DNA from: a virus
Length of the DNA: 46,031 nt
Virus record (IMG/VR): IMGVR_UViG_3300032061_000003
Span: 1 to 46,031 of that record
Direction: 5' to 3' (one strand)
Numbering within the stretch: the stretch's first letter is position 1; each line of letters opens with the position of its first letter. Shown piece by piece: positions 1 through 46,031 of the stretch. Both the position numbers and the translations under genes were made by a program. Under the pieces are notes generated by a model. The model did no database searches. It had not been told where the DNA came from and saw nothing but the letters and a program-made list of their open reading frames with translations.

Positions 1-127
1 TTACAATGTAGTTTGCCATTGTTTTCCGTTTCGAAATCCGGAATGTCGTCAAGGTTTTGCGCCATCTCCGGAATGGCTTTGGCTGTTTGGATTATTTCGC
101 CGTCTTCCGTCACATTAACCAGCTTGG
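1..127. repeat. Terminal direct repeat, copy 1 (circular overlap)
   Basis: Bases 1-127 are identical to 45905-46031. A 127-base exact end overlap is the usual signature of a circular contig cut by an assembler. The open reading frame crossing it continues in frame, so the natural molecule is a circle (or circularly permuted) of 45,904 bp. A true short terminal repeat of virion DNA is possible but less likely, because it would fall inside a gene. Confidence 0.95.
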
Positions 128-605
128 TGTCTGGGATAGTTTCGGTTTCGGTTTCATCTAACCATCCTAAGCCGGATATAGAAAGCGTCACTCTGCGTTT
201 GGCTTTGGTTTCAGCTTTCATAAGCGCGTTTGCCAAATCATCACCCTTTTTAGTTCCCACTGAAACCGCACCTATCGCTTCATCTGTCCTTCCTGTTTTA
301 TCTGTTGCCAAAGCAGTTACGACATAAATTCCATCACGCAACTGTCTGTCTGTAATTTTAATTGATATTCCGTTGATTTTTCTAAGCTGCTCCGTAGTGT
401 CTTTTTTGGCATAAAGCGTCAGTTTTCCGTTTAGGGTAATATAATCAAATGGTCTTGTAAACGGATTAAGACCTAAACTATCACAAACCTTAGAATAATA
501 TGACATTCTTTCATTGGGATTCATTGAAGACAAATCTCCATTTAGTAACGCCTTTTCCATCATCGTTGCGGTACTTTGATTATTATTGATTATTTGATTT
601 TCCAT
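1..605 (-). CDS. Putative single-strand annealing recombinase (RecT/Bet-like), N-terminal part; continues at 45904-45820
   Basis: Starts at ATG 605 behind AAAGAGAGGGT and runs off the left edge. The frame continues exactly at 45904 and stops at 45820, giving 229 aa. Visible motifs are YYSKVCDSLGLNPFTRPF near residue 40, then YITLNGKLTLYAKKDTTEQL, and near residue 150 NALMKAETKAKRRVTLS. The LGL-[ND]-P-[FL]-T motif and the basic helix resemble RecT/Bet-type annealing proteins, and the family is common in Firmicutes phages without a firm name. The C-terminus adds a four-cysteine zinc ribbon (CKSC...CMKC). It lies in the early operon upstream of replication genes, where phage recombinases usually sit. 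I saw no partner exonuclease. Function is inferred from motif and context; a general ssDNA-binding role is the alternative. Confidence 0.55.
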   Translation of the reverse strand, partial: MENQIINNNQSTATMMEKALLNGDLSSMNPNERMSYYSKVCDSLGLNPFTRPFDYITLNGKLTLYAKKDTTEQLRKINGISIKITDRQLRDGIYVVTALATDKTGRTDEAIGAVSVGTKKGDDLANALMKAETKAKRRVTLSISGLGWLDETETETIPDTKLVNVTEDGEIIQTAKAIPEMAQNLDDIPDFETENNGKLHC

Positions 606-792
606 TTTTAACCCTCTCTTTCAACTCTCTTTTAATCGATTTCTTTTCCCGATTGTTAATCTTAACCACTTCGGTAAGCTCGTCTAATTTGTGGATTAAA
701 CGCTTTATTTCGCGTCGATTTTCATTGATGGTACGATGAATTCTTTTGTCTAACTTCTTTAGTTCTACGGCAGAATAAGCAGAGTATTTCAC
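583..792 (-). CDS. Small basic coiled-coil protein, unknown function
   Basis: A 69-aa protein, very rich in Lys, Arg and Glu, with heptad-like spacing (ELKKLDKRIHRTINENRREI). It is probably one long helix that dimerises. The start ATG at 792 overlaps the upstream stop by four bases (ATGA), so translation is coupled. Its end overlaps the start of the recombinase gene by 23 bases. Its position just before the recombinase suggests an early accessory role, but no family is recognised. Confidence 0.7.
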   Translation of the reverse strand: MKYSAYSAVELKKLDKRIHRTINENRREIKRLIHKLDELTEVVKINNREKKSIKRELKERVKNGKSNNQ

Positions 793-1049
793 ATAAAATC
801 ACTATTCCGCATTCCATAGTCTTCCTTTTCCTGCTTCAAATCGAAGTACTTCATCACGTAATCAACCCCGATATAATCAAGGATTCCATCTCTGTTGCTA
901 GAAGTCACAAGAGAAGCCGGGTCACATTCGTCAACGAGTGATTCAACAATTTCATCGATATTATCAATGTTTTTTGCTTCAATTCGTTGGAGAGCAGTTA
1001 ATATATCTGTGCTAACCTTCGCTTCGTCGCACTTAATAGTTAAATCCAT
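789..1049 (-). CDS. Hypothetical acidic early protein (86 aa)
   Basis: The start is ATG 1049, chosen because AAGGAGG lies directly upstream; the open frame extends to 1109 without a better site. Begins MDLTIKCDEAKVSTDILTAL. It is acidic and probably helical, with the central stretch IDNIDEIVESLVDE. No membrane segment or known domain is visible. The start overlaps the stop of a 30-aa membrane peptide (TGATG) and its end overlaps the next gene (ATGA), so it belongs to a tightly coupled chain of small early genes. Confidence 0.7.
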   Translation of the reverse strand: MDLTIKCDEAKVSTDILTALQRIEAKNIDNIDEIVESLVDECDPASLVTSSNRDGILDYIGVDYVMKYFDLKQEKEDYGMRNSDFM

Positions 1050-1141
1050 CACAACCTCCTTACAATATTGATTAAATAAATCCAAAGAAAAACCAAAATA
1101 AAACAACATATTATTTTTATTATCGCAACTATTCCAATCAT
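1049..1141 (-). CDS. 30-aa single-pass membrane micropeptide
   Basis: ATG at 1141 follows GAGGAGG and overlaps the preceding stop (TGATG). The product is nearly all hydrophobic (MIGIVAIIKIICCFILVFLW) and ends in RRL, so it is predicted to span the membrane with the basic end inside. The stop again overlaps the next start. Both junctions have good ribosome sites, which supports real translation despite the length. Function unknown. Confidence 0.5.
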   Translation of the reverse strand: MIGIVAIIKIICCFILVFLWIYLINIVRRL

Positions 1142-1200
1142 CAAAGCCTCCTCAAAATGTTTATTAACAATTCATCCGGGATATAATCAGGAGCGTCCAT
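1141..1200 (-). CDS. 19-codon coupling ORF
   Basis: A short frame (MDAPDYIPDELLINILRRL) starts 10 bases after the preceding gene's stop. It contains the ribosome site of the following micropeptide and ends in a TGATG overlap with it. It may be a real micropeptide or only a device to carry ribosomes to the next start. Upstream GAGGTTAAGTC gives a modest ribosome site. Confidence 0.3.
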   Translation of the reverse strand: MDAPDYIPDELLINILRRL

Positions 1201-1210
1201 TGACTTAACC

Positions 1211-1381
1211 TCACTTTGCTTGGAATGGTATTTCAACCCAGTCACGATGCGTTCCATCAAGATTTAACTCGTACAGCAACTCGCCCAACGTTGTTTCTTT
1301 TGGAAAAATATAACTTTCGCGAACATCTGCCGAATGGTCTCCGCGATAATCGCTTGTATGTTTAATAACAGCAATATTCAT
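1211..1381 (-). CDS. Hypothetical 56-aa protein
   Basis: ATG at 1381 preceded by TGAGGTATTTGTAA. The product is MNIAVIKHTSDYRGDHSADV followed by a segment ending TLGELLYELN...DWVEIPFQ. The layout, a short beta start and a TLGELL-type segment, resembles small phage proteins of unknown role. It is soluble, mixed charge, with no cysteine motif. It sits alone by about 55 bases from the upstream 131-aa gene within the early operon. Confidence 0.6.
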   Translation of the reverse strand: MNIAVIKHTSDYRGDHSADVRESYIFPKETTLGELLYELNLDGTHRDWVEIPFQAK

Positions 1382-1436
1382 TTACAAATACCTCACTTTA
1401 TTTTATAATTTAATTGCCTAGTCCTCGAAAGAGGGC

Positions 1437-1832
1437 TTATTCTTCTACCTCAATTTCTTTCGTTAGTTCTTCAACTCTGTGATTGTGTTTACATCTCCAC
1501 GTATCAGCTGTGTATTCATCAGCGGTCACTTCAGCTTCGGCTATTTCGTTTTTAGCAAAATCATTCATTCTAACCCAAACCCTAATGGTTTTTTTAACCA
1601 TTCGTTTTGGCGGAGGCGGGATTTCGATATTGGGTTCCGACCAATAAAAACGCGGAAAATCATTAAAGTTTAGTGAAAACCCTCCGAACGAACAAATACA
1701 TCCGCTTTCAAACTCGATAGGCCAATTACTATTAGGAGTTACTTTGCGGACTGTTTGAAATTCTTGAATAAAAATATCCCAAATTTTGTCTCCGGCTCTT
1801 GCTTTTGATAAATCATTTTTAGAAAAATCCAT
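1437..1832 (-). CDS. Hypothetical early protein (131 aa)
   Basis: The start is placed at ATG 1832, eight bases after AAGGGG; an in-frame GTG at 1841 overlaps that ribosome site and is unlikely. The N-terminal half has DLSKARAGDKIWDIFIQEFQ, resembling the short beta-barrel start of phage proteins that begin 'AKAGDKVW'. A proline-rich linker (IEIPPPP) follows. The C-terminal half has a CKHNH element and an acidic tail. No enzyme motif is visible, and function is unknown. Confidence 0.7.
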   Translation of the reverse strand: MDFSKNDLSKARAGDKIWDIFIQEFQTVRKVTPNSNWPIEFESGCICSFGGFSLNFNDFPRFYWSEPNIEIPPPPKRMVKKTIRVWVRMNDFAKNEIAEAEVTADEYTADTWRCKHNHRVEELTKEIEVEE

Positions 1833-1834
1833 AA

Positions 1835-1990
1835 TCAACACCCCTTATCGATAATATTTGAAAAACATTCTTTGTAATGCGGAAACTGGACCAAAAAGAA
1901 TTTAGGGTATAAGGCGATTACAGTTCCCGCAAGAATCTTTTTGTGACCTTTTGGTCCGAATTTGGTTAAGTAGGGATCACCTACGTTCAC
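1835..1990 (-). CDS. Hypothetical 51-aa protein with GTG start
   Basis: The GTG at 1990 follows GAGGGGGAAGAGGA and overlaps the preceding stop (GTGA). The product contains VGDPYLTKFGPKGHKKILAG followed by TVIALYPKFFLVQFPHYKECF. The pattern 'GD..LTKFG.G.V...YP.FFLVEF..Y.ECF' is a recurring small phage beta-barrel-like protein, although I cannot name the family. The non-ATG start in a coupled junction decides the annotation. Confidence 0.6.
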   Translation of the reverse strand: MNVGDPYLTKFGPKGHKKILAGTVIALYPKFFLVQFPHYKECFSNIIDKGC

Positions 1991-2190
1991 TCCTCTTCCC
2001 CCTCGCAAAACGTTATTTCATGAGCGAGACATTTAAGTACAATAGATTCGGGATATCCTGGTGTTTTTGGGCGGTATTCGAAGAAAGGACAGGCGTTACA
2101 ACAATATGCCGCTCCACTGAACGGACAGCGCAATATTACTTCGTCGCGCTCCAATCTTATGTATTTATTATCTTTAATAATCTTAATCAT
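1987..2190 (-). CDS. Cysteine-rich hypothetical protein (67 aa)
   Basis: The start at ATG 2190 follows GGGAGGTG and overlaps the upstream stop by four bases; the longer frame to 2322 lies within the previous gene and is rejected. Six cysteines (CPFSGAAYCCNACPFFEY, then KCL...FC) suggest a small metal-binding fold. Ends in an acidic GEEE tail. It is an early-operon gene with no recognised family. Confidence 0.7.
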   Translation of the reverse strand: MIKIIKDNKYIRLERDEVILRCPFSGAAYCCNACPFFEYRPKTPGYPESIVLKCLAHEITFCEGEEE

Positions 2191-2429
2191 TTCGCACCTC
2201 CCATTATCATGTATCCCGCTAATTGTATCGCTGCATAAATAGCAGTCAATCCACCAATAGTTATTGCAACAGCTTCGATAATCACTCCACGCTGATACGG
2301 CGTCAGCTTGGACTTGAACCAATGTTCGGAACTTTCTAGTTCTGGCTTTCTCTTGTGCTTGTCCATTTTTTTAATTAATTCTTCTATTTTTTCGTGACGC
2401 AAGCGACATTTGCGACAGGTTAAACACAT
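2187..2429 (-). CDS. Small membrane protein with N-terminal CxxC motifs (80 aa)
   Basis: The start is ATG 2429, eight bases after GGGAG; the TTG at 2444 is not needed. It begins MCLTCRKCRLRHEKIEELIK: a CxxCxxC element followed by a charged helix. One hydrophobic segment (AVAITIGGLTAIYAAIQLAG) makes up the C-terminus. It is predicted to be anchored in the inner membrane with the cysteine/helical part in the cytoplasm. The end overlaps the next gene (ATGA). Function unknown. Confidence 0.65.
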   Translation of the reverse strand: MCLTCRKCRLRHEKIEELIKKMDKHKRKPELESSEHWFKSKLTPYQRGVIIEAVAITIGGLTAIYAAIQLAGYMIMGGAK

Positions 2430-2434
2430 GATTA

Positions 2435-2596
2435 TCACTCCCAATCAAATGATTCCGATAAAACTTTGTCAATCTTTTCATGCAGTTCTTTTTCAGAAAT
2501 TTTGAATAGCGGATTCCCTTCAAGTTCAACAAGCATCACGGTGTTGGTATAAAATAAAATCCTATAAGCGGATGCAATTCGCTTCCAAATTTCCAT
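2435..2596 (-). CDS. Hypothetical 53-aa protein
   Basis: ATG at 2596 lies behind TAAGGAGGAATCAA. The product, beginning MEIWKRIASAYRILFYTNTV, is a small mixed alpha/beta protein ending SESFDWE. It lies between the antirepressor and the membrane protein. No family is recognised. Confidence 0.6.
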   Translation of the reverse strand: MEIWKRIASAYRILFYTNTVMLVELEGNPLFKISEKELHEKIDKVLSESFDWE

Positions 2597-2615
2597 TTGA
2601 TTCCTCCTTAACTTA

Positions 2616-3293
2616 TTAAGCTATCAATAACCGGAATGTTTCCCGGCCTTTGGGGGTTACTAGGGTTTGATTTCCGACATGATCTGTTTTGGGATTACGG
2701 TATTCTTTAAGTTCGAACAGTGTTGGAACATATTGGGCATATGGCTGTAATTTGCTTTTAATATCGCGGTAAAGGTAACGTTTGTCCAATAGCCATTGAA
2801 TTAAATAAGATTCTTTAACTTTTAACTCTTTGGCAGTTTCTCGGAAGTTGGTAAGAAGGTTTCGATCAACAAGAGCGTCGAAGTATTCGGCTTTGGGAAT
2901 TAACTTCTGACGTTCATCTTCCAAATCGGCAGCAAGGCGCAGAGCTTCGGCAAAAGTTGTCGGTATTTTTTGAGATTGCATTTGATACCGTTTTTCAATC
3001 TCGATAAAGTATTTGCGGATTTCCTCGCCCGTTTCAGTTCTTGCCATCATGCAAAGGCGCTTGGCAAAATCAATAGTGAGGTTAAAGTCCTGTGAAGGTC
3101 TGCCGCCAAAGGTTTTAGCGGTTGGTGCGTAAACCTCAAAATCTTTATTAAGATAGGCAAATTCATTACGCAAGATATTAAGTTGATACCATCCAGACCA
3201 ATGCGTAGAATTATAACCTAGTTTTTCATAAAGCTCTCTTGCGCTGATTGGGAATTGTTTGTTTGACTCGTTAATTGTTACTAATTCATTCAT
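2616..3293 (-). CDS. Phage antirepressor (AntA/AntB N-terminal domain plus KilAC domain)
   Basis: The start at ATG 3293 follows AAAGGAGC and overlaps the excisionase-like gene (ATGA). Residues 1-100 fit an AntA/AntB DNA- or repressor-binding domain (FPISARELYEKLGYNSTHW, then DFNLTIDFAKRLCMMARTE and EEIRKYFIEIEKRY). Residues 125-225 fit the KilAC domain (LIPKAEYFDALVDRN, a helix-turn-helix-like TAKELKVKESYLIQWLLDK, and a closing TPKGRETFRLL). Such proteins relieve CI-type repression, often by direct binding. The repressor here lacks a RecA-dependent cleavage domain, so this is the likely induction route. Only the palindrome at 3534-3551 stands between the Cro-like gene and this excisionase/antirepressor pair. 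Confidence 0.85.
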   Translation of the reverse strand: MNELVTINESNKQFPISARELYEKLGYNSTHWSGWYQLNILRNEFAYLNKDFEVYAPTAKTFGGRPSQDFNLTIDFAKRLCMMARTETGEEIRKYFIEIEKRYQMQSQKIPTTFAEALRLAADLEDERQKLIPKAEYFDALVDRNLLTNFRETAKELKVKESYLIQWLLDKRYLYRDIKSKLQPYAQYVPTLFELKEYRNPKTDHVGNQTLVTPKGRETFRLLIA

Positions 3294-3511
3294 TTTGACG
3301 CTCCTTTCGTTGATTCTTTTTCCAACCACTCAACAAATAAATGTGTTGGAGTAAATAACTTTTTTCCTATTACTACTTTTGGAAAATCATCTCTATGAAA
3401 AAGAGAATATACGGCCGCCAAATTCAAAACTACTTTTCCAGAAAAAAATTCTTTTTTGATAGTTTTAGCGTCCATCATTCGGGGTAAATTGGACAAGTCT
3501 AAACTAGGCAT
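3290..3511 (-). CDS. Excisionase-like winged-helix DNA-binding protein
   Basis: A 73-aa protein with the HTH_17/excisionase layout: DAKTIKKEFFSGKVV...LNLAAVYSLFHRDDFPKVVIGKKLF and the closing helix FVEWLEKE. It is a small MerR-like wing-helix that binds DNA near att sites or operators. The start at ATG 3511 follows AAAGGAATGG. It is co-transcribed with the antirepressor and separated from the Cro-like gene by a perfect palindrome. It could be the directionality factor for the integrase or a transcription regulator; the fold call is firm, the role is inferred. Confidence 0.65.
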   Translation of the reverse strand: MPSLDLSNLPRMMDAKTIKKEFFSGKVVLNLAAVYSLFHRDDFPKVVIGKKLFTPTHLFVEWLEKESTKGASK

Positions 3512-3533
3512 GGCATAACCATTCCTTTCTTGT

Positions 3534-3551
3534 AATTACGTCGACGTAATT
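3534..3551. promoter_or_regulatory. Perfect 18-bp palindrome, probable operator
   Basis: AATTACGTCGACGTAATT is its own reverse complement over all 18 bases. It lies between the stop of the Cro-like gene and the ribosome site of the excisionase-like gene. The half-site ACGTAATT recurs exactly at 3896-3903, with variants at 3852-3857, 3866-3871 and 3876-3884 in the divergent control region, so the same regulator probably binds both places. Confidence 0.7.
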
Positions 3552-3552
3552 T

Positions 3553-3792
3553 TCAAAGTGAAATAATAAGTTTTTTGAGTTTTTCGTCAGATAAAGAAAA
3601 CGATTCTTTGATTTTTTTGATGGTAACAGAAGACAAGGAGCTTGCTTTTGGATGATCTTCAGGACGAGTAATACGCCATATAGTAGATCGGTTAATGCCT
3701 GTTTTTTCAGAAAATTGTTTAATGTTCATGCGGTGATCTACGAGTAATCCGTAAAACTCTTTAACGTCCAAAAAATATCTAGGATTATGCAC
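3553..3792 (-). CDS. Cro-like HTH regulator
   Basis: The start is placed at GTG 3792, seven bases after GGAGG; the open frame reaches 3840, but those upstream codons overlap the promoter. The 79-aa product has an XRE-type helix-turn-helix, MNIKQFSEKTGINRSTIWRI, followed by a helical C-terminus (VTIKKIKESFSLSDEKLKKL). It is the first gene of the leftward early operon and diverges from the repressor, the classic Cro position. It probably represses the repressor promoter through the shared half-sites in the 100-base intergenic region. Confidence 0.75.
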   Translation of the reverse strand: MHNPRYFLDVKEFYGLLVDHRMNIKQFSEKTGINRSTIWRITRPEDHPKASSLSSVTIKKIKESFSLSDEKLKKLIISL

Positions 3793-3830
3793 TTCATCAC
3801 CTCCTTCGTTCATTACGTTCTCGCAATTTA

Positions 3831-3859
3831 ATTTTATCATTAATCATTTAAAATTACAA
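3831..3859 (-). promoter_or_regulatory. Leftward early promoter
   Basis: On the minus strand, TTGTAA (3859-3854) and TAAAAT (3836-3831) are separated by exactly 17 bases. The -35 box overlaps an AATTAC half-site (3852-3857), so a bound repressor would block RNA polymerase. It would initiate near 3824 and serve the Cro-like gene and the rest of the early operon. Confidence 0.6.
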
Positions 3860-3912
3860 GCACGAAATTACATATACGTAAATTTTGTTGCATTAACGTA
3901 ATTAATATGTTA
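3852..3912. promoter_or_regulatory. Divergent operator region and repressor promoter
   Basis: The stretch between the divergent regulators carries AATTAC at 3852 and 3866, ACGTAAATT at 3876-3884 and ACGTAATT at 3896-3903, all related to the perfect palindrome at 3534-3551. A plausible rightward promoter is TTGTTG at 3885-3890 with a TA-rich -10 around 3906-3916. I cannot fix the -10 exactly. The arrangement suits mutual repression of the two divergent regulators. Confidence 0.5.
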
Positions 3913-3940
3913 ATATATATGACGAAAAGAGGAGGGTAAA

Positions 3941-4327
3941 ATGAGCAATATTAATGATTTCGCAAGCTATCTAAAAGATTTACGTATAAAAGCGGGTTAC
4001 GATACAATAGATGATTTAGCCAAGAAGTGTAAAATAAGTTCAGCTTCATTGTGCAGAATGGAGAATAACAAACAAAAGCCGGGTCCGTCTACCTTGCAAA
4101 AACTCGCCCCGCATTTAGGAGTTACGTATTCGTCTTTAATGTCCGCTATCGGTTATCTTAAAGACGAAGAAACCGGAGCATTTATTTCCGTCATTGGAAG
4201 TGGTGGTAAAAAGTTAGATATAACCGATCTGCCAGAAGAAGACCAGCAAGCAATTTTTGCTATGGCCGAATATTACAAAAACAAAAAAAGGAGCGGTAAA
4301 AATGGCAAGGCGAAGAAGCAAAGGTGA
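3941..4327 (+). CDS. CI-type repressor (XRE HTH, no peptidase domain)
   Basis: A 128-aa protein. Residues 5-65 form an XRE helix-turn-helix (IDDLAKKCKISSASLCRMEN). Residues 66-105 are a short linker with LPEEDQQAIFAMAEYY, and a basic tail follows. ATG at 3941 lies eight bases after GAGGAGGG. No S24 serine/lysine peptidase region is present, so RecA-stimulated self-cleavage is not expected. This is the usual size of ICEBs1 ImmR-like or short phage repressors. Its last 26 bases overlap the integrase start, coupling repressor and integrase synthesis in the lysogen. Confidence 0.8.
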   Translation: MSNINDFASYLKDLRIKAGYDTIDDLAKKCKISSASLCRMENNKQKPGPSTLQKLAPHLGVTYSSLMSAIGYLKDEETGAFISVIGSGGKKLDITDLPEEDQQAIFAMAEYYKNKKRSGKNGKAKKQR

Positions 4328-5495
4328 AGGAACTATATATCAAACAAAAAAAGGATACGCTGCACAATATAATTATAATGGTAAAAGATATACTATTTCA
4401 GGCAAAGTAAAAAATGACGTTAGAAAAAAACTAAATGAAGCTTTGAATCAAATAGAAAAAGGAACATTTGTTGAATTCGGTAAAATTACTGTTGGTGTTT
4501 GGTGTCGCGAATGGCTGAAGCAAAAGAAGCCATTTATAAGAGAACAAGGTACATACAATACCTATAAATGGCGTACGGATAGAATTATCGAAGGTTTAGG
4601 AGAAGACACTTTGCTTAAAAAAATAAGACCTTTAGATGTTCAAAATTTTATAGGATGGTTAATGGAACAACCCAAAAAACGAGGAGAAGGAACTATCAAA
4701 AAAACTACCGTTAGAGAAGTATATACAACCTTAAATTCAATTTTAAGGTCTGCGTTAATTAATGATTTAATCCCAAAACAAATATCTGGGAAAGGTTTTA
4801 TTACGATACCAAAATCAGATACCGGAAAAGTTGGTACATTATCCATAGAAGAACTTAACCAGCTTTTGGATACCATTAAAAAGCCTATTATATTAACTTC
4901 AAAATACAATTCTGAATATGTAAGAAAATTGATGTATATAGCTTTAGTGATCGAAACAGCTACCGGAATGAGAATTGGAGAATTGTTAGGGTTAAGATGG
5001 AATGATTATGATTCAAAGAAACGTACTTTTAAATTATCTCAACAGTTAACTAACGCAGGAACAATAAGCAGCGATTTGAAAAGCGCTTCATCTTATCGCG
5101 AATTAGTAATAGATGAACAAATTGCAAAAATTATTGAAAGTTATAAAGTTCATCAAAATGAATCAAAATTATTTTTGGGAGAACTGTATAAAAAACATAA
5201 TTTAATTTTTTGCAAGCAGGACGGAGAACGGCTTTGGCAAAGAACTTTCTATGGATGGTATAAAAAGCTTTTATTGGCCGCTGGAATTAAAAATATTAAC
5301 TTTCACGCCCTACGGCACACATTTGTTACTCTCGGATTAGAAGAAGGCATAATAAGTCACAAAACTCTTCAAGAAATGACCGGACATTCTTCGATAAAAA
5401 CCTTCTATGACATCTATAGTCATGTAACTCCTAAAATGCAGAGTGAAGCTGCCGGAGTTATCGCCAAAAGAATTAATTTAAACGATAAGCAGTAA
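4302..5495 (+). CDS. int: Tyrosine site-specific integrase (Tn916/ICE-type)
   Basis: The start is ATG 4302 after AAAAAGGAG; the longer frame from 4257 lies inside the repressor. Product 397 aa. Residues 1-50 are an AP2-like arm-binding domain (KGEGTIYQTKKGYAAQYNYN...GKRYTISGK). Residues 65-170 are the SAM-like core-binding domain. The catalytic domain shows R in TGMRIGELLGLRWNDY, HALRHTF, and GHSSIKTFYDIYSHV with the nucleophile Tyr. All catalytic residues appear intact. It integrates and, with an excisionase, excises the phage. The gene is read with the repressor. Its 3' end carries the first copy of a 20-bp repeat thought to be part of attP. Confidence 0.95.
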   Translation: MARRRSKGEGTIYQTKKGYAAQYNYNGKRYTISGKVKNDVRKKLNEALNQIEKGTFVEFGKITVGVWCREWLKQKKPFIREQGTYNTYKWRTDRIIEGLGEDTLLKKIRPLDVQNFIGWLMEQPKKRGEGTIKKTTVREVYTTLNSILRSALINDLIPKQISGKGFITIPKSDTGKVGTLSIEELNQLLDTIKKPIILTSKYNSEYVRKLMYIALVIETATGMRIGELLGLRWNDYDSKKRTFKLSQQLTNAGTISSDLKSASSYRELVIDEQIAKIIESYKVHQNESKLFLGELYKKHNLIFCKQDGERLWQRTFYGWYKKLLLAAGIKNINFHALRHTFVTLGLEEGIISHKTLQEMTGHSSIKTFYDIYSHVTPKMQSEAAGVIAKRINLNDKQ

Positions 5496-5503
5496 ATAAG
5501 CAG
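5484..5503. repeat. 20-bp direct repeat, copy A (arm-type site candidate)
   Basis: GATAAGCAGTAAATAAGCAG overlaps the last codons and stop of int. Within it, ATAAGCAG occurs twice with an 11-bp offset, about one helical turn. The same 20 bases recur at 5700-5719. Paired, helically phased short repeats beside int are typical of arm-type binding sites recognised by the AP2-like N-terminus of this integrase class. Confidence 0.6.
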
Positions 5504-5725
5504 AAACATTCCCAAAAGCATATTGAATATAGTTAGTTTATCAGGCAAAATAATATTATCGTCTATAACTATATCATTCTTTGATTTGCTTTTCAACTTG
5601 TTTTATCCGATATCAATTATTATCATGTGCAGGCATTTAGTTAATTATTTGTTTTTTAATTTTACACATAAAATCATGTTTAATCAGCTTTTGTTTTGTG
5701 ATAAGCAGTAAATAAGCAGTAATTG
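5496..5725. other. Probable attP region
   Basis: A non-coding stretch of about 225 bases after int, flanked by identical 20-bp repeats (5484-5503 and 5700-5719). It is AT-rich and has no convincing gene; the short frame ending at 5711 shares its last codons with int only because of the repeat. The crossover core should lie between the repeats, but I cannot identify it without the bacterial site. Confidence 0.5.
5700..5719. repeat. 20-bp direct repeat, copy B (arm-type site candidate)
   Basis: Exact second copy of GATAAGCAGTAAATAAGCAG, 216 bases after copy A, in the same orientation. It brings the number of ATAAGCAG octamers to four. It lies just upstream of the promoter of the 75-aa membrane protein. 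Confidence 0.6.
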
Positions 5726-5726
5726 T

Positions 5727-5755
5727 TTGACTCCGATCTAGGTGTGTGATATTAT
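5727..5755 (+). promoter_or_regulatory. Promoter of the lone membrane-protein gene
   Basis: TTGACT at 5727-5732 and TATTAT at 5750-5755 are separated by 17 bases, a strong vegetative-type promoter. Transcription would start near 5762, only a few bases before the ribosome site AGGTGAT. It starts after attP, so it would remain next to its gene in the prophage. Confidence 0.65.
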
Positions 5756-5775
5756 TTTTTATGAGGTGATAAAAG

Positions 5776-6003
5776 ATGGAACTAATTAAAAAATGTGGTT
5801 TATACATAATTGTTTATATTGGATTATGCGTGGTGGTTACTGGTATAGTTTTTTTAATTTGGTGGATACTATATTCATTATTCGGAAATTTGGAAACTAT
5901 AAACAGGGCAATGGGAAAAACTCTACTATGGAGTTATATAATATCTATTTTTCTTGTCAAAACAGTTGTTGATGTTTTAGAAAAAAGACGCTTAAAATCA
6001 TAA
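5776..6003 (+). CDS. Two- or three-pass membrane protein, candidate lysogenic-conversion gene
   Basis: A 75-aa protein with hydrophobic segments at about residues 9-37 (IVYIGLCVVVTGIVFLIWWI) and 50-64 (LLWSYIISIFLVK), and a basic end (EKRRLKS). ATG follows GAGGTGATAAAAG. It is transcribed alone from its own promoter and closed by its own terminator, beside attP. That is the layout of a moron expressed by the prophage. Superinfection exclusion or another membrane effect is a reasonable guess, but no family is recognised. Confidence 0.65.
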   Translation: MELIKKCGLYIIVYIGLCVVVTGIVFLIWWILYSLFGNLETINRAMGKTLLWSYIISIFLVKTVVDVLEKRRLKS

Positions 6004-6004
6004 A

Positions 6005-6030
6005 AACCGGCTCAAATTGCCGGCTTTTTA
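6005..6030 (+). terminator. Intrinsic terminator of the membrane-protein gene
   Basis: Hairpin CCGGC (6007-6011) with GCCGG (6019-6023), loop of seven bases, followed by CTTTTTA. It lies directly after the stop codon at 6003. Confidence 0.85.
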
Positions 6031-6143
6031 TTAGAAAACAATATATTTTTAATGGATATTTTTATAATTATTATCTCTTGATAAATAAATTCAGCTTTAC
6101 AAATTCCTTTCGGAAGGTTTCCAAAAACCCAAACAGTTTTCAT
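6012..6143 (-). CDS. Doubtful 43-aa ORF in a mostly empty stretch
   Basis: ATG at 6143 has a good ribosome site (AAAGGGGGAAGTAA) and opens 43 codons (MKTVWVFGNLPKGICKAEFI...) ending inside the opposing terminator. The rest of 6144-6405 contains several AGGAGG-like sites on the minus strand (near 6214 and 6290) followed at once by stop codons. This looks like decayed small genes. A weak minus promoter (TTGGAA, 17 bases, TAAAAT) lies near 6310-6340. I see no other gene here. Confidence 0.25.
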   Translation of the reverse strand: MKTVWVFGNLPKGICKAEFIYQEIIIIKISIKNILFSNKKPAI

Positions 6144-6405
6144 TTACTTCCCCCTTTAACTGTATTTATTTATCTAATCACTTACTGGTTGCTGGATGTA
6201 AAAAAGTGTCCTCCTTTTAATTTATTTGTTGGATATCCGGTGCAAGATAAAAAACAACTTATTTAACGCATGGCTTATTTAACACCTCCTATCTGTTGTT
6301 GATATACATTTTACACGACTTGTTATTATATTCCAATTATTTATTCTTGCTTTTAGACTAAACAAATTTTGTAACGCATTGCATAGCTTGATTTTATTTT
6401 GTAAA

Positions 6406-6425
6406 TAAAAAAACCCCGTTAGGGG
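6406..6425 (-). terminator. Terminator of the 9.7-6.4 kb small-gene operon
   Basis: On the minus strand a CCCC-TAAC-GGGG hairpin (6425-6414) is followed by eight T residues. It lies just after the stop of the last gene at 6438. Short but strong, because of the GC stem and the uninterrupted T run. Confidence 0.85.
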
Positions 6426-6437
6426 GATTAACTATTG

Positions 6438-6770
6438 TCATAGAGTTTCGAATAAAGCTTTCATTAATTTCACTACGTCGTCTTTGTCATAAATCAAAAA
6501 CAATTGTGTTTCATCAAACAATCCGTCCCGTTGACTAGTATTATAATCTTGGCGTAATTCATATTCGGGATCGTTTTTCGCTTTGAATAATTTATCGGTG
6601 TATTCTCCCGAATCATTGCATTCTATTGAACTAATCAAATCCTGATAATACCAATCATTACCTAAAGACTCGTTTTTGATGTATAAACCATCAATTATAT
6701 ATGGATCGAATTTTGAATATATCGTACCTTCTGTAGTCTCTAAGAATTGTTTTCGATTAATTATTTTCAT
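6438..6770 (-). CDS. Hypothetical protein, last gene of small-gene operon (110 aa)
   Basis: ATG at 6770 follows AAGGAGGGTTGA, within the end of the upstream gene. It is an acidic soluble protein with FDPYIIDGLYIKNESLGNDW and a C-terminal helix (DDVVKLMKALFETL). No known motif. It sits directly before the operon terminator. Confidence 0.7.
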   Translation of the reverse strand: MKIINRKQFLETTEGTIYSKFDPYIIDGLYIKNESLGNDWYYQDLISSIECNDSGEYTDKLFKAKNDPEYELRQDYNTSQRDGLFDETQLFLIYDKDDVVKLMKALFETL

Positions 6771-6989
6771 TCAACCCTCCTTGAAAATTCTTTCTATTTC
6801 AATATCTAAAAAATTTTCGATATCTTCTGTGTCGTCAACGCATATAATTTCCAATCCAAATTTATTCCTATCCAAATTAATATTCAACCCGTCCATAACC
6901 TTTTCGGCCTTATATTTATTACCAGATACAGAGATTCCCTTTAATATTTTGTCGGATTCAAATTCACGAACAATTACGGCATATGACAT
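6771..6989 (-). CDS. Hypothetical protein (72 aa)
   Basis: ATG at 6989 sits two bases after the upstream stop, with AAGGAGGG inside the preceding gene. Begins MSYAVIVREFESDKILKGIS, continues with basic and acidic patches and ends IEIERIFKEG. It looks like a small alpha/beta protein. Function unknown. Confidence 0.7.
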   Translation of the reverse strand: MSYAVIVREFESDKILKGISVSGNKYKAEKVMDGLNINLDRNKFGLEIICVDDTEDIENFLDIEIERIFKEG

Positions 6990-6990
6990 A

Positions 6991-7098
6991 TTAACCCTCC
7001 TTCCACCCGCATGTATAGCAAATCTTTACTGTTCTGCCGGTCTTGTGATCGGTTTCGTTCCAAAGTCTTCTGCCACAAACCGGGCATTTATTTTCCAT
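6991..7098 (-). CDS. 35-aa zinc-ribbon protein
   Basis: MENKCPVCGRRLWNETDHKT...ICYTCGW has two CxxC knuckles 20 residues apart, the spacing of a minimal zinc ribbon. ATG at 7098 follows GAGGGGGAAGGTTAAC. It is flanked by coupled small genes of the same operon. It is likely a nucleic-acid or protein adaptor, with the exact target unknown. Confidence 0.6.
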   Translation of the reverse strand: MENKCPVCGRRLWNETDHKTGRTVKICYTCGWKEG

Positions 7099-7099
7099 G

Positions 7100-7360
7100 T
7101 TAACCTTCCCCCTCGTATTCGGCTAAAAATTCCCTGATTAAATATAACGACGTTTCCGTATTGAATTTAAGTGCCCCTTCATCAATTGCTATATCGCGCC
7201 CGGTGTCTCCTCCGAGTTGGAAACGATTAGACTCTATAACTTCAATCGCTTCTTCGAGCGTCTCTTTTAGTGCTAAAAAATCTTTATAAGCAACCAATTT
7301 ACATTTGTCGATTTCTAAATGTTCAATTGCTTCTATTTCTTTTTTCGTCATGATTGGCAT
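7100..7360 (-). CDS. Hypothetical helical protein (86 aa)
   Basis: ATG at 7360 follows TAGGAGGAAACTAA. Contains long charged helices (KKEIEAIEHLEIDKCKLVAY; LKETLEEAIEVIESNRF) and an acidic end (LAEYEGEG), with a hydrophilic middle (GGDTGRDIAIDEGAL). It resembles a small coiled protein. No family recognised. Confidence 0.65.
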   Translation of the reverse strand: MPIMTKKEIEAIEHLEIDKCKLVAYKDFLALKETLEEAIEVIESNRFQLGGDTGRDIAIDEGALKFNTETSLYLIREFLAEYEGEG

Positions 7361-7371
7361 TTAGTTTCCTC

Positions 7372-7536
7372 CTAACCGATATATTCCTTGACCACCTGTA
7401 TCTTTCCAGCGAAAATAATATTAAATTCTAGCCTTTGATGTAATTTAATGGTTTCTAATAATTCTTTTTCTGTATCTAAAAAGTAATATCCAGTATCTTC
7501 ATTGATTTCATAGATTATTAAGTATTCTTTATCCAT
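7372..7536 (-). CDS. Hypothetical 54-aa protein
   Basis: ATG at 7536 follows GGGAGGAGGTAAATA, and the gene overlaps the upstream gene's last eight bases. The product starts MDKEYLIIYEINEDTGYYFL and ends IQVVKEYIG. Its pattern of alternating beta strands suggests a compact beta-rich fold. Function unknown. Confidence 0.6.
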   Translation of the reverse strand: MDKEYLIIYEINEDTGYYFLDTEKELLETIKLHQRLEFNIIFAGKIQVVKEYIG

Positions 7537-7714
7537 TATTTACCTCCTCCCATCCGATTTCAATATAATTATTTGCCCATTCCTGAACGTATTCACCTAT
7601 GTATTCTTTCTGTTCGTCTTCGGCCATATCTTCCAACTCTTTATCTTCAATTTCAATAATGGCCGTTCGCGTAGCTCCGACAACTCCGATTCCTAAAGTG
7701 ACTTTGATTTTCAT
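7529..7714 (-). CDS. Small acidic protein, paralogue of 8515-8703
   Basis: A 61-aa protein beginning MKIKVTLGIGVVGATRTAII, then EIEDKELEDMAEDEQKEYI and a C-terminal VQEWANNYIEIGWEE. It shares the order MKIKV-LGIG, IEDK-LE-M, VQEWA-N-IE-WWE with the gene at 8515-8703, so the two are a duplicated pair. A common phage small-protein type of unknown role. ATG follows GAGGAGGAAGTTAA. Confidence 0.7.
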   Translation of the reverse strand: MKIKVTLGIGVVGATRTAIIEIEDKELEDMAEDEQKEYIGEYVQEWANNYIEIGWEEVNNG

Positions 7715-7764
7715 TTAACTTCCTCCTCAAAATTACTATAAGCGTCACAAAAAACGCTTGGTAA

Positions 7765-7923
7765 TCATTTTTCTTTCCTTTCTTCCAAAGCAATCACCAA
7801 TCCTTGCTCCATAATTCCTAATAATTTTTGCACCCTATCTAAATCATTGCATCTTAAAGCTTTTGCCATATTATCATGAAGTCTTAAAAGCGATTGTAAA
7901 AGCTTTTTATTATCTTCACCCAT
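7765..7923 (-). CDS. 52-aa helical protein
   Basis: MGEDNKKLLQSLLRLHDNMA, then KALRCNDLDRVQKLLGIMEQ and a basic tail. Two amphipathic helices in a likely helical hairpin. ATG at 7923 overlaps the upstream stop by one base, with GGAGG inside the upstream gene. A short gap of about 45 bases follows before the next gene. Unknown function. Confidence 0.6.
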   Translation of the reverse strand: MGEDNKKLLQSLLRLHDNMAKALRCNDLDRVQKLLGIMEQGLVIALEERKEK

Positions 7924-8297
7924 TATTTTTCCTCCTTAACCATCAACTTTGCCGCCCAATAGACCGCTCCAAAGTCGCCCGTCCTCATATGATTAACCAC
8001 CGCCAGTAAAGCATAGTCAAGCGAATTAAAGGCTTCACCGCTAATTCGTTTATCATTAGCCACAATGCTAAACCAAGTTGGTTTATTTCGTTGATTTTTC
8101 CACTTGTGTTCGACAACGAAATAATCATCATTAATCTTCAAAATGTTCTCGATAATATCATCACTAAAAAGTTCTCTGACTTTGTTTTCTTCGTTTTGAA
8201 GCTTATAAGCATATTTTGCCGCGCCATACATTTGACATTTTTGGAATTTAGACATATTATCAATTGTTTCGTTAATTTCTTCAGCCGTTTTATTCAT
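7923..8297 (-). CDS. Hypothetical protein (124 aa)
   Basis: ATG at 8297 overlaps the preceding stop (ATGA). Helical N-terminus (TIDNMSKFQKCQMYGAAKYA), a central beta segment (DDYFVVEHKWKNQRNKPTWF) and a C-terminal LDYALLAVVNHMRTGDFGAV. The largest protein of this operon. No enzyme motif seen. Confidence 0.7.
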   Translation of the reverse strand: MNKTAEEINETIDNMSKFQKCQMYGAAKYAYKLQNEENKVRELFSDDIIENILKINDDYFVVEHKWKNQRNKPTWFSIVANDKRISGEAFNSLDYALLAVVNHMRTGDFGAVYWAAKLMVKEEK

Positions 8298-8518
8298 TGT
8301 TTTTCTACCTCCAATTCATTTATATATCCAACGATCGAAGGTTCGTCGCCAATAATATTACTTGCTGTAAGATATAATCTGTATAACATTTCATCATCCA
8401 ACTTTTTAATGATTGATGGAGTTAGCTTTTTGATTGTGTTAATCATAATATTTCTAATGATAAAAGTTCTATTTGGCTCTTCAATGCGCTCTAAAGATTC
8501 ACATTCGAATTTAATCAT
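8294..8518 (-). CDS. Hypothetical protein (74 aa)
   Basis: ATG at 8518 overlaps the upstream gene's end and follows GAGGAGGAAAA. Helix-rich: NRTFIIRNIMINTIKKLTPS and LDDEMLYRLYLTASNIIG, ending in an acidic tail with ELEVEKQ. No recognised family. Confidence 0.65.
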   Translation of the reverse strand: MIKFECESLERIEEPNRTFIIRNIMINTIKKLTPSIIKKLDDEMLYRLYLTASNIIGDEPSIVGYINELEVEKQ

Positions 8519-8703
8519 TTTTCCTCCTCACACGGTTCCCACCATGTTTCGATAAAATTACCAGCCCATTCCTGAACCTCCATATCGATTTTCCTTTCCT
8601 TTTCCTCTTCGCTCATGCCTTCTAAATCTTTATCTTCAATTTCTAATTTATCTTCTATAGCGGCGTTTGGATAACCGATTGATAAACCAACTTTTATTTT
8701 CAT
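8515..8703 (-). CDS. Small acidic protein, paralogue of 7529-7714
   Basis: A 62-aa protein with MKIKVGLSIGYPNAAIEDKL, IEDKDLEGMSEEEKE and VQEWAGNFIETWWEP. It is clearly the duplicate of the gene at 7529-7714, about 35-40% identical by eye, separated from it by four unrelated genes. The RBS cassette AACCGTAAGGAGGGACGG precedes the ATG at 8703. Function unknown. Confidence 0.7.
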   Translation of the reverse strand: MKIKVGLSIGYPNAAIEDKLEIEDKDLEGMSEEEKERKIDMEVQEWAGNFIETWWEPCEEEK

Positions 8704-8721
8704 TTCCGTCCCTCCTTACGG

Positions 8722-8931
8722 TTAAAATAATCTTTCCAAAATCTTTTTTGCACCGTCACCATATATGATTTTCTTTTCCGAATACTCTCCTTCTTTGTCA
8801 ATGGTCCAATACTCGATTTCCATTTGACCACATCGAGAACATTTATGTAAAATAATTTTATAGTTTTCCCCATCGAATCCTTTTCCTTCCTTGAGGATGA
8901 TTGTTTCAGTTTTATGGATACACGGATTCAT
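8722..8931 (-). CDS. Zinc-finger-like small protein (69 aa)
   Basis: Cysteine/histidine elements MNPCIHKTET and LHKCSRCGQMEIEYW suggest a zinc-binding beta-rich protein. ATG at 8931 overlaps the previous stop (ATGA). It ends LERLF at the point where the recurring RBS cassette begins, so its stop codon falls inside that cassette. Function unknown. Confidence 0.65.
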   Translation of the reverse strand: MNPCIHKTETIILKEGKGFDGENYKIILHKCSRCGQMEIEYWTIDKEGEYSEKKIIYGDGAKKILERLF

Positions 8932-9107
8932 TTTTGTTCCTCCTTGCGGTTAAAATGCTCTTTTAAAAGCGCTATAATATCCTCTGTGGCGTCATCGTAC
9001 CCTTTGTCATATGCCGCTTCCTTGTCATCATCCGGAATATCTCTGTCAAGCGCCGAAGGAAATAAAGAGCATATTTTCTGAAAGATTTCATTGAATTCAG
9101 AATTCAT
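8928..9107 (-). CDS. 59-aa acidic protein ending in RBS-cassette tail
   Basis: MNSEFNEIFQKICSLFPSAL, then an acidic middle (DDDKEAAYDKGYDDATED) and a C-terminal HFNRKEEQK. The tail is the translation of the cassette that supplies the next gene's ribosome site. ATG at 9107 overlaps the upstream stop. The AAYDKGYDDA element recurs in many small phage proteins. Function unknown. Confidence 0.6.
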   Translation of the reverse strand: MNSEFNEIFQKICSLFPSALDRDIPDDDKEAAYDKGYDDATEDIIALLKEHFNRKEEQK

Positions 9108-9247
9108 TTCCGTTCCTCCTTACGGTTGTCTTCTTCCAAAATAGATTTAGATAATTCATCCATAAAAGATTCAAAATTAGGATTCGATAACGCAACAGAA
9201 GCGGCGTTTCCAAAATGCTTTTCCCATATTTCTATTGTATCGGACAT
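9104..9247 (-). CDS. 47-aa hypothetical protein ending in RBS-cassette tail
   Basis: MSDTIEIWEKHFGNAASVAL, then NPNFESFMDELSKSILEEDN and the tail NRKEERK, again encoded by the cassette that holds the next ribosome site. ATG at 9247 follows AAGGAGGAGAAATAA. Mostly helical; unknown function. Confidence 0.55.
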   Translation of the reverse strand: MSDTIEIWEKHFGNAASVALSNPNFESFMDELSKSILEEDNRKEERK

Positions 9248-9412
9248 TTATTTCTCCTCCTTGCGCTTAAAGTATTTGTCAAGGGCTTCTCTTACAAAAT
9301 GGCTCTTAGACTCTCCTGTTTTTTTAGATAGTTCCCTCAACTTTTCTCGTTGCCTTTCCGTCAATTGAAAAGTATCTCTAACGAGCTTTGCTCCACCGTT
9401 TACCTTTGCCAT
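9248..9412 (-). CDS. Ribbon-helix-helix DNA-binding protein (54 aa)
   Basis: A beta start (AKLVRDTFQLTERQREKL) is followed by two helices, the second with TGESKSHFVREALDKYF, the standard CopG/Arc layout. It probably binds DNA as a dimer. ATG at 9412 follows AAGGAGCAAAT. As the second gene after a promoter with an inverted repeat, it may autoregulate that promoter. This is an inference from position. Confidence 0.75.
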   Translation of the reverse strand: MAKVNGGAKLVRDTFQLTERQREKLRELSKKTGESKSHFVREALDKYFKRKEEK

Positions 9413-9421
9413 ATTTGCTCC

Positions 9422-9673
9422 TTAATCAATCCAAATTCGTTTGCGATCTGCGTAATCATAAAGTTTATCCAAAAGCCGATTTGCGTAATCAATGGGTGAA
9501 AAAACATCGTCCCCTTCAGGAATGTTCCTAAATTTATCAATTGAAAAACCAGTAAAACAAAATTCCACTTCCAAAACATCCGCGATTGAATTCATTGCTT
9601 TTTGGATGCTCTCGCGATCCTTGTTTTTAGTAAGTAAATGTTTGATTTTTACTCTATGAATCCAATTTCCCAT
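9422..9673 (-). CDS. Hypothetical protein, first gene of the small-gene operon (83 aa)
   Basis: The start is placed at ATG 9673 after AAAGGTGG with seven-base spacing; ATG 9679 and 9691 are in frame but sit on or before the ribosome site. It begins MGNWIHRVKIKHLLTKNKDR. Contains SIQKAMNSIADVLEVEF and a C-terminal IDYANRLLDKLYDYADRKRI. A soluble helical protein of unknown function, immediately downstream of the consensus promoter. Confidence 0.7.
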   Translation of the reverse strand: MGNWIHRVKIKHLLTKNKDRESIQKAMNSIADVLEVEFCFTGFSIDKFRNIPEGDDVFSPIDYANRLLDKLYDYADRKRIWID

Positions 9674-9699
9674 TTCCATTCCACCTTTCATATTATTAT

Positions 9700-9732
9700 T
9701 TACATTATATCATCATAATGTAATCATGTCAA
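9700..9732 (-). promoter_or_regulatory. Consensus promoter with overlapping inverted repeat (operon 9.7-6.4 kb)
   Basis: Minus strand: TTGACA (9732-9727), 17-base spacer, TATAAT (9709-9704), a perfect sigma-70-type promoter. The inverted repeat TTACATTAT (9700-9708), six bases, ATAATGTAA (9715-9723) covers the -10 box and spacer, so a repressor could silence it. The -10 flank TATAATGTAAAT is identical to that of the second consensus promoter at 35333-35361. Confidence 0.85.
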
Positions 9733-9734
9733 GC

Positions 9735-9766
9735 TATAAAAAATAAGCCTGTTTCCAGGCATTATT
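9735..9766 (-). terminator. Late-operon terminator
   Basis: Minus strand hairpin with arms AATAATGCCTG and CAGGCTTATT around GAAA (one mismatch), then a T run. It begins at the base after the stop of the 152-aa lysis ORF (9767), which supports that ORF as the real end of the late transcript. Confidence 0.9.
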
Positions 9767-10225
9767 TCAAAACATTCTACCTATAACAATCCCGCTTACC
9801 AACCCCACCAGAAAACTTTTTATCTTTGCTTTAAGGAGTTTTGAGCGCACCTCTTTTTCTAATTGCTTCAAGGATTTTTCCAAAGTCGTTATTGTTTGTT
9901 CCAAGCTCTTTATTTGCTCGTTCGATTGACTCAATAAAAGTTCTTTGTAATTGATTTTCTCTTTCCAGGCTGTCAGCTCTATCTGTAATTCGTTGATTAG
10001 TTTCTCTTTCCGCTGTAAGCTCTCCTTGGAGTTTTTTGTTTGTTGATTTAAGTCTGCTTGTAGTTTTACATAATTCTGTTGTATATGCTCTAAGCTGTTC
10101 ATTTCTGTTTCGGAGATTAGATACATTTTTTCCGCTCCAAAGGTAACAGAGGAAAAAACCACAAACAAGACCAATACAGACAGCAATAATATAACTTTTA
10201 TAAGTTTTGTAAAAATTGAAAACAT
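9767..10225 (-). CDS. Putative spanin-like lysis protein, overlapping frame (152 aa)
   Basis: ATG at 10225 lies four bases inside the 132-aa gene, in the +1 frame. The product has an N-terminal signal or anchor (KVILLLSVLVLFVVFSSVTF, then GAEK), a long coiled coil (residues 40-130) and a C-terminal hydrophobic glycine-zipper stretch (SFLVGLVSGIVIGRMF). A soluble coil bounded by two membrane-seeking ends suits an envelope-spanning role. No lipobox cysteine is present, unlike a classic outer-membrane spanin. The stop abuts the late terminator. Both starts can share the AGGGG ribosome site in the amidase gene. The membrane topology is visible; the spanin role is inferred. Confidence 0.6.
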   Translation of the reverse strand: MFSIFTKLIKVILLLSVLVLFVVFSSVTFGAEKMYLISETEMNSLEHIQQNYVKLQADLNQQTKNSKESLQRKEKLINELQIELTAWKEKINYKELLLSQSNEQIKSLEQTITTLEKSLKQLEKEVRSKLLKAKIKSFLVGLVSGIVIGRMF

Positions 10226-10229
10226 TCAT
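9831..10229 (-). CDS. Rz-like inner-membrane spanin (132 aa)
   Basis: ATG at 10229 is six bases after AGGGG and one base after the amidase stop. N-terminal membrane segment (SYIIAVCIGLVCGFFLCYLW), then a charged coiled coil, ending with NNDFGKILEAIRKRGALKTP. The 'DFG.IL..IR.R' ending resembles Rz-type spanins of podoviruses. Together with an outer-membrane partner it would disrupt the outer membrane at lysis, which implies a diderm host. Almost the entire gene is shared, out of frame, with the 152-aa ORF, so both coding strands of meaning are constrained. Confidence 0.7.
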   Translation of the reverse strand: MNVFNFYKTYKSYIIAVCIGLVCGFFLCYLWSGKNVSNLRNRNEQLRAYTTELCKTTSRLKSTNKKLQGELTAERETNQRITDRADSLERENQLQRTFIESIERANKELGTNNNDFGKILEAIRKRGALKTP

Positions 10230-10230
10230 T

Positions 10231-10662
10231 TTATACCCCTAATTCCCGGACTTTCGCCCGAAGTTTGTCCATGGGAAACAGCTTGCCAGGGCAAGTCTTA
10301 TAACTTGCGTATTTGTGATGGGTTTCAATATCAACCGGTTTGAGCTTATACTTTTTGCATAATTTTGCGCACAGATTAGCCAATAAATTTAACGCCGCTT
10401 CCGGAGGCTCTGCAAGGTCATAATTGCCCACTACACATATTCCTAAAGACTTACTATTCATCCCGCGAGTATGCGCCCCTACGCGCCATTCTGCCCGTCC
10501 TTTTTGGATTACATATTCATCTCCAACCAATTCAATCCCGTAATGATATCCAATATCCTTCCATTTGTTGACTTCGACGTGATAACGACGGATTGCGTTC
10601 CAATCGTTAACCCTTCCGTCCTTGGTTAAACTGTGATGGATTATTAATTTATTTACTTTCAC
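10231..10662 (-). CDS. Endolysin: N-acetylmuramoyl-L-alanine amidase (Amidase_2/PGRP)
   Basis: 143 aa, the size of T7 lysozyme. Zinc ligands are visible: IIHHS near residue 9, and HHKYASYKTCPGKLFP near residue 115 with His and Cys. The substrate-contact segment GYHYGIELVGDEYVIQKGRA and the conserved SLGICVVGNYD are present. It cleaves the amide between MurNAc and L-Ala. No signal peptide is seen, so export needs the neighbouring holins. It has no T7-type N-terminal RNA polymerase-inhibitor extension that I can identify. Confidence 0.92.
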   Translation of the reverse strand: MKVNKLIIHHSLTKDGRVNDWNAIRRYHVEVNKWKDIGYHYGIELVGDEYVIQKGRAEWRVGAHTRGMNSKSLGICVVGNYDLAEPPEAALNLLANLCAKLCKKYKLKPVDIETHHKYASYKTCPGKLFPMDKLRAKVRELGV

Positions 10663-10864
10663 GTTTACCTCCTCTATTAATCCATGCTAAAAATATTTTT
10701 TCCGTGGAAATAGCACCAACAAAAAGCATAAACAAAAAACCAATTAAACACGCTAATGGCCAATCCATTTTAAATCTAAAAGCCGAAATCGCGCAAATAG
10801 TCATAGCATAAAAAAAAGCCCACGTTTTGCGCCGGGCCGGTTTGTAATTGTTCACAGCATCCAC
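10649..10864 (-). CDS. Two-pass holin-like membrane protein
   Basis: 71 aa with hydrophobic segments at about residues 16-30 (FFYAMTICAISAFRF) and 34-54 (DWPLACLIGFLFMLFVGAIS), and a basic C-terminus (NRGGKRESK). Its end overlaps the amidase start by 14 bases. Position and topology fit a holin or lysis-cassette accessory that lets the amidase reach the cell wall. Confidence 0.65.
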   Translation of the reverse strand: MDAVNNYKPARRKTWAFFYAMTICAISAFRFKMDWPLACLIGFLFMLFVGAISTEKIFLAWINRGGKRESK

Positions 10865-10867
10865 TTC

Positions 10868-11074
10868 CTAACCCTTAAAAACATTAATAACAATCGTTAT
10901 AACAATTCCCGCAAACGTCATTATACTGTATCTTGTGGCCCACTTTTGACCGTCTTTTAAATCCTTCACAATTTCGGTGTTTACTGCATTATTAATTTTT
11001 AATTGGCTCATTATTTCTGACGCCTCTTTTCTCCATTCTTCCAATTGATTTAATCTGTATTCCGTGTTTTCCAT
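10868..11074 (-). CDS. XhlA-like lysis membrane protein
   Basis: The start is ATG 11074 after AAAGGTGGCGAAG; the longer frame to 11134 is unsupported. 68 aa: an N-terminal charged helix (YRLNQLEEWRKEASEIMSQL) and one C-terminal membrane segment (SIMTFAGIVITIVINVF). This matches hemolysin XhlA-type proteins (PF10779 layout), which accompany holins and amidases in Firmicutes phages and Bacillus PBSX. First gene of the lysis cassette. Confidence 0.7.
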   Translation of the reverse strand: MENTEYRLNQLEEWRKEASEIMSQLKINNAVNTEIVKDLKDGQKWATRYSIMTFAGIVITIVINVFKG

Positions 11075-11267
11075 AACTTCGCCACCTTTTTTAAAAATTG
11101 TTTTAAAGTATTTATGCAAAGATGACAATAACAAATCATCGTCCTTGTTTTATGTATAAAAATAAATAAGCCCAGATCTCAATGCGGTGAAAAAAGGCTT
11201 TTGAATTTATTATTAATTTTGTTAATTTTATGTTATAATTATTCTAAAAAAAATGAGGTAATTAATT
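11075..11267. other. Intergenic region with methyltransferase promoter
   Basis: AT-rich stretch. On the plus strand, TATAAT at 11234-11239 lies 18 bases after TTATTA and is followed by ATGAGGTAATTAATT before the methyltransferase ATG, so the gene probably has its own promoter. On the minus strand a weak AAGCC/GGGCTT stem with a T-rich tail (about 11160-11205) could slow polymerase entering the lysis genes. Confidence 0.4.
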
Positions 11268-11903
11268 ATGTTTAATCAAATCGCTACCACAATAAGCACA
11301 AATAACAGAATTAAAAAATTTAATCTTTTTATAGAGCGCTTCGGTCCATCAGCAGAAAACACCATTCTTGATGTTGGTGCAGATAACCACGAATATGGTA
11401 AAAATACTAATATGCTCGAAAAACTTTATCCATACCGCAACAAAATTACAGTTCTTGGGCTTTGGGATTACAAAGAATTTAATCAAAAATACCCTGAAAT
11501 AAAAACAATTACATATGACGGAAATGTGTTTCCGTTTAACGATAAACAATTTGATTTCGTTTGGAGTAATGCCGTTTTGGAACATGTCGGCGATTTCGAA
11601 AAACAAATTAAATTTATCAAAGAAATTAAACGAGTTTCAAAGCGCGCCATGATAACAACTCCTAATAAATATTTTCCCTTTGAAACTCATACAAAATATT
11701 TTTTAATTCACTATTTACCTAAAAAAATCTTTGATATCATTCTTGTTTTAACTCACAAAGAATGGGCTGCAAACGATAATTTAAATCTATTATCAAAAAA
11801 TAAAATCAAAAAAATATTAAACCGCGCAGGGATAAGCGATTATAAAATAAACGCAAATAAATTACTTGGTTTTATTATTGATTATTGCATATTTTTTATT
11901 TAA
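11268..11903 (+). CDS. Class I SAM-dependent methyltransferase (cargo gene)
   Basis: 211 aa. Motif I is NTILDVGADNHEYGK, the acidic motif follows, and the post-motif region is FPFNDKQFDFVWSNAVLEHV (motif IV/V-like, as in methyltransferase type 11). The closest look-alikes occur in polysaccharide and lipid biosynthesis clusters, so modification of a surface glycan is a plausible role. It is transcribed against the late operon, overlaps the tailspike gene tail-to-tail by four bases, is notably more AT-rich than its neighbours, and has its own promoter. These are signs of a horizontally gained moron. The substrate is not deducible. Confidence 0.8.
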   Translation: MFNQIATTISTNNRIKKFNLFIERFGPSAENTILDVGADNHEYGKNTNMLEKLYPYRNKITVLGLWDYKEFNQKYPEIKTITYDGNVFPFNDKQFDFVWSNAVLEHVGDFEKQIKFIKEIKRVSKRAMITTPNKYFPFETHTKYFLIHYLPKKIFDIILVLTHKEWAANDNLNLLSKNKIKKILNRAGISDYKINANKLLGFIIDYCIFFI

Positions 11904-14293
11904 CAAACGTCATATACTCCTATTTCTGTAATGTCCATAAACAAAGAAGTGTCATCCCAAGAACCTTTGAAGATTAAATGCAATTGCATCGGAACGGCAC
12001 TCCATAAAAAGAAATATAAATCCGTAAACGTAGTATCGTTATATCCATAATCCGCTAATTCGGCAAGGGAAAATGTGGGAGATGCAACCGGCGAACTAAT
12101 AGTCCCCCCCAAAGCTATAATCCAATACTGAAGTAAAAAAGGCGTATTTCCCCGAGTTCTTAATTTGATCATTTTAATTTTGTTGCTCCAAACATTCCAT
12201 TTAAATCTTACTGGGTTTGATTCATTCGGGGCGTTGTTGACAATATTAATTACGTTTTTATCATACAAAGTTAACTTTGTAATCGTTGCATTAGATGCTG
12301 TAAAACCATCAGGGAGCGTGCTTGACCAGTCATATAAAAATTGATTTTTTGAACTACTTCTTGACAATCCACCAAAATTTAATCCCATTACAAATGGTTG
12401 TATATTGGTATATAAATAATCAAGTGTTCCTGCCATGGAGTTATTATTTACTACACAATCGGTAAAGTTATTTACTGTAAAGTTATATCCTGTAAGTTTT
12501 AAAAAATAGCTTTTGTTTACAACTGTGTTTCCGGTTATAGTTACATTTGTAAAATATTTATTAGTAGATGAACATTCGATCGCTATTCCAAACCCCTGCA
12601 AAGAGTCGTTGTAATAGTCGTTTTTTGTGTCATTTATTATAGTGTTGTTGGTTATTGTAAGACCGTTAAAATCGTTAGATGATGGAATTCTAATTCCAGT
12701 TCCAAGAGGATTTCTAATAATATTATTTGATATAATTTTTGTGCGAGAAGGATATATGCCTTCAAATGAAGGAGTATATTTATCAGGCATAGCATATCCG
12801 GTATTTTCAACATAATTGTTATCAATACAACGGAAAGTTCCTTCTATACTGTTTTCCCAAACATTTATAATGATATTATCTTTAACATCGATATTAGCAG
12901 TTCCTATTCCATTTGAAAATATCCCGTTTCTTCCAACCGCCCCGTCATAATCATAATTCAAAGTACCGATGTTTTTAATTGTATTGCAATTAATTTCTCC
13001 ATAATCTGTAACGGTTACATTAAAAAGATTAATTCCTCTCATTGCTGTATCGTGTATATAGTTTTTGTTAATTTTGAGGCGATCATACGTACCTTGAATT
13101 AATAGTGAACCATCTCCCCAAATATCATGCATGTGATTGTTATACACGAAAAGATTTTTATGATAAGTCGCTGGTGTTCCAAATCCAATAGCATACCCGC
13201 TGCTGTGAACATCTGAACCAATAAACATATTATAAATTTCATTATTATATATACTTATATTATTATTATCAAATCCTGCATATCCAACTATTCCGTCAAT
13301 AAAATCATGTATTTTGCAATCGTGTATTTTACAGTAATTTACACCTCTTAATCCTATTGCATAACCCGCTTCACTTCCTTCAAACTCTAAATTGTAAAAT
13401 TCAATATTATTACAATTTTGAACATGTATTATTCCATTTTTTATAATAGCGTTGGTTCCAAATAAAGTAATATTGCTTGAATTTAAAAGTGTAATTGTTG
13501 TGCTGTTTAAATTGTAAGTTCCGTGTGGAAAAAAGACCATTGCTTTTGATGTCGAAGCGGCAGCCAAACATAATATGATTGCTTGAGAATCATTTGCTAT
13601 TCCATCTCCTTCCGCTCCATAATCTTTAACGCTTAACCATGCCTCATTAAATTTTTCAATGGATTTCTGTGACCAGTGATAAGCAGAATATTTTCCAGCA
13701 GTAACTTCCGTATCTTCTGCTTCGGTGGCCCATTTTTCTGCTAAATCAGCACTTGCCGCCGCTGCAATTTGTGCTGTAGCCGGATTATCATAATTATAAA
13801 ATTTAGTCGCAGTTGCATCCCATCCGACCACTTTGCCAGCAACCGGAGCGGGTAATTGATAATTGGCTCCGGCAGTTACAGAAATATCCGCCTTTAAAGT
13901 TCGGTTCGAAGTCTCATTAAGCTGTTGGGCTATCATAGTTACCTTGTCAATTGCATTTTCCACATTCTGCGCTATAAAAGGCCCTGTGTTTTCCAAGTCC
14001 AAATCGCTAGTTATAGGAATAACTCTGGCTATAGTAATTTTTTCCCCGGTCTGTAACTTTGTTCCGGATGTAGGATAAGGATAAGTTACGTAACCACCAG
14101 CAGTTAAATCGTCAGGATCGTTTAAAGTTACTAGATAACCACTAGCTAATGCCGTTCCGGTGTTTCCGGATGTGTCAGTAATATAAATTTTTATGTCCAA
14201 CCCGTCCATTTCTGAAATCTGAAAAGTAAACGAGAACGAAGTGTTAACCCCGTTCCCGTCTTGAACCGTTTTGTTATTGTCATTTTCAACCAT
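11900..14293 (-). CDS. Tailspike: T7 tail-fibre-type N-terminus plus pectate-lyase-like beta helix
   Basis: The start is ATG 14293, eight bases after AAAGGAG. 797 aa. Residues 1-140 match the T7 gp17-type virion-attachment domain (NGVNTSFSFTFQISEMDGLD, TIARVIPITSDLDLEN, NAIDKVTMIAQQL). A helical linker follows, and from about residue 220 VKDYGAEGDGIANDSQAI is the pectate-lyase-superfamily (PF12708) entry motif. Roughly 350 residues of right-handed beta-helix repeats rich in N-x-I follow (for example ISIYNNEIYNM, INKNYIHDT). The C-terminal 150 residues are probably a trimerisation or carbohydrate-binding module. It likely binds and depolymerises a capsule or O-antigen. Catalytic residues cannot be assigned by eye. 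Confidence 0.88.
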   Translation of the reverse strand: MVENDNNKTVQDGNGVNTSFSFTFQISEMDGLDIKIYITDTSGNTGTALASGYLVTLNDPDDLTAGGYVTYPYPTSGTKLQTGEKITIARVIPITSDLDLENTGPFIAQNVENAIDKVTMIAQQLNETSNRTLKADISVTAGANYQLPAPVAGKVVGWDATATKFYNYDNPATAQIAAAASADLAEKWATEAEDTEVTAGKYSAYHWSQKSIEKFNEAWLSVKDYGAEGDGIANDSQAIILCLAAASTSKAMVFFPHGTYNLNSTTITLLNSSNITLFGTNAIIKNGIIHVQNCNNIEFYNLEFEGSEAGYAIGLRGVNYCKIHDCKIHDFIDGIVGYAGFDNNNISIYNNEIYNMFIGSDVHSSGYAIGFGTPATYHKNLFVYNNHMHDIWGDGSLLIQGTYDRLKINKNYIHDTAMRGINLFNVTVTDYGEINCNTIKNIGTLNYDYDGAVGRNGIFSNGIGTANIDVKDNIIINVWENSIEGTFRCIDNNYVENTGYAMPDKYTPSFEGIYPSRTKIISNNIIRNPLGTGIRIPSSNDFNGLTITNNTIINDTKNDYYNDSLQGFGIAIECSSTNKYFTNVTITGNTVVNKSYFLKLTGYNFTVNNFTDCVVNNNSMAGTLDYLYTNIQPFVMGLNFGGLSRSSSKNQFLYDWSSTLPDGFTASNATITKLTLYDKNVINIVNNAPNESNPVRFKWNVWSNKIKMIKLRTRGNTPFLLQYWIIALGGTISSPVASPTFSLAELADYGYNDTTFTDLYFFLWSAVPMQLHLIFKGSWDDTSLFMDITEIGVYDVC

Positions 14294-14317
14294 TACTATC
14301 ACTCCTTTTTATAACGC

Positions 14318-17300
14318 TTAGTCTCTTCTTCTGGAAAACAAATCTCTCCAATCCGCTTCACCGTTATTTTCCATCCAATCAAGAAAGTTAAATACCCATG
14401 TTGCTGTTTGCTGTGGAATTCCGGAAACAAATGCTCCGGTCTTGCTTGCCGCCTCCCCAAAGTCAATCCAATCTCCGGTTCCTTCCATTAATTTTCTGCC
14501 TTTTGATATTACATTGCCGACAGATTCTATCGAACTTTCAATGGGAGTCACTCTAAACGAAGAATAAACTCCTAAGGCTTTATTAAGCAAATACGATCCG
14601 ATATCCCGTACGATTGGAATTGTTTGAAGCAAACCGGATGCCATAGAAGATATAAGCCGTTTCGTAAATTTTTCCGGGTCGTCATCTTCGCGGCTTCGAA
14701 CCGCTTCACGAAGAACAAATTCAAATGTCCCTGGAAGTATCCATCCATAAAAAGTCATTGCGGCAATATTTTTAATAGCTTCTTCATGCTGCCCTTTGGA
14801 AAGCTGTACTCCCGCCGTACTTGTAGCTAACCAAAACCGATTGTAAAGTAAATTTCCATAACTATAAAACATGGTAAATAGTTTTTTCAATTCCGTTCCG
14901 CGCTGTGATGCAGACAAATCTTTGACAGAACCAGTTCCTTGCGAACGTCTTACCGCTCCATCCCCGGCCCGGATTGCCGCTTCTTCGTCTCCCGATTGTT
15001 CCAATTCTTTTTTGTAAGCACCTAACCATGTCGGAACAGAAACTGATTGGTCCATAATTCCAATTAAAGAATAGGCGTATTGCTGAATCTTATTATCACC
15101 TTTAAACATTCTTCGGGAAAAATCATAAATATCTCTGTCTACAAGTTGGCTTCTGTTTGCCATAAACACAGACTTTTCTTTTACAAACTTCCAACTTTCA
15201 ACTGGGTTTGAGGCAAATTCAGCAATCCCTTTCGCTGTCGGAATTGCGCCAATTTCCCAAGCCGATTGAAAAAATCCGGACGTTTGAAGCAAAGCAACCC
15301 TTAAATTAAGCCCCATTGCTCCCAGAGTAGTTCTGCTTCGCATCCATCTAAAAGCTTTATCAGCTACGTCCAAATGTTCTCCCTGGTCGCTTGCAATGGC
15401 CTTTACTGAGTTTTCCAATATAGAATAACCTTTGATTCCTACAGCGTTTGTAATAGCCCTTTGCGCGTCTTCTTGACGTAGTAAACGGTTAGCATCAATA
15501 ATCGCTTTTCTATGTGTTAAATCATGAACTACATTTACAAGATGGTTTGGAACAACTCCAAAACTCAAGTTTAATTTGTGATTTACTGTTTTAGCTCTTT
15601 TTTTTGTATGCCCATGGCGAGTTGCCGCTTTTGCCGCAGGGCTTTCCTTGTAAAGTGCATTTGTTTGTTCTTCGTACTTGCTCATTCTAATGCTTTTTTC
15701 TGCATCATATTTAATCGGATAATATCCGCCACTTAAAGTTCCGAATTTCGTTTCAAGTGGAACCGCCTCAACCTTTTCTGGAACCACTCCGGTTACTTCT
15801 TCTTCTAGTTTAGCGATTGCAGGCCAAAATGTTTCAAGATAATCCCAAATATCCTGTATCATTTGAATTTCTTTTTCATTCAATACATCTACTATTGATT
15901 GCGCCATTTCGTCCGTTAGATTATGTCCGTCCATCAATCTTTGTTTATTTTGTTCGTTTCCCATATTTAGGACGGCGGTTATAATTTGTTCCTTACTCAT
16001 GCTTTGACCGACTTCCGGAAGAAAAATCATTTCTTTAGACATTTTGTAAAGTTCGTTTTCGGCAAAATGACGTTTTACAAGTTCTTTAAATTCAGTAATG
16101 GTTTTTTGTTCTAATATCTTTTCATCCGTCCATGCTCGATTGAACAATTCGATAAAATACTTTTGCATTGGACCGTCTTGGTTTCCGTCTAGAAATCGCG
16201 CTAAAAATTCCGGTTTGACCAACCAATTATTAATTTCTTCCGCTAATTTAGAAGCCTTTTGGATTCCTTTTTTCGGAGTTGTAAAACGTTCAGTATCTGC
16301 TTTTTTTTCTCCTACATTTTTAACGATGCTATCCGCTATTTCTCTTCCGACTTCGTTTAACTCCGCTTTTAAAAAGTCAGAATAAAAACGTGTCCATTTG
16401 TTTCCGAGCGTAGCAATTGTTTTAATAGCGTTGTAGACGTCTTTTAATTCGCCTAATGTTAATTCGTTCAATGGCTTAGGTGTTCCGCTCAAAATATTAT
16501 CCGAAATAGGAATGTCGTGATATTCGTTAGTCATGCGTTCAACAAAATCCAAAAGCGATTCTGGTTTCTCTTCGCGCTGCACCGGTTCGATTAACTTAAA
16601 TCTTTCCATAATCCCTTCGATTTGAGTCATAAACTCGGCCGGCATTTTTAATAAATTGCCATGACGCCGCTGAAACTTTTTGAAATAGTTCAGATACTTT
16701 TGAACGTCCTTTTGATTTTTAATTGCTTCCATTGCTAAAGCGTGATTTAACATCCGTTGTTCCGCGAATCTCGCCGCCGCAGCATCATTTCCACTTTTTA
16801 AAGCCAATGCCGCTTTAACCGCCGCATCCCGTTCCGCTTTAAAATAAGATTTAAATGCCGTAGATTCCCTGTAATTTTTCCGAGATAGTATTTCTTTAGC
16901 ATGAGTCTTTGCGGCGCTAACGGCTATCCTGGACCGTTCCAAAGCTGATTGTCGTCTTGCTTGTCCAGCCTCTGCCTTTTGTACAAACTCCATAATTAAT
17001 TCGCGCTCTAAAGCTTCAAATTCAAGTTGTTTATCATTCCGAATAGCTTCAAGAGCGGCTTCCTTTATCCGGGCGGTATTCATCAAGTCTGAGTATTGTT
17101 CCATATGTTCATTTAAACGTTGATCTACCACATCATTAAAAAATGGCGTATCAATTATAATCTGCGCCAATTCCGAACCCGAAGAATAACCATTAGTTTC
17201 AGCTATGGTATCAAATTTGTATTGCCCTTTGGAAGTTAGCTCTTTATTGATGTATTTGTTAGCTGTATCTTTAATATTTTTTCCAACAAACTTTGAGCGG

Positions 17301-19918
17301 ACTTCTTCCATTGTTTGATATACTGGTTCTTTGGAAATTTCTTCTTCTACCAATCCCCGGAACGTTTCTCGCTCGTTTTCAAGGAATTGCTTGTTTTCTT
17401 CCCTGAGTTCGTTCATTTGCTTTTTAAGCAATCGATTTACCGCTTCTTCATGCGCTCTAGTTTTAATATCTTGCAGTTTTGCCCACGTTTCGGGAGTTAC
17501 ATCTGCTTCAGTAATGATATCTTCATTGTAGCCGGACAATGCTTCCGCTTCGGCAATTTCTTCGTCCGTTGCTAACATCCTATCCATTACCTGCCGCACT
17601 GGGTCGGATAACTCTACATCTAATCCTTTGACATCTTTGTAAATTCGAGTAAGCCAACGCCGGAAAGCGGCAAAAGCTTTTCTAAGCCCTTCGGACGGTG
17701 ATTTCCCTTCATAGAGATAAGCTTCAAAACCTCGCGCAAATTGTTCTTGCTGTCCGTCGTAGCCTTCGGTTAATTTTGTTTGGTCATCGGTTATTTTTAA
17801 CCAATCTTTTAAAACTTGCCAGTCTTTTAAATATTCTTCATCCGCTTGACCGGATTTAATGAATTCAAAGGTATCATTTAAAAATATATGCGCCGATTCA
17901 TGTAAAAAGGTTGAAGCGTCAGAACTTTTAAGTAGTCCAACCAAAGAACCTTCCGGGGTTATTTTGACGAATCCTCGCGGGATGGTTCGGCCTTGCGATA
18001 AAAAAAAACCCTCTTTGAGGTTTGATTGTTCTTTAGTTATCTGTGGAACATTTGCTCCTTGATACCACTCCGCAACGCTAATTTGTCTTCTGGAAGCCTC
18101 TGCAAAGGCGTGAGAAGCCCATAATTTTGCAGACTTATCCACGTATGAATTCCAACTTTTTTCTTTGATATTTTCAGGTTTTCCAGCCTCCAAAAGCTTG
18201 CTTTTTACATCTTCGTAAATAGTATTATATGCGGTTTGTTTTTCTTCATCCTGCGTCATTAATTCAGCGGCTTTTTGTTGTTCGGCTTTAATTTCTTCAC
18301 CAATTCTTTTTTCTTCTTGTTCCGCCTGAAATAAAGTCAAACCATCCGCCGAAAACGAAACATGCGGTTTGATTTTTTCGTAAAATTCCGTAGGGGCGAC
18401 ATTCGCAGTCCAATCAGCAAGAGAAACCTTGATTTTATCCCCGGTTTCAAGAGCTGTCTGTAATTGGTCATCGAATCCTAATTGTTTGGCAACTAATTCC
18501 GAAGCATTAAGGATATCCGGGTTTTGTTCCTGCATCAAAGTCACAAATTGTTCAGCGTCAATGTAAACGTTTTCGATTGGGGTCCCGGCAGTCTGCTGCG
18601 CGACAATAGTTTTAAATCCATCCGGATAACGTTTAAGCAATTCGGAGTTATTGGAGTTTTGGCCAACTTGGCTGTAAAATTCGGCGTTAGCTTTGGCCCG
18701 GTTTACTTGATGTATGTTTTCGATGGTGTTGGTTCCTAAACCCAGCAAAGTTAATGGATTCGCAGCAGTTGCTTGAATAGTCGGACTAATCACTCCGGCG
18801 ATCTGTTCTAAACCTTTTCCAGCCTCTAGTTCGCCCTCTATAGCAGATTTAGCGGCAACATTAGAAACTTCTTGTAAAACTTCGGTAGCTGTTTCGGTTC
18901 CAATTGCTTTTAGATAATCTCCAAACGCTTTCTTAATTGCTTTTCCGGCAGTTTTCTTTTTAACTAACTCTTTAATTCGTTTTGTTCCGAGCAATTCAAC
19001 AACTTTTTGTGCCCCAATAGCCTTTAAGAAAGTATTTAACGTCGCCATTTCCAAACCGGAATTAACCGCGCCAACCGCTAAAGCGTAATAAGCTGCTGTT
19101 TTTTTGTCTACCGGTTTTCCGTTGCGGTCTTTTAGTTTAATAAAATCCCGGTAAGCCGAACCAGTTTCAAGAATGGCAGTGGCCTCGGCATAACCAACTT
19201 TACCACCAGCCGCCAAGCCAATGCCAAAAGCGGTAGGAAGAGTAATTACTTCCTCTGGAATTAGTGCTTGCGGACCAGCCTGGCCTGCCAGTGCTGCTAT
19301 TCCGGTAGCTGCAATCGCTCCGGGTGCACCGCGTTCAATGGCTTTTTGCGCTCCGAACAAAAGATTAGGAATCTGATTCGCAACAAAATAAGCCGGAGCA
19401 ATAGTCCATCCTTTTGGAGCGGTTTGGCTTAATTCGTCCATTTCTAATTCGATATCTTTTAAGGAGTTTTCATTTATATTTGGATCTCCTCCGCTCAGAA
19501 CCGCCAATACTTGTTGCGAACCAAGCTGACCTTGCATAACATTTAAGTCGCCGGATCTATGCCCATGCGTTATCTGCTGAAAAAAACCTTCTCGGTTGTC
19601 CTGTTCTGGGATAATGTCTTTAACGGCGGCCATGTTTAACGGTTCTGAAAGATAGTTATAGGTTATAGGACGATTCTTTCTGAGGTGTTCCCAATATTCA
19701 TCCGCAGGCATATTTGCCGCTTCTGTTGCGCTTTTTAAATTATCTTGAACGGCGATAGGATGAGCGTTAATTTTATTGGCTACATTCATAATATTTGCCG
19801 CTTTTTTTGGTTCTATTTCCAAAGTAGATTGATATACATTTTTAATTTCATCATTAGGAGCATCCAAAACATTATTATATTTAACTCTTAGTGAATCGTA
19901 AAATTCTTTATCATTCAC
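14318..19918 (-). CDS. Giant internal virion protein (T7 gp16-like) with zinc-peptidase motif
   Basis: 1866 aa from GTG 19918, eight bases after GGGAGG. Glycine/alanine-rich hydrophobic stretches lie near residues 185-250. A metallopeptidase motif FLHESAHIFL (H673, E674, H677) is followed by EQFARGFEAYLYEGKSPSEG, a pattern seen in large polyvalent phage proteins; the Glu in that segment may be the third zinc ligand. Residues 830-1150 are charged helices. The last 350 residues hold amphipathic segments (LYNRFWLATSTAGVQL, FYGWILPGTFEFVLRE). Position and size match the third core protein ejected to build a channel across the envelope. The usual T7 transglycosylase motif was not recognised, so the protease may replace it. 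Confidence 0.8.
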   Translation of the reverse strand: MNDKEFYDSLRVKYNNVLDAPNDEIKNVYQSTLEIEPKKAANIMNVANKINAHPIAVQDNLKSATEAANMPADEYWEHLRKNRPITYNYLSEPLNMAAVKDIIPEQDNREGFFQQITHGHRSGDLNVMQGQLGSQQVLAVLSGGDPNINENSLKDIELEMDELSQTAPKGWTIAPAYFVANQIPNLLFGAQKAIERGAPGAIAATGIAALAGQAGPQALIPEEVITLPTAFGIGLAAGGKVGYAEATAILETGSAYRDFIKLKDRNGKPVDKKTAAYYALAVGAVNSGLEMATLNTFLKAIGAQKVVELLGTKRIKELVKKKTAGKAIKKAFGDYLKAIGTETATEVLQEVSNVAAKSAIEGELEAGKGLEQIAGVISPTIQATAANPLTLLGLGTNTIENIHQVNRAKANAEFYSQVGQNSNNSELLKRYPDGFKTIVAQQTAGTPIENVYIDAEQFVTLMQEQNPDILNASELVAKQLGFDDQLQTALETGDKIKVSLADWTANVAPTEFYEKIKPHVSFSADGLTLFQAEQEEKRIGEEIKAEQQKAAELMTQDEEKQTAYNTIYEDVKSKLLEAGKPENIKEKSWNSYVDKSAKLWASHAFAEASRRQISVAEWYQGANVPQITKEQSNLKEGFFLSQGRTIPRGFVKITPEGSLVGLLKSSDASTFLHESAHIFLNDTFEFIKSGQADEEYLKDWQVLKDWLKITDDQTKLTEGYDGQQEQFARGFEAYLYEGKSPSEGLRKAFAAFRRWLTRIYKDVKGLDVELSDPVRQVMDRMLATDEEIAEAEALSGYNEDIITEADVTPETWAKLQDIKTRAHEEAVNRLLKKQMNELREENKQFLENERETFRGLVEEEISKEPVYQTMEEVRSKFVGKNIKDTANKYINKELTSKGQYKFDTIAETNGYSSGSELAQIIIDTPFFNDVVDQRLNEHMEQYSDLMNTARIKEAALEAIRNDKQLEFEALERELIMEFVQKAEAGQARRQSALERSRIAVSAAKTHAKEILSRKNYRESTAFKSYFKAERDAAVKAALALKSGNDAAAARFAEQRMLNHALAMEAIKNQKDVQKYLNYFKKFQRRHGNLLKMPAEFMTQIEGIMERFKLIEPVQREEKPESLLDFVERMTNEYHDIPISDNILSGTPKPLNELTLGELKDVYNAIKTIATLGNKWTRFYSDFLKAELNEVGREIADSIVKNVGEKKADTERFTTPKKGIQKASKLAEEINNWLVKPEFLARFLDGNQDGPMQKYFIELFNRAWTDEKILEQKTITEFKELVKRHFAENELYKMSKEMIFLPEVGQSMSKEQIITAVLNMGNEQNKQRLMDGHNLTDEMAQSIVDVLNEKEIQMIQDIWDYLETFWPAIAKLEEEVTGVVPEKVEAVPLETKFGTLSGGYYPIKYDAEKSIRMSKYEEQTNALYKESPAAKAATRHGHTKKRAKTVNHKLNLSFGVVPNHLVNVVHDLTHRKAIIDANRLLRQEDAQRAITNAVGIKGYSILENSVKAIASDQGEHLDVADKAFRWMRSRTTLGAMGLNLRVALLQTSGFFQSAWEIGAIPTAKGIAEFASNPVESWKFVKEKSVFMANRSQLVDRDIYDFSRRMFKGDNKIQQYAYSLIGIMDQSVSVPTWLGAYKKELEQSGDEEAAIRAGDGAVRRSQGTGSVKDLSASQRGTELKKLFTMFYSYGNLLYNRFWLATSTAGVQLSKGQHEEAIKNIAAMTFYGWILPGTFEFVLREAVRSREDDDPEKFTKRLISSMASGLLQTIPIVRDIGSYLLNKALGVYSSFRVTPIESSIESVGNVISKGRKLMEGTGDWIDFGEAASKTGAFVSGIPQQTATWVFNFLDWMENNGEADWRDLFSRRRD

Positions 19919-19933
19919 GGTTAATTCCTCCCG

Positions 19934-22108
19934 TCAATACCTTCTGGGTGGTTGATTTTGCACGTTTGTGTAAGCGGCGGCCATTCCCTCCGCCAATGAG
20001 CTTTCCTGTTGTTTTGATTTTTTGATTGTTGTTTTTGTCTTTTCTCGGTTGCGTTGAACTGTTTCGTTAACTGTTTCTGGAACAATTGGAACTTTGTTAT
20101 TATACAGTTCTTTAATAGCTTTTATAGTATCGGGATTAAGCCCACCAATTTTACTATCAAAATCCGCTAACTGGTTAGCGTTAATGAAATTTCCGGACTT
20201 GTAATATCCACCCAATGAAAGTTCCATGGAACCGCGAATACCAGTTCCTAGATTGTTGGTGTAGGTAGACCATAGTTTATTATTTTTATCTTGCTGCGAA
20301 AGGTCATATTTCCAATAATCTTGTTTTGGTATTCCGTCAAATATGCTTTTTCCTACCTTTTCTTGACCGTTTTCAACCATTGTAATAAAATCAGGCAATT
20401 CCTTATCTTTCCCTAAATTTATATTGTAATAAATAAAATCATTTCGAAGGTTTTTGTCTTTAGTTTTAGGGTATAATTGCAATGACTTTCTTTTGAGATA
20501 TTCCATTTTTTGTTTGCCTTGAAATCCTCCACCCTTTATATAATTTCCGCTAAGTGATTTAAAATCACCGGGCGAAAGATTTCCCGCGTTCCAAGCATTG
20601 ATAATATCATTTTGTTTTATAGTTCCGTCTGATAATCCTTCGGTCAAAGCAAGCCAAACACTTAAATTTGTTTTTGGATTGGCCTGGCCCGCCCCTCTTG
20701 GATTCCCATTTTTATCAACGTTAAATACATTCTGCGCATAATTAAGCAAAGATTGATAATCGCGGTTTTCGTATCCGGTTTCATTGCGTTTTAACCACGA
20801 AAAAGCTTCACTATAACTTTTACTTCCGGCTATTTCGTTTTGACCATTTACGATACCAGCATTTCTTTGGGAATCTCTAACCCGTTCAAAATCGGCCGTT
20901 CGTCCCTCGATTTCAGATTTAGCTTTTTCCAATTCATCCCCTGAATATTTACTTTCTAAGTCTTTGTAAACCCGGCCTATATCAATAGAACCATCGACAA
21001 GTTTATATGTTTGATAGGTTTTAAATGCGGAATCCATCTTTAACGAAAAGGATTTTTCATTTATTGCAACTTGCAAATCAGCCGCTTTATCGGGCGACAT
21101 TTCTTTTTGGTGTTTAGCGAAAAACTTCGTAGCACCATCAATATCTTTTTGAATGTTAATCTTGGTGTTTGTCTGTTCAGTTATAGCCGCATCCGCATAT
21201 TGTCTTTTGAGATTGGTCTTTGCTTCATCGGTCAAATTGAGCGAATCAATTAAATTGTTATTATCGGTGATAATTAAGCTAAAAGATTGTTCATCCTGAA
21301 TGTTTGCCGCGTTAGAGATATTAAATTTAATTTTATCTTCAGCTAATTTAAAATCTCCTTTTTCAATGGCGTCTTGTATTTTATAATATCCTTCCGGATT
21401 GTTTTTAAAAATCAGTTCTTTGTTATCTTCAAATTGTTGTTTGGCTTTATCTAGTTGGTTTGTTTGCAGATAAGAACCGATAGAAGTTGATATCAGATTA
21501 GTTTTAACCCTGTCGTTTTCCCGCGAAATGTCTTCTTGCTTATATCCCATTTGTTGGTAAACGACGTTATTGTTATTAATATTGCTTTTAATTTCATCTT
21601 GAAGTTTGCTAGGATCATTGGCAATAATAGCGGCGCTCGTAGCGGCGGAATCATTAAGAGTATTAATCTTACTTTTATTTGTTTCTTGCCGTTCGTATTT
21701 AGCCATATAGTCTAAGTTGCCGTTATGAAAAGCATTTGCCCTTTGACCAAACACAACTTTTTGCCGCTCGCCTGGTAATGATTCCAGGTATTTATTTTTA
21801 ACCTTCGCGGCTTCAGCGTCAAAGTCTTTGGTAACATCGTAAGCAGCTGAAAGCTTTCTATTTTCGTATTTCATACGCAAACTTGATATTTCTTTCTTAT
21901 ATGCAGTTTCGGAGGCTATAACCTGTTCGGTATCTTTTTGTTCTTGACGTTCTAAAACTCTTTGTTGTACCAATTGCCCTAATTTCTGAGCCACATTACC
22001 TAATTGCTGATTAGCTTTGTTTGCTTGAGTTCCAAAAGCGGCAGGAGAAGGAGCGGTCGGTTGAACTATATTTTGATTAACTTGTCTTTGATAAACGGGA
22101 ACTTGCAT
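19934..22108 (-). CDS. Internal virion protein (T7 gp15-like)
   Basis: 724 aa; ATG 22108 after GGGGGTTGATATAA. Rich in Gln, Asn and Lys with long helices. N-terminal stretch TQANKANQQLGNVAQKLGQL, then repeated helical hairpins (for example DEAKTNLKRQYADAAITEQT). The C-terminal third is ordered and less helical (GTGIRGSMELSLGGYYKSGN). No membrane segment. Its place between the gp14-like and gp16-like genes and its helical make-up fit the tube-forming core protein ejected into the periplasm. Confidence 0.75.
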   Translation of the reverse strand: MQVPVYQRQVNQNIVQPTAPSPAAFGTQANKANQQLGNVAQKLGQLVQQRVLERQEQKDTEQVIASETAYKKEISSLRMKYENRKLSAAYDVTKDFDAEAAKVKNKYLESLPGERQKVVFGQRANAFHNGNLDYMAKYERQETNKSKINTLNDSAATSAAIIANDPSKLQDEIKSNINNNNVVYQQMGYKQEDISRENDRVKTNLISTSIGSYLQTNQLDKAKQQFEDNKELIFKNNPEGYYKIQDAIEKGDFKLAEDKIKFNISNAANIQDEQSFSLIITDNNNLIDSLNLTDEAKTNLKRQYADAAITEQTNTKINIQKDIDGATKFFAKHQKEMSPDKAADLQVAINEKSFSLKMDSAFKTYQTYKLVDGSIDIGRVYKDLESKYSGDELEKAKSEIEGRTADFERVRDSQRNAGIVNGQNEIAGSKSYSEAFSWLKRNETGYENRDYQSLLNYAQNVFNVDKNGNPRGAGQANPKTNLSVWLALTEGLSDGTIKQNDIINAWNAGNLSPGDFKSLSGNYIKGGGFQGKQKMEYLKRKSLQLYPKTKDKNLRNDFIYYNINLGKDKELPDFITMVENGQEKVGKSIFDGIPKQDYWKYDLSQQDKNNKLWSTYTNNLGTGIRGSMELSLGGYYKSGNFINANQLADFDSKIGGLNPDTIKAIKELYNNKVPIVPETVNETVQRNREKTKTTIKKSKQQESSLAEGMAAAYTNVQNQPPRRY

Positions 22109-22113
22109 TTATA

Positions 22114-22611
22114 TCAACCCCCTTGTTGTTTGCGCTTGTACCAATAATCAGCAACTTGCCCGGCCGTTCCTAATAAAGTGGCGTATCCTTTTGCCCTTCC
22201 AGCTCGTGCCGCATATTTACCGGAAACCCGGCTAAACAAAGCTTGGTTTTGCAAATCGATAACTTGACTACTTGCATTCTGTTTGATTGCCAATTCGTCA
22301 AGTTTCATTTTGGTAGTAGTATCCATAAGCAAGTCTTCCAAGGCTTGGCCGGTCATCCCAGAAGCTGCGGACGCCGCGGTTTGGCTAGCCTTGAAAACTT
22401 TGCCCTCTTTATTAAGAGCTGCAATATCTCGCGAAGCGGCTTGCTGGACATTACTTGCTTGCCGCTCAGTTATTTGCGCTAAAGTATTATAATAAGCTTG
22501 TTCGGCTTGGCCTTCTTGGACGGCTTGACTTGCACTATAAATTCCTCCGCCAATATTTAAAGCAAGCCCGATGTTTTCAACATTTTCTTGTTTTAAAAAA
22601 TTTTGTCCCAT
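22114..22611 (-). CDS. Internal virion protein (T7 gp14-like)
   Basis: 165 aa; ATG 22611 after AAGGAGGAATTAGC. A hydrophobic glycine-rich N-terminus (NIGLALNIGGGIYSASQAVQ) is followed by an alanine/glutamine-rich helical body (ITERQASNVQQAASRDIAAL; AASAASGMTGQALEDLLMDT). This composition and length are typical of the smallest ejected core protein, thought to form a pore in the outer membrane. Confidence 0.75.
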   Translation of the reverse strand: MGQNFLKQENVENIGLALNIGGGIYSASQAVQEGQAEQAYYNTLAQITERQASNVQQAASRDIAALNKEGKVFKASQTAASAASGMTGQALEDLLMDTTTKMKLDELAIKQNASSQVIDLQNQALFSRVSGKYAARAGRAKGYATLLGTAGQVADYWYKRKQQGG

Positions 22612-22623
22612 GCTAATTCCTCC

Positions 22624-22914
22624 TTAAAAACCTGATTGCCATGTTCCACAATTAGGGCAAAAGTAGCCATACGGAGTTGCATAAAATAAATCATTTCCAC
22701 AGTTGCAAGTCCATTTTACAAAATTTTCCGGTTCAAAGTGATATATAAAACGGCCTTTTTTATTATGGCATTTAGGACATTCCAACCATTCCGTACCTAC
22801 TAAAGCAACCGCTTCCCATTCATGTTTACAATCAAGGCAACGAGCTTTTCCTGACGAATGCGGCGTTTTTTCTTCCTTGGCTGATTGAAAATCAATAATT
22901 TTGCTCATTTTCAT
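22624..22914 (-). CDS. Double zinc-ribbon protein (96 aa)
   Basis: ATG 22914, eight bases after TAGGAG and overlapping the previous stop. Four CxxC/CxC pairs are visible: ARCLDCKHEW, LECPKCHNKK, WTCNCGND, YFCPNCGTWQ, i.e. two tandem zinc ribbons. It is embedded between tail and core genes, so it may be a virion-assembly factor or a moron. Similar small zinc-ribbon genes occur at this place in other temperate podoviruses, but I cannot name the family. Confidence 0.65.
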   Translation of the reverse strand: MKMSKIIDFQSAKEEKTPHSSGKARCLDCKHEWEAVALVGTEWLECPKCHNKKGRFIYHFEPENFVKWTCNCGNDLFYATPYGYFCPNCGTWQSGF

Positions 22915-23402
22915 TGGTTTTTTCTCCTAATCATCGCATGATGGAATGGAACCTTATCAACTCCATGTGGTTCTGCTTCTCCAATCTCAAATCCGCACCA
23001 TTTAAGCCATTTAACACTATCTACATATCTTGAATCGACATAGTTTTCCAATATCGGATATAGGTTTAGAAACATACCAATAACCTTTTTGCTATATTTC
23101 ATAAATGAAAGTTTCATGTTAGATGCTTCGTCGGACGTTAAAAGCCAAACAATAGCCCGATCGCTTATTAATGACTTTGGTCTAATTCCAAACATACCAA
23201 CAATTTTGCCTTTCCAAAATGCAGTTAAAGCTATTTCTGAATTATCATAAGAATGCTGCAAAGCCTCTCTCGGAGTGCTATGAGATTGTGCCCAAACCTC
23301 TTCTTTATCAAACTTGCGCATAGTACAAGAAAGGGATTCGATATCGCTCTGAACCGAATCCCTGATTTCGAAATTGCCTTTTTTAAACATGTTAATTACC
23401 AT
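22911..23402 (-). CDS. T7 gp13-like virion protein with GNAT-like fold
   Basis: 163 aa. Fits the podovirus internal virion/acetyltransferase-like family: FEIRDSVQSDIESLSCTMRK, then KGKIVGMFGIRPKSLISD, RAIVWLLTSDEA, and LENYVDSRYVDSVKWLKWCG, the typical 'NYVDARN..A..WL..LGF' end of a GNAT fold. The acetyl-CoA site is not clearly conserved, so a structural or assembly role is likely. Two starts are possible, 23402 and 23390; the former is closer to GAGGTGG. Confidence 0.75.
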   Translation of the reverse strand: MVINMFKKGNFEIRDSVQSDIESLSCTMRKFDKEEVWAQSHSTPREALQHSYDNSEIALTAFWKGKIVGMFGIRPKSLISDRAIVWLLTSDEASNMKLSFMKYSKKVIGMFLNLYPILENYVDSRYVDSVKWLKWCGFEIGEAEPHGVDKVPFHHAMIRRKNQ

Positions 23403-25665
23403 ATTCCACCTCTATTATTGCTGCTAATATTGTCATTGGAAGCGGATCGATCTGTCTTACAAAAAAAGTATTTTCTGCCGAATAAACCGCTCGCATCGTT
23501 AACTCTTTATCGCCTGTATAAAGAGGAATTGGGCTTCCCATTGGTTCGTTTGAACGAAATACAGTTTGGTCTAAATGATTTTCGTCCGGCCCATACCATC
23601 CACCGAGAGAATTTTCAAAGCGCAAAGTTAATTTTGAAATATGTTTGCGTCTTCCTTGTGATGTACCGTTATTAAGCTGTATTTCGATGTTTAAAGGCTG
23701 CAAATCGCATACATAAGATAATCCGACATGCGCCAATGAAACCGGGTTTGAAAGCGTTATTTGACCGCTTGAAACAATTGGCCCGTCGCTGTAATTGCCA
23801 TATACAAAACCATCACCCAAAACAGCCACTTTAAGCCCTTCCAAATGAGTCAAGCCTGTTAACGTCGCCGTTGCTGCTCCGGAATAAGTCAAAGCGCAAT
23901 CCATGCAAATTTGATCTTCTGTATCTGTTGATTCCATGCGATTAACCATACGTTCTACAAAACGTTGATCACCTCGTTTAACGACAAACCACACTTCATC
24001 ATAGCCGTCACCTGGTATAACGGCAACGCTTTCGAACTCTCCTTGCGTTTCGTGCCAATGCCATGCCAACACTTGTTGTTCTCGTAGATAAGTCATTCCC
24101 AACAGAATCCCATCGTCACGAACCATCCAAACAATACTGTCAGGGTCTTGCTGATAAACCATTTCGACAATTTGATATCCTCTTGTTAAATGATTCGCCA
24201 TAATTGAAAGAATATTTCCAGTGTAGTTATCACTATCAAGCGAATAACCCAAATCTCTGACGACGGAGCTTTGAGGTTGAATATAAATTATTCTATCGTT
24301 AATTTCGGCGGGAGTTACATCGTTACTTCCTCCGGTTCCTTGTTTGATCGTTCTTTTGTTGTTTGGAGTAAACGCCCCTTTTGTTCCACCCGGACCGACA
24401 ACCCAATTTGAATCTGATGTTAAAACAATAATTTCGTCAAGGCTTATCATGCTTCTAACCCTGTTAACTTTCCTTGAAGGTAATGGAGCCAATATCCTAT
24501 CTGTGTCTAAAAGCGGAAATGATACTCCAAAATTAACATAGTCGCCAATTTGGCTTCCCCATATCATTTGAGGTTCGTTGTCCGTAGCACCAAAGCACAA
24601 GCGTTCTTGATAAAATTCAATGCATGACGGCCATCCTTTGACATCTGACCACGAACACTCCGCCCATATATCAGTAGCTGTTGTTCCGCCCAAAGCGGTT
24701 ATAACTGTCGCCGTCGCCGTTCTGGCGTCCGTTACAGTAGCTATTTTTACTATCCCGGAGTGTTCATATGAATCAATAAAAAAATCATACGAAAGGCTTC
24801 CGGAAGTCCAATCATAAACATTAACCCTTAATTGACAACTCTCTTCTTCTGTTCCCGAAGTAGTGACATTATAATCATTGGCAGAAGAATAAGACTGAAT
24901 CTTTTTCCAAGTTGATCCGCCATCAAAAGACCTTTCAATGCTAATTTTCCCCGTCCATGTTCCGTGGGTAATAAAGCGCCAAGTAATAGGTGTTATTTCA
25001 TTTGCCGGAATAGTTATTGCCGTTCCGGTTCCCGAACCTGTCTTTGTTTCTGCAAGAGTCGAGGCTTCGATATCATGAACTATTTTAAATAATGATCCGA
25101 CATGCCCGGATTCGAATATATCAAAATCAGAAGTTAAATTGATTGTGCCGGTAGTCGCTGATGGAGTAATATTTTTAGCTGAATCAGAATTGTCTGACTG
25201 AAAAGGCCCATTTTTAAAGTCAAATAAAGATAAAACCCAATTGTCATGGGCATATCTAGTTAAAGTTCTTGGCGCATATTTGGGATGCACTAGATATAAA
25301 ACGTCTGCCGATTGAGTATATTTAATCAACGGCAAATCCGCCGCCAAATATGGCGAAGATATCTCGTAAGGAACTGATAAACTAATAATTTGACCGCCAT
25401 CTTTATAAAACCGGATGTATTGATTTCCAAATTCAATTATATAAGCTTGTTCTGTAGAGAATTCAAAAGGAATAACTCTTGCGACACCGTTGCTTTTAGT
25501 ATTTGCTATATATTGCGTTCCTGGTCTGGTTGACGCTCCACCGTGACTATGCACTATAAAATTTTTTAGCTTTTTACAGGATATATTATATTTCTCTAGG
25601 TCCACCCTGCCGTACATAGACGGTGCTAATTCTCCACCTGCCCAAGAAGGTAATATTACTTTCAT
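23392..25665 (-). CDS. Tail tubular protein B (T7 gp12-like nozzle)
   Basis: 757 aa. Begins MKVILPSWAGGELAPSMYGR, the 'F.GGE.SP.L.GR.DL.KY' signature of podovirus nozzle proteins, then CKKLKNFIVHSHGGASTRPG and IPFEFSTEQAYIIEFGNQYI. The middle has the FYQERLCFGATDNEPQMIWG and YIQPQSSVVRDLGYS motifs typical of this family. It forms the hexameric tail nozzle below the gatekeeper. Full length for the family. Confidence 0.92.
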   Translation of the reverse strand: MKVILPSWAGGELAPSMYGRVDLEKYNISCKKLKNFIVHSHGGASTRPGTQYIANTKSNGVARVIPFEFSTEQAYIIEFGNQYIRFYKDGGQIISLSVPYEISSPYLAADLPLIKYTQSADVLYLVHPKYAPRTLTRYAHDNWVLSLFDFKNGPFQSDNSDSAKNITPSATTGTINLTSDFDIFESGHVGSLFKIVHDIEASTLAETKTGSGTGTAITIPANEITPITWRFITHGTWTGKISIERSFDGGSTWKKIQSYSSANDYNVTTSGTEEESCQLRVNVYDWTSGSLSYDFFIDSYEHSGIVKIATVTDARTATATVITALGGTTATDIWAECSWSDVKGWPSCIEFYQERLCFGATDNEPQMIWGSQIGDYVNFGVSFPLLDTDRILAPLPSRKVNRVRSMISLDEIIVLTSDSNWVVGPGGTKGAFTPNNKRTIKQGTGGSNDVTPAEINDRIIYIQPQSSVVRDLGYSLDSDNYTGNILSIMANHLTRGYQIVEMVYQQDPDSIVWMVRDDGILLGMTYLREQQVLAWHWHETQGEFESVAVIPGDGYDEVWFVVKRGDQRFVERMVNRMESTDTEDQICMDCALTYSGAATATLTGLTHLEGLKVAVLGDGFVYGNYSDGPIVSSGQITLSNPVSLAHVGLSYVCDLQPLNIEIQLNNGTSQGRRKHISKLTLRFENSLGGWYGPDENHLDQTVFRSNEPMGSPIPLYTGDKELTMRAVYSAENTFFVRQIDPLPMTILAAIIEVEYGN

Positions 25666-25670
25666 TTACA

Positions 25671-26261
25671 TCACCTACAATCATAAAAGGGTGAATTTTT
25701 TGTGATATCGGGTTTTTTGTAATTGCGAAGATTATTATTGCGTTTTGCGGTGTCAACAGCGGCTATATAAAGCTGTATCATATCTTTTTTAAGATTGTCG
25801 TTACCAGTCAAAGATTTGGCTAACTTTGCGGCTAAATTGTATTTTAACGCTTCGACAAATGAACTATCAAATAAAGTAGTATCGATAATATCGGCAGTAT
25901 ATTCCAAATAAGCATTTGGAGTATTTGCAACTATAATCAATTGACTTCCTTCACTCGAATGCATAACATCAAAATTTTGAGATTCGTCCGAAGATTCGAT
26001 AAACAACTTTCTTGGTATGACGCAATCAGAAGGACAAACATAGGCGTATAACCAATTAATCACAGAATCGTTAGATGATTCGGAAAGAGCAAATATTTTT
26101 TTAGCAAAAGACCAATTGTAATCAGTTAATACGGTTCTGCGCGTAGTATCCCAAAATAATCTACATTTTCTTCCTGGTTCAGAATCTTCTCCGAACAAAG
26201 TAATGGTATCCACCGACAACTCAGCTAAAGCCAAGTTACAAATTTCCGTTTTGTCTGCCAT
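25671..26261 (-). CDS. Tail tubular protein A (T7 gp11-like gatekeeper)
   Basis: 196 aa. Family pattern is clear: EICNLALAELSVDTITLFGE, 'C..FWDTTRRTVLTDYNWSFA', then a variable head-fitting part and DSSFVEALKYNLAAKLAKSL. It forms the ring between portal and nozzle. ATG 26261 follows GGGGAGGAATAA. Directly upstream of the nozzle gene, as in other T7-like and BPP-1-like phages. Confidence 0.9.
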   Translation of the reverse strand: MADKTEICNLALAELSVDTITLFGEDSEPGRKCRLFWDTTRRTVLTDYNWSFAKKIFALSESSNDSVINWLYAYVCPSDCVIPRKLFIESSDESQNFDVMHSSEGSQLIIVANTPNAYLEYTADIIDTTLFDSSFVEALKYNLAAKLAKSLTGNDNLKKDMIQLYIAAVDTAKRNNNLRNYKKPDITKNSPFYDCR

Positions 26262-26280
26262 GATTTATTCCTCCCCATAA

Positions 26281-26312
26281 AAGGAAAAGGCGGGTTTTTA
26301 GGCCCGCCGTTT
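26281..26312 (-). terminator. Partial terminator between head and tail genes
   Basis: Minus-strand GGCGGG/CCCGCC hairpin followed by TTTTCCTTTT. The stop codon of the 74-aa gene (26298-26300) lies in the loop. It should reduce but not stop transcription into the tail genes, giving more head than tail protein. Confidence 0.75.
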
Positions 26313-26522
26313 GTTATACTTTCGTTTCTTAATTATTTCTTTTTCTTTGGCATCTGCTGTTTCATCATTTGGTTTTTGCTCTGGTTTTGTTTCTTTGGCA
26401 ACTTTTTCACCTACCAATTCAAAATGTTTATTTGGTAACGATTTAGCTTCGACCGTTTCTCCGGTTTTCCAGTACTTATTAAGATAACCAAAGCTGTTCC
26501 TAATCGCTTTATAGGTATTCAT
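26298..26522 (-). CDS. Small basic head-region protein (74 aa)
   Basis: Contains FGYLNKYWKTGETVEAKSLP and KHFELVGEKVA, then a highly charged tail ending RKYNKRRA. The pattern '..YWK.G......PN.HFE' is common to small proteins next to Bbp16-like cement genes. Its stop lies within a terminator hairpin. Probably a minor structural or assembly protein. Confidence 0.6.
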   Translation of the reverse strand: MNTYKAIRNSFGYLNKYWKTGETVEAKSLPNKHFELVGEKVAKETKPEQKPNDETADAKEKEIIKKRKYNKRRA

Positions 26523-26917
26523 TATGACAACCTCGGCGCTCCGGTTAGGTAAGCGTCAACTTTTCCTGCGGTAAATGCGTCAGAATTATTGACATCAAAA
26601 TAAAGCTGGATATATCTTTCCAATCCTTCTGGAAGCCTCATTTGTATAAGTTTGGCACCAGCCACAAGAGCAGATTCGGCAAACGAAGCGCTAGTATACA
26701 AATCAGTAGCAGAACCAAATGCAGAATCGGAATCAGTTTGAAGCTTAATAACAAGCGTTCCTGCCTCTCCAGAGGTATCAAATGTAGTATTAACCATTAC
26801 TTCCAACCACTGTTCATCGTAAGCTCGACCGGCGACTTGCGTATCGATATAATTAGTACTAGCCGCGTCTACAGTGATTGCTTGTGCATCACTAAATCTT
26901 TCTTGATAATCAATCAT
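26522..26917 (-). CDS. Bbp16-like capsid cement protein
   Basis: 131 aa: MIDYQERFSDAQAITVDAAS, WLEVMVNTTFDTS, GTLVIKLQTDSDSAF, and AYLTGAPRLS. This is the layout of the Bbp16 family, the cement (decoration) protein that stabilises the Bordetella phage BPP-1 capsid made of Bbp17. The major capsid protein here is also Bbp17-like, which supports the pairing. A jelly-roll-like beta protein, on the outer surface of the head. Confidence 0.8.
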   Translation of the reverse strand: MIDYQERFSDAQAITVDAASTNYIDTQVAGRAYDEQWLEVMVNTTFDTSGEAGTLVIKLQTDSDSAFGSATDLYTSASFAESALVAGAKLIQMRLPEGLERYIQLYFDVNNSDAFTAGKVDAYLTGAPRLS

Positions 26918-27069
26918 TTTTCTTCCTCCTTTTCGTTTGCTTGTTCTTCGAGATTGGCAAGACTTTGTAACAACGAATTTTTTCTCGCCGTCTCTAATTC
27001 GATATTTTTAATACAATCAAAAATAGCCGCTTTAGTAGCGACTATGTTACCTAATAATTCATTACTCAT
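26914..27069 (-). CDS. 51-aa helical protein in the head module
   Basis: ATG 27069 after AGGAGGATTTT; stop overlaps the cement start (ATGA). MSNELLGNIVATKAAIFDCI and a charged helix ending NLEEQANEKEEEK. Possibly a minor virion protein or translational coupler for the cement gene. Too short for a family call. Confidence 0.55.
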   Translation of the reverse strand: MSNELLGNIVATKAAIFDCIKNIELETARKNSLLQSLANLEEQANEKEEEK

Positions 27070-27079
27070 AAAATCCTCC

Positions 27080-28732
27080 TTAATCAACTCTTAAACATTC
27101 AATGTAAATTCGGCAATCTAATAATCCGGCACCATCCGGAACGATCGACAAACTTCCATTCGCGGCAATTTCCCATGCAGAATCATCATAATCTGTTGGT
27201 TCGTCATAGTCTTGATCGTTCGCCGCCACTGTTACAGCATTAGTAATATCCGTGCCCACTCCTAATGCTCCGTTGTTTAATTTCCAACTCCCTCCGTCCG
27301 CGCTTGTTGCAATACTATAGGCGTGTTTGACTATAAATTTAAATGGCGCATTTGAAGCAAACACATCAACAGCCGCTGCTTCATTGCTAAGGTCAAAAGT
27401 GATGGTAAATGGAATACCTATAGTTGAAAGTCCAGGAGTAATTGGATCTAATTCGCTTGCGTTTACATTGCTTAATACATTTCCTGTTCCGTTGCAGTCA
27501 AACGTTTTGTTGGTTAATGTAGCAGTGCTGTCAGTAGTTAACACGGTAGATCCTACCGCTGGAAAAGTAAAAGTTTGTCCATCTGCACCGGCCGCAAGAG
27601 TCATCGTATTACTTAAAGTTAGTGTTTTGCCGTCCGTACCCGTCAGGGTCAAGCTTGCATTGGCTGTTAAAGTCTTTCCGTCTGCAATTGTCAAAGTTGA
27701 TCCAGCGGCCGGAGCGGTCAATGTAACCTTATTAATTGAGGTAGCGGTAGCAGTTCCCAAAGCTCCGTTAACAGTTGCCAAGGTTCCGGTGGTCGGCAAA
27801 GTCAATGTAGTGTTACCGGTGGTTGTTAATCCAATGGTGTGTGCCCCGGTCTGAGTCCAAGAACCGGCAATGGTCAAATTGCCTCCTAAATCAATGGTTC
27901 TATCCGTATCATTGACTTTAATATTAAGAGTTTTAGCACCGGTTAAAGTCTCGTTGATTTTTAAATTAAGGGCATTAGCATCACCGCCTTGCAATAATAA
28001 TCCCGTTTGAGAAAAAGTCTGTACTGCACTAAAAGTTTGTGCCTGATCAATAAAGGCGAAGGTTCTGCTACCTCCGACAGCCGGAACTGTCAAAGTATAA
28101 GCACCACCGGCCGTGCCGAACGCAATAGTATAATCATTCGCTCCGGCTTCGGCTGTTACCGAATTAGCTAAAGCCGAAGAAACCCCTACGGAAGGAGTTC
28201 CCCAGTAAGGATTGCTTCCCGGTCCGGAGGTAATTAAAGCTTGTCCAGAGGAACCAGCGGCCAAACCTACCCAGTTAGTAGCATTGCGATAAAGAATGTC
28301 GCCTTGTGCTTCACTGGAAATGGTTAGATCTACAACTTGACCGCTAGTGTTAACGTCGCCACTTGCTGCTAGTTTAGACCACGCAATTGCCGCTGCGGAA
28401 TTAATATCATCATTAACAATCGAGTTAGACGCTATAGCAAAAGTAGCAGTAGTTCCGGTTGCGGTCATCGTAACATCTCCGGCAATGCTACAAACGGTCG
28501 GTACATTTCCAACTCCGGCTAAAATATGGTTCGTGGTTAATTGGGCTAATTTACTATACGCAATTGCGGCATCCGCCGCCACGCTTGCATTTATAACACT
28601 TAAAGCCGATGGAGTTCCAATGCTAACCATTTTAGAGTTGACTCCATCATGGTCATGACCAGTAGTAATGTCAAAAACAGAATTTAATTTTTGTCTTTGA
28701 CTTCCCACAAATTGAGTGAAATCGTATGCCAT
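27080..28732 (-). CDS. Head-fibre or decoration-like structural protein with beta repeats (550 aa)
   Basis: N-terminal 45 residues include SVFDITTGHDHDGVNSKMVS, a histidine-rich anchor motif found at the start of phage fibre and adornment proteins. Residues 60-430 are low-complexity Thr/Ala/Gly-rich repeats (TLTLPTTGTLATV, TLTGTDGKTLTLSNTMTLAA) expected to form a beta fibre. The last 120 residues are a distinct beta domain (FTITFDLSNEAAAVDVFASN ... SLSIVPDGAG). It sits between the major capsid and cement genes, so a capsid fibre is more likely than a tail part. No enzymatic motif. Confidence 0.65.
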   Translation of the reverse strand: MAYDFTQFVGSQRQKLNSVFDITTGHDHDGVNSKMVSIGTPSALSVINASVAADAAIAYSKLAQLTTNHILAGVGNVPTVCSIAGDVTMTATGTTATFAIASNSIVNDDINSAAAIAWSKLAASGDVNTSGQVVDLTISSEAQGDILYRNATNWVGLAAGSSGQALITSGPGSNPYWGTPSVGVSSALANSVTAEAGANDYTIAFGTAGGAYTLTVPAVGGSRTFAFIDQAQTFSAVQTFSQTGLLLQGGDANALNLKINETLTGAKTLNIKVNDTDRTIDLGGNLTIAGSWTQTGAHTIGLTTTGNTTLTLPTTGTLATVNGALGTATATSINKVTLTAPAAGSTLTIADGKTLTANASLTLTGTDGKTLTLSNTMTLAAGADGQTFTFPAVGSTVLTTDSTATLTNKTFDCNGTGNVLSNVNASELDPITPGLSTIGIPFTITFDLSNEAAAVDVFASNAPFKFIVKHAYSIATSADGGSWKLNNGALGVGTDITNAVTVAANDQDYDEPTDYDDSAWEIAANGSLSIVPDGAGLLDCRIYIECLRVD

Positions 28733-28745
28733 TGTTCGGCCCCCC

Positions 28746-29765
28746 TTAGGTTACAATTGATTCCGCATCAGAAAGTCTATCAACGCGGCAAACCGGAATA
28801 CCCATAAAAGACAACTTTTTACGAACAATGCTTCCTGCGGTAGTGAAATCCTCCATGTTAAGCCATAGGTTACCTTTTTCAAGTAGCTTTAATTTAAGAG
28901 CGGTATGAACATGATTGCGGGCAAAAAACGCCAATCTAACCGGCAAATCCGGAGGAACTCGATCAATGGCTTGAATCATAAGTTTGATTAAATTGCAACT
29001 GGTATCGGTATTATCTCCCGCGGTTGCTAAATCTGATTTATCAATATTTGCAATACGAACCGCATAGCGCCAATCTTTAACCGAGAAACCACAATACCAG
29101 GTAAAATAAGATTTAACCACTTCGCGCATTTTGCCGTTCTCTGTTTTGGTGTCTCTTCCAAGGTCTTCAATTTTTAAGCCCGGTTTAGTACCTTTCGGAT
29201 AAATACCATAAACGGTTTCTGGGCTAAATCCTACTAGCCAAACGCTAGTGTTGTCTTCACCCTCTCCGCCTCCACTTAAAACGTTATAACCAATATTGGT
29301 TTCGACCGAGCTAATAGCAGAATACCTAGGAGAGAGACCATGAGGTTTTTTTGCATTCAAACTATGATTTGAATAAAAGAACGCTTCCGCCATGTCTTTG
29401 GATAAGCCGGACACAAACGCCTTTTCCTCAGAAAAACGAAACTTTTTGTCAAAATTATTTAATTTTAGCATTTCATAATCAATCTCAGAGTAACGTCCAA
29501 GCATTCCGCAAATTTCAGTTTGTTGAGTGGTAGTGCTTTTCCCGGTGGTAAAACCTTCGTTGTATTGAAACCATTCGCCGGAAGGTTCGGAAGTTCTTAC
29601 AGTGATTAGTTCCGACATGGTTTGATTGGATGTTTTCCACGGCAGGAACTCAAGAACTTCATTTGTTTCAGTTAACAACTCGGCAATTTTTGAATCAATA
29701 TTTCCATTGGGATCTAATCTACGCCAAATATCAAGTAATGTTACAGCATCCCCTAATTCAGACAT
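28746..29765 (-). CDS. Major capsid protein (Bbp17-like, HK97 fold expected)
   Basis: 339 aa. Shows the BPP-1 Bbp17-type pattern: LLDIWRRLDPNGNIDSKIAE, 'LLTETNEVLEFLPW', 'TVRTSEPSGEWFQYNEG', then KSYFTWYCGFSVKDWRYAVR and 'IDRVPPDLPVRLAFFARNHV'. ATG 29765 after AAGGAGGAATAA. Preceded by a separate scaffold gene and a partial terminator; no protease gene was seen, consistent with scaffold-assisted assembly without cleavage. Confidence 0.9.
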   Translation of the reverse strand: MSELGDAVTLLDIWRRLDPNGNIDSKIAELLTETNEVLEFLPWKTSNQTMSELITVRTSEPSGEWFQYNEGFTTGKSTTTQQTEICGMLGRYSEIDYEMLKLNNFDKKFRFSEEKAFVSGLSKDMAEAFFYSNHSLNAKKPHGLSPRYSAISSVETNIGYNVLSGGGEGEDNTSVWLVGFSPETVYGIYPKGTKPGLKIEDLGRDTKTENGKMREVVKSYFTWYCGFSVKDWRYAVRIANIDKSDLATAGDNTDTSCNLIKLMIQAIDRVPPDLPVRLAFFARNHVHTALKLKLLEKGNLWLNMEDFTTAGSIVRKKLSFMGIPVCRVDRLSDAESIVT

Positions 29766-29795
29766 TTTTTATTCCTCCTTAAATTTAAGTAAAAT

Positions 29796-29816
29796 AAAAA
29801 CGCTCTTTAAGCGTTT
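29796..29816 (-). terminator. Hairpin between scaffold and major capsid genes
   Basis: Minus-strand AAACGCT/AGCGTTT stem followed by TTATTTTA. It overlaps the scaffold stop. It may act as a weak terminator or as an RNA-processing/stability element that sets the ratio of capsid to upstream products. Confidence 0.6.
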
Positions 29817-30450
29817 ATTTGAAATCTTTCATTGATGGGTATAAATCATCAAGAAAGTCTTTTTTGTTTCCGCTTCCCGGCCTTCCGTTTGGCGGAACAT
29901 CTTCACTGATTGTTTTTCCAATTTTAATCATTGCGCGAACCAATGCAGGATTATTGCCCAAACCGGATTCATCGACTAGTTTTTTTAGGTCATCATCAAA
30001 AAACCGATCGCGCACTTTTGCGGCGCAAGCAAGTTCTTTTTTATAATCCGCCCCAAGCTCTTTAATGGTCTCGGTTTCCCATTCGCTAACCTGTTTAGTC
30101 CAATTGTCCTGCAATGTTTTTACCATCGTCTGTACTGCTTCAGTTTGGACTCCCACAAGCTTTTGGGCTTGCTCTTTAGTAAGGTTTAGCTCTTTAAAAA
30201 GACCTTTAGCCTTATCCATGAGTTCCGGGACAATTTCAACCCCTTCTCCCATTTCAAAGTCGCCGTAGTCTTCGGGAGCGCCTTCCGGTTTCTCTTCGGG
30301 ATTTTCCTCGACTCCTTCCGTGGTTTCCGGTTCTTCGACCTCCGCAGTCGCGCTATTGATTAACGTTTGTTTTGTTTCTGCTTGATTCTCTTCGGTCGCA
30401 GGAGTTTCAATGTGATTTTGCGCTCCATTGACTTCCACTTCATCAGACAT
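29815..30450 (-). CDS. Scaffolding protein
   Basis: 211 aa and strongly acidic: residues 1-75 are Glu/Pro/Asn-rich and disordered (EEPETTEGVEENPEEKPEGA). Residues 80-150 are helical (ELMDKAKGLFKELNLTKEQA...QTEAVQTMVKTLQDNW). The C-terminal part contains KIGKTISEDVPPNGRPGSGN and a short basic end (YPSMKDFK), the typical coat-binding tail. Composition, size and position before the capsid gene match podovirus scaffolds. Confidence 0.85.
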   Translation of the reverse strand: MSDEVEVNGAQNHIETPATEENQAETKQTLINSATAEVEEPETTEGVEENPEEKPEGAPEDYGDFEMGEGVEIVPELMDKAKGLFKELNLTKEQAQKLVGVQTEAVQTMVKTLQDNWTKQVSEWETETIKELGADYKKELACAAKVRDRFFDDDLKKLVDESGLGNNPALVRAMIKIGKTISEDVPPNGRPGSGNKKDFLDDLYPSMKDFK

Positions 30451-30453
30451 TTT

Positions 30454-30774
30454 TTATTCCTCCTTTATAGTTTTGATAAACTTTCTTTCATCCTCTTCAA
30501 GCCTTTTTGCAAGCTGAACCATTTCATCCAGCTTTGCAAATCCGCATGATTCGATAACCATGTTATAAATGTAAGTCCCAATTACTCTCCGTCCTTTATC
30601 AAAAATATCCTTACTATTGCCATGAAATTTTTCATCAAAAAAGCCGGATAACTGAATCAATTGATAGATTACATGTTTTCCGGCTTCTGTTTCCAGTATT
30701 GATTTATAATTGTCAATAGCGCGTTCTTTTTGACGACCATTCAATAAGGCTTGTAATGTTTGATTATCCATCAC
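30454..30774 (-). CDS. Hypothetical protein between portal and scaffold (106 aa)
   Basis: ATG 30774 overlaps the portal stop (ATGA). Helical: LLNGRQKERAIDNYKSILET, IYQLIQLSGFFDEKFHGNSK, RVIGTYIYNMVIESC and KLDEMVQLAKRLEEDERKFI. Equivalent small helical genes occur at this position in BPP-1-like phages; the one here may be an assembly factor or head protein. No name is assigned. Confidence 0.65.
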   Translation of the reverse strand: MMDNQTLQALLNGRQKERAIDNYKSILETEAGKHVIYQLIQLSGFFDEKFHGNSKDIFDKGRRVIGTYIYNMVIESCGFAKLDEMVQLAKRLEEDERKFIKTIKEE

Positions 30775-32441
30775 ATACCCCCAGGAGCATTTAGGAGTGC
30801 AGTTAAAGCGTTATTTCCACCCGTGTCCGTCTCGCTCAATACCTTTGCCCCTTGAACCATCGCGGCGGCTTGCTCCATCTGTTGCTGCTGTTGTATAGCC
30901 TGATTACGAGCTTGTCTAAGTTCGGCAATTTGCTCTTTGGACCGTAAGCAATTTGCCGGGAAATTAACCTTATCGCCATACTCGGATAATGTTTCGTCAA
31001 AGTCAATACCGTCAAGTACTTCTTGATTGGCGGCTGCCAGCCCGCCAGCAAACGCAACAAACTGTTCTATATTTGCCGTTCCTACCATTTTTTGAGCTTG
31101 AGCAAGAATTGATGTAAACTCAATCTTTAATTCCTGGCCTTCAAGTTCTTTTGGCGGAGGGGGAATTGCATTATTTTCCAATGCAATTTCATAGGCCATT
31201 TCAATACACGGGTCTAAATGTTCCTCTTCTTCACTGTCTAAAATCGGCCCCAATACCATCAACTTTTCCTCATGACGTTCTGCGACTTCTCGCGCGGTCA
31301 TTTGCGGCCTGTCTATGCTATTGAGCATTTTAAAAAGGTCGACAAAGAAAAACTCTGCAATCTTTTGTTGCTTGGCTAAAATTGCGTTGTCTAAGTTTTG
31401 TAAACCTTGCAAGAAATTGTTATCATATAATGAGCTAATCCCGGCTCTATCATTTGAGCGTATAAAATTTGCCGCTCCCGGAAGCGAATTTAAAACTCCG
31501 CCTGATATATCTCCAATAATTTGCAAAGGTGGATCTGCTGCTCTCGCAATGCCGTGCAGTTGATACTTGTTAAACTCTTGAAGGGTCTTACTATCCCCCA
31601 GGCTTCTCCACCCCGGAGAACCTCTGCCATATGCTTCTGCTGTCGTTCTAGTTTTCCACCTTGGAACCATATACGGAAACCTATTATATCCTGAATATCG
31701 AAGTATTTTATCTAAATCACTGCCGTCTTCCCAGTATACAGAACGGAAATTCATATTAGCCGAATCTTTTTTGAATGGTTGCCGTCCGTCGTTTGGTTCA
31801 ACCAATTGACAAACCTTGATATATTCTGAAAGATTGTTGTCATCATAAAGTTTTTTAACAGCGTTGCTTACATTATTTAAACCAAAACTAGCAATTACAT
31901 TAGCTACTGTCATATTGATATATCTGCAAATAGTATCAACTTTTCCGTATTGGTTGACATCGGCAAAATACTCTCCAATGGTGTGACTCTCTGACCTGAT
32001 TATATTTTCGTAGTCATAGTAAACGGCCATACAGCCAGTTCCAAATACACCATTTTCCAGATAGACATTATAAAAGTCCCGATAAATGTTTGACGCCTCA
32101 AATATGCCCATAAGGATATTTCTGACCTTTTCGAACCATTCTCTAGCTGGTTTCCATTTTGCCAAGTCATCATCAATTGTTGTAACCTCGAACCATTGTG
32201 AAGCTTTAGAAGTCATGCCGGATTGCATCCCTGAAGCAAATATTGTTGCATAATTGGCCGGTCTACCATCTAACATTTTTTTATAATTAATTTCGATATT
32301 TTGATTTGGATTATCATCATCAAAAAACCCGCCTTCTGGTAATATCAACTCGGATATATCCCGGAACACGGGCTTCCATATTGTGTATTTGTTTTTTATA
32401 TCATCAAATCGTCTTTGGTATGGTGTCCTTGACATATCCAT
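30771..32441 (-). CDS. Portal protein (podovirus head-to-tail connector)
   Basis: 556 aa, the usual length of PF12236-type connectors. Motifs include PYQRRFDDIKNKYTIWKPVF, 'DISELILPEGGFF', FASGMQSGMTSKASQWFEVT, 'FGTGCMAVYYDY', YGRGSPGWRSLGDSKTLQEF, and RPQMTAREVAERHEEKLMVL. The C-terminal 60 residues are Gln/Ala-rich (barrel region). Forms the dodecameric ring used for packaging and tail attachment. ATG 32441 after GAGGTGGTTGA. Confidence 0.93.
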   Translation of the reverse strand: MDMSRTPYQRRFDDIKNKYTIWKPVFRDISELILPEGGFFDDDNPNQNIEINYKKMLDGRPANYATIFASGMQSGMTSKASQWFEVTTIDDDLAKWKPAREWFEKVRNILMGIFEASNIYRDFYNVYLENGVFGTGCMAVYYDYENIIRSESHTIGEYFADVNQYGKVDTICRYINMTVANVIASFGLNNVSNAVKKLYDDNNLSEYIKVCQLVEPNDGRQPFKKDSANMNFRSVYWEDGSDLDKILRYSGYNRFPYMVPRWKTRTTAEAYGRGSPGWRSLGDSKTLQEFNKYQLHGIARAADPPLQIIGDISGGVLNSLPGAANFIRSNDRAGISSLYDNNFLQGLQNLDNAILAKQQKIAEFFFVDLFKMLNSIDRPQMTAREVAERHEEKLMVLGPILDSEEEEHLDPCIEMAYEIALENNAIPPPPKELEGQELKIEFTSILAQAQKMVGTANIEQFVAFAGGLAAANQEVLDGIDFDETLSEYGDKVNFPANCLRSKEQIAELRQARNQAIQQQQQMEQAAAMVQGAKVLSETDTGGNNALTALLNAPGGM

Positions 32442-32450
32442 TCAACCACC

Positions 32451-32801
32451 TCATTGCCCTAACAAAGTCTTTTTACCGGTGTTGGTAGTGCCTAGCACTG
32501 GCTTATTTATATTTGCTCTCGAAGTCAATCCCATACCGCCTGTTTTCATCGTTGCGGCAAGTCCCTGCTTTAGTTTTTGTTTGCGCCTCTCCTCTTGCTT
32601 GGCTGTAGTGATATCCTTTGCCGCTGTTGGTGTTACCGTTGGCGCTACCTTGATTTCCGGCGTTTCCGGTTTTGGAGTCATGGCGCTTGACGCCGCTGCT
32701 CCTGCTGCCGCTCCCAGTACCGCCTGGCCCGCTTGTGATTTAAATAACCAAGAACCCAACGCTTTTACTCCCGACCATACCGCTCCTGCTGCCGCTCCCA
32801 T
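32451..32801 (-). CDS. Small Ala/Gly-rich virion-region protein (116 aa)
   Basis: The start is ATG 32801, a few bases after GGGGGTGAT; the frame to 32822 is not needed. MGAAAGAVWSGVKALGSWLF, then GQAVLGAAAGAAASSA (glycine-zipper hydrophobic), a Pro/Lys-rich linker, and a C-terminal GGMGLTSRANINKPVLG. This type of small protein is found between large terminase and portal in several podoviruses; role unknown, possibly an ejected or head-associated protein. Confidence 0.65.
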   Translation of the reverse strand: MGAAAGAVWSGVKALGSWLFKSQAGQAVLGAAAGAAASSAMTPKPETPEIKVAPTVTPTAAKDITTAKQEERRKQKLKQGLAATMKTGGMGLTSRANINKPVLGTTNTGKKTLLGQ

Positions 32802-32805
32802 GTCA

Positions 32806-34275
32806 TCACCCCCATAAATCAATTTCGTGTACTGCGAATTTTAGGTTACCTTTGCTAAATGGATTTTTATTCTTTTTTTGAATATTAAAAGCGAATGTTT
32901 GTGCCAAACAATCACCCTTGTTAGGGCTTGGAATCCCCCGTGCTTTCATATCTTTTTTAGCCTCAAGTTGAATAACCCCATCCATTGTGGGAATCGTTTC
33001 CGGTCCAATTAAGTCATCATACATTTCCTGGTCGGACGGGATCGCTCCACCTGATTTAAGCCATTCTTTCATCTTTCCCCACATATAAGCCCTAAGATTT
33101 TTATATCCAGGCTCCGGGCTTGAAGACGAATAACAAACTAACATCCAATCCCTACCCATTGTTCTGCCGGCGCTTACGATACCGGTTCCATATCCTTGGT
33201 CAATTACAACTCCATCTGCCTGTTCCAAGTCTTCAAGCTGCGCGACAATGTTTGCAATCTCAATATCATTGTCGTTTTTAGGTATCTTACGAAGGATTCT
33301 AAAAGCTAACCCTTGCCTGATACCAATGATTAAAGGATCATCACCTTCCCAGGCCGGTTCGACGGACAAAATTTTAGGAGCAAAATTAAATTGCTCCTCT
33401 CGTAAATGCTTTCCGAACGCCATATCAACGTCTTCAACGGATATAAATTGCTTAGCAGACATTGACGGAAACATACCACGAACACGTACTTTTGCAAAGT
33501 CGGAATCAATGCCATAATCGTCAATCCACTTTTGTAGCTGTTCTTTGTTGGTTATATTGACTGTACGACTATCAATTTGCTTAGTAAACCATCTGTGCTT
33601 TAGTCGCCTAAAACAGTCTCTAAAACGTCCTGTGTTACGTGTTGGATTACCAAATACACACCATATAATTTGAGTGTTGGCGTCAGTTAAAGCTCCCTCT
33701 GTAACCTCCCAGATTTTATCATCAACAGCAGACGCTTCGTCATATATAACAATAATTCGTTTACCTTCATTGTGCAGCCCCGCGAACGCCTCTGTGTTGC
33801 TGATACTCCAAGGGATTGCATCGATTCTCCAAGTCTTTTCGTGTTCCGTTTCAGCGGAATAAATGGCCGTAGCAGTACATTTAAACCAATGTTTTGTAAT
33901 GCACATCTGATACCATTTGGTTAACTCCGGCCACGTTTTAGTCATCAGCTGACGATCCGTGTTGGCCGTGACAACTCCTTTGGAATCATCGTAAGTCGAT
34001 ATTGCCCATAAAATAAGCCACGCAACGAGAGCTGATTTCCCAATCCCATGGCCTGATGCTACTGCGGTTTGGATTACTTCGTTTACACTTTCTCCTTGCT
34101 CTAATTTGCTTTTTATTTGGTTCAGAAGCTCTATTTGCCATTCTTCAGGTTCTTTATCTTTGAGACTTTTTTCGCCCCATGGAAAGGCATAATAAACAAA
34201 TCCTAGAGGGTCTTTTTCAAACAATGCTATGTCGTTGATTAACTCTTGCTCGTAATCAATCTTCTCTTTTTCCAT
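32806..34275 (-). CDS. terL: Terminase large subunit
   Basis: 489 aa. ATPase: Walker A ASGHGIGKSALVAWLI near residue 70, Walker B IIVIYDEASAVDD near residue 180, coupling motif WCVFGNPTR near 215. The nuclease half has SVEPAWEGDDPLIIGIRQG (first acidic cluster) and GVVIDQGYGTGIVSAG, with conserved acidic residues. Packages DNA into the prohead. The start overlaps the small-subunit end by 20 bases. Packaging mode cannot be told from sequence alone. Confidence 0.95.
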   Translation of the reverse strand: MEKEKIDYEQELINDIALFEKDPLGFVYYAFPWGEKSLKDKEPEEWQIELLNQIKSKLEQGESVNEVIQTAVASGHGIGKSALVAWLILWAISTYDDSKGVVTANTDRQLMTKTWPELTKWYQMCITKHWFKCTATAIYSAETEHEKTWRIDAIPWSISNTEAFAGLHNEGKRIIVIYDEASAVDDKIWEVTEGALTDANTQIIWCVFGNPTRNTGRFRDCFRRLKHRWFTKQIDSRTVNITNKEQLQKWIDDYGIDSDFAKVRVRGMFPSMSAKQFISVEDVDMAFGKHLREEQFNFAPKILSVEPAWEGDDPLIIGIRQGLAFRILRKIPKNDNDIEIANIVAQLEDLEQADGVVIDQGYGTGIVSAGRTMGRDWMLVCYSSSSPEPGYKNLRAYMWGKMKEWLKSGGAIPSDQEMYDDLIGPETIPTMDGVIQLEAKKDMKARGIPSPNKGDCLAQTFAFNIQKKNKNPFSKGNLKFAVHEIDLWG

Positions 34276-34708
34276 TCAGAACACGCTCCCTGGCAGCTTT
34301 TAGCAAGTTTGCTTTGTCATCTATAATCTCAATCTCTTGCTTGTCTCTCCATTTGGCCGATTGACGATTTTTTAACCAGGCCATAGCTGCGCCGGTATCG
34401 GGAGCAATGTCTTTTAATACCTCTTTCCGAAGCGCTCCATCTTCATAAGTTTTTTCTTTAAATTGGTATCCCCTTGCCCTTTTGAACAGGCTATTTGCAA
34501 CTTCGGAATCAGCAATTACTTTTCCATTTTTTATGGACTCAAGAAATTGAGGATAAATTTGTTTCCAGGCATTTAATGTTTGTTCGCTTACTCCAATAAT
34601 TTCCGCAATCTCTCTATCTATAGCGCCTAATAAACAGAGCTTATAAACCAATTTGTTATATTCCTCTTTATACTCTGTTGGTCTTCCTCCTTTTCCTTTC
34701 TCTTCCAT
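34256..34708 (-). CDS. terS: Terminase small subunit
   Basis: The start is ATG 34708 after AGAGGTGATTAAA; an in-frame GTG at 34717 lies in the ribosome site. 150 aa. Basic start GKGGRPTEYKEEYNKLVYKL, then a helix-turn-helix (TDREIAEIIGVSEQTLNAWK-type, with A-I in place of T), a helical oligomerisation region, and the RAR..Q.KEKTYEDGALRKE element common in this family, ending WLKNRQSAKWRDKQEI. Binds the packaging site and loads the large subunit. Confidence 0.88.
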   Translation of the reverse strand: MEEKGKGGRPTEYKEEYNKLVYKLCLLGAIDREIAEIIGVSEQTLNAWKQIYPQFLESIKNGKVIADSEVANSLFKRARGYQFKEKTYEDGALRKEVLKDIAPDTGAAMAWLKNRQSAKWRDKQEIEIIDDKANLLKAARERVLNGKRED

Positions 34709-34709
34709 T

Positions 34710-34985
34710 TTAATCACCTCTGTTCAGCATCTTCTTCAACACATTCACATTGTTTTCTTCAACACATTCACATTTTTCATTGCGTTTATTAACTAGCATT
34801 TCCCTTAAATTATTACTTCCATTAATAATTGCATCTTTACCGCTTTTTTCTTCAATTGATTCAGCCGCAATTATAGACAAAAACAAAAGATAATCTAAAA
34901 TTCTTTGTGCTTCTCTTTCATTTAATGATAAAAAGGTTTCATTGTGCTCTTTCAACGCTTCTTGCATGGTTTTCATTTTATTCAC
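34710..34985 (-). CDS. Hypothetical protein with frame-shifted tail after a 23-bp duplication (91 aa)
   Basis: ATG 34985 after AGGGGTGAATAAA. Helical body with LSLNEREAQRILDYLLFLSI. The last 20 codons are encoded by a tandem repeat: 20 bases at 34732-34751 recur at 34755-34774 with a 23-base period. Since 23 is not a multiple of three, the duplication changes the C-terminus; the single-copy form would end ...KCECVEEDAEQR. The new tail ends MLNRGD and reaches the terminase gene. Role unknown. Confidence 0.65.
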   Translation of the reverse strand: MNKMKTMQEALKEHNETFLSLNEREAQRILDYLLFLSIIAAESIEEKSGKDAIINGSNNLREMLVNKRNEKCECVEENNVNVLKKMLNRGD

Positions 34986-34987
34986 CC

Positions 34988-35125
34988 CTACTTCTTTTTC
35001 TTTTTCTCTGGCAGATCCTTGCCCTTACTCTTTTTATCAAATTCTTTCACTGCCTCTTTGCCGAGCGCTTTAGTACCTGCTCTGGTATGCGCCCATCTAC
35101 GTTGAGCGTCAGATTTATAAGGCAT
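34988..35125 (-). CDS. 45-aa basic protein at the head of the late operon
   Basis: MPYKSDAQRRWAHTRAGTKA, then LGKEAVKEFDKKSKGK and a lysine-rich end. The 'MP.KS.AQRRW.H' start is a recurrent small phage protein of unknown role, often near terminase genes. ATG 35125 after TTAGGAGGGATT. Highly basic, probably nucleic-acid binding. Confidence 0.7.
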   Translation of the reverse strand: MPYKSDAQRRWAHTRAGTKALGKEAVKEFDKKSKGKDLPEKKKKK

Positions 35126-35148
35126 TTTAATCCCTCCTAAACAAATTT

Positions 35149-35174
35149 AAAAGCACCGGTTTCCCGATGCTTTA
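35149..35174 (-). terminator. Hairpin terminator or attenuator upstream of the late genes
   Basis: Minus-strand AAAGCA/TGCTTT outer stem with inner CGG/CCG pairs around GAAA, followed by TTTTAAATTT. It lies between possible late promoters (35.25-35.33 kb) and the first late gene. It could end a short transcript or serve as an attenuator overcome by the late regulator. Confidence 0.6.
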
Positions 35175-35273
35175 GTGTGTGCCGCTCGCTATATAGATTG
35201 CGGCTTCAAAAAATGCTGATTTGTAAAACAATATGTGATAATCTAACTCCCACTTGTTATTATAAACCATCAT
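35172..35273 (-). CDS. Doubtful 33-aa ORF in the late leader
   Basis: ATGATG at 35273 opens 33 codons (MMVYNNKWELDYHILFYKSA, then FFEAAIYIASGTH) ending exactly at the hairpin terminator. It is amphipathic or hydrophobic, possibly membrane active. There is no good ribosome site, and TATAAT (35264-35259, with GTGACT 18 bases upstream) suggests a promoter inside its first codons. A tandem TTTGCAGATT repeat lies upstream (about 35299-35318). It is either a leader peptide or spurious. Confidence 0.25.
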   Translation of the reverse strand: MMVYNNKWELDYHILFYKSAFFEAAIYIASGTH

Positions 35274-35332
35274 TTTAGTAAAAGTCACTTTAAATAATCT
35301 GCAAAAAATCTGCAATATTTTTAAATTGGGTA

Positions 35333-35361
35333 TTGACATTATACCCATGCGGGTTTATAAT
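35333..35361 (+). promoter_or_regulatory. Consensus promoter with embedded palindrome (plus-strand operon)
   Basis: TTGACA (35333-35338), 17-base spacer, TATAAT (35356-35361): a perfect match. The spacer carries ACCC-ATGC-GGGT, and CATTATA/TATAATG flank it as an outer inverted pair, so the promoter is itself an operator-like palindrome. The bases TATAATGTAAAT match those of the promoter at 9704-9732. It drives the small plus-strand operon to 37261. Confidence 0.85.
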
Positions 35362-35400
35362 GTAAATGTAATCAAGAAACGAACGAAAGGGGACGGGAAA

Positions 35401-35550
35401 GTGAAAATAATCAATGTTTTCGGGCATAAAATTTGCGTTAATGATAATTTCAAAGCGCAGGTAGATGGTAAAGAAACAAAAGTGTTTTTTGATTTAAAGG
35501 AAATGGGATTTTATATAAACTTATATGGAGGAAGGGTATATCTAAATTAA
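35401..35550 (+). CDS. 49-aa protein with GTG start
   Basis: The GTG at 35401 is eight bases after AAAGGGG; the frame extends upstream through the promoter, which excludes earlier starts. Product VKIINVFGHKICVNDNFKAQ, then VDGKETKVFFDLKEMGFYIN and GGRVYLN. A small beta-strand protein. First gene after the consensus promoter; function unknown. Confidence 0.6.
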   Translation: MKIINVFGHKICVNDNFKAQVDGKETKVFFDLKEMGFYINLYGGRVYLN

Positions 35551-35612
35551 CCCAGTCGGCGTAAGAATCGTGCAGGGCCGCGAGGCCCATCCTTGAGAAG
35601 GGGACTAGAAAG
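35551..35612 (+). ncRNA. Structured GC-rich leader element A
   Basis: GC-rich against the AT-rich surroundings. A perfect GGGCC-GCGA-GGCCC tetraloop hairpin (35576-35589) is followed by CCUU...AAGG and an AGUC/GACU closing pair (35554 and 35602). Its 3' end, AGAAGGGGACTAGAAA, matches AGAAGGGGACTGGAAA of the second element at 35901-35916. Both lie between stop and start of plus-operon genes. Structured regulatory RNA is inferred; no known riboswitch was recognised. Confidence 0.4.
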
Positions 35613-35624
35613 GAAGTGTTAGAC

Positions 35625-35828
35625 GTGGAATTTGTTATCGGCAAAATATACCGATATAACCAAATCAATTTCGTGACAGGAAAATTAATGCCAGCCGAAT
35701 GTACAATCACCAAAAGGACCAACAAAACTGTAACATTAAAAAGCGGTTCCGTCCGGAAGATATTCCGCGAAAATAATGTTGAGTATATTTTCCCAAATGG
35801 CCCTGAGTCAAAACTTTTTGCGGACTAA
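35625..35828 (+). CDS. Hypothetical 67-aa protein with GTG start
   Basis: GTG at 35625 lies 10 bases after AAAGGA; a GTG at 35616 is in frame but too close to it. VEFVIGKIYRYNQINFVTGK, then ECTITKRTNKTVTLKSGSVR and NNVEYIFPNGPESK. It looks like a small beta-barrel (SH3- or KOW-like) phage protein. Lies between the two structured RNA elements. Function unknown. Confidence 0.6.
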   Translation: MEFVIGKIYRYNQINFVTGKLMPAECTITKRTNKTVTLKSGSVRKIFRENNVEYIFPNGPESKLFAD

Positions 35829-35830
35829 TC

Positions 35831-35889
35831 CCCGCCCGACGATGGCCTGCTGGGTACAGGCCGAAACTCTCCCACAGGAGAGTCGCGGG
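35831..35889 (+). ncRNA. Candidate type I hammerhead ribozyme
   Basis: Order of elements: stem I 5' CCCGC (35831-35835); core CCGACGAU (35836-35843); stem II GGCCUG/CAGGCC (35844-35849, 35857-35862) with a seven-base loop; GAAA (35863-35866); stem III CUCUCC-CACA-GGAGAG (35867-35882); UC (35883-35884); stem I 3' GCGGG (35885-35889). This is the hammerhead topology with C3, G5, A6, G8, A9, G12, A13, A14, A15.1-U16.1 and C17 in place. Cleavage would follow C35884. Departures are U4 to C and an extra U before stem II. It begins two bases after the upstream stop and is in the sense orientation of the operon. Activity is unproven. Confidence 0.55.
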
Positions 35890-35938
35890 AACCCGCCCTA
35901 AGAAGGGGACTGGAAATAGAAAGGAGCGTATCAAACAA

Positions 35939-36232
35939 ATGAAAACGATTATAATTAGCAAGGGCAAAACAAATGACGCAGAAAGCATTTATTATCTTAG
36001 CCTTAATCCCAAATATTACTATCTTTCAAATGAAGTCTTAATGGAAGAACCGATTTCTCCAGACGTTAAAATTATTTTAAAGTCAGATAGCGGATGGTAT
36101 CCGGGAACCATTAATGAAATGAACGCAAGTAATTACAATTTTGTTATTGATTCTCTTTTGGCTCAAGAAATTATTGACAAGTGTAAAAGCCTTGATGGTT
36201 GCCCCGGTTACTGTCGCGGAAAAAATTATTAA
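35939..36232 (+). CDS. Hypothetical protein (97 aa)
   Basis: ATG 35939 is 12 bases after AAGGAG, downstream of the hammerhead-like element. MKTIIISKGKTNDAESIYYL, then LSNEVLMEEPISPDVKIILK and a cysteine-containing end (CKSLDGCPGYCRGKNY). Beta-rich N-terminal half. No family recognised. Confidence 0.65.
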   Translation: MKTIIISKGKTNDAESIYYLSLNPKYYYLSNEVLMEEPISPDVKIILKSDSGWYPGTINEMNASNYNFVIDSLLAQEIIDKCKSLDGCPGYCRGKNY

Positions 36233-36243
36233 GGAGGAAAAAA

Positions 36244-36612
36244 ATGATTAAGACTGAAAAAAAGTACAAAGTATGTTTTGACCTATATACTGGGCAGGAG
36301 GTTATCGTCCATGTTTCAGACGACAAGCAAGACGCCGAATTTCACCGGGATTTAATGATTGACACGCATGGGTATAAAAACACTCATATAATTGAGATTG
36401 AAGAACACTATATTTATTGCGAAGCAAACGAAGGTTTTCGCGTTTACATCGATAACAAAATTCCGGTATTGTATCAAGGAAAAGAATTGTATCAAATCGA
36501 TAGTAATATTTGGTATGACAGTTATGTTATCGCTAAAAACAAAGCTCACGTTAGTTTTGTTGATACAAATGGTAATCTTTATTGTTTTAACCTTACTTTT
36601 ACGCAGCAATAA
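36244..36612 (+). CDS. Hypothetical protein (122 aa)
   Basis: The start is ATG 36244 after AAGGAGG; the frame from 36199 lies within the previous gene. YKVCFDLYTGQEVIVHVSDD and many aromatic beta strands (HYIYCEANEGFRVYIDNKIP; SFVDTNGNLYCFNLTF). A soluble beta protein of unknown function in the plus operon. Confidence 0.65.
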   Translation: MIKTEKKYKVCFDLYTGQEVIVHVSDDKQDAEFHRDLMIDTHGYKNTHIIEIEEHYIYCEANEGFRVYIDNKIPVLYQGKELYQIDSNIWYDSYVIAKNKAHVSFVDTNGNLYCFNLTFTQQ

Positions 36613-36631
36613 TTTTTAAAGGAGGCAACCC

Positions 36632-36802
36632 ATGGGCGGAAAAAATCACACCGGAGAAACCAAAGTAATATTTAATCTCGATAAAAAACTGGCTGCTGAA
36701 TTGGATGAAATGTTGCTTGACTACGGATACAAAAACCGTTCCGAATATCTAAGGTCACAAATTATCGTAGACGTCCAAGATTACAAAAAATCTAAAAAAT
36801 AA
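36632..36802 (+). CDS. Ribbon-helix-helix transcription regulator (56 aa)
   Basis: ETKVIFNLDKKLAAELDEML gives the strand and first helix, and YGYKNRSEYLRSQIIVDVQD the turn and second helix, a clear CopG/Arc-type RHH. ATG 36632 after AAAGGAGGCAACCC. RHH proteins bind short palindromes as dimers, so this is a good candidate to act on the palindromic promoter at 35333-35361 or on the similar one at 9700-9732. Confidence 0.8.
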   Translation: MGGKNHTGETKVIFNLDKKLAAELDEMLLDYGYKNRSEYLRSQIIVDVQDYKKSKK

Positions 36803-36832
36803 GCCGGTAGCCCCGGCGAAGGAGGTAATAAA

Positions 36833-37261
36833 ATGGGAGAATTAATGAATTGGTTATTCGATCCTGTAATCAGAGGATTAAATGAAGAAGAAAAGAAGTT
36901 TGTGGAATTGGCTTTAAACAATGCTATGCATTTTAAAATAGTGTTAGGCCAATTAAGGGACGAAATGATACTGGCATGTATCAATGGCCAAATAGGCCAT
37001 GCGGATATTACAAAAACAAAAATTACAGGTATTGCTTTTGACTATTATGATCTTTCTGATTTGATTCAGGCGTCAAACGTCAAGCACAAAATTGACGAAA
37101 ATGACGTCAAAGCAGTTTTAGAGTTTCTTGGCCACGGCAGCATTTCACGTAATGTTTTTCGTAGTGCTTTTGCAAGCGCGGTTAAAAAAATACGCGAAAG
37201 CACAAGTCAAAAAAAGCGTTTTGTAATTATAGATACAATGTATAAGTTGATAATAGCTTAA
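36833..37261 (+). CDS. Hypothetical protein, last gene of plus operon (142 aa)
   Basis: ATG 36833 after GAAGGAGGTAATAA. Helical: LNEEEKKFVELALNNAMHFK, 'LRDEMILACINGQIGHADI', then DENDVKAVLEFLGHGSISRN and a basic end. No enzyme motif. Directly follows the RHH regulator and precedes a strong terminator; may be a regulator partner or effector of the same unit. Confidence 0.65.
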   Translation: MGELMNWLFDPVIRGLNEEEKKFVELALNNAMHFKIVLGQLRDEMILACINGQIGHADITKTKITGIAFDYYDLSDLIQASNVKHKIDENDVKAVLEFLGHGSISRNVFRSAFASAVKKIRESTSQKKRFVIIDTMYKLIIA

Positions 37262-37266
37262 CAAAT

Positions 37267-37297
37267 TCCCCCCGGCCTAAACCGGGGGTCTTTTTTT
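37267..37297 (+). terminator. Strong intrinsic terminator of the plus operon
   Basis: CCCCCGG (37269-37275), six-base loop, CCGGGGG (37282-37288), then TCTTTTTTT. It separates the plus operon from the convergent end of the long early operon. Confidence 0.95.
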
Positions 37298-37658
37298 ATA
37301 ACGTCAATAACTTCCTAGTTTTTTTTATCACCCGTCTTTTTAAGTAATAAACCTTTTCTACGCTGCATCTCATACATCCTGACACAATTTTAACATCTAA
37401 ATCTTCGTTGTATCGCAGGTTTATGTATTCCCTTTCGTCTTGATTCATAAATCGCAAACAAGCTTCGACTATTTTAATATCAATATTAGCTTGCGCTCGC
37501 CTTATTGCCATTAGTTCCATCTTGCTATATTCGGTTCCTCCCGAAGCTTTATCCATTCTCAATTGGCTTGTTATGGATGGTTCTAACAGCATTAATACGC
37601 TTTGATTATAATGATATCGCCGGTATAAATCCTCTATTTCGCTATCTGTCCATATCAT
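37296..37658 (-). CDS. ArpU/sigma-like late transcription regulator
   Basis: 120 aa with the sigma-70 region-4-like pattern of ArpU-type phage regulators: MELMAIRRAQANIDIKIVEA, FMNQDEREYINLRYNEDLDV and SGCMRCSVEKVYYLKRRVIK (helix-turn-helix). It is the last gene of the early operon, as ArpU-like late activators usually are, and would switch on the late genes that start about 2 kb further on. The target promoter is not identified. Confidence 0.75.
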   Translation of the reverse strand: MIWTDSEIEDLYRRYHYNQSVLMLLEPSITSQLRMDKASGGTEYSKMELMAIRRAQANIDIKIVEACLRFMNQDEREYINLRYNEDLDVKIVSGCMRCSVEKVYYLKRRVIKKTRKLLTL

Positions 37659-37797
37659 TTTTAACCTCCATAAGCTTATTATACCTCTTCAAAATGCACT
37701 CAAAACAATCTTTGTTGCATTCCTTAAACTGACAATGTTCGGCAGCGAAAAGACGCTTGCAAATTTCGAGTTTTTCGGTATCGGTCATGTCAGTCAT
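37642..37797 (-). CDS. Cysteine-rich 51-aa protein
   Basis: MTDMTDTEKLEICKRLFAAE, HCQFKECNKDCFECILKRYN. Five cysteines in a CxxxxxCxxxCxxC pattern. ATG 37797 overlaps the HNH stop (ATGA) and its end overlaps the ArpU-like gene by 17 bases. Small metal-binding protein, function unknown. Confidence 0.6.
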   Translation of the reverse strand: MTDMTDTEKLEICKRLFAAEHCQFKECNKDCFECILKRYNKLMEVKNDMDR

Positions 37798-38132
37798 CCA
37801 TCGCTGCCCCCAACCTTTTCAAAATAAAACTTCCCATCCCATTCTTTGACCGTGATAATTCCATAATCTTCTGCCACTTTGCAAATATAATTTTTTCTTA
37901 TCCTATCATGTAGAGTTAACATTAATTTTTTAAATCTTAATACAGAATGCGCTCTTTTATAATGGTTACATCTGCGACAAGCAGGGTTTAGATTTGTAAT
38001 ACTGTCAGTTCCACCCAATCTTTGTGGGATGATGTGATCGACTTGCATATCTTTAATTTCGATCTCATTCCCACAATACGCGCAATGTCCGCCATATTTG
38101 TTATATACTGCTTGTCTGGTTTGTTTGTTCAC
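37794..38132 (-). CDS. HNH endonuclease
   Basis: 112 aa. CAYCGNEIEIKDMQVDHIIP carries the first CxxC and the DH, GGTDSITNLNPACRRCNHYK carries the N and second CxxC, all typical of PF01844 HNH nucleases. ATG 38132 overlaps the upstream stop. In phage early operons such proteins often nick DNA for replication or packaging; it is far from terminase here, so a packaging role is less certain. Confidence 0.85.
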   Translation of the reverse strand: MNKQTRQAVYNKYGGHCAYCGNEIEIKDMQVDHIIPQRLGGTDSITNLNPACRRCNHYKRAHSVLRFKKLMLTLHDRIRKNYICKVAEDYGIITVKEWDGKFYFEKVGGSDG

Positions 38133-38458
38133 CCCTCACCACCTCCTAAAAACTTTCCAATCGCTATTCTTATTTGATTTTCGTCATCGTATATTTCGTG
38201 TAAATAGGGATAAGTCGCTTTCAATAGCCTTTCCGCCTCAATCGTTCTTTTTATCCAATACGGCAATGCCTTGCGGGATTCTGCGATGAAGTTAGTGTCT
38301 TCAGGTTTTCCAAACTCTACATTAGCTATTTGTTTCCCACGACAACCATCTTCAAGTTTTGTATATATAAACCTATCTCCAAAAAGATATATCCACGGCC
38401 CCGGCGTTGCGGCTGAACATATTTGTAAATCTTTTTTAGAGTCTCTTTTATGACACAT
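38129..38458 (-). CDS. Ead/Ea22-like protein
   Basis: 109 aa. SAATPGPWIYLFGDRFIYTK, 'IANVEFGKPEDTNFIAESRK' and ALPYWIKRTIEAERLLKAT follow the Ead/Ea22 pattern 'AATPGPW...A.FIA.AR...P.....' (PF13935-like). A widespread early phage protein with no defined activity. Start overlaps the upstream HNH gene end by 11 bases. Confidence 0.75.
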   Translation of the reverse strand: MCHKRDSKKDLQICSAATPGPWIYLFGDRFIYTKLEDGCRGKQIANVEFGKPEDTNFIAESRKALPYWIKRTIEAERLLKATYPYLHEIYDDENQIRIAIGKFLGGGEG

Positions 38459-38951
38459 GTTTCCAATTCACCCCTCTTTTTATTAAGCCCACCGTCGACG
38501 GATCAACATTATACTTTCTTGAAATATCAATTGATTTTTGCCCATCATTTATCATATTTTTTATTTCTTTTACGTCATTCTCGGTCAATTTTGCCCTTCC
38601 GTGTTTGCTGCCGTATGGAACTTTTTCTGGATGGGGATACGCTCCGGTTCTCCCTTTGTTTCTGCAATCAATCGAATTTTCTTTGGGAGTTCCCAAAAAC
38701 AAATGTTCTGGATTGACGCATGAAGGATTATCGCATTTATGCAGAACACATAAGCCTTTAGGAATGACGCAATTATTGTTAAATTCATATGATAATCTAT
38801 GAGTGTAACTTGTTTTTCCTTTGTAACAAACATTGCCGTAGCCATTGCTGTTTTTAGAGCAATTCCAAATCCAACATGTTTCTGTTTTTGTCACTTTTGG
38901 CCAAAATTTTTCTTTCATAAATAATTCCAAATCTTTCTGCGCGTTTCTCAT
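38448..38951 (-). CDS. Free-standing HNH homing endonuclease with HTH
   Basis: 167 aa. CWIWNCSKNSNGYGNVCYKG and SYTHRLSYEFNN, then LCVLHKCDNPSCVNPEHLFL with the HNH_3 'VLH.CDNP.CVNP.HL..GT' signature, and GTPKENSIDCRNKGR. C-terminal helix-turn-helix TENDVKEIKNMINDGQKSID...YNVDPSTVGLIKRG. It resembles selfish phage homing enzymes inserted between genes. Start overlaps a 30-aa membrane peptide. Confidence 0.88.
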   Translation of the reverse strand: MRNAQKDLELFMKEKFWPKVTKTETCWIWNCSKNSNGYGNVCYKGKTSYTHRLSYEFNNNCVIPKGLCVLHKCDNPSCVNPEHLFLGTPKENSIDCRNKGRTGAYPHPEKVPYGSKHGRAKLTENDVKEIKNMINDGQKSIDISRKYNVDPSTVGLIKRGVNWKHVS

Positions 38952-39040
38952 TTAAACCACCTCCAAATTACAATAATCGCCAAACAATCCAACCCAATTA
39001 TGCAAATTGAATGGTATAAATTAGGCCCTATTTCAATCAT
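38948..39040 (-). CDS. 30-aa membrane micropeptide
   Basis: ATG 39040 has a strong site (TTTAGGAGGGGTTGAA). MIEIGPNLYHSICIIGLDCL, then AIIVIWRWFK: one membrane span with a basic end. Overlaps the HNH gene start (ATGA). Between 39041 and 39105 I see no gene. Confidence 0.5.
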   Translation of the reverse strand: MIEIGPNLYHSICIIGLDCLAIIVIWRWFK

Positions 39041-39105
39041 TTCAACCCCTCCTAAACTCTTTTATTCCCATACCTATATTCACGAGTTTTGTCACGTATA
39101 TCATC

Positions 39106-39525
39106 TCATATCACAATAAATTCATATTCCGGATATCGTTTTTCAAACATTTTGCGCTTGTCGATTGCCGTCCGGGTCCAGCGCCCTTTAACTTCGTGAA
39201 TTTGCATTGGTATTGCTGATTCCATCACAAACATTCCTTTTAACTGCATTTTTATTCTTCCGATTACAACAAAGTCTGCCTTATAATAAATCGGCTTTAC
39301 CCATTCAGCATCTTTGTAATATCCTTCGTGTACCAAAAATGGTACTTGCATAAAAAAATCAATTATATCCCCTCGCTGTTTTAAAAACTTTAGTTCGCAA
39401 TAATGATCCGCTTCCTTTTGGCTATCGAACAATATCCCGTCGATTACCGTCTTGATATTCCGCATCTTTGACGGTTTTTTTGATATCATTTCCCGATATT
39501 GAGTTGCGCTTATTCGGTTCTCCAT
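39106..39525 (-). CDS. DUF1064-type phage nuclease-like protein
   Basis: The start is chosen at ATG 39525; the frame to 39588 overlaps another small gene. 139 aa: KTVIDGILFDSQKEADHYCE, LKFLKQRGDIIDFFMQVPF, 'PIYYKADFVVI', IHEVKGRWTRTAIDKRKMFE, and RYPEYEFIVI. The E..KEA.Y..L, AD and EVKG elements match the DUF1064 family, whose PD-(D/E)xK-like core suggests a DNA junction or restriction-type nuclease. Could resolve recombination or replication intermediates with the annealing protein. Confidence 0.8.
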   Translation of the reverse strand: MENRISATQYREMISKKPSKMRNIKTVIDGILFDSQKEADHYCELKFLKQRGDIIDFFMQVPFLVHEGYYKDAEWVKPIYYKADFVVIGRIKMQLKGMFVMESAIPMQIHEVKGRWTRTAIDKRKMFEKRYPEYEFIVI

Positions 39526-39631
39526 TTCTCCACTTCCTTTCTCTCTTATTTTCCGTGTCAATTGTCGCGAATCTGTTATATGCTGCATTTTTACGCTTTG
39601 TTGTTGGCGGTTTAACTGTTGTGGTTCTCAT
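39422..39631 (-). CDS. Small basic ORF overlapping the DUF1064 gene
   Basis: 69 aa from ATG 39631 after CAAGGAGAACGTC, a good ribosome site. Very basic and hydrophilic (TTKRKNAAYNRFATIDTENK), and out of frame with the last gene for its final 104 bases. Only the first 35 codons are free of overlap. It might be a DNA-binding peptide or merely a coupling frame; low confidence. Confidence 0.35.
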   Translation of the reverse strand: MRTTTVKPPTTKRKNAAYNRFATIDTENKRERKWRNGEPNKRNSISGNDIKKTVKDAEYQDGNRRDIVR

Positions 39632-39740
39632 TGACGTTCTCCTTGTTGCATTGTTTAATAGCCGTTTCTATATTTTTTAATGTGTCTATAATACTTATTC
39701 CAATAATTGCAAAAACAATAACAAAACATCCCATCATCAT
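39612..39740 (-). CDS. 42-aa membrane micropeptide
   Basis: ATG 39740 (or 39737, 39734) after GGAGGTGGAAAA, within the end of the preceding gene. MMMGCFVIVFAIIGISIIDT and a hydrophilic tail give a single-pass membrane peptide. Third such micropeptide in this operon. Function unknown. Confidence 0.5.
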   Translation of the reverse strand: MMMGCFVIVFAIIGISIIDTLKNIETAIKQCNKENVNENHNS

Positions 39741-39979
39741 TTTTCCACCTCCAACTCTGGGTTGTCCCACTTGTTAACATCTTTTTTCATTTTGTCCTCC
39801 CCATCGTTTAATATCCTACCATCTATATTATTTAATTTTTCGGTCAAAATCTTAGGCACGTACATGTTACATGGAATATTCAATGCTCTTCCAATTTTAC
39901 ACCCATAAAAAACTCCGTTGGAATATTCGTCTTTTATTATATAATTTGAGCAACTTTTGCACTTATCTAATTGGCTCAT
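39737..39979 (-). CDS. Cysteine-motif protein carrying a YopX-like C-terminal tail (80 aa)
   Basis: ATG 39979 after AGGTGTGATAAGA. Starts MSQLDKCKSCSNYIIKDEYS, then GCKIGRALNIPCNMYVP: a four-cysteine unit common in Firmicutes phage proteins. Its last residues NKWDNPELEVEK repeat the end of the neighbouring YopX protein (NKWDNPELEV), with similar DNA. The tail was probably acquired by local duplication. Role unknown. Confidence 0.65.
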   Translation of the reverse strand: MSQLDKCKSCSNYIIKDEYSNGVFYGCKIGRALNIPCNMYVPKILTEKLNNIDGRILNDGEDKMKKDVNKWDNPELEVEK

Positions 39980-39985
39980 TTCTTA

Positions 39986-40384
39986 TCACACCTCCAATTC
40001 TGGATTATCCCATTTGTTACCAAACTTTTCTAAAGTCCAATAATAATAATCCTGTGCATTCAAATCATTTAAAATCTTATTTGCTTCGTCCCAAATGCAA
40101 AAACAATTCCATTCTTTGTTAAAAATAATTTCTCCGGTAGTTTCCTTTGCTGGTTCTTCATAGTCGTACCAAACCGCAGTCACCAAATCACCTATAAAAT
40201 ACCACTTACCATCAAATTCAATACCGGGTGATACGGTTTCTGCTCTCACTTGATATGCCCACGGGCTTCCAGCATCGTTCGAAATGTAAAATCCTTTTTC
40301 CGGTTGCCCTTTATATCCCTTTGATTCGGCCAACAATCCTATGTGACGATTACCGTTTATATCGTGCCCGCTAAATTTAAACAT
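39986..40384 (-). CDS. YopX-family protein
   Basis: 132 aa. 'KFSGHDINGNRHIGLLAESK', IEFDGKWYFIGDLVTAVWYD, then GEIIFNKEWNCFCI and the ending GNKWDNPELEV follow the YopX pattern 'DG..IYEGDIV......GNIYENPEL' (PF09643). Usual in early operons of Firmicutes phages; function not established. ATG 40384 after GGAGGTTAACTAA. Confidence 0.8.
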   Translation of the reverse strand: MFKFSGHDINGNRHIGLLAESKGYKGQPEKGFYISNDAGSPWAYQVRAETVSPGIEFDGKWYFIGDLVTAVWYDYEEPAKETTGEIIFNKEWNCFCIWDEANKILNDLNAQDYYYWTLEKFGNKWDNPELEV

Positions 40385-40408
40385 TTAGTTAACCTCCAAA
40401 TTTTGGTA

Positions 40409-40582
40409 TTAAGTTTTCCCATAACATGCCGATAACTTGTTTGGTTTATGCTTTTTTAAAATCTGCAATCCGTTTACCCGATTGCAATGTATCCAGAAAC
40501 GATTCTTTGGTGTCAAATCTGTTTTGAAACACCTTCCGCTTATGAATTTACCTTTAGAATTTTTATCGCCTAATTTTGGGGT
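40409..40582 (-). pseudogene. Start-less open stretch with hairpins, possible gene remnant
   Basis: The 210 bases between the PAPS-reductase-like gene and YopX hold a stop-free minus frame of about 58 codons with protein-like content (KGKFISGRCFKTDLTPKNRF; WIHCNRVNGLQILKKHKPNK) but no ATG, GTG or TTG start. Two hairpins lie inside it: TGCAATC/GATTGCA (40464-40486) and GGTGT/ACACC with inner pairs (40509-40533). It is either a decayed gene or a structured RNA spacer. Confidence 0.3.
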
Positions 40583-40597
40583 TTAAATCGTTTATAT

Positions 40598-41437
40598 TTA
40601 ATTTTCAAAAAGTTCTAATTGATCCGGGTCCGCTTTTGGCATTTCGTAAATCCACCAATCCATTACATCTTGAGCGGTATGCCATTTTGTTGTTTTGCCC
40701 CGTCTCTCTCTTTGTGTTAGCATCCGGTCAAAGGCTCTTAAATAGGCTTGATAATATTTGGGCCAACGGGCAAACTGCCGTAATCTTTGTTCTTTATTAC
40801 CCATACTGCAACCTACACAACCCAACCTGTAATATCCTTGATCGTATAGTTGACAATGTTTAATTTTTCTTAAATTCAGGTAATCCCAAACTTCGCCATC
40901 TTTCCAATCAATAATTGGGTTCAAAATTCTTTTTGATTTTAGTTGGCAGATATCAATCATTTTCCTTGTATCATCATTATCATTAAACAAAATCTTATCT
41001 TTGCCAAACTTTTCAAGCATTGCCCTTGCTTTTGACCGTCTGACCGATTCGGCCCATCTTACCCCGGTTATTGACATTCGATTTTCGCCACCTTTTTCTT
41101 TTAACTCACGGCAGCAATATCGCTGTAATTGTGTTGGTGGTACACCGTTCTTAACTATTAATTCCCACATAGTAAACCTTGGCCGTTCGATTATTACATC
41201 AGGGTAATTTGATTTTATAAATCTAACCAGCTCTGGCGGGTCAACCGTTGTCAGGTTATAATGAGCATCAAATTTAACTCCAGCCTCTTTTGACAAATGA
41301 TATATCGTTTGACTGTCCTTGCCACCGCTAAAAGCCAAATAATAACCTTCTGGAGGTTCAAATTGCTGAATTCGATCTATTGCTATTTGCACCTTATCTA
41401 CGGTTCCAAATAATGTTTCCGTTACTAGCATTTCCAT
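40598..41437 (-). CDS. PAPS reductase/ATP-pyrophosphatase family protein
   Basis: 279 aa. The PP-loop YLAFSGGKDSQTIYHL near residue 33 binds ATP or PAPS. LTTVDPPELVRFIKSNYPDV is the family's next motif. Cysteine pairs occur at RYCCRELK and GCVGCSMGNKEQR. Phages of many hosts carry this family next to DNA methyltransferases; it is related to CysH and to the DndC-type sulphur-transfer enzymes. Sulphur-based DNA or nucleotide modification is a hypothesis. Directly coupled to the upstream methyltransferase. Confidence 0.88.
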   Translation of the reverse strand: MEMLVTETLFGTVDKVQIAIDRIQQFEPPEGYYLAFSGGKDSQTIYHLSKEAGVKFDAHYNLTTVDPPELVRFIKSNYPDVIIERPRFTMWELIVKNGVPPTQLQRYCCRELKEKGGENRMSITGVRWAESVRRSKARAMLEKFGKDKILFNDNDDTRKMIDICQLKSKRILNPIIDWKDGEVWDYLNLRKIKHCQLYDQGYYRLGCVGCSMGNKEQRLRQFARWPKYYQAYLRAFDRMLTQRERRGKTTKWHTAQDVMDWWIYEMPKADPDQLELFEN

Positions 41438-41902
41438 TCACCCCTTTGGTTTGTCCGGTCTTTTAACTCTTAAAATTTTCGGAATAACTTCCGGCCCATA
41501 AACCGCAATCATTGAACCAAATTTTGGAGAATCTTTGCATTCTCTTCCTGTTTCCGGATTTATAAATTTAATTCTACCTTCAACAAACCTAACTTCTGCT
41601 TTACCTATAACCCATTCATGAAACCACTTTGTTGATGTATCTGCCGGAAGTAGGCAAACTACCGTTGCACCTTTTAGTGACTCCTCGTAGGCTTTTTTAA
41701 CCCAGGGGTACGGGTCTGAATATGGTGGGTTAAGCCAAGTTGTTAATGGTTCCCAACATTTTTTTAATCCATTAATTTCGAAATCATAGCCAAAATCGCA
41801 TTTGCAATTTTCCATATTACAAGCAGCATCTAAATCAAAGTCAAACTCCTTATCCAGCCAATCAAAGACATAATCCGGAGTCCTATAGTTATCTTGACCC
41901 AT
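41438..41902 (-). CDS. Phage-type DNA N6-adenine methyltransferase (Dam-like)
   Basis: The start is ATG 41902 after GAGGTG; the 202-aa frame includes upstream codons of the other methyltransferase region. 154 aa: DNYRTPDYVFDWLDKEFDFD, LDAACNMENCKC, then LTTWLNPPYSDPYPWVKKAY with the NPPY catalytic motif, and VVCLLPADTSTKWFHEWV. This is the PF05869 phage adenine methylase layout. Target site unknown; likely protects phage DNA from host restriction. Confidence 0.88.
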   Translation of the reverse strand: MGQDNYRTPDYVFDWLDKEFDFDLDAACNMENCKCDFGYDFEINGLKKCWEPLTTWLNPPYSDPYPWVKKAYEESLKGATVVCLLPADTSTKWFHEWVIGKAEVRFVEGRIKFINPETGRECKDSPKFGSMIAVYGPEVIPKILRVKRPDKPKG

Positions 41903-41903
41903 T

Positions 41904-42608
41904 TCACACCTCGCCGAATAAATTTTGTTGTTCTGCTTTTTCTTGTTGCGAATTTTGAAATAACATTTCTTGCGCCGATTCCTTTTCAAATCTTTTGCAA
42001 CCGGCTTCGAAATACTCCGGGTCAATCTCGCATCCCCAAAAGTCAAACCCCATTATTCTGGCAGCAACTCTGGATGACTGAGAACCCAAATGAGTATCAA
42101 GAATTTTGTCTCCCGGTTTAGCATATTTTTCGAGTTGCCATTTGTATAAAAAAATTGGTTTTTGACAAGGATGAATTACTTCTCCCTCTTTTAATCTTCT
42201 GAAAAAACCCGATTGCCAATCAATATATACAAAATCGACTTTCTTCTGAAAAGACAACGACGCAATCTCACAATCACTCAGTTTAGGATGACCAATCTTT
42301 TTGTACCAGACAAGGGCTCCGCCGATTTTCGAAAAACAATTATAATAATTAGCGCCCCAAATAATTCTTTTGGCTGAAACTCGCTCAAGTTCCAAAAAGT
42401 ATTTCATTTCTGGGATATTTTCATTCCATTTGACATCTAAATAGTCACCATCATTTTCCCTGTTTCTTTTCCGGGTAGCGCCCCCGCCTATTTTCATGTT
42501 AAAATTCCCTATCCCATAAGGAGGGTCGCAAATGGCCAAATCAAAAAATTTATCAGGAAACTTTGCCATAAAATCCATACAATCACAACATTCAACGATT
42601 GATTGCAT
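41904..42608 (-). CDS. DNA methyltransferase, beta class (DPPY)
   Basis: 234 aa. LAICDPPYGIGNFNMKIGGG has the DPPY catalytic motif near the N-terminus; the SAM site LDTHLGSQSSRVAARIMGFD lies near the C-terminus, followed by GCEIDPEYF. That motif order defines beta-class N6-adenine (or N4-cytosine) methyltransferases. HPCQKPIFLYKWQLEKYAKP is the usual bridge. No specific target domain can be recognised. Second of two adjacent methyltransferases. Confidence 0.9.
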   Translation of the reverse strand: MQSIVECCDCMDFMAKFPDKFFDLAICDPPYGIGNFNMKIGGGATRKRNRENDGDYLDVKWNENIPEMKYFLELERVSAKRIIWGANYYNCFSKIGGALVWYKKIGHPKLSDCEIASLSFQKKVDFVYIDWQSGFFRRLKEGEVIHPCQKPIFLYKWQLEKYAKPGDKILDTHLGSQSSRVAARIMGFDFWGCEIDPEYFEAGCKRFEKESAQEMLFQNSQQEKAEQQNLFGEV

Positions 42609-42629
42609 AACTATACCTCCTGCTCTTTT

Positions 42630-43154
42630 TCAATCATTGCTTCCCAAGAGTTTATTCGCTCCCGTCAGCATCAAGATACTTTGGTTTAACACACGCTCTT
42701 TATGTACCGTCTTATTATTGTCGTAGTGTTTTTTAAACTGCGCCATCGTTATTCCGATGTTCTCCGACGCACACAGTTCTCTAAATCCCATTTCCCGGAC
42801 CGTCTTTTTGACTAACTCATGGCTCCATTGCGGAATCCATCCGTTATACTGGTATTCATTCAATAGGTGTCCCGAAGTAATAATTTCCCGCACTTCCGCC
42901 CATGCTTCTTCCGCCGTTGGCGGCCCGGGCATTAAGCTATACGCCGCCTCTTTGATTTCGGCCGGCGCGGGAAAAAACTTATTTGTGGATAAAACCTTAA
43001 TCAAGGCCGCCTCCGCTAGTTTATACGGGATGTTATTTAAAACCATACGCCAAACAGTTGTCAACGCTTCCAATTCTTGCTGATTATCTGGAGACCGTCC
43101 GGGAAACGCTGATTTAGCCATTACAAGCAGTTTAGAGACCTCTTGATTATTCAT
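42630..43154 (-). CDS. Replicative helicase loader/inhibitor-like protein
   Basis: The start is ATG 43154 after GGAGGCGAAA. 174 aa, with SKLLVMAKSAFPGRSPDNQQ, LTTVWRMVLNNIPYKLAEAA, VLSTNKFFPAPAEIKEAAY: the pattern of the G39P/loader family (PF11417-like), in which '..FPP..A.I...' is conserved. Placed right after the DnaD-like initiator. Probably brings the host DnaB-type helicase to the phage origin. Confidence 0.8.
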   Translation of the reverse strand: MNNQEVSKLLVMAKSAFPGRSPDNQQELEALTTVWRMVLNNIPYKLAEAALIKVLSTNKFFPAPAEIKEAAYSLMPGPPTAEEAWAEVREIITSGHLLNEYQYNGWIPQWSHELVKKTVREMGFRELCASENIGITMAQFKKHYDNNKTVHKERVLNQSILMLTGANKLLGSND

Positions 43155-43917
43155 TTTCGCCTCCATTAGCTATTCGTTTTAAGTATTCCAAACCGGTTTC
43201 TTGTTTTGGAGAAGATGATTTTTTAGCATCAGCCTTATCTCGTTTCGCCGCCTCCACTCCGGCCATATCTTTAATTCCTTTTGCTTTCCAATCTCGGAGT
43301 ATAGCTTCGATGTAACTTAGCCGCCTAACTCCGGCTTTCACTGCTTCTCCTATCGCTGCCATTATCACTTCGTCCCCTAACAGTTCATACTCTGACAACA
43401 CTTGTAATTCAAATGGCGTCATCGGATGAATGTTATTGTCAAAAAAGGTTACATAATTATTTTTAATAAAATCGGCGGCAGGGGGGGCACTACTACCCTT
43501 ACCTAACTCTAAACTAATCTTACCTATACTAACCTGCGCGTCCAATTTGGATACATCTTGGATACATTTTGGATACACCAGCTTATAAGCCCTATTTTCT
43601 TTAATTGTTAAAAGTTTCATCTCTTCTTGATATGTCGTTTCTTTGTAGCGGTCTTTTTGAATATAGTTGTTAATTTTCCAATGTTTAACAACTATTACTC
43701 CGCTAGGAAAAGGTATTACAAAACGCTTGGCGATTAATAATTTAAAATCATCATCCGCCGCACCAATCATTCTTTGGATTTTTTTTGGATTATTTATAAA
43801 TCCGTCATCATCGGCGATCATTCCAAAATGTAAATATAAAGCCTGCGTGCTTAACGGCATATCAAGAAATGCATCACTTTCGGTAATTATTCTTGAAAAC
43901 ATACGCCTCTCTGCCAT
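43147..43917 (-). CDS. Replication initiator with DnaD-like C-terminal domain
   Basis: 256 aa. The N-terminal winged helix has the phage replisome-organiser signature (MFSRIITESDAFLDMPLSTQ, ALYLHFGMIADDDGFI). Residues 95-150 form a linker. C-terminal DnaD/DnaB2-like domain: NNIHPMTPFELQVLSEYELL, VIMAAIGEAVKAGVRRLSYI and EAILRDWKAKGIKD with the YIxxILxxW core. Binds the phage origin, possibly within this gene, and recruits the loader next to it. Confidence 0.88.
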   Translation of the reverse strand: MAERRMFSRIITESDAFLDMPLSTQALYLHFGMIADDDGFINNPKKIQRMIGAADDDFKLLIAKRFVIPFPSGVIVVKHWKINNYIQKDRYKETTYQEEMKLLTIKENRAYKLVYPKCIQDVSKLDAQVSIGKISLELGKGSSAPPAADFIKNNYVTFFDNNIHPMTPFELQVLSEYELLGDEVIMAAIGEAVKAGVRRLSYIEAILRDWKAKGIKDMAGVEAAKRDKADAKKSSSPKQETGLEYLKRIANGGENE

Positions 43918-43926
43918 ATCATTAAA

Positions 43927-43968
43927 TCACCTCTTTTCACCATGCCCACAAAAAGGACAATATTTCAT
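43927..43968 (-). CDS. 13-codon CxxC micro-ORF
   Basis: MKYCPFCGHGEKR, between the ASCH and initiator genes. It contains a CxxC knuckle and carries the next gene's ribosome site (AGAGGTGATT). Same style as the zinc micropeptides elsewhere in the genome, but too short to be sure. Confidence 0.2.
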   Translation of the reverse strand: MKYCPFCGHGEKR

Positions 43969-43972
43969 CCCA

Positions 43973-44635
43973 TCACTTCCTTTCCACAACCTTAAATTTA
44001 CCAGCCCATACTGGTAAATTATCGTCCCATCCAAAGCCTTTTTCGGCGTAAAGGGAATCCCAAACATGTTTGAATCCTAATTTGTAAGTCGAATTTGGAG
44101 ATATTTTTTTGTTGTAAAATTCTTCTACCGACATTTCAAATTCGGGGTCTATTCCTTCTTCCTTTGCATCATCCTCCGTAATATTCTGCACCGGCTCAAC
44201 ACGGATTTCGTCAACTTCTAAGGTGATGCGGCTGGCTTCGCGAGGCAAACGGACGGAAGAACGCCAAGGATATACAATATCTGCTCCGTCATCGTTTTTG
44301 TATCCATTGTGGTAACGATATTCACTAGCCAAAAAACCAGGATGTATGTCTGTTGCTGCGTAAATAATGTTACATTCATCTATTGGTCTATAGTTTTCGT
44401 CGGGTGATACAGCTTGCCACGTTTCCTTCACCCAAAGCTGATCTCCGGGTTGACCGAAGGGACATTTGCACATTTTTAAAAGCCATTTGGTTAAATTGGA
44501 ATCTCGAAGTTTCGGTTCCCTTTTCATATCTAAAATAACGCATTCGGGTATATTTTTAACCGGTCTTCGAATCTGTATCACATCGTTCTTTAAAGCGTTA
44601 CAAACTTCAAAGTCGTGTAGGATTATCGATTTCAT
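43973..44635 (-). CDS. ASCH-domain (PUA-like) phage protein
   Basis: 220 aa. Pattern of phage ASCH proteins: VIQIRRPVKNIPE, CPFGQPGDQLWVKETWQAV, SSVRLPREASRITLEVDEIR, VEPVQNITEDDAKEEGI, and FKHVWDSLYAEKGFGWDDNL. ASCH folds bind RNA or modified nucleotides; the phage members' substrate is not known. ATG 44635 overlaps the upstream stop. Confidence 0.82.
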   Translation of the reverse strand: MKSIILHDFEVCNALKNDVIQIRRPVKNIPECVILDMKREPKLRDSNLTKWLLKMCKCPFGQPGDQLWVKETWQAVSPDENYRPIDECNIIYAATDIHPGFLASEYRYHNGYKNDDGADIVYPWRSSVRLPREASRITLEVDEIRVEPVQNITEDDAKEEGIDPEFEMSVEEFYNKKISPNSTYKLGFKHVWDSLYAEKGFGWDDNLPVWAGKFKVVERK

Positions 44636-44913
44636 TTTGTTAACCTCTTATCTGCATCAAATTTTCCGATAAAATATTCAAATAAAAATCCCGAACATTG
44701 AGTTAAAAAAGGACCTCCAAATTTAATTAAAATGCAATTTTCATTATGCAAAGGACATTTTTCACAATCAATCATTCCGGAAACTTGATTTAAAACATTT
44801 ATCAACGAACGATAATCGGCTTGCCATTGATAATCACCAGCGCAAATACTCCTTTGGCATCCGTTGTTATGCCAAAAACAAGTACCGCAATCATGTTTAA
44901 TAAATGTATTCAT
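44632..44913 (-). CDS. Cysteine-rich protein (93 aa)
   Basis: Nine cysteines: CGTCFWHNNGCQRSIC at the start and IDCEKCPLHNENC in the middle, with FLTQCSGFLFEYF near the end. Likely two small zinc or disulphide units. Coupled on both sides by ATGA overlaps. One of several cysteine-rich small proteins in this stretch; unknown function. Confidence 0.65.
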   Translation of the reverse strand: MNTFIKHDCGTCFWHNNGCQRSICAGDYQWQADYRSLINVLNQVSGMIDCEKCPLHNENCILIKFGGPFLTQCSGFLFEYFIGKFDADKRLTK

Positions 44914-45254
44914 TTCGCCAACCCCCTTTTCGCCATTCCTAAAAACCAGTCTATTTCCGCTTGTATATCGTCTTCGTATGGATGCTCCATTCGTTCAAAA
45001 AACCTTGCTCTAGTCGTCAAATACAATGCCCTCTTATGTGTTTCCAATTCCTGTTTTAACTTGGTGTTTTCAACCACCGAAGCCATGCTACAATTAAAAA
45101 AATCATTCGAAATTCTTTCTAATTCGGATATTCGCCGTTTCAATTCGGTGTTTTCCGCTTCGAGTGTTTGGTAATCGGGTTTCCATTTTTCGCAATCTTT
45201 GCGTGATGTGCAGCGCGGGTTGCCAAAATCCAGACAATTAAAACAACTATTCAT
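44910..45254 (-). CDS. Cys-cluster plus coiled-coil protein (114 aa)
   Basis: N-terminal NSCFNCLDFGNPRCTSRKDC (four cysteines) followed by a leucine/glutamate coiled coil (LEAENTELKRRISELERISN) and a C-terminal DDIQAEIDWFLGMAKRG. Resembles phage proteins that pair a small zinc site with a coil. ATG 45254 overlaps the previous gene by eight bases. Confidence 0.65.
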   Translation of the reverse strand: MNSCFNCLDFGNPRCTSRKDCEKWKPDYQTLEAENTELKRRISELERISNDFFNCSMASVVENTKLKQELETHKRALYLTTRARFFERMEHPYEDDIQAEIDWFLGMAKRGLAK

Positions 45255-45417
45255 TTTGTGCCCCCGTAAAATAATTATATAAAGTTTCCGAACAACTTTT
45301 AAGATTGTTAAAGCAGTGTTTTTCTTGTGCAGGACACTCGTTGCACACTAATCCAAAACTAAGCATTGCGCAAGTTATTTTCAATGCCTTTTCCAATTTT
45401 TCGCAATTTTCACACAT
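45247..45417 (-). CDS. Cysteine-rich 56-aa protein
   Basis: MCENCEKLEKALKITCAMLS, NECPAQEKHCFNNLKSCSET. Seven cysteines with CxxC at both ends. ATG 45417 overlaps the upstream stop by eight bases, with AAGGTGGTGG as ribosome site. The same paralogue-like style as the gene that follows it. Function unknown. Confidence 0.6.
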   Translation of the reverse strand: MCENCEKLEKALKITCAMLSFGLVCNECPAQEKHCFNNLKSCSETLYNYFTGAQNE

Positions 45418-45775
45418 CTTTTTCCACCACCTTCAATTCGACTTCGATTGGTTCCGAATCTGGTTTTAAATCACGAAAAAGCCTTTTACCCAAAACAAAA
45501 TACACTCCGTACCTGTTGAACCAATGACCATTTTTGTCTTTGTGTGGCTTTCCTTCGTGCAACAACAAGGTTCCGCTCGGATCTCTTGCTACCCAAAGTT
45601 TCATTTCAATTCTCTCTTTTTCTTTTTGCTCAACCCAACCATTATCTGCCCATGATTTGTAAATAGAACATCTAAGCCTTTCCCAAACTGGTTCCCCGGC
45701 CTTGCGATCGGGATAAATACTTTCGGTTAAAGATGTCCACACCCATATTTTTCCTGGTTCGGCTATTGCAAACAT
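45410..45775 (-). CDS. Hypothetical early protein (121 aa)
   Basis: The start is placed at ATG 45775, after AAAAGGAGAGTT; the frame to 45901 lies inside the recombinase gene. The second half, from MKLWVARDPSGTLLLHEGKP, looks like a common stand-alone phage beta protein, so an internal start at ATG 45604 (AAAGAGAGAATTGAA upstream) is a real alternative. First half: KIWVWTSLTESIYPDRKAGE. Follows the recombinase gene by about 45 bases. Confidence 0.6.
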   Translation of the reverse strand: MFAIAEPGKIWVWTSLTESIYPDRKAGEPVWERLRCSIYKSWADNGWVEQKEKERIEMKLWVARDPSGTLLLHEGKPHKDKNGHWFNRYGVYFVLGKRLFRDLKPDSEPIEVELKVVEKDV

Positions 45776-45819
45776 AATAACTCTCCTTTTCGCGGGAGTT
45801 TTTAGGCTCCTGCTGCAGT

Positions 45820-46031
45820 TTATTTCAATTCTTTCTGACATTTCATACAAAGTCCTAAATTGTGGTAGTTGTAAACTTTTTCCGATATAACAATCCCGCA
45901 AGACTTACAATGTAGTTTGCCATTGTTTTCCGTTTCGAAATCCGGAATGTCGTCAAGGTTTTGCGCCATCTCCGGAATGGCTTTGGCTGTTTGGATTATT
46001 TCGCCGTCTTCCGTCACATTAACCAGCTTGG
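45820..46031 (-). CDS. Candidate annealing recombinase, C-terminal part (continues from 605..1)
   Basis: Bases 45904-45820 complete the 229-aa gene that starts at 605; 46031-45905 repeat bases 127-1. The frame agrees on both sides (position 113 equals 46017). This part encodes the end of the protein, with IPDFETENNGKLHCKSCGIV and a second CMKC knuckle, then ELK and stop. The zinc ribbon is an addition to the usual annealing-protein core and may aid DNA or partner binding. Confidence 0.55.
   Translation of the reverse strand, partial: KLVNVTEDGEIIQTAKAIPEMAQNLDDIPDFETENNGKLHCKSCGIVISEKVYNYHNLGLCMKCQKELK
45905..46031. repeat. Terminal direct repeat, copy 2 (circular overlap)
   Basis: Identical to bases 1-127. 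See copy 1. Removing this copy gives the 45,904-bp circle. Confidence 0.95.

Follow-up and report, generated by a model that had tools for sequence, protein, structure and literature searches.

A hammerhead-like RNA block between two small genes of a phage operon, at a site that also holds the remnant of a conserved RNA element

A sequence belongs to the hammerhead ribozymes, by a published criterion, only if it contains the core C3 U4 G5 A6 N7 G8 A9 G12 A13 A14 A15.1 U16.1 H17, and any change in that core disqualifies it (PMC3088659). A change of U4 to C (U4C) occurs in a natural, active viroid hammerhead; by itself it considerably lowers activity in vitro, and several natural core variants have proved slow or inactive when tested (PMC3088659). 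The plus-strand hammerhead of CChMVd carries an extra residue at the same place as the extra residue of the sequence described below, and replacing that A with U raises its rate 3-4 fold (PMC3705267). Each of these departures is known singly, and we found no precedent for U4C and an extra residue combined. What phages gain from self-cleaving ribozymes has yet to be settled (PMC6155905).

We analyzed a 46,031-nucleotide stretch of viral DNA (positions 1 to 46,031 of IMG/VR record IMGVR_UViG_3300032061_000003; referred to below as the window) that contains, on its plus strand, a type I hammerhead-like block at 35831-35889. The block begins two bases past the TAA stop codon (35826-35828) of one small gene, and is followed on its 3' side by a Shine-Dalgarno sequence and then by an ATG at 35939. 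Stem I is formed by CCCGC (35831-35835) and GCGGG (35885-35889). The core segment at 35836-35843 comprises the letters CCGACGA (35836-35842), in which U4 is replaced by C, and an extra U (U10) at 35843. Stem II pairs GGCCUG (35844-35849) with CAGGCC (35857-35862), and is followed by GAA (35863-35865) and by stem III, in which ACUCUCC (35866-35872) and GGAGAGU (35877-35883) form seven pairs that include A15.1-U16.1. C17, the last base of a canonical GUC triplet, is at 35884, and cleavage is predicted between 35884 and 35885. In hammerhead numbering, C3, G5, A6, G8, A9, G12, A13, A14, the A15.1-U16.1 pair and C17 are present; in all, the block has 12 of 13 core positions and 18 base pairs in the type I layout, with two departures (U4C and a single added U that separates A9 from G10.1). 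A re-reading of the sequence reproduced the letters and coordinates of the earlier note, along with its description of a near-complete core with two departures and of GC-rich stems in an AT-rich genome, all three of which are intact.

The three-way hammerhead fold is the predicted minimum free energy structure of 35829-35891 and forms part of that of 35829-35916, with stem I pair probabilities of ~0.7-0.84 (ViennaRNA). This prediction and our type I descriptor agree on the order of three stems around the core, and with the earlier description of a type I topology in sense orientation after a stop codon. By folding energy the region is ordinary (z = -1.1 and -1.7), and we do not count these scores as evidence. 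A pseudoknot contact between loop II and the region of stem I, in which GGGU in the loop could pair with ACCC past the stem, does not rise above chance, with 27% of shuffles doing equally well.

Rfam covariance models did not accept the block as a hammerhead. RF00163 and RF00008 had no match anywhere in the window, and RF02276 scored 13.6 bits on the block against a cut-off of 37, in a different and less plausible register that reuses the block's GAAA, stem III and GUC. Where a type II hammerhead has a CUGANGA core after the stem I hairpin, the RF02276 alignment places CUAAGAAG. At gathering and at relaxed thresholds, no ribozyme was accepted anywhere in the window. Because the core is changed at position 4, where the block has C, it is not a member by the unchanged-core criterion (PMC3088659), and the extra U35843 between A9 and G10.1 likewise departs from a core free of insertions. 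We do not claim formal hammerhead membership for the block.

The genes on either side of the block are both small and on the plus strand: the upstream open reading frame (35616-35828) encodes 70 amino acids, or 67 if its start is at 35625, and the downstream one (35939-36232) encodes 97; neither has a PHROGs or Pfam match. Sequence signals suggest that they probably belong to a single operon, extending from a sigma-70-type promoter-like site upstream of the small genes (TTGACA-17-TATAAT, 35333-35361, plus strand, 12 of 12 consensus positions) to a terminator-like hairpin after the operon's last gene (37269-37288, plus strand). The promoter-like site sits inside an inverted repeat, possibly an operator. 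Two gaps in the operon are long, one carrying the element that we term R1 and the other the hammerhead-like block; the remaining gaps measure 11-30 nt. GC-rich hairpins directly past a stop codon would also suit an attenuator or intrinsic terminator that separates the transcription of the two genes, but no U-run follows the hairpins, and the terminator scan is negative at this site, yet finds the hairpin at 37269-37288. We have rejected this reading of the block as highly improbable.

With the type I descriptor (18 pairs, at most 2 edits in the core), the site at 35831-35889 was the sole match on either strand of the window, and ~1.1 Mb of other fetched DNA gave no match of more than 15 pairs except re-fetched copies of the block. 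Whole-window dinucleotide shuffles, scanned on both strands, reached at least 18 pairs in 7 of 3,867 cases (~0.002 per window), a rate that is optimistic because the descriptor thresholds were set after the candidate was seen; none of 499,617 local shuffles exceeded 14 pairs. The match is not expected by chance in one window. A comparable match would arise by chance if one read many hundreds of windows and, since this window is one of many, the shuffle evidence alone is insufficient to call the block a ribozyme.

The earlier note had overlooked R1, both in the gap preceding that of the block and as a remnant at the block's 3' end. R1 is a conserved four-helix RNA, located at 35553-35607 (plus strand) in the preceding intercistronic gap and identified by a covariance model and pair-preserving changes. 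The model, which was built from seven sequences that include the window copy, scores 77.1 bits at 35549-35618. Pattern scans and the covariance model found full-length R1 in nine records (the window, L001, L026, L047, L074, L078, L090, L114 and L125), among which L114 is a bacterial genome with a match of 73.6 bits; weak model matches in other genomes (19-26 bits) and the matches in L127 and L132, all set in unlike sequence, are excluded from this count. The element is placed where one small gene ends, ahead of the ribosome-binding site of the next. In its hand-checked fold, P1, P3 and P4 contain pair-preserving changes (for example, UAGUC/GACUA versus UUGUC/GACAA in P1, and GGGGC/GCCCC versus GGGCC/GGCCC and GGGGA/UCCUC in P3) and P2 is nearly invariant, across nine sequences, which are few.

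None of 4227 Rfam families matched R1 (35545-35630) at E values up to 10, a BLAST search of phages and plasmids with the R1 consensus returned no R1, and a genome scan with its 3' kernel gave a single, unrelated match. R1 may resemble the hatchet ribozyme (RF02678) in a stretch like GGCGUAAG..AUCGUGC, a likeness that we treated as a lead. The RF02678 model had no match at the R1 sites of eight records; a hatchet pattern likewise found nothing, and a scan of 398 genomes yielded no hatchet to compare with R1, the controls being equally silent. The terminase large subunit of the window phage (32806-34275, minus strand) is ~51% identical to that of Salmonella phage epsilon15; R1 nevertheless also turns up in a genome taken from the Lentilactobacillus phylum.

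The R1 remnant (AGUC / GCGG-GAAC-CCGC / CCU-AAGA-AGG / GACU; 35881-35911, plus strand) is without hairpin P2 and overlaps the 3' strand of the hammerhead, such that U16.1, C17 and the 3' strand of stem I are also the 5' part of the remnant. The R1 model matches 35876-35924 with 20.3 bits (E 6.5e-4 over 378 kb). Over 35829-35916, the predicted energy of the hammerhead fold is -29.3 kcal/mol versus -25.8 kcal/mol for the R1-remnant fold. The earlier note had proposed that RNA beginning with GCGGGAACCCGC can refold in competition with stem I; that hairpin would have four pairs and a GAAC loop rather than five pairs, and the refold overlaps the remnant. The note also suggested that cleavage may be coupled to translation of the downstream gene, which we treat as a conjecture.

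In our interpretation, a site of R1 in an operon punctuated by ribozymes was probably taken over by a variant of the hammerhead, which is the block seen today. A serious rival is that the R1 letters contribute to a chance resemblance: two stable hairpins beside an R1 remnant would then merely look like a hammerhead, and would act as a structured intercistronic element such as a leader, a host-nuclease processing site or a protein-binding site. In that case the remnant accounts for U16.1, C17 and GCGGG, a shuffle rate of ~0.002 per window would yield some such matches over many windows, and the lack of Rfam acceptance and the unremarkable folding energy are as expected. The same explanation nevertheless requires that CGAAAC, a seven-pair stem III, CCGACGA, a six-pair stem II and CCCGC coincide, which they never did in local shuffles, and it leaves aside the ribozymes (one a canonical hammerhead) in the equivalent gaps of relatives. 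We consider a structured element without a hammerhead to be unlikely.

The nearest relative, L001, encodes a downstream gene product that is 92% identical. In its equivalent gap the hammerhead block is absent and the sequence that follows, CCCTAAGAAGGGGACTGGAAA, is kept; the upstream gene has been replaced too. The CCCTAAGAAGGGGACTGGAAA kernel is also the final part of another element, located in the preceding gap of both the window phage and L001. The small genes at window positions 35616-35828 and L001 positions 4581-4952 are unrelated to each other and have been exchanged between two elements of the R1 type. R1 kernels may act as joints at which gene cassettes recombine. When the whole region, each flanking gene, and the hammerhead together with the R1 remnant were used to look for homologues, only L001 was returned, via the downstream gene. 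Covarying stems in related phages had been suggested as a check on the ribozyme; no second, homologous copy of the block was found that could display covariation.

The absence of the block from the gap of L001 is in keeping with a decayed or very slow hammerhead, in which U4C and the extra U leave little activity and the block now serves as a structured mRNA spacer. Two core departures point the same way, given the lowered in vitro activity of U4C alone and the slow or inactive behavior of several core variants (PMC3088659). Drift, however, would not be expected to leave every stem intact and GC-rich in an AT-rich genome, and a U at the extra position is favourable in the viroid hammerhead (PMC3705267). 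Decay is, in our estimation, a serious rival as well, though an unlikely one.

Gaps equivalent to that of the block hold ribozymes in related phages. Among R1-carrying records, twister-P5 scores above the Rfam cut-off in G001, G003 (two copies), G004, G006, G007 (which has an R1 remnant only) and L125, and pistol does so in L125. These ribozymes lie between small phage genes, with twister-P5 at L094 14654-14706, L100 5273-5322 and 7292-7343, L103 6039-6091, L104 6956-7011, L110 6064-6131 and L125 1602-1670, and pistol at L125 2626-2690. Twister-like sequences under the cut-off were matched by pattern in G002 and G004, and twister-P5-like sequences under the cut-off are found directly past a stop codon in L097 (from 4412) and L103 (from 7123); 757 kb of control DNA contained no match to the twister-like pattern. 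At G005:40640-40696 (L109 1043-1094), directly past a stop codon and before AGGAGG, there is a type III hammerhead whose core is canonical throughout; it scores 25.7 bits with RF00008 (E 9.1e-5), under the gathering cut-off. In total, of the eight other records with full-length R1, which share some genes and are not fully independent, seven have a ribozyme at a distance of up to ~2 kb and on the strand of R1 (in G002, by pattern only). The int-alpA RNA (RF02996) also occurs in two R1-carrying phages (L100 435-498; L112 2831-2896).

This company of ribozymes in the gaps of relatives is, by comparison across the records, the strongest new evidence for the block: since relatives place twister-P5, pistol and a type III hammerhead in like gaps, the intercistronic context favours a ribozyme here as well. 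The hammerhead interpretation put forward in the earlier note is upheld in part, through its layout and intercistronic context, and weakened by the Rfam rejection, the two core departures, the lack of a homologous copy and the absence of the block from the gap of L001. Somewhat more confidently than not, we interpret the block as a naturally occurring variant of the type I hammerhead, one that cuts the phage's polycistronic mRNA after C35884 and so between the two small genes.

The hammerhead appears to occupy a place where a complete R1 formerly stood. A cut after C35884 would part the upstream from the downstream message; the former would then end ~56 nt past its stop codon and carry stems II and III close to that 3' end, and the latter would start with 5'-OH-GCGGGAACCCGC ahead of its ribosome-binding site, possibly with a short 5' hairpin. 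The analysis shows the sequence, the predicted fold, the R1 remnant and the ribozymes of relatives, whereas cleavage, its rate and any effect on message stability or translation are inferred. If the reading is correct, the block represents a natural hammerhead variant that combines two core departures. The presence of different ribozymes in consecutive small-gene gaps suggests that cutting between cistrons matters, whichever fold performs it. R1 is conserved, absent from Rfam and accompanied by ribozymes, which makes it a tangible candidate for an RNA with a new function, catalytic or regulatory. A further proposal, possible but doubtful, is that R1 represents a class of self-cleaving ribozyme not described before, which can stand in for twister-P5, pistol and hammerhead in the gaps of these operons and of which the hammerhead variant replaced one copy here.

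Among known systems, the block shares with the type I hammerhead (RF00163; for examples from prokaryotes and phages see PMC3088659 and PMC6155905) the order stem I-core-stem II-GAA-stem III-GUC-stem I, 12 of 13 core positions and a phage intergenic location; it differs in the change of U4 to C, the extra U, the lack of a convincing contact between loops I and II, and the lack of model acceptance. The CChMVd plus-strand hammerhead (PMC3705267) likewise has one extra nucleotide between A9 and G10.1, but there the extra base is A (with U a faster mutant) in a viroid RNA, whereas the block has U, in addition to U4C. The type III hammerhead of the related phage G005 (40640-40696), ~1.7 kb downstream of an R1, is also situated between the stop codon and the ribosome-binding site of small genes; unlike the block, it follows the type III order with every core position canonical, and the two have no sequence homology. 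Finally, related phages have twister-P5 (RF02684) and pistol (RF02679) ribozymes in like gaps of R1-carrying operons, with different folds.
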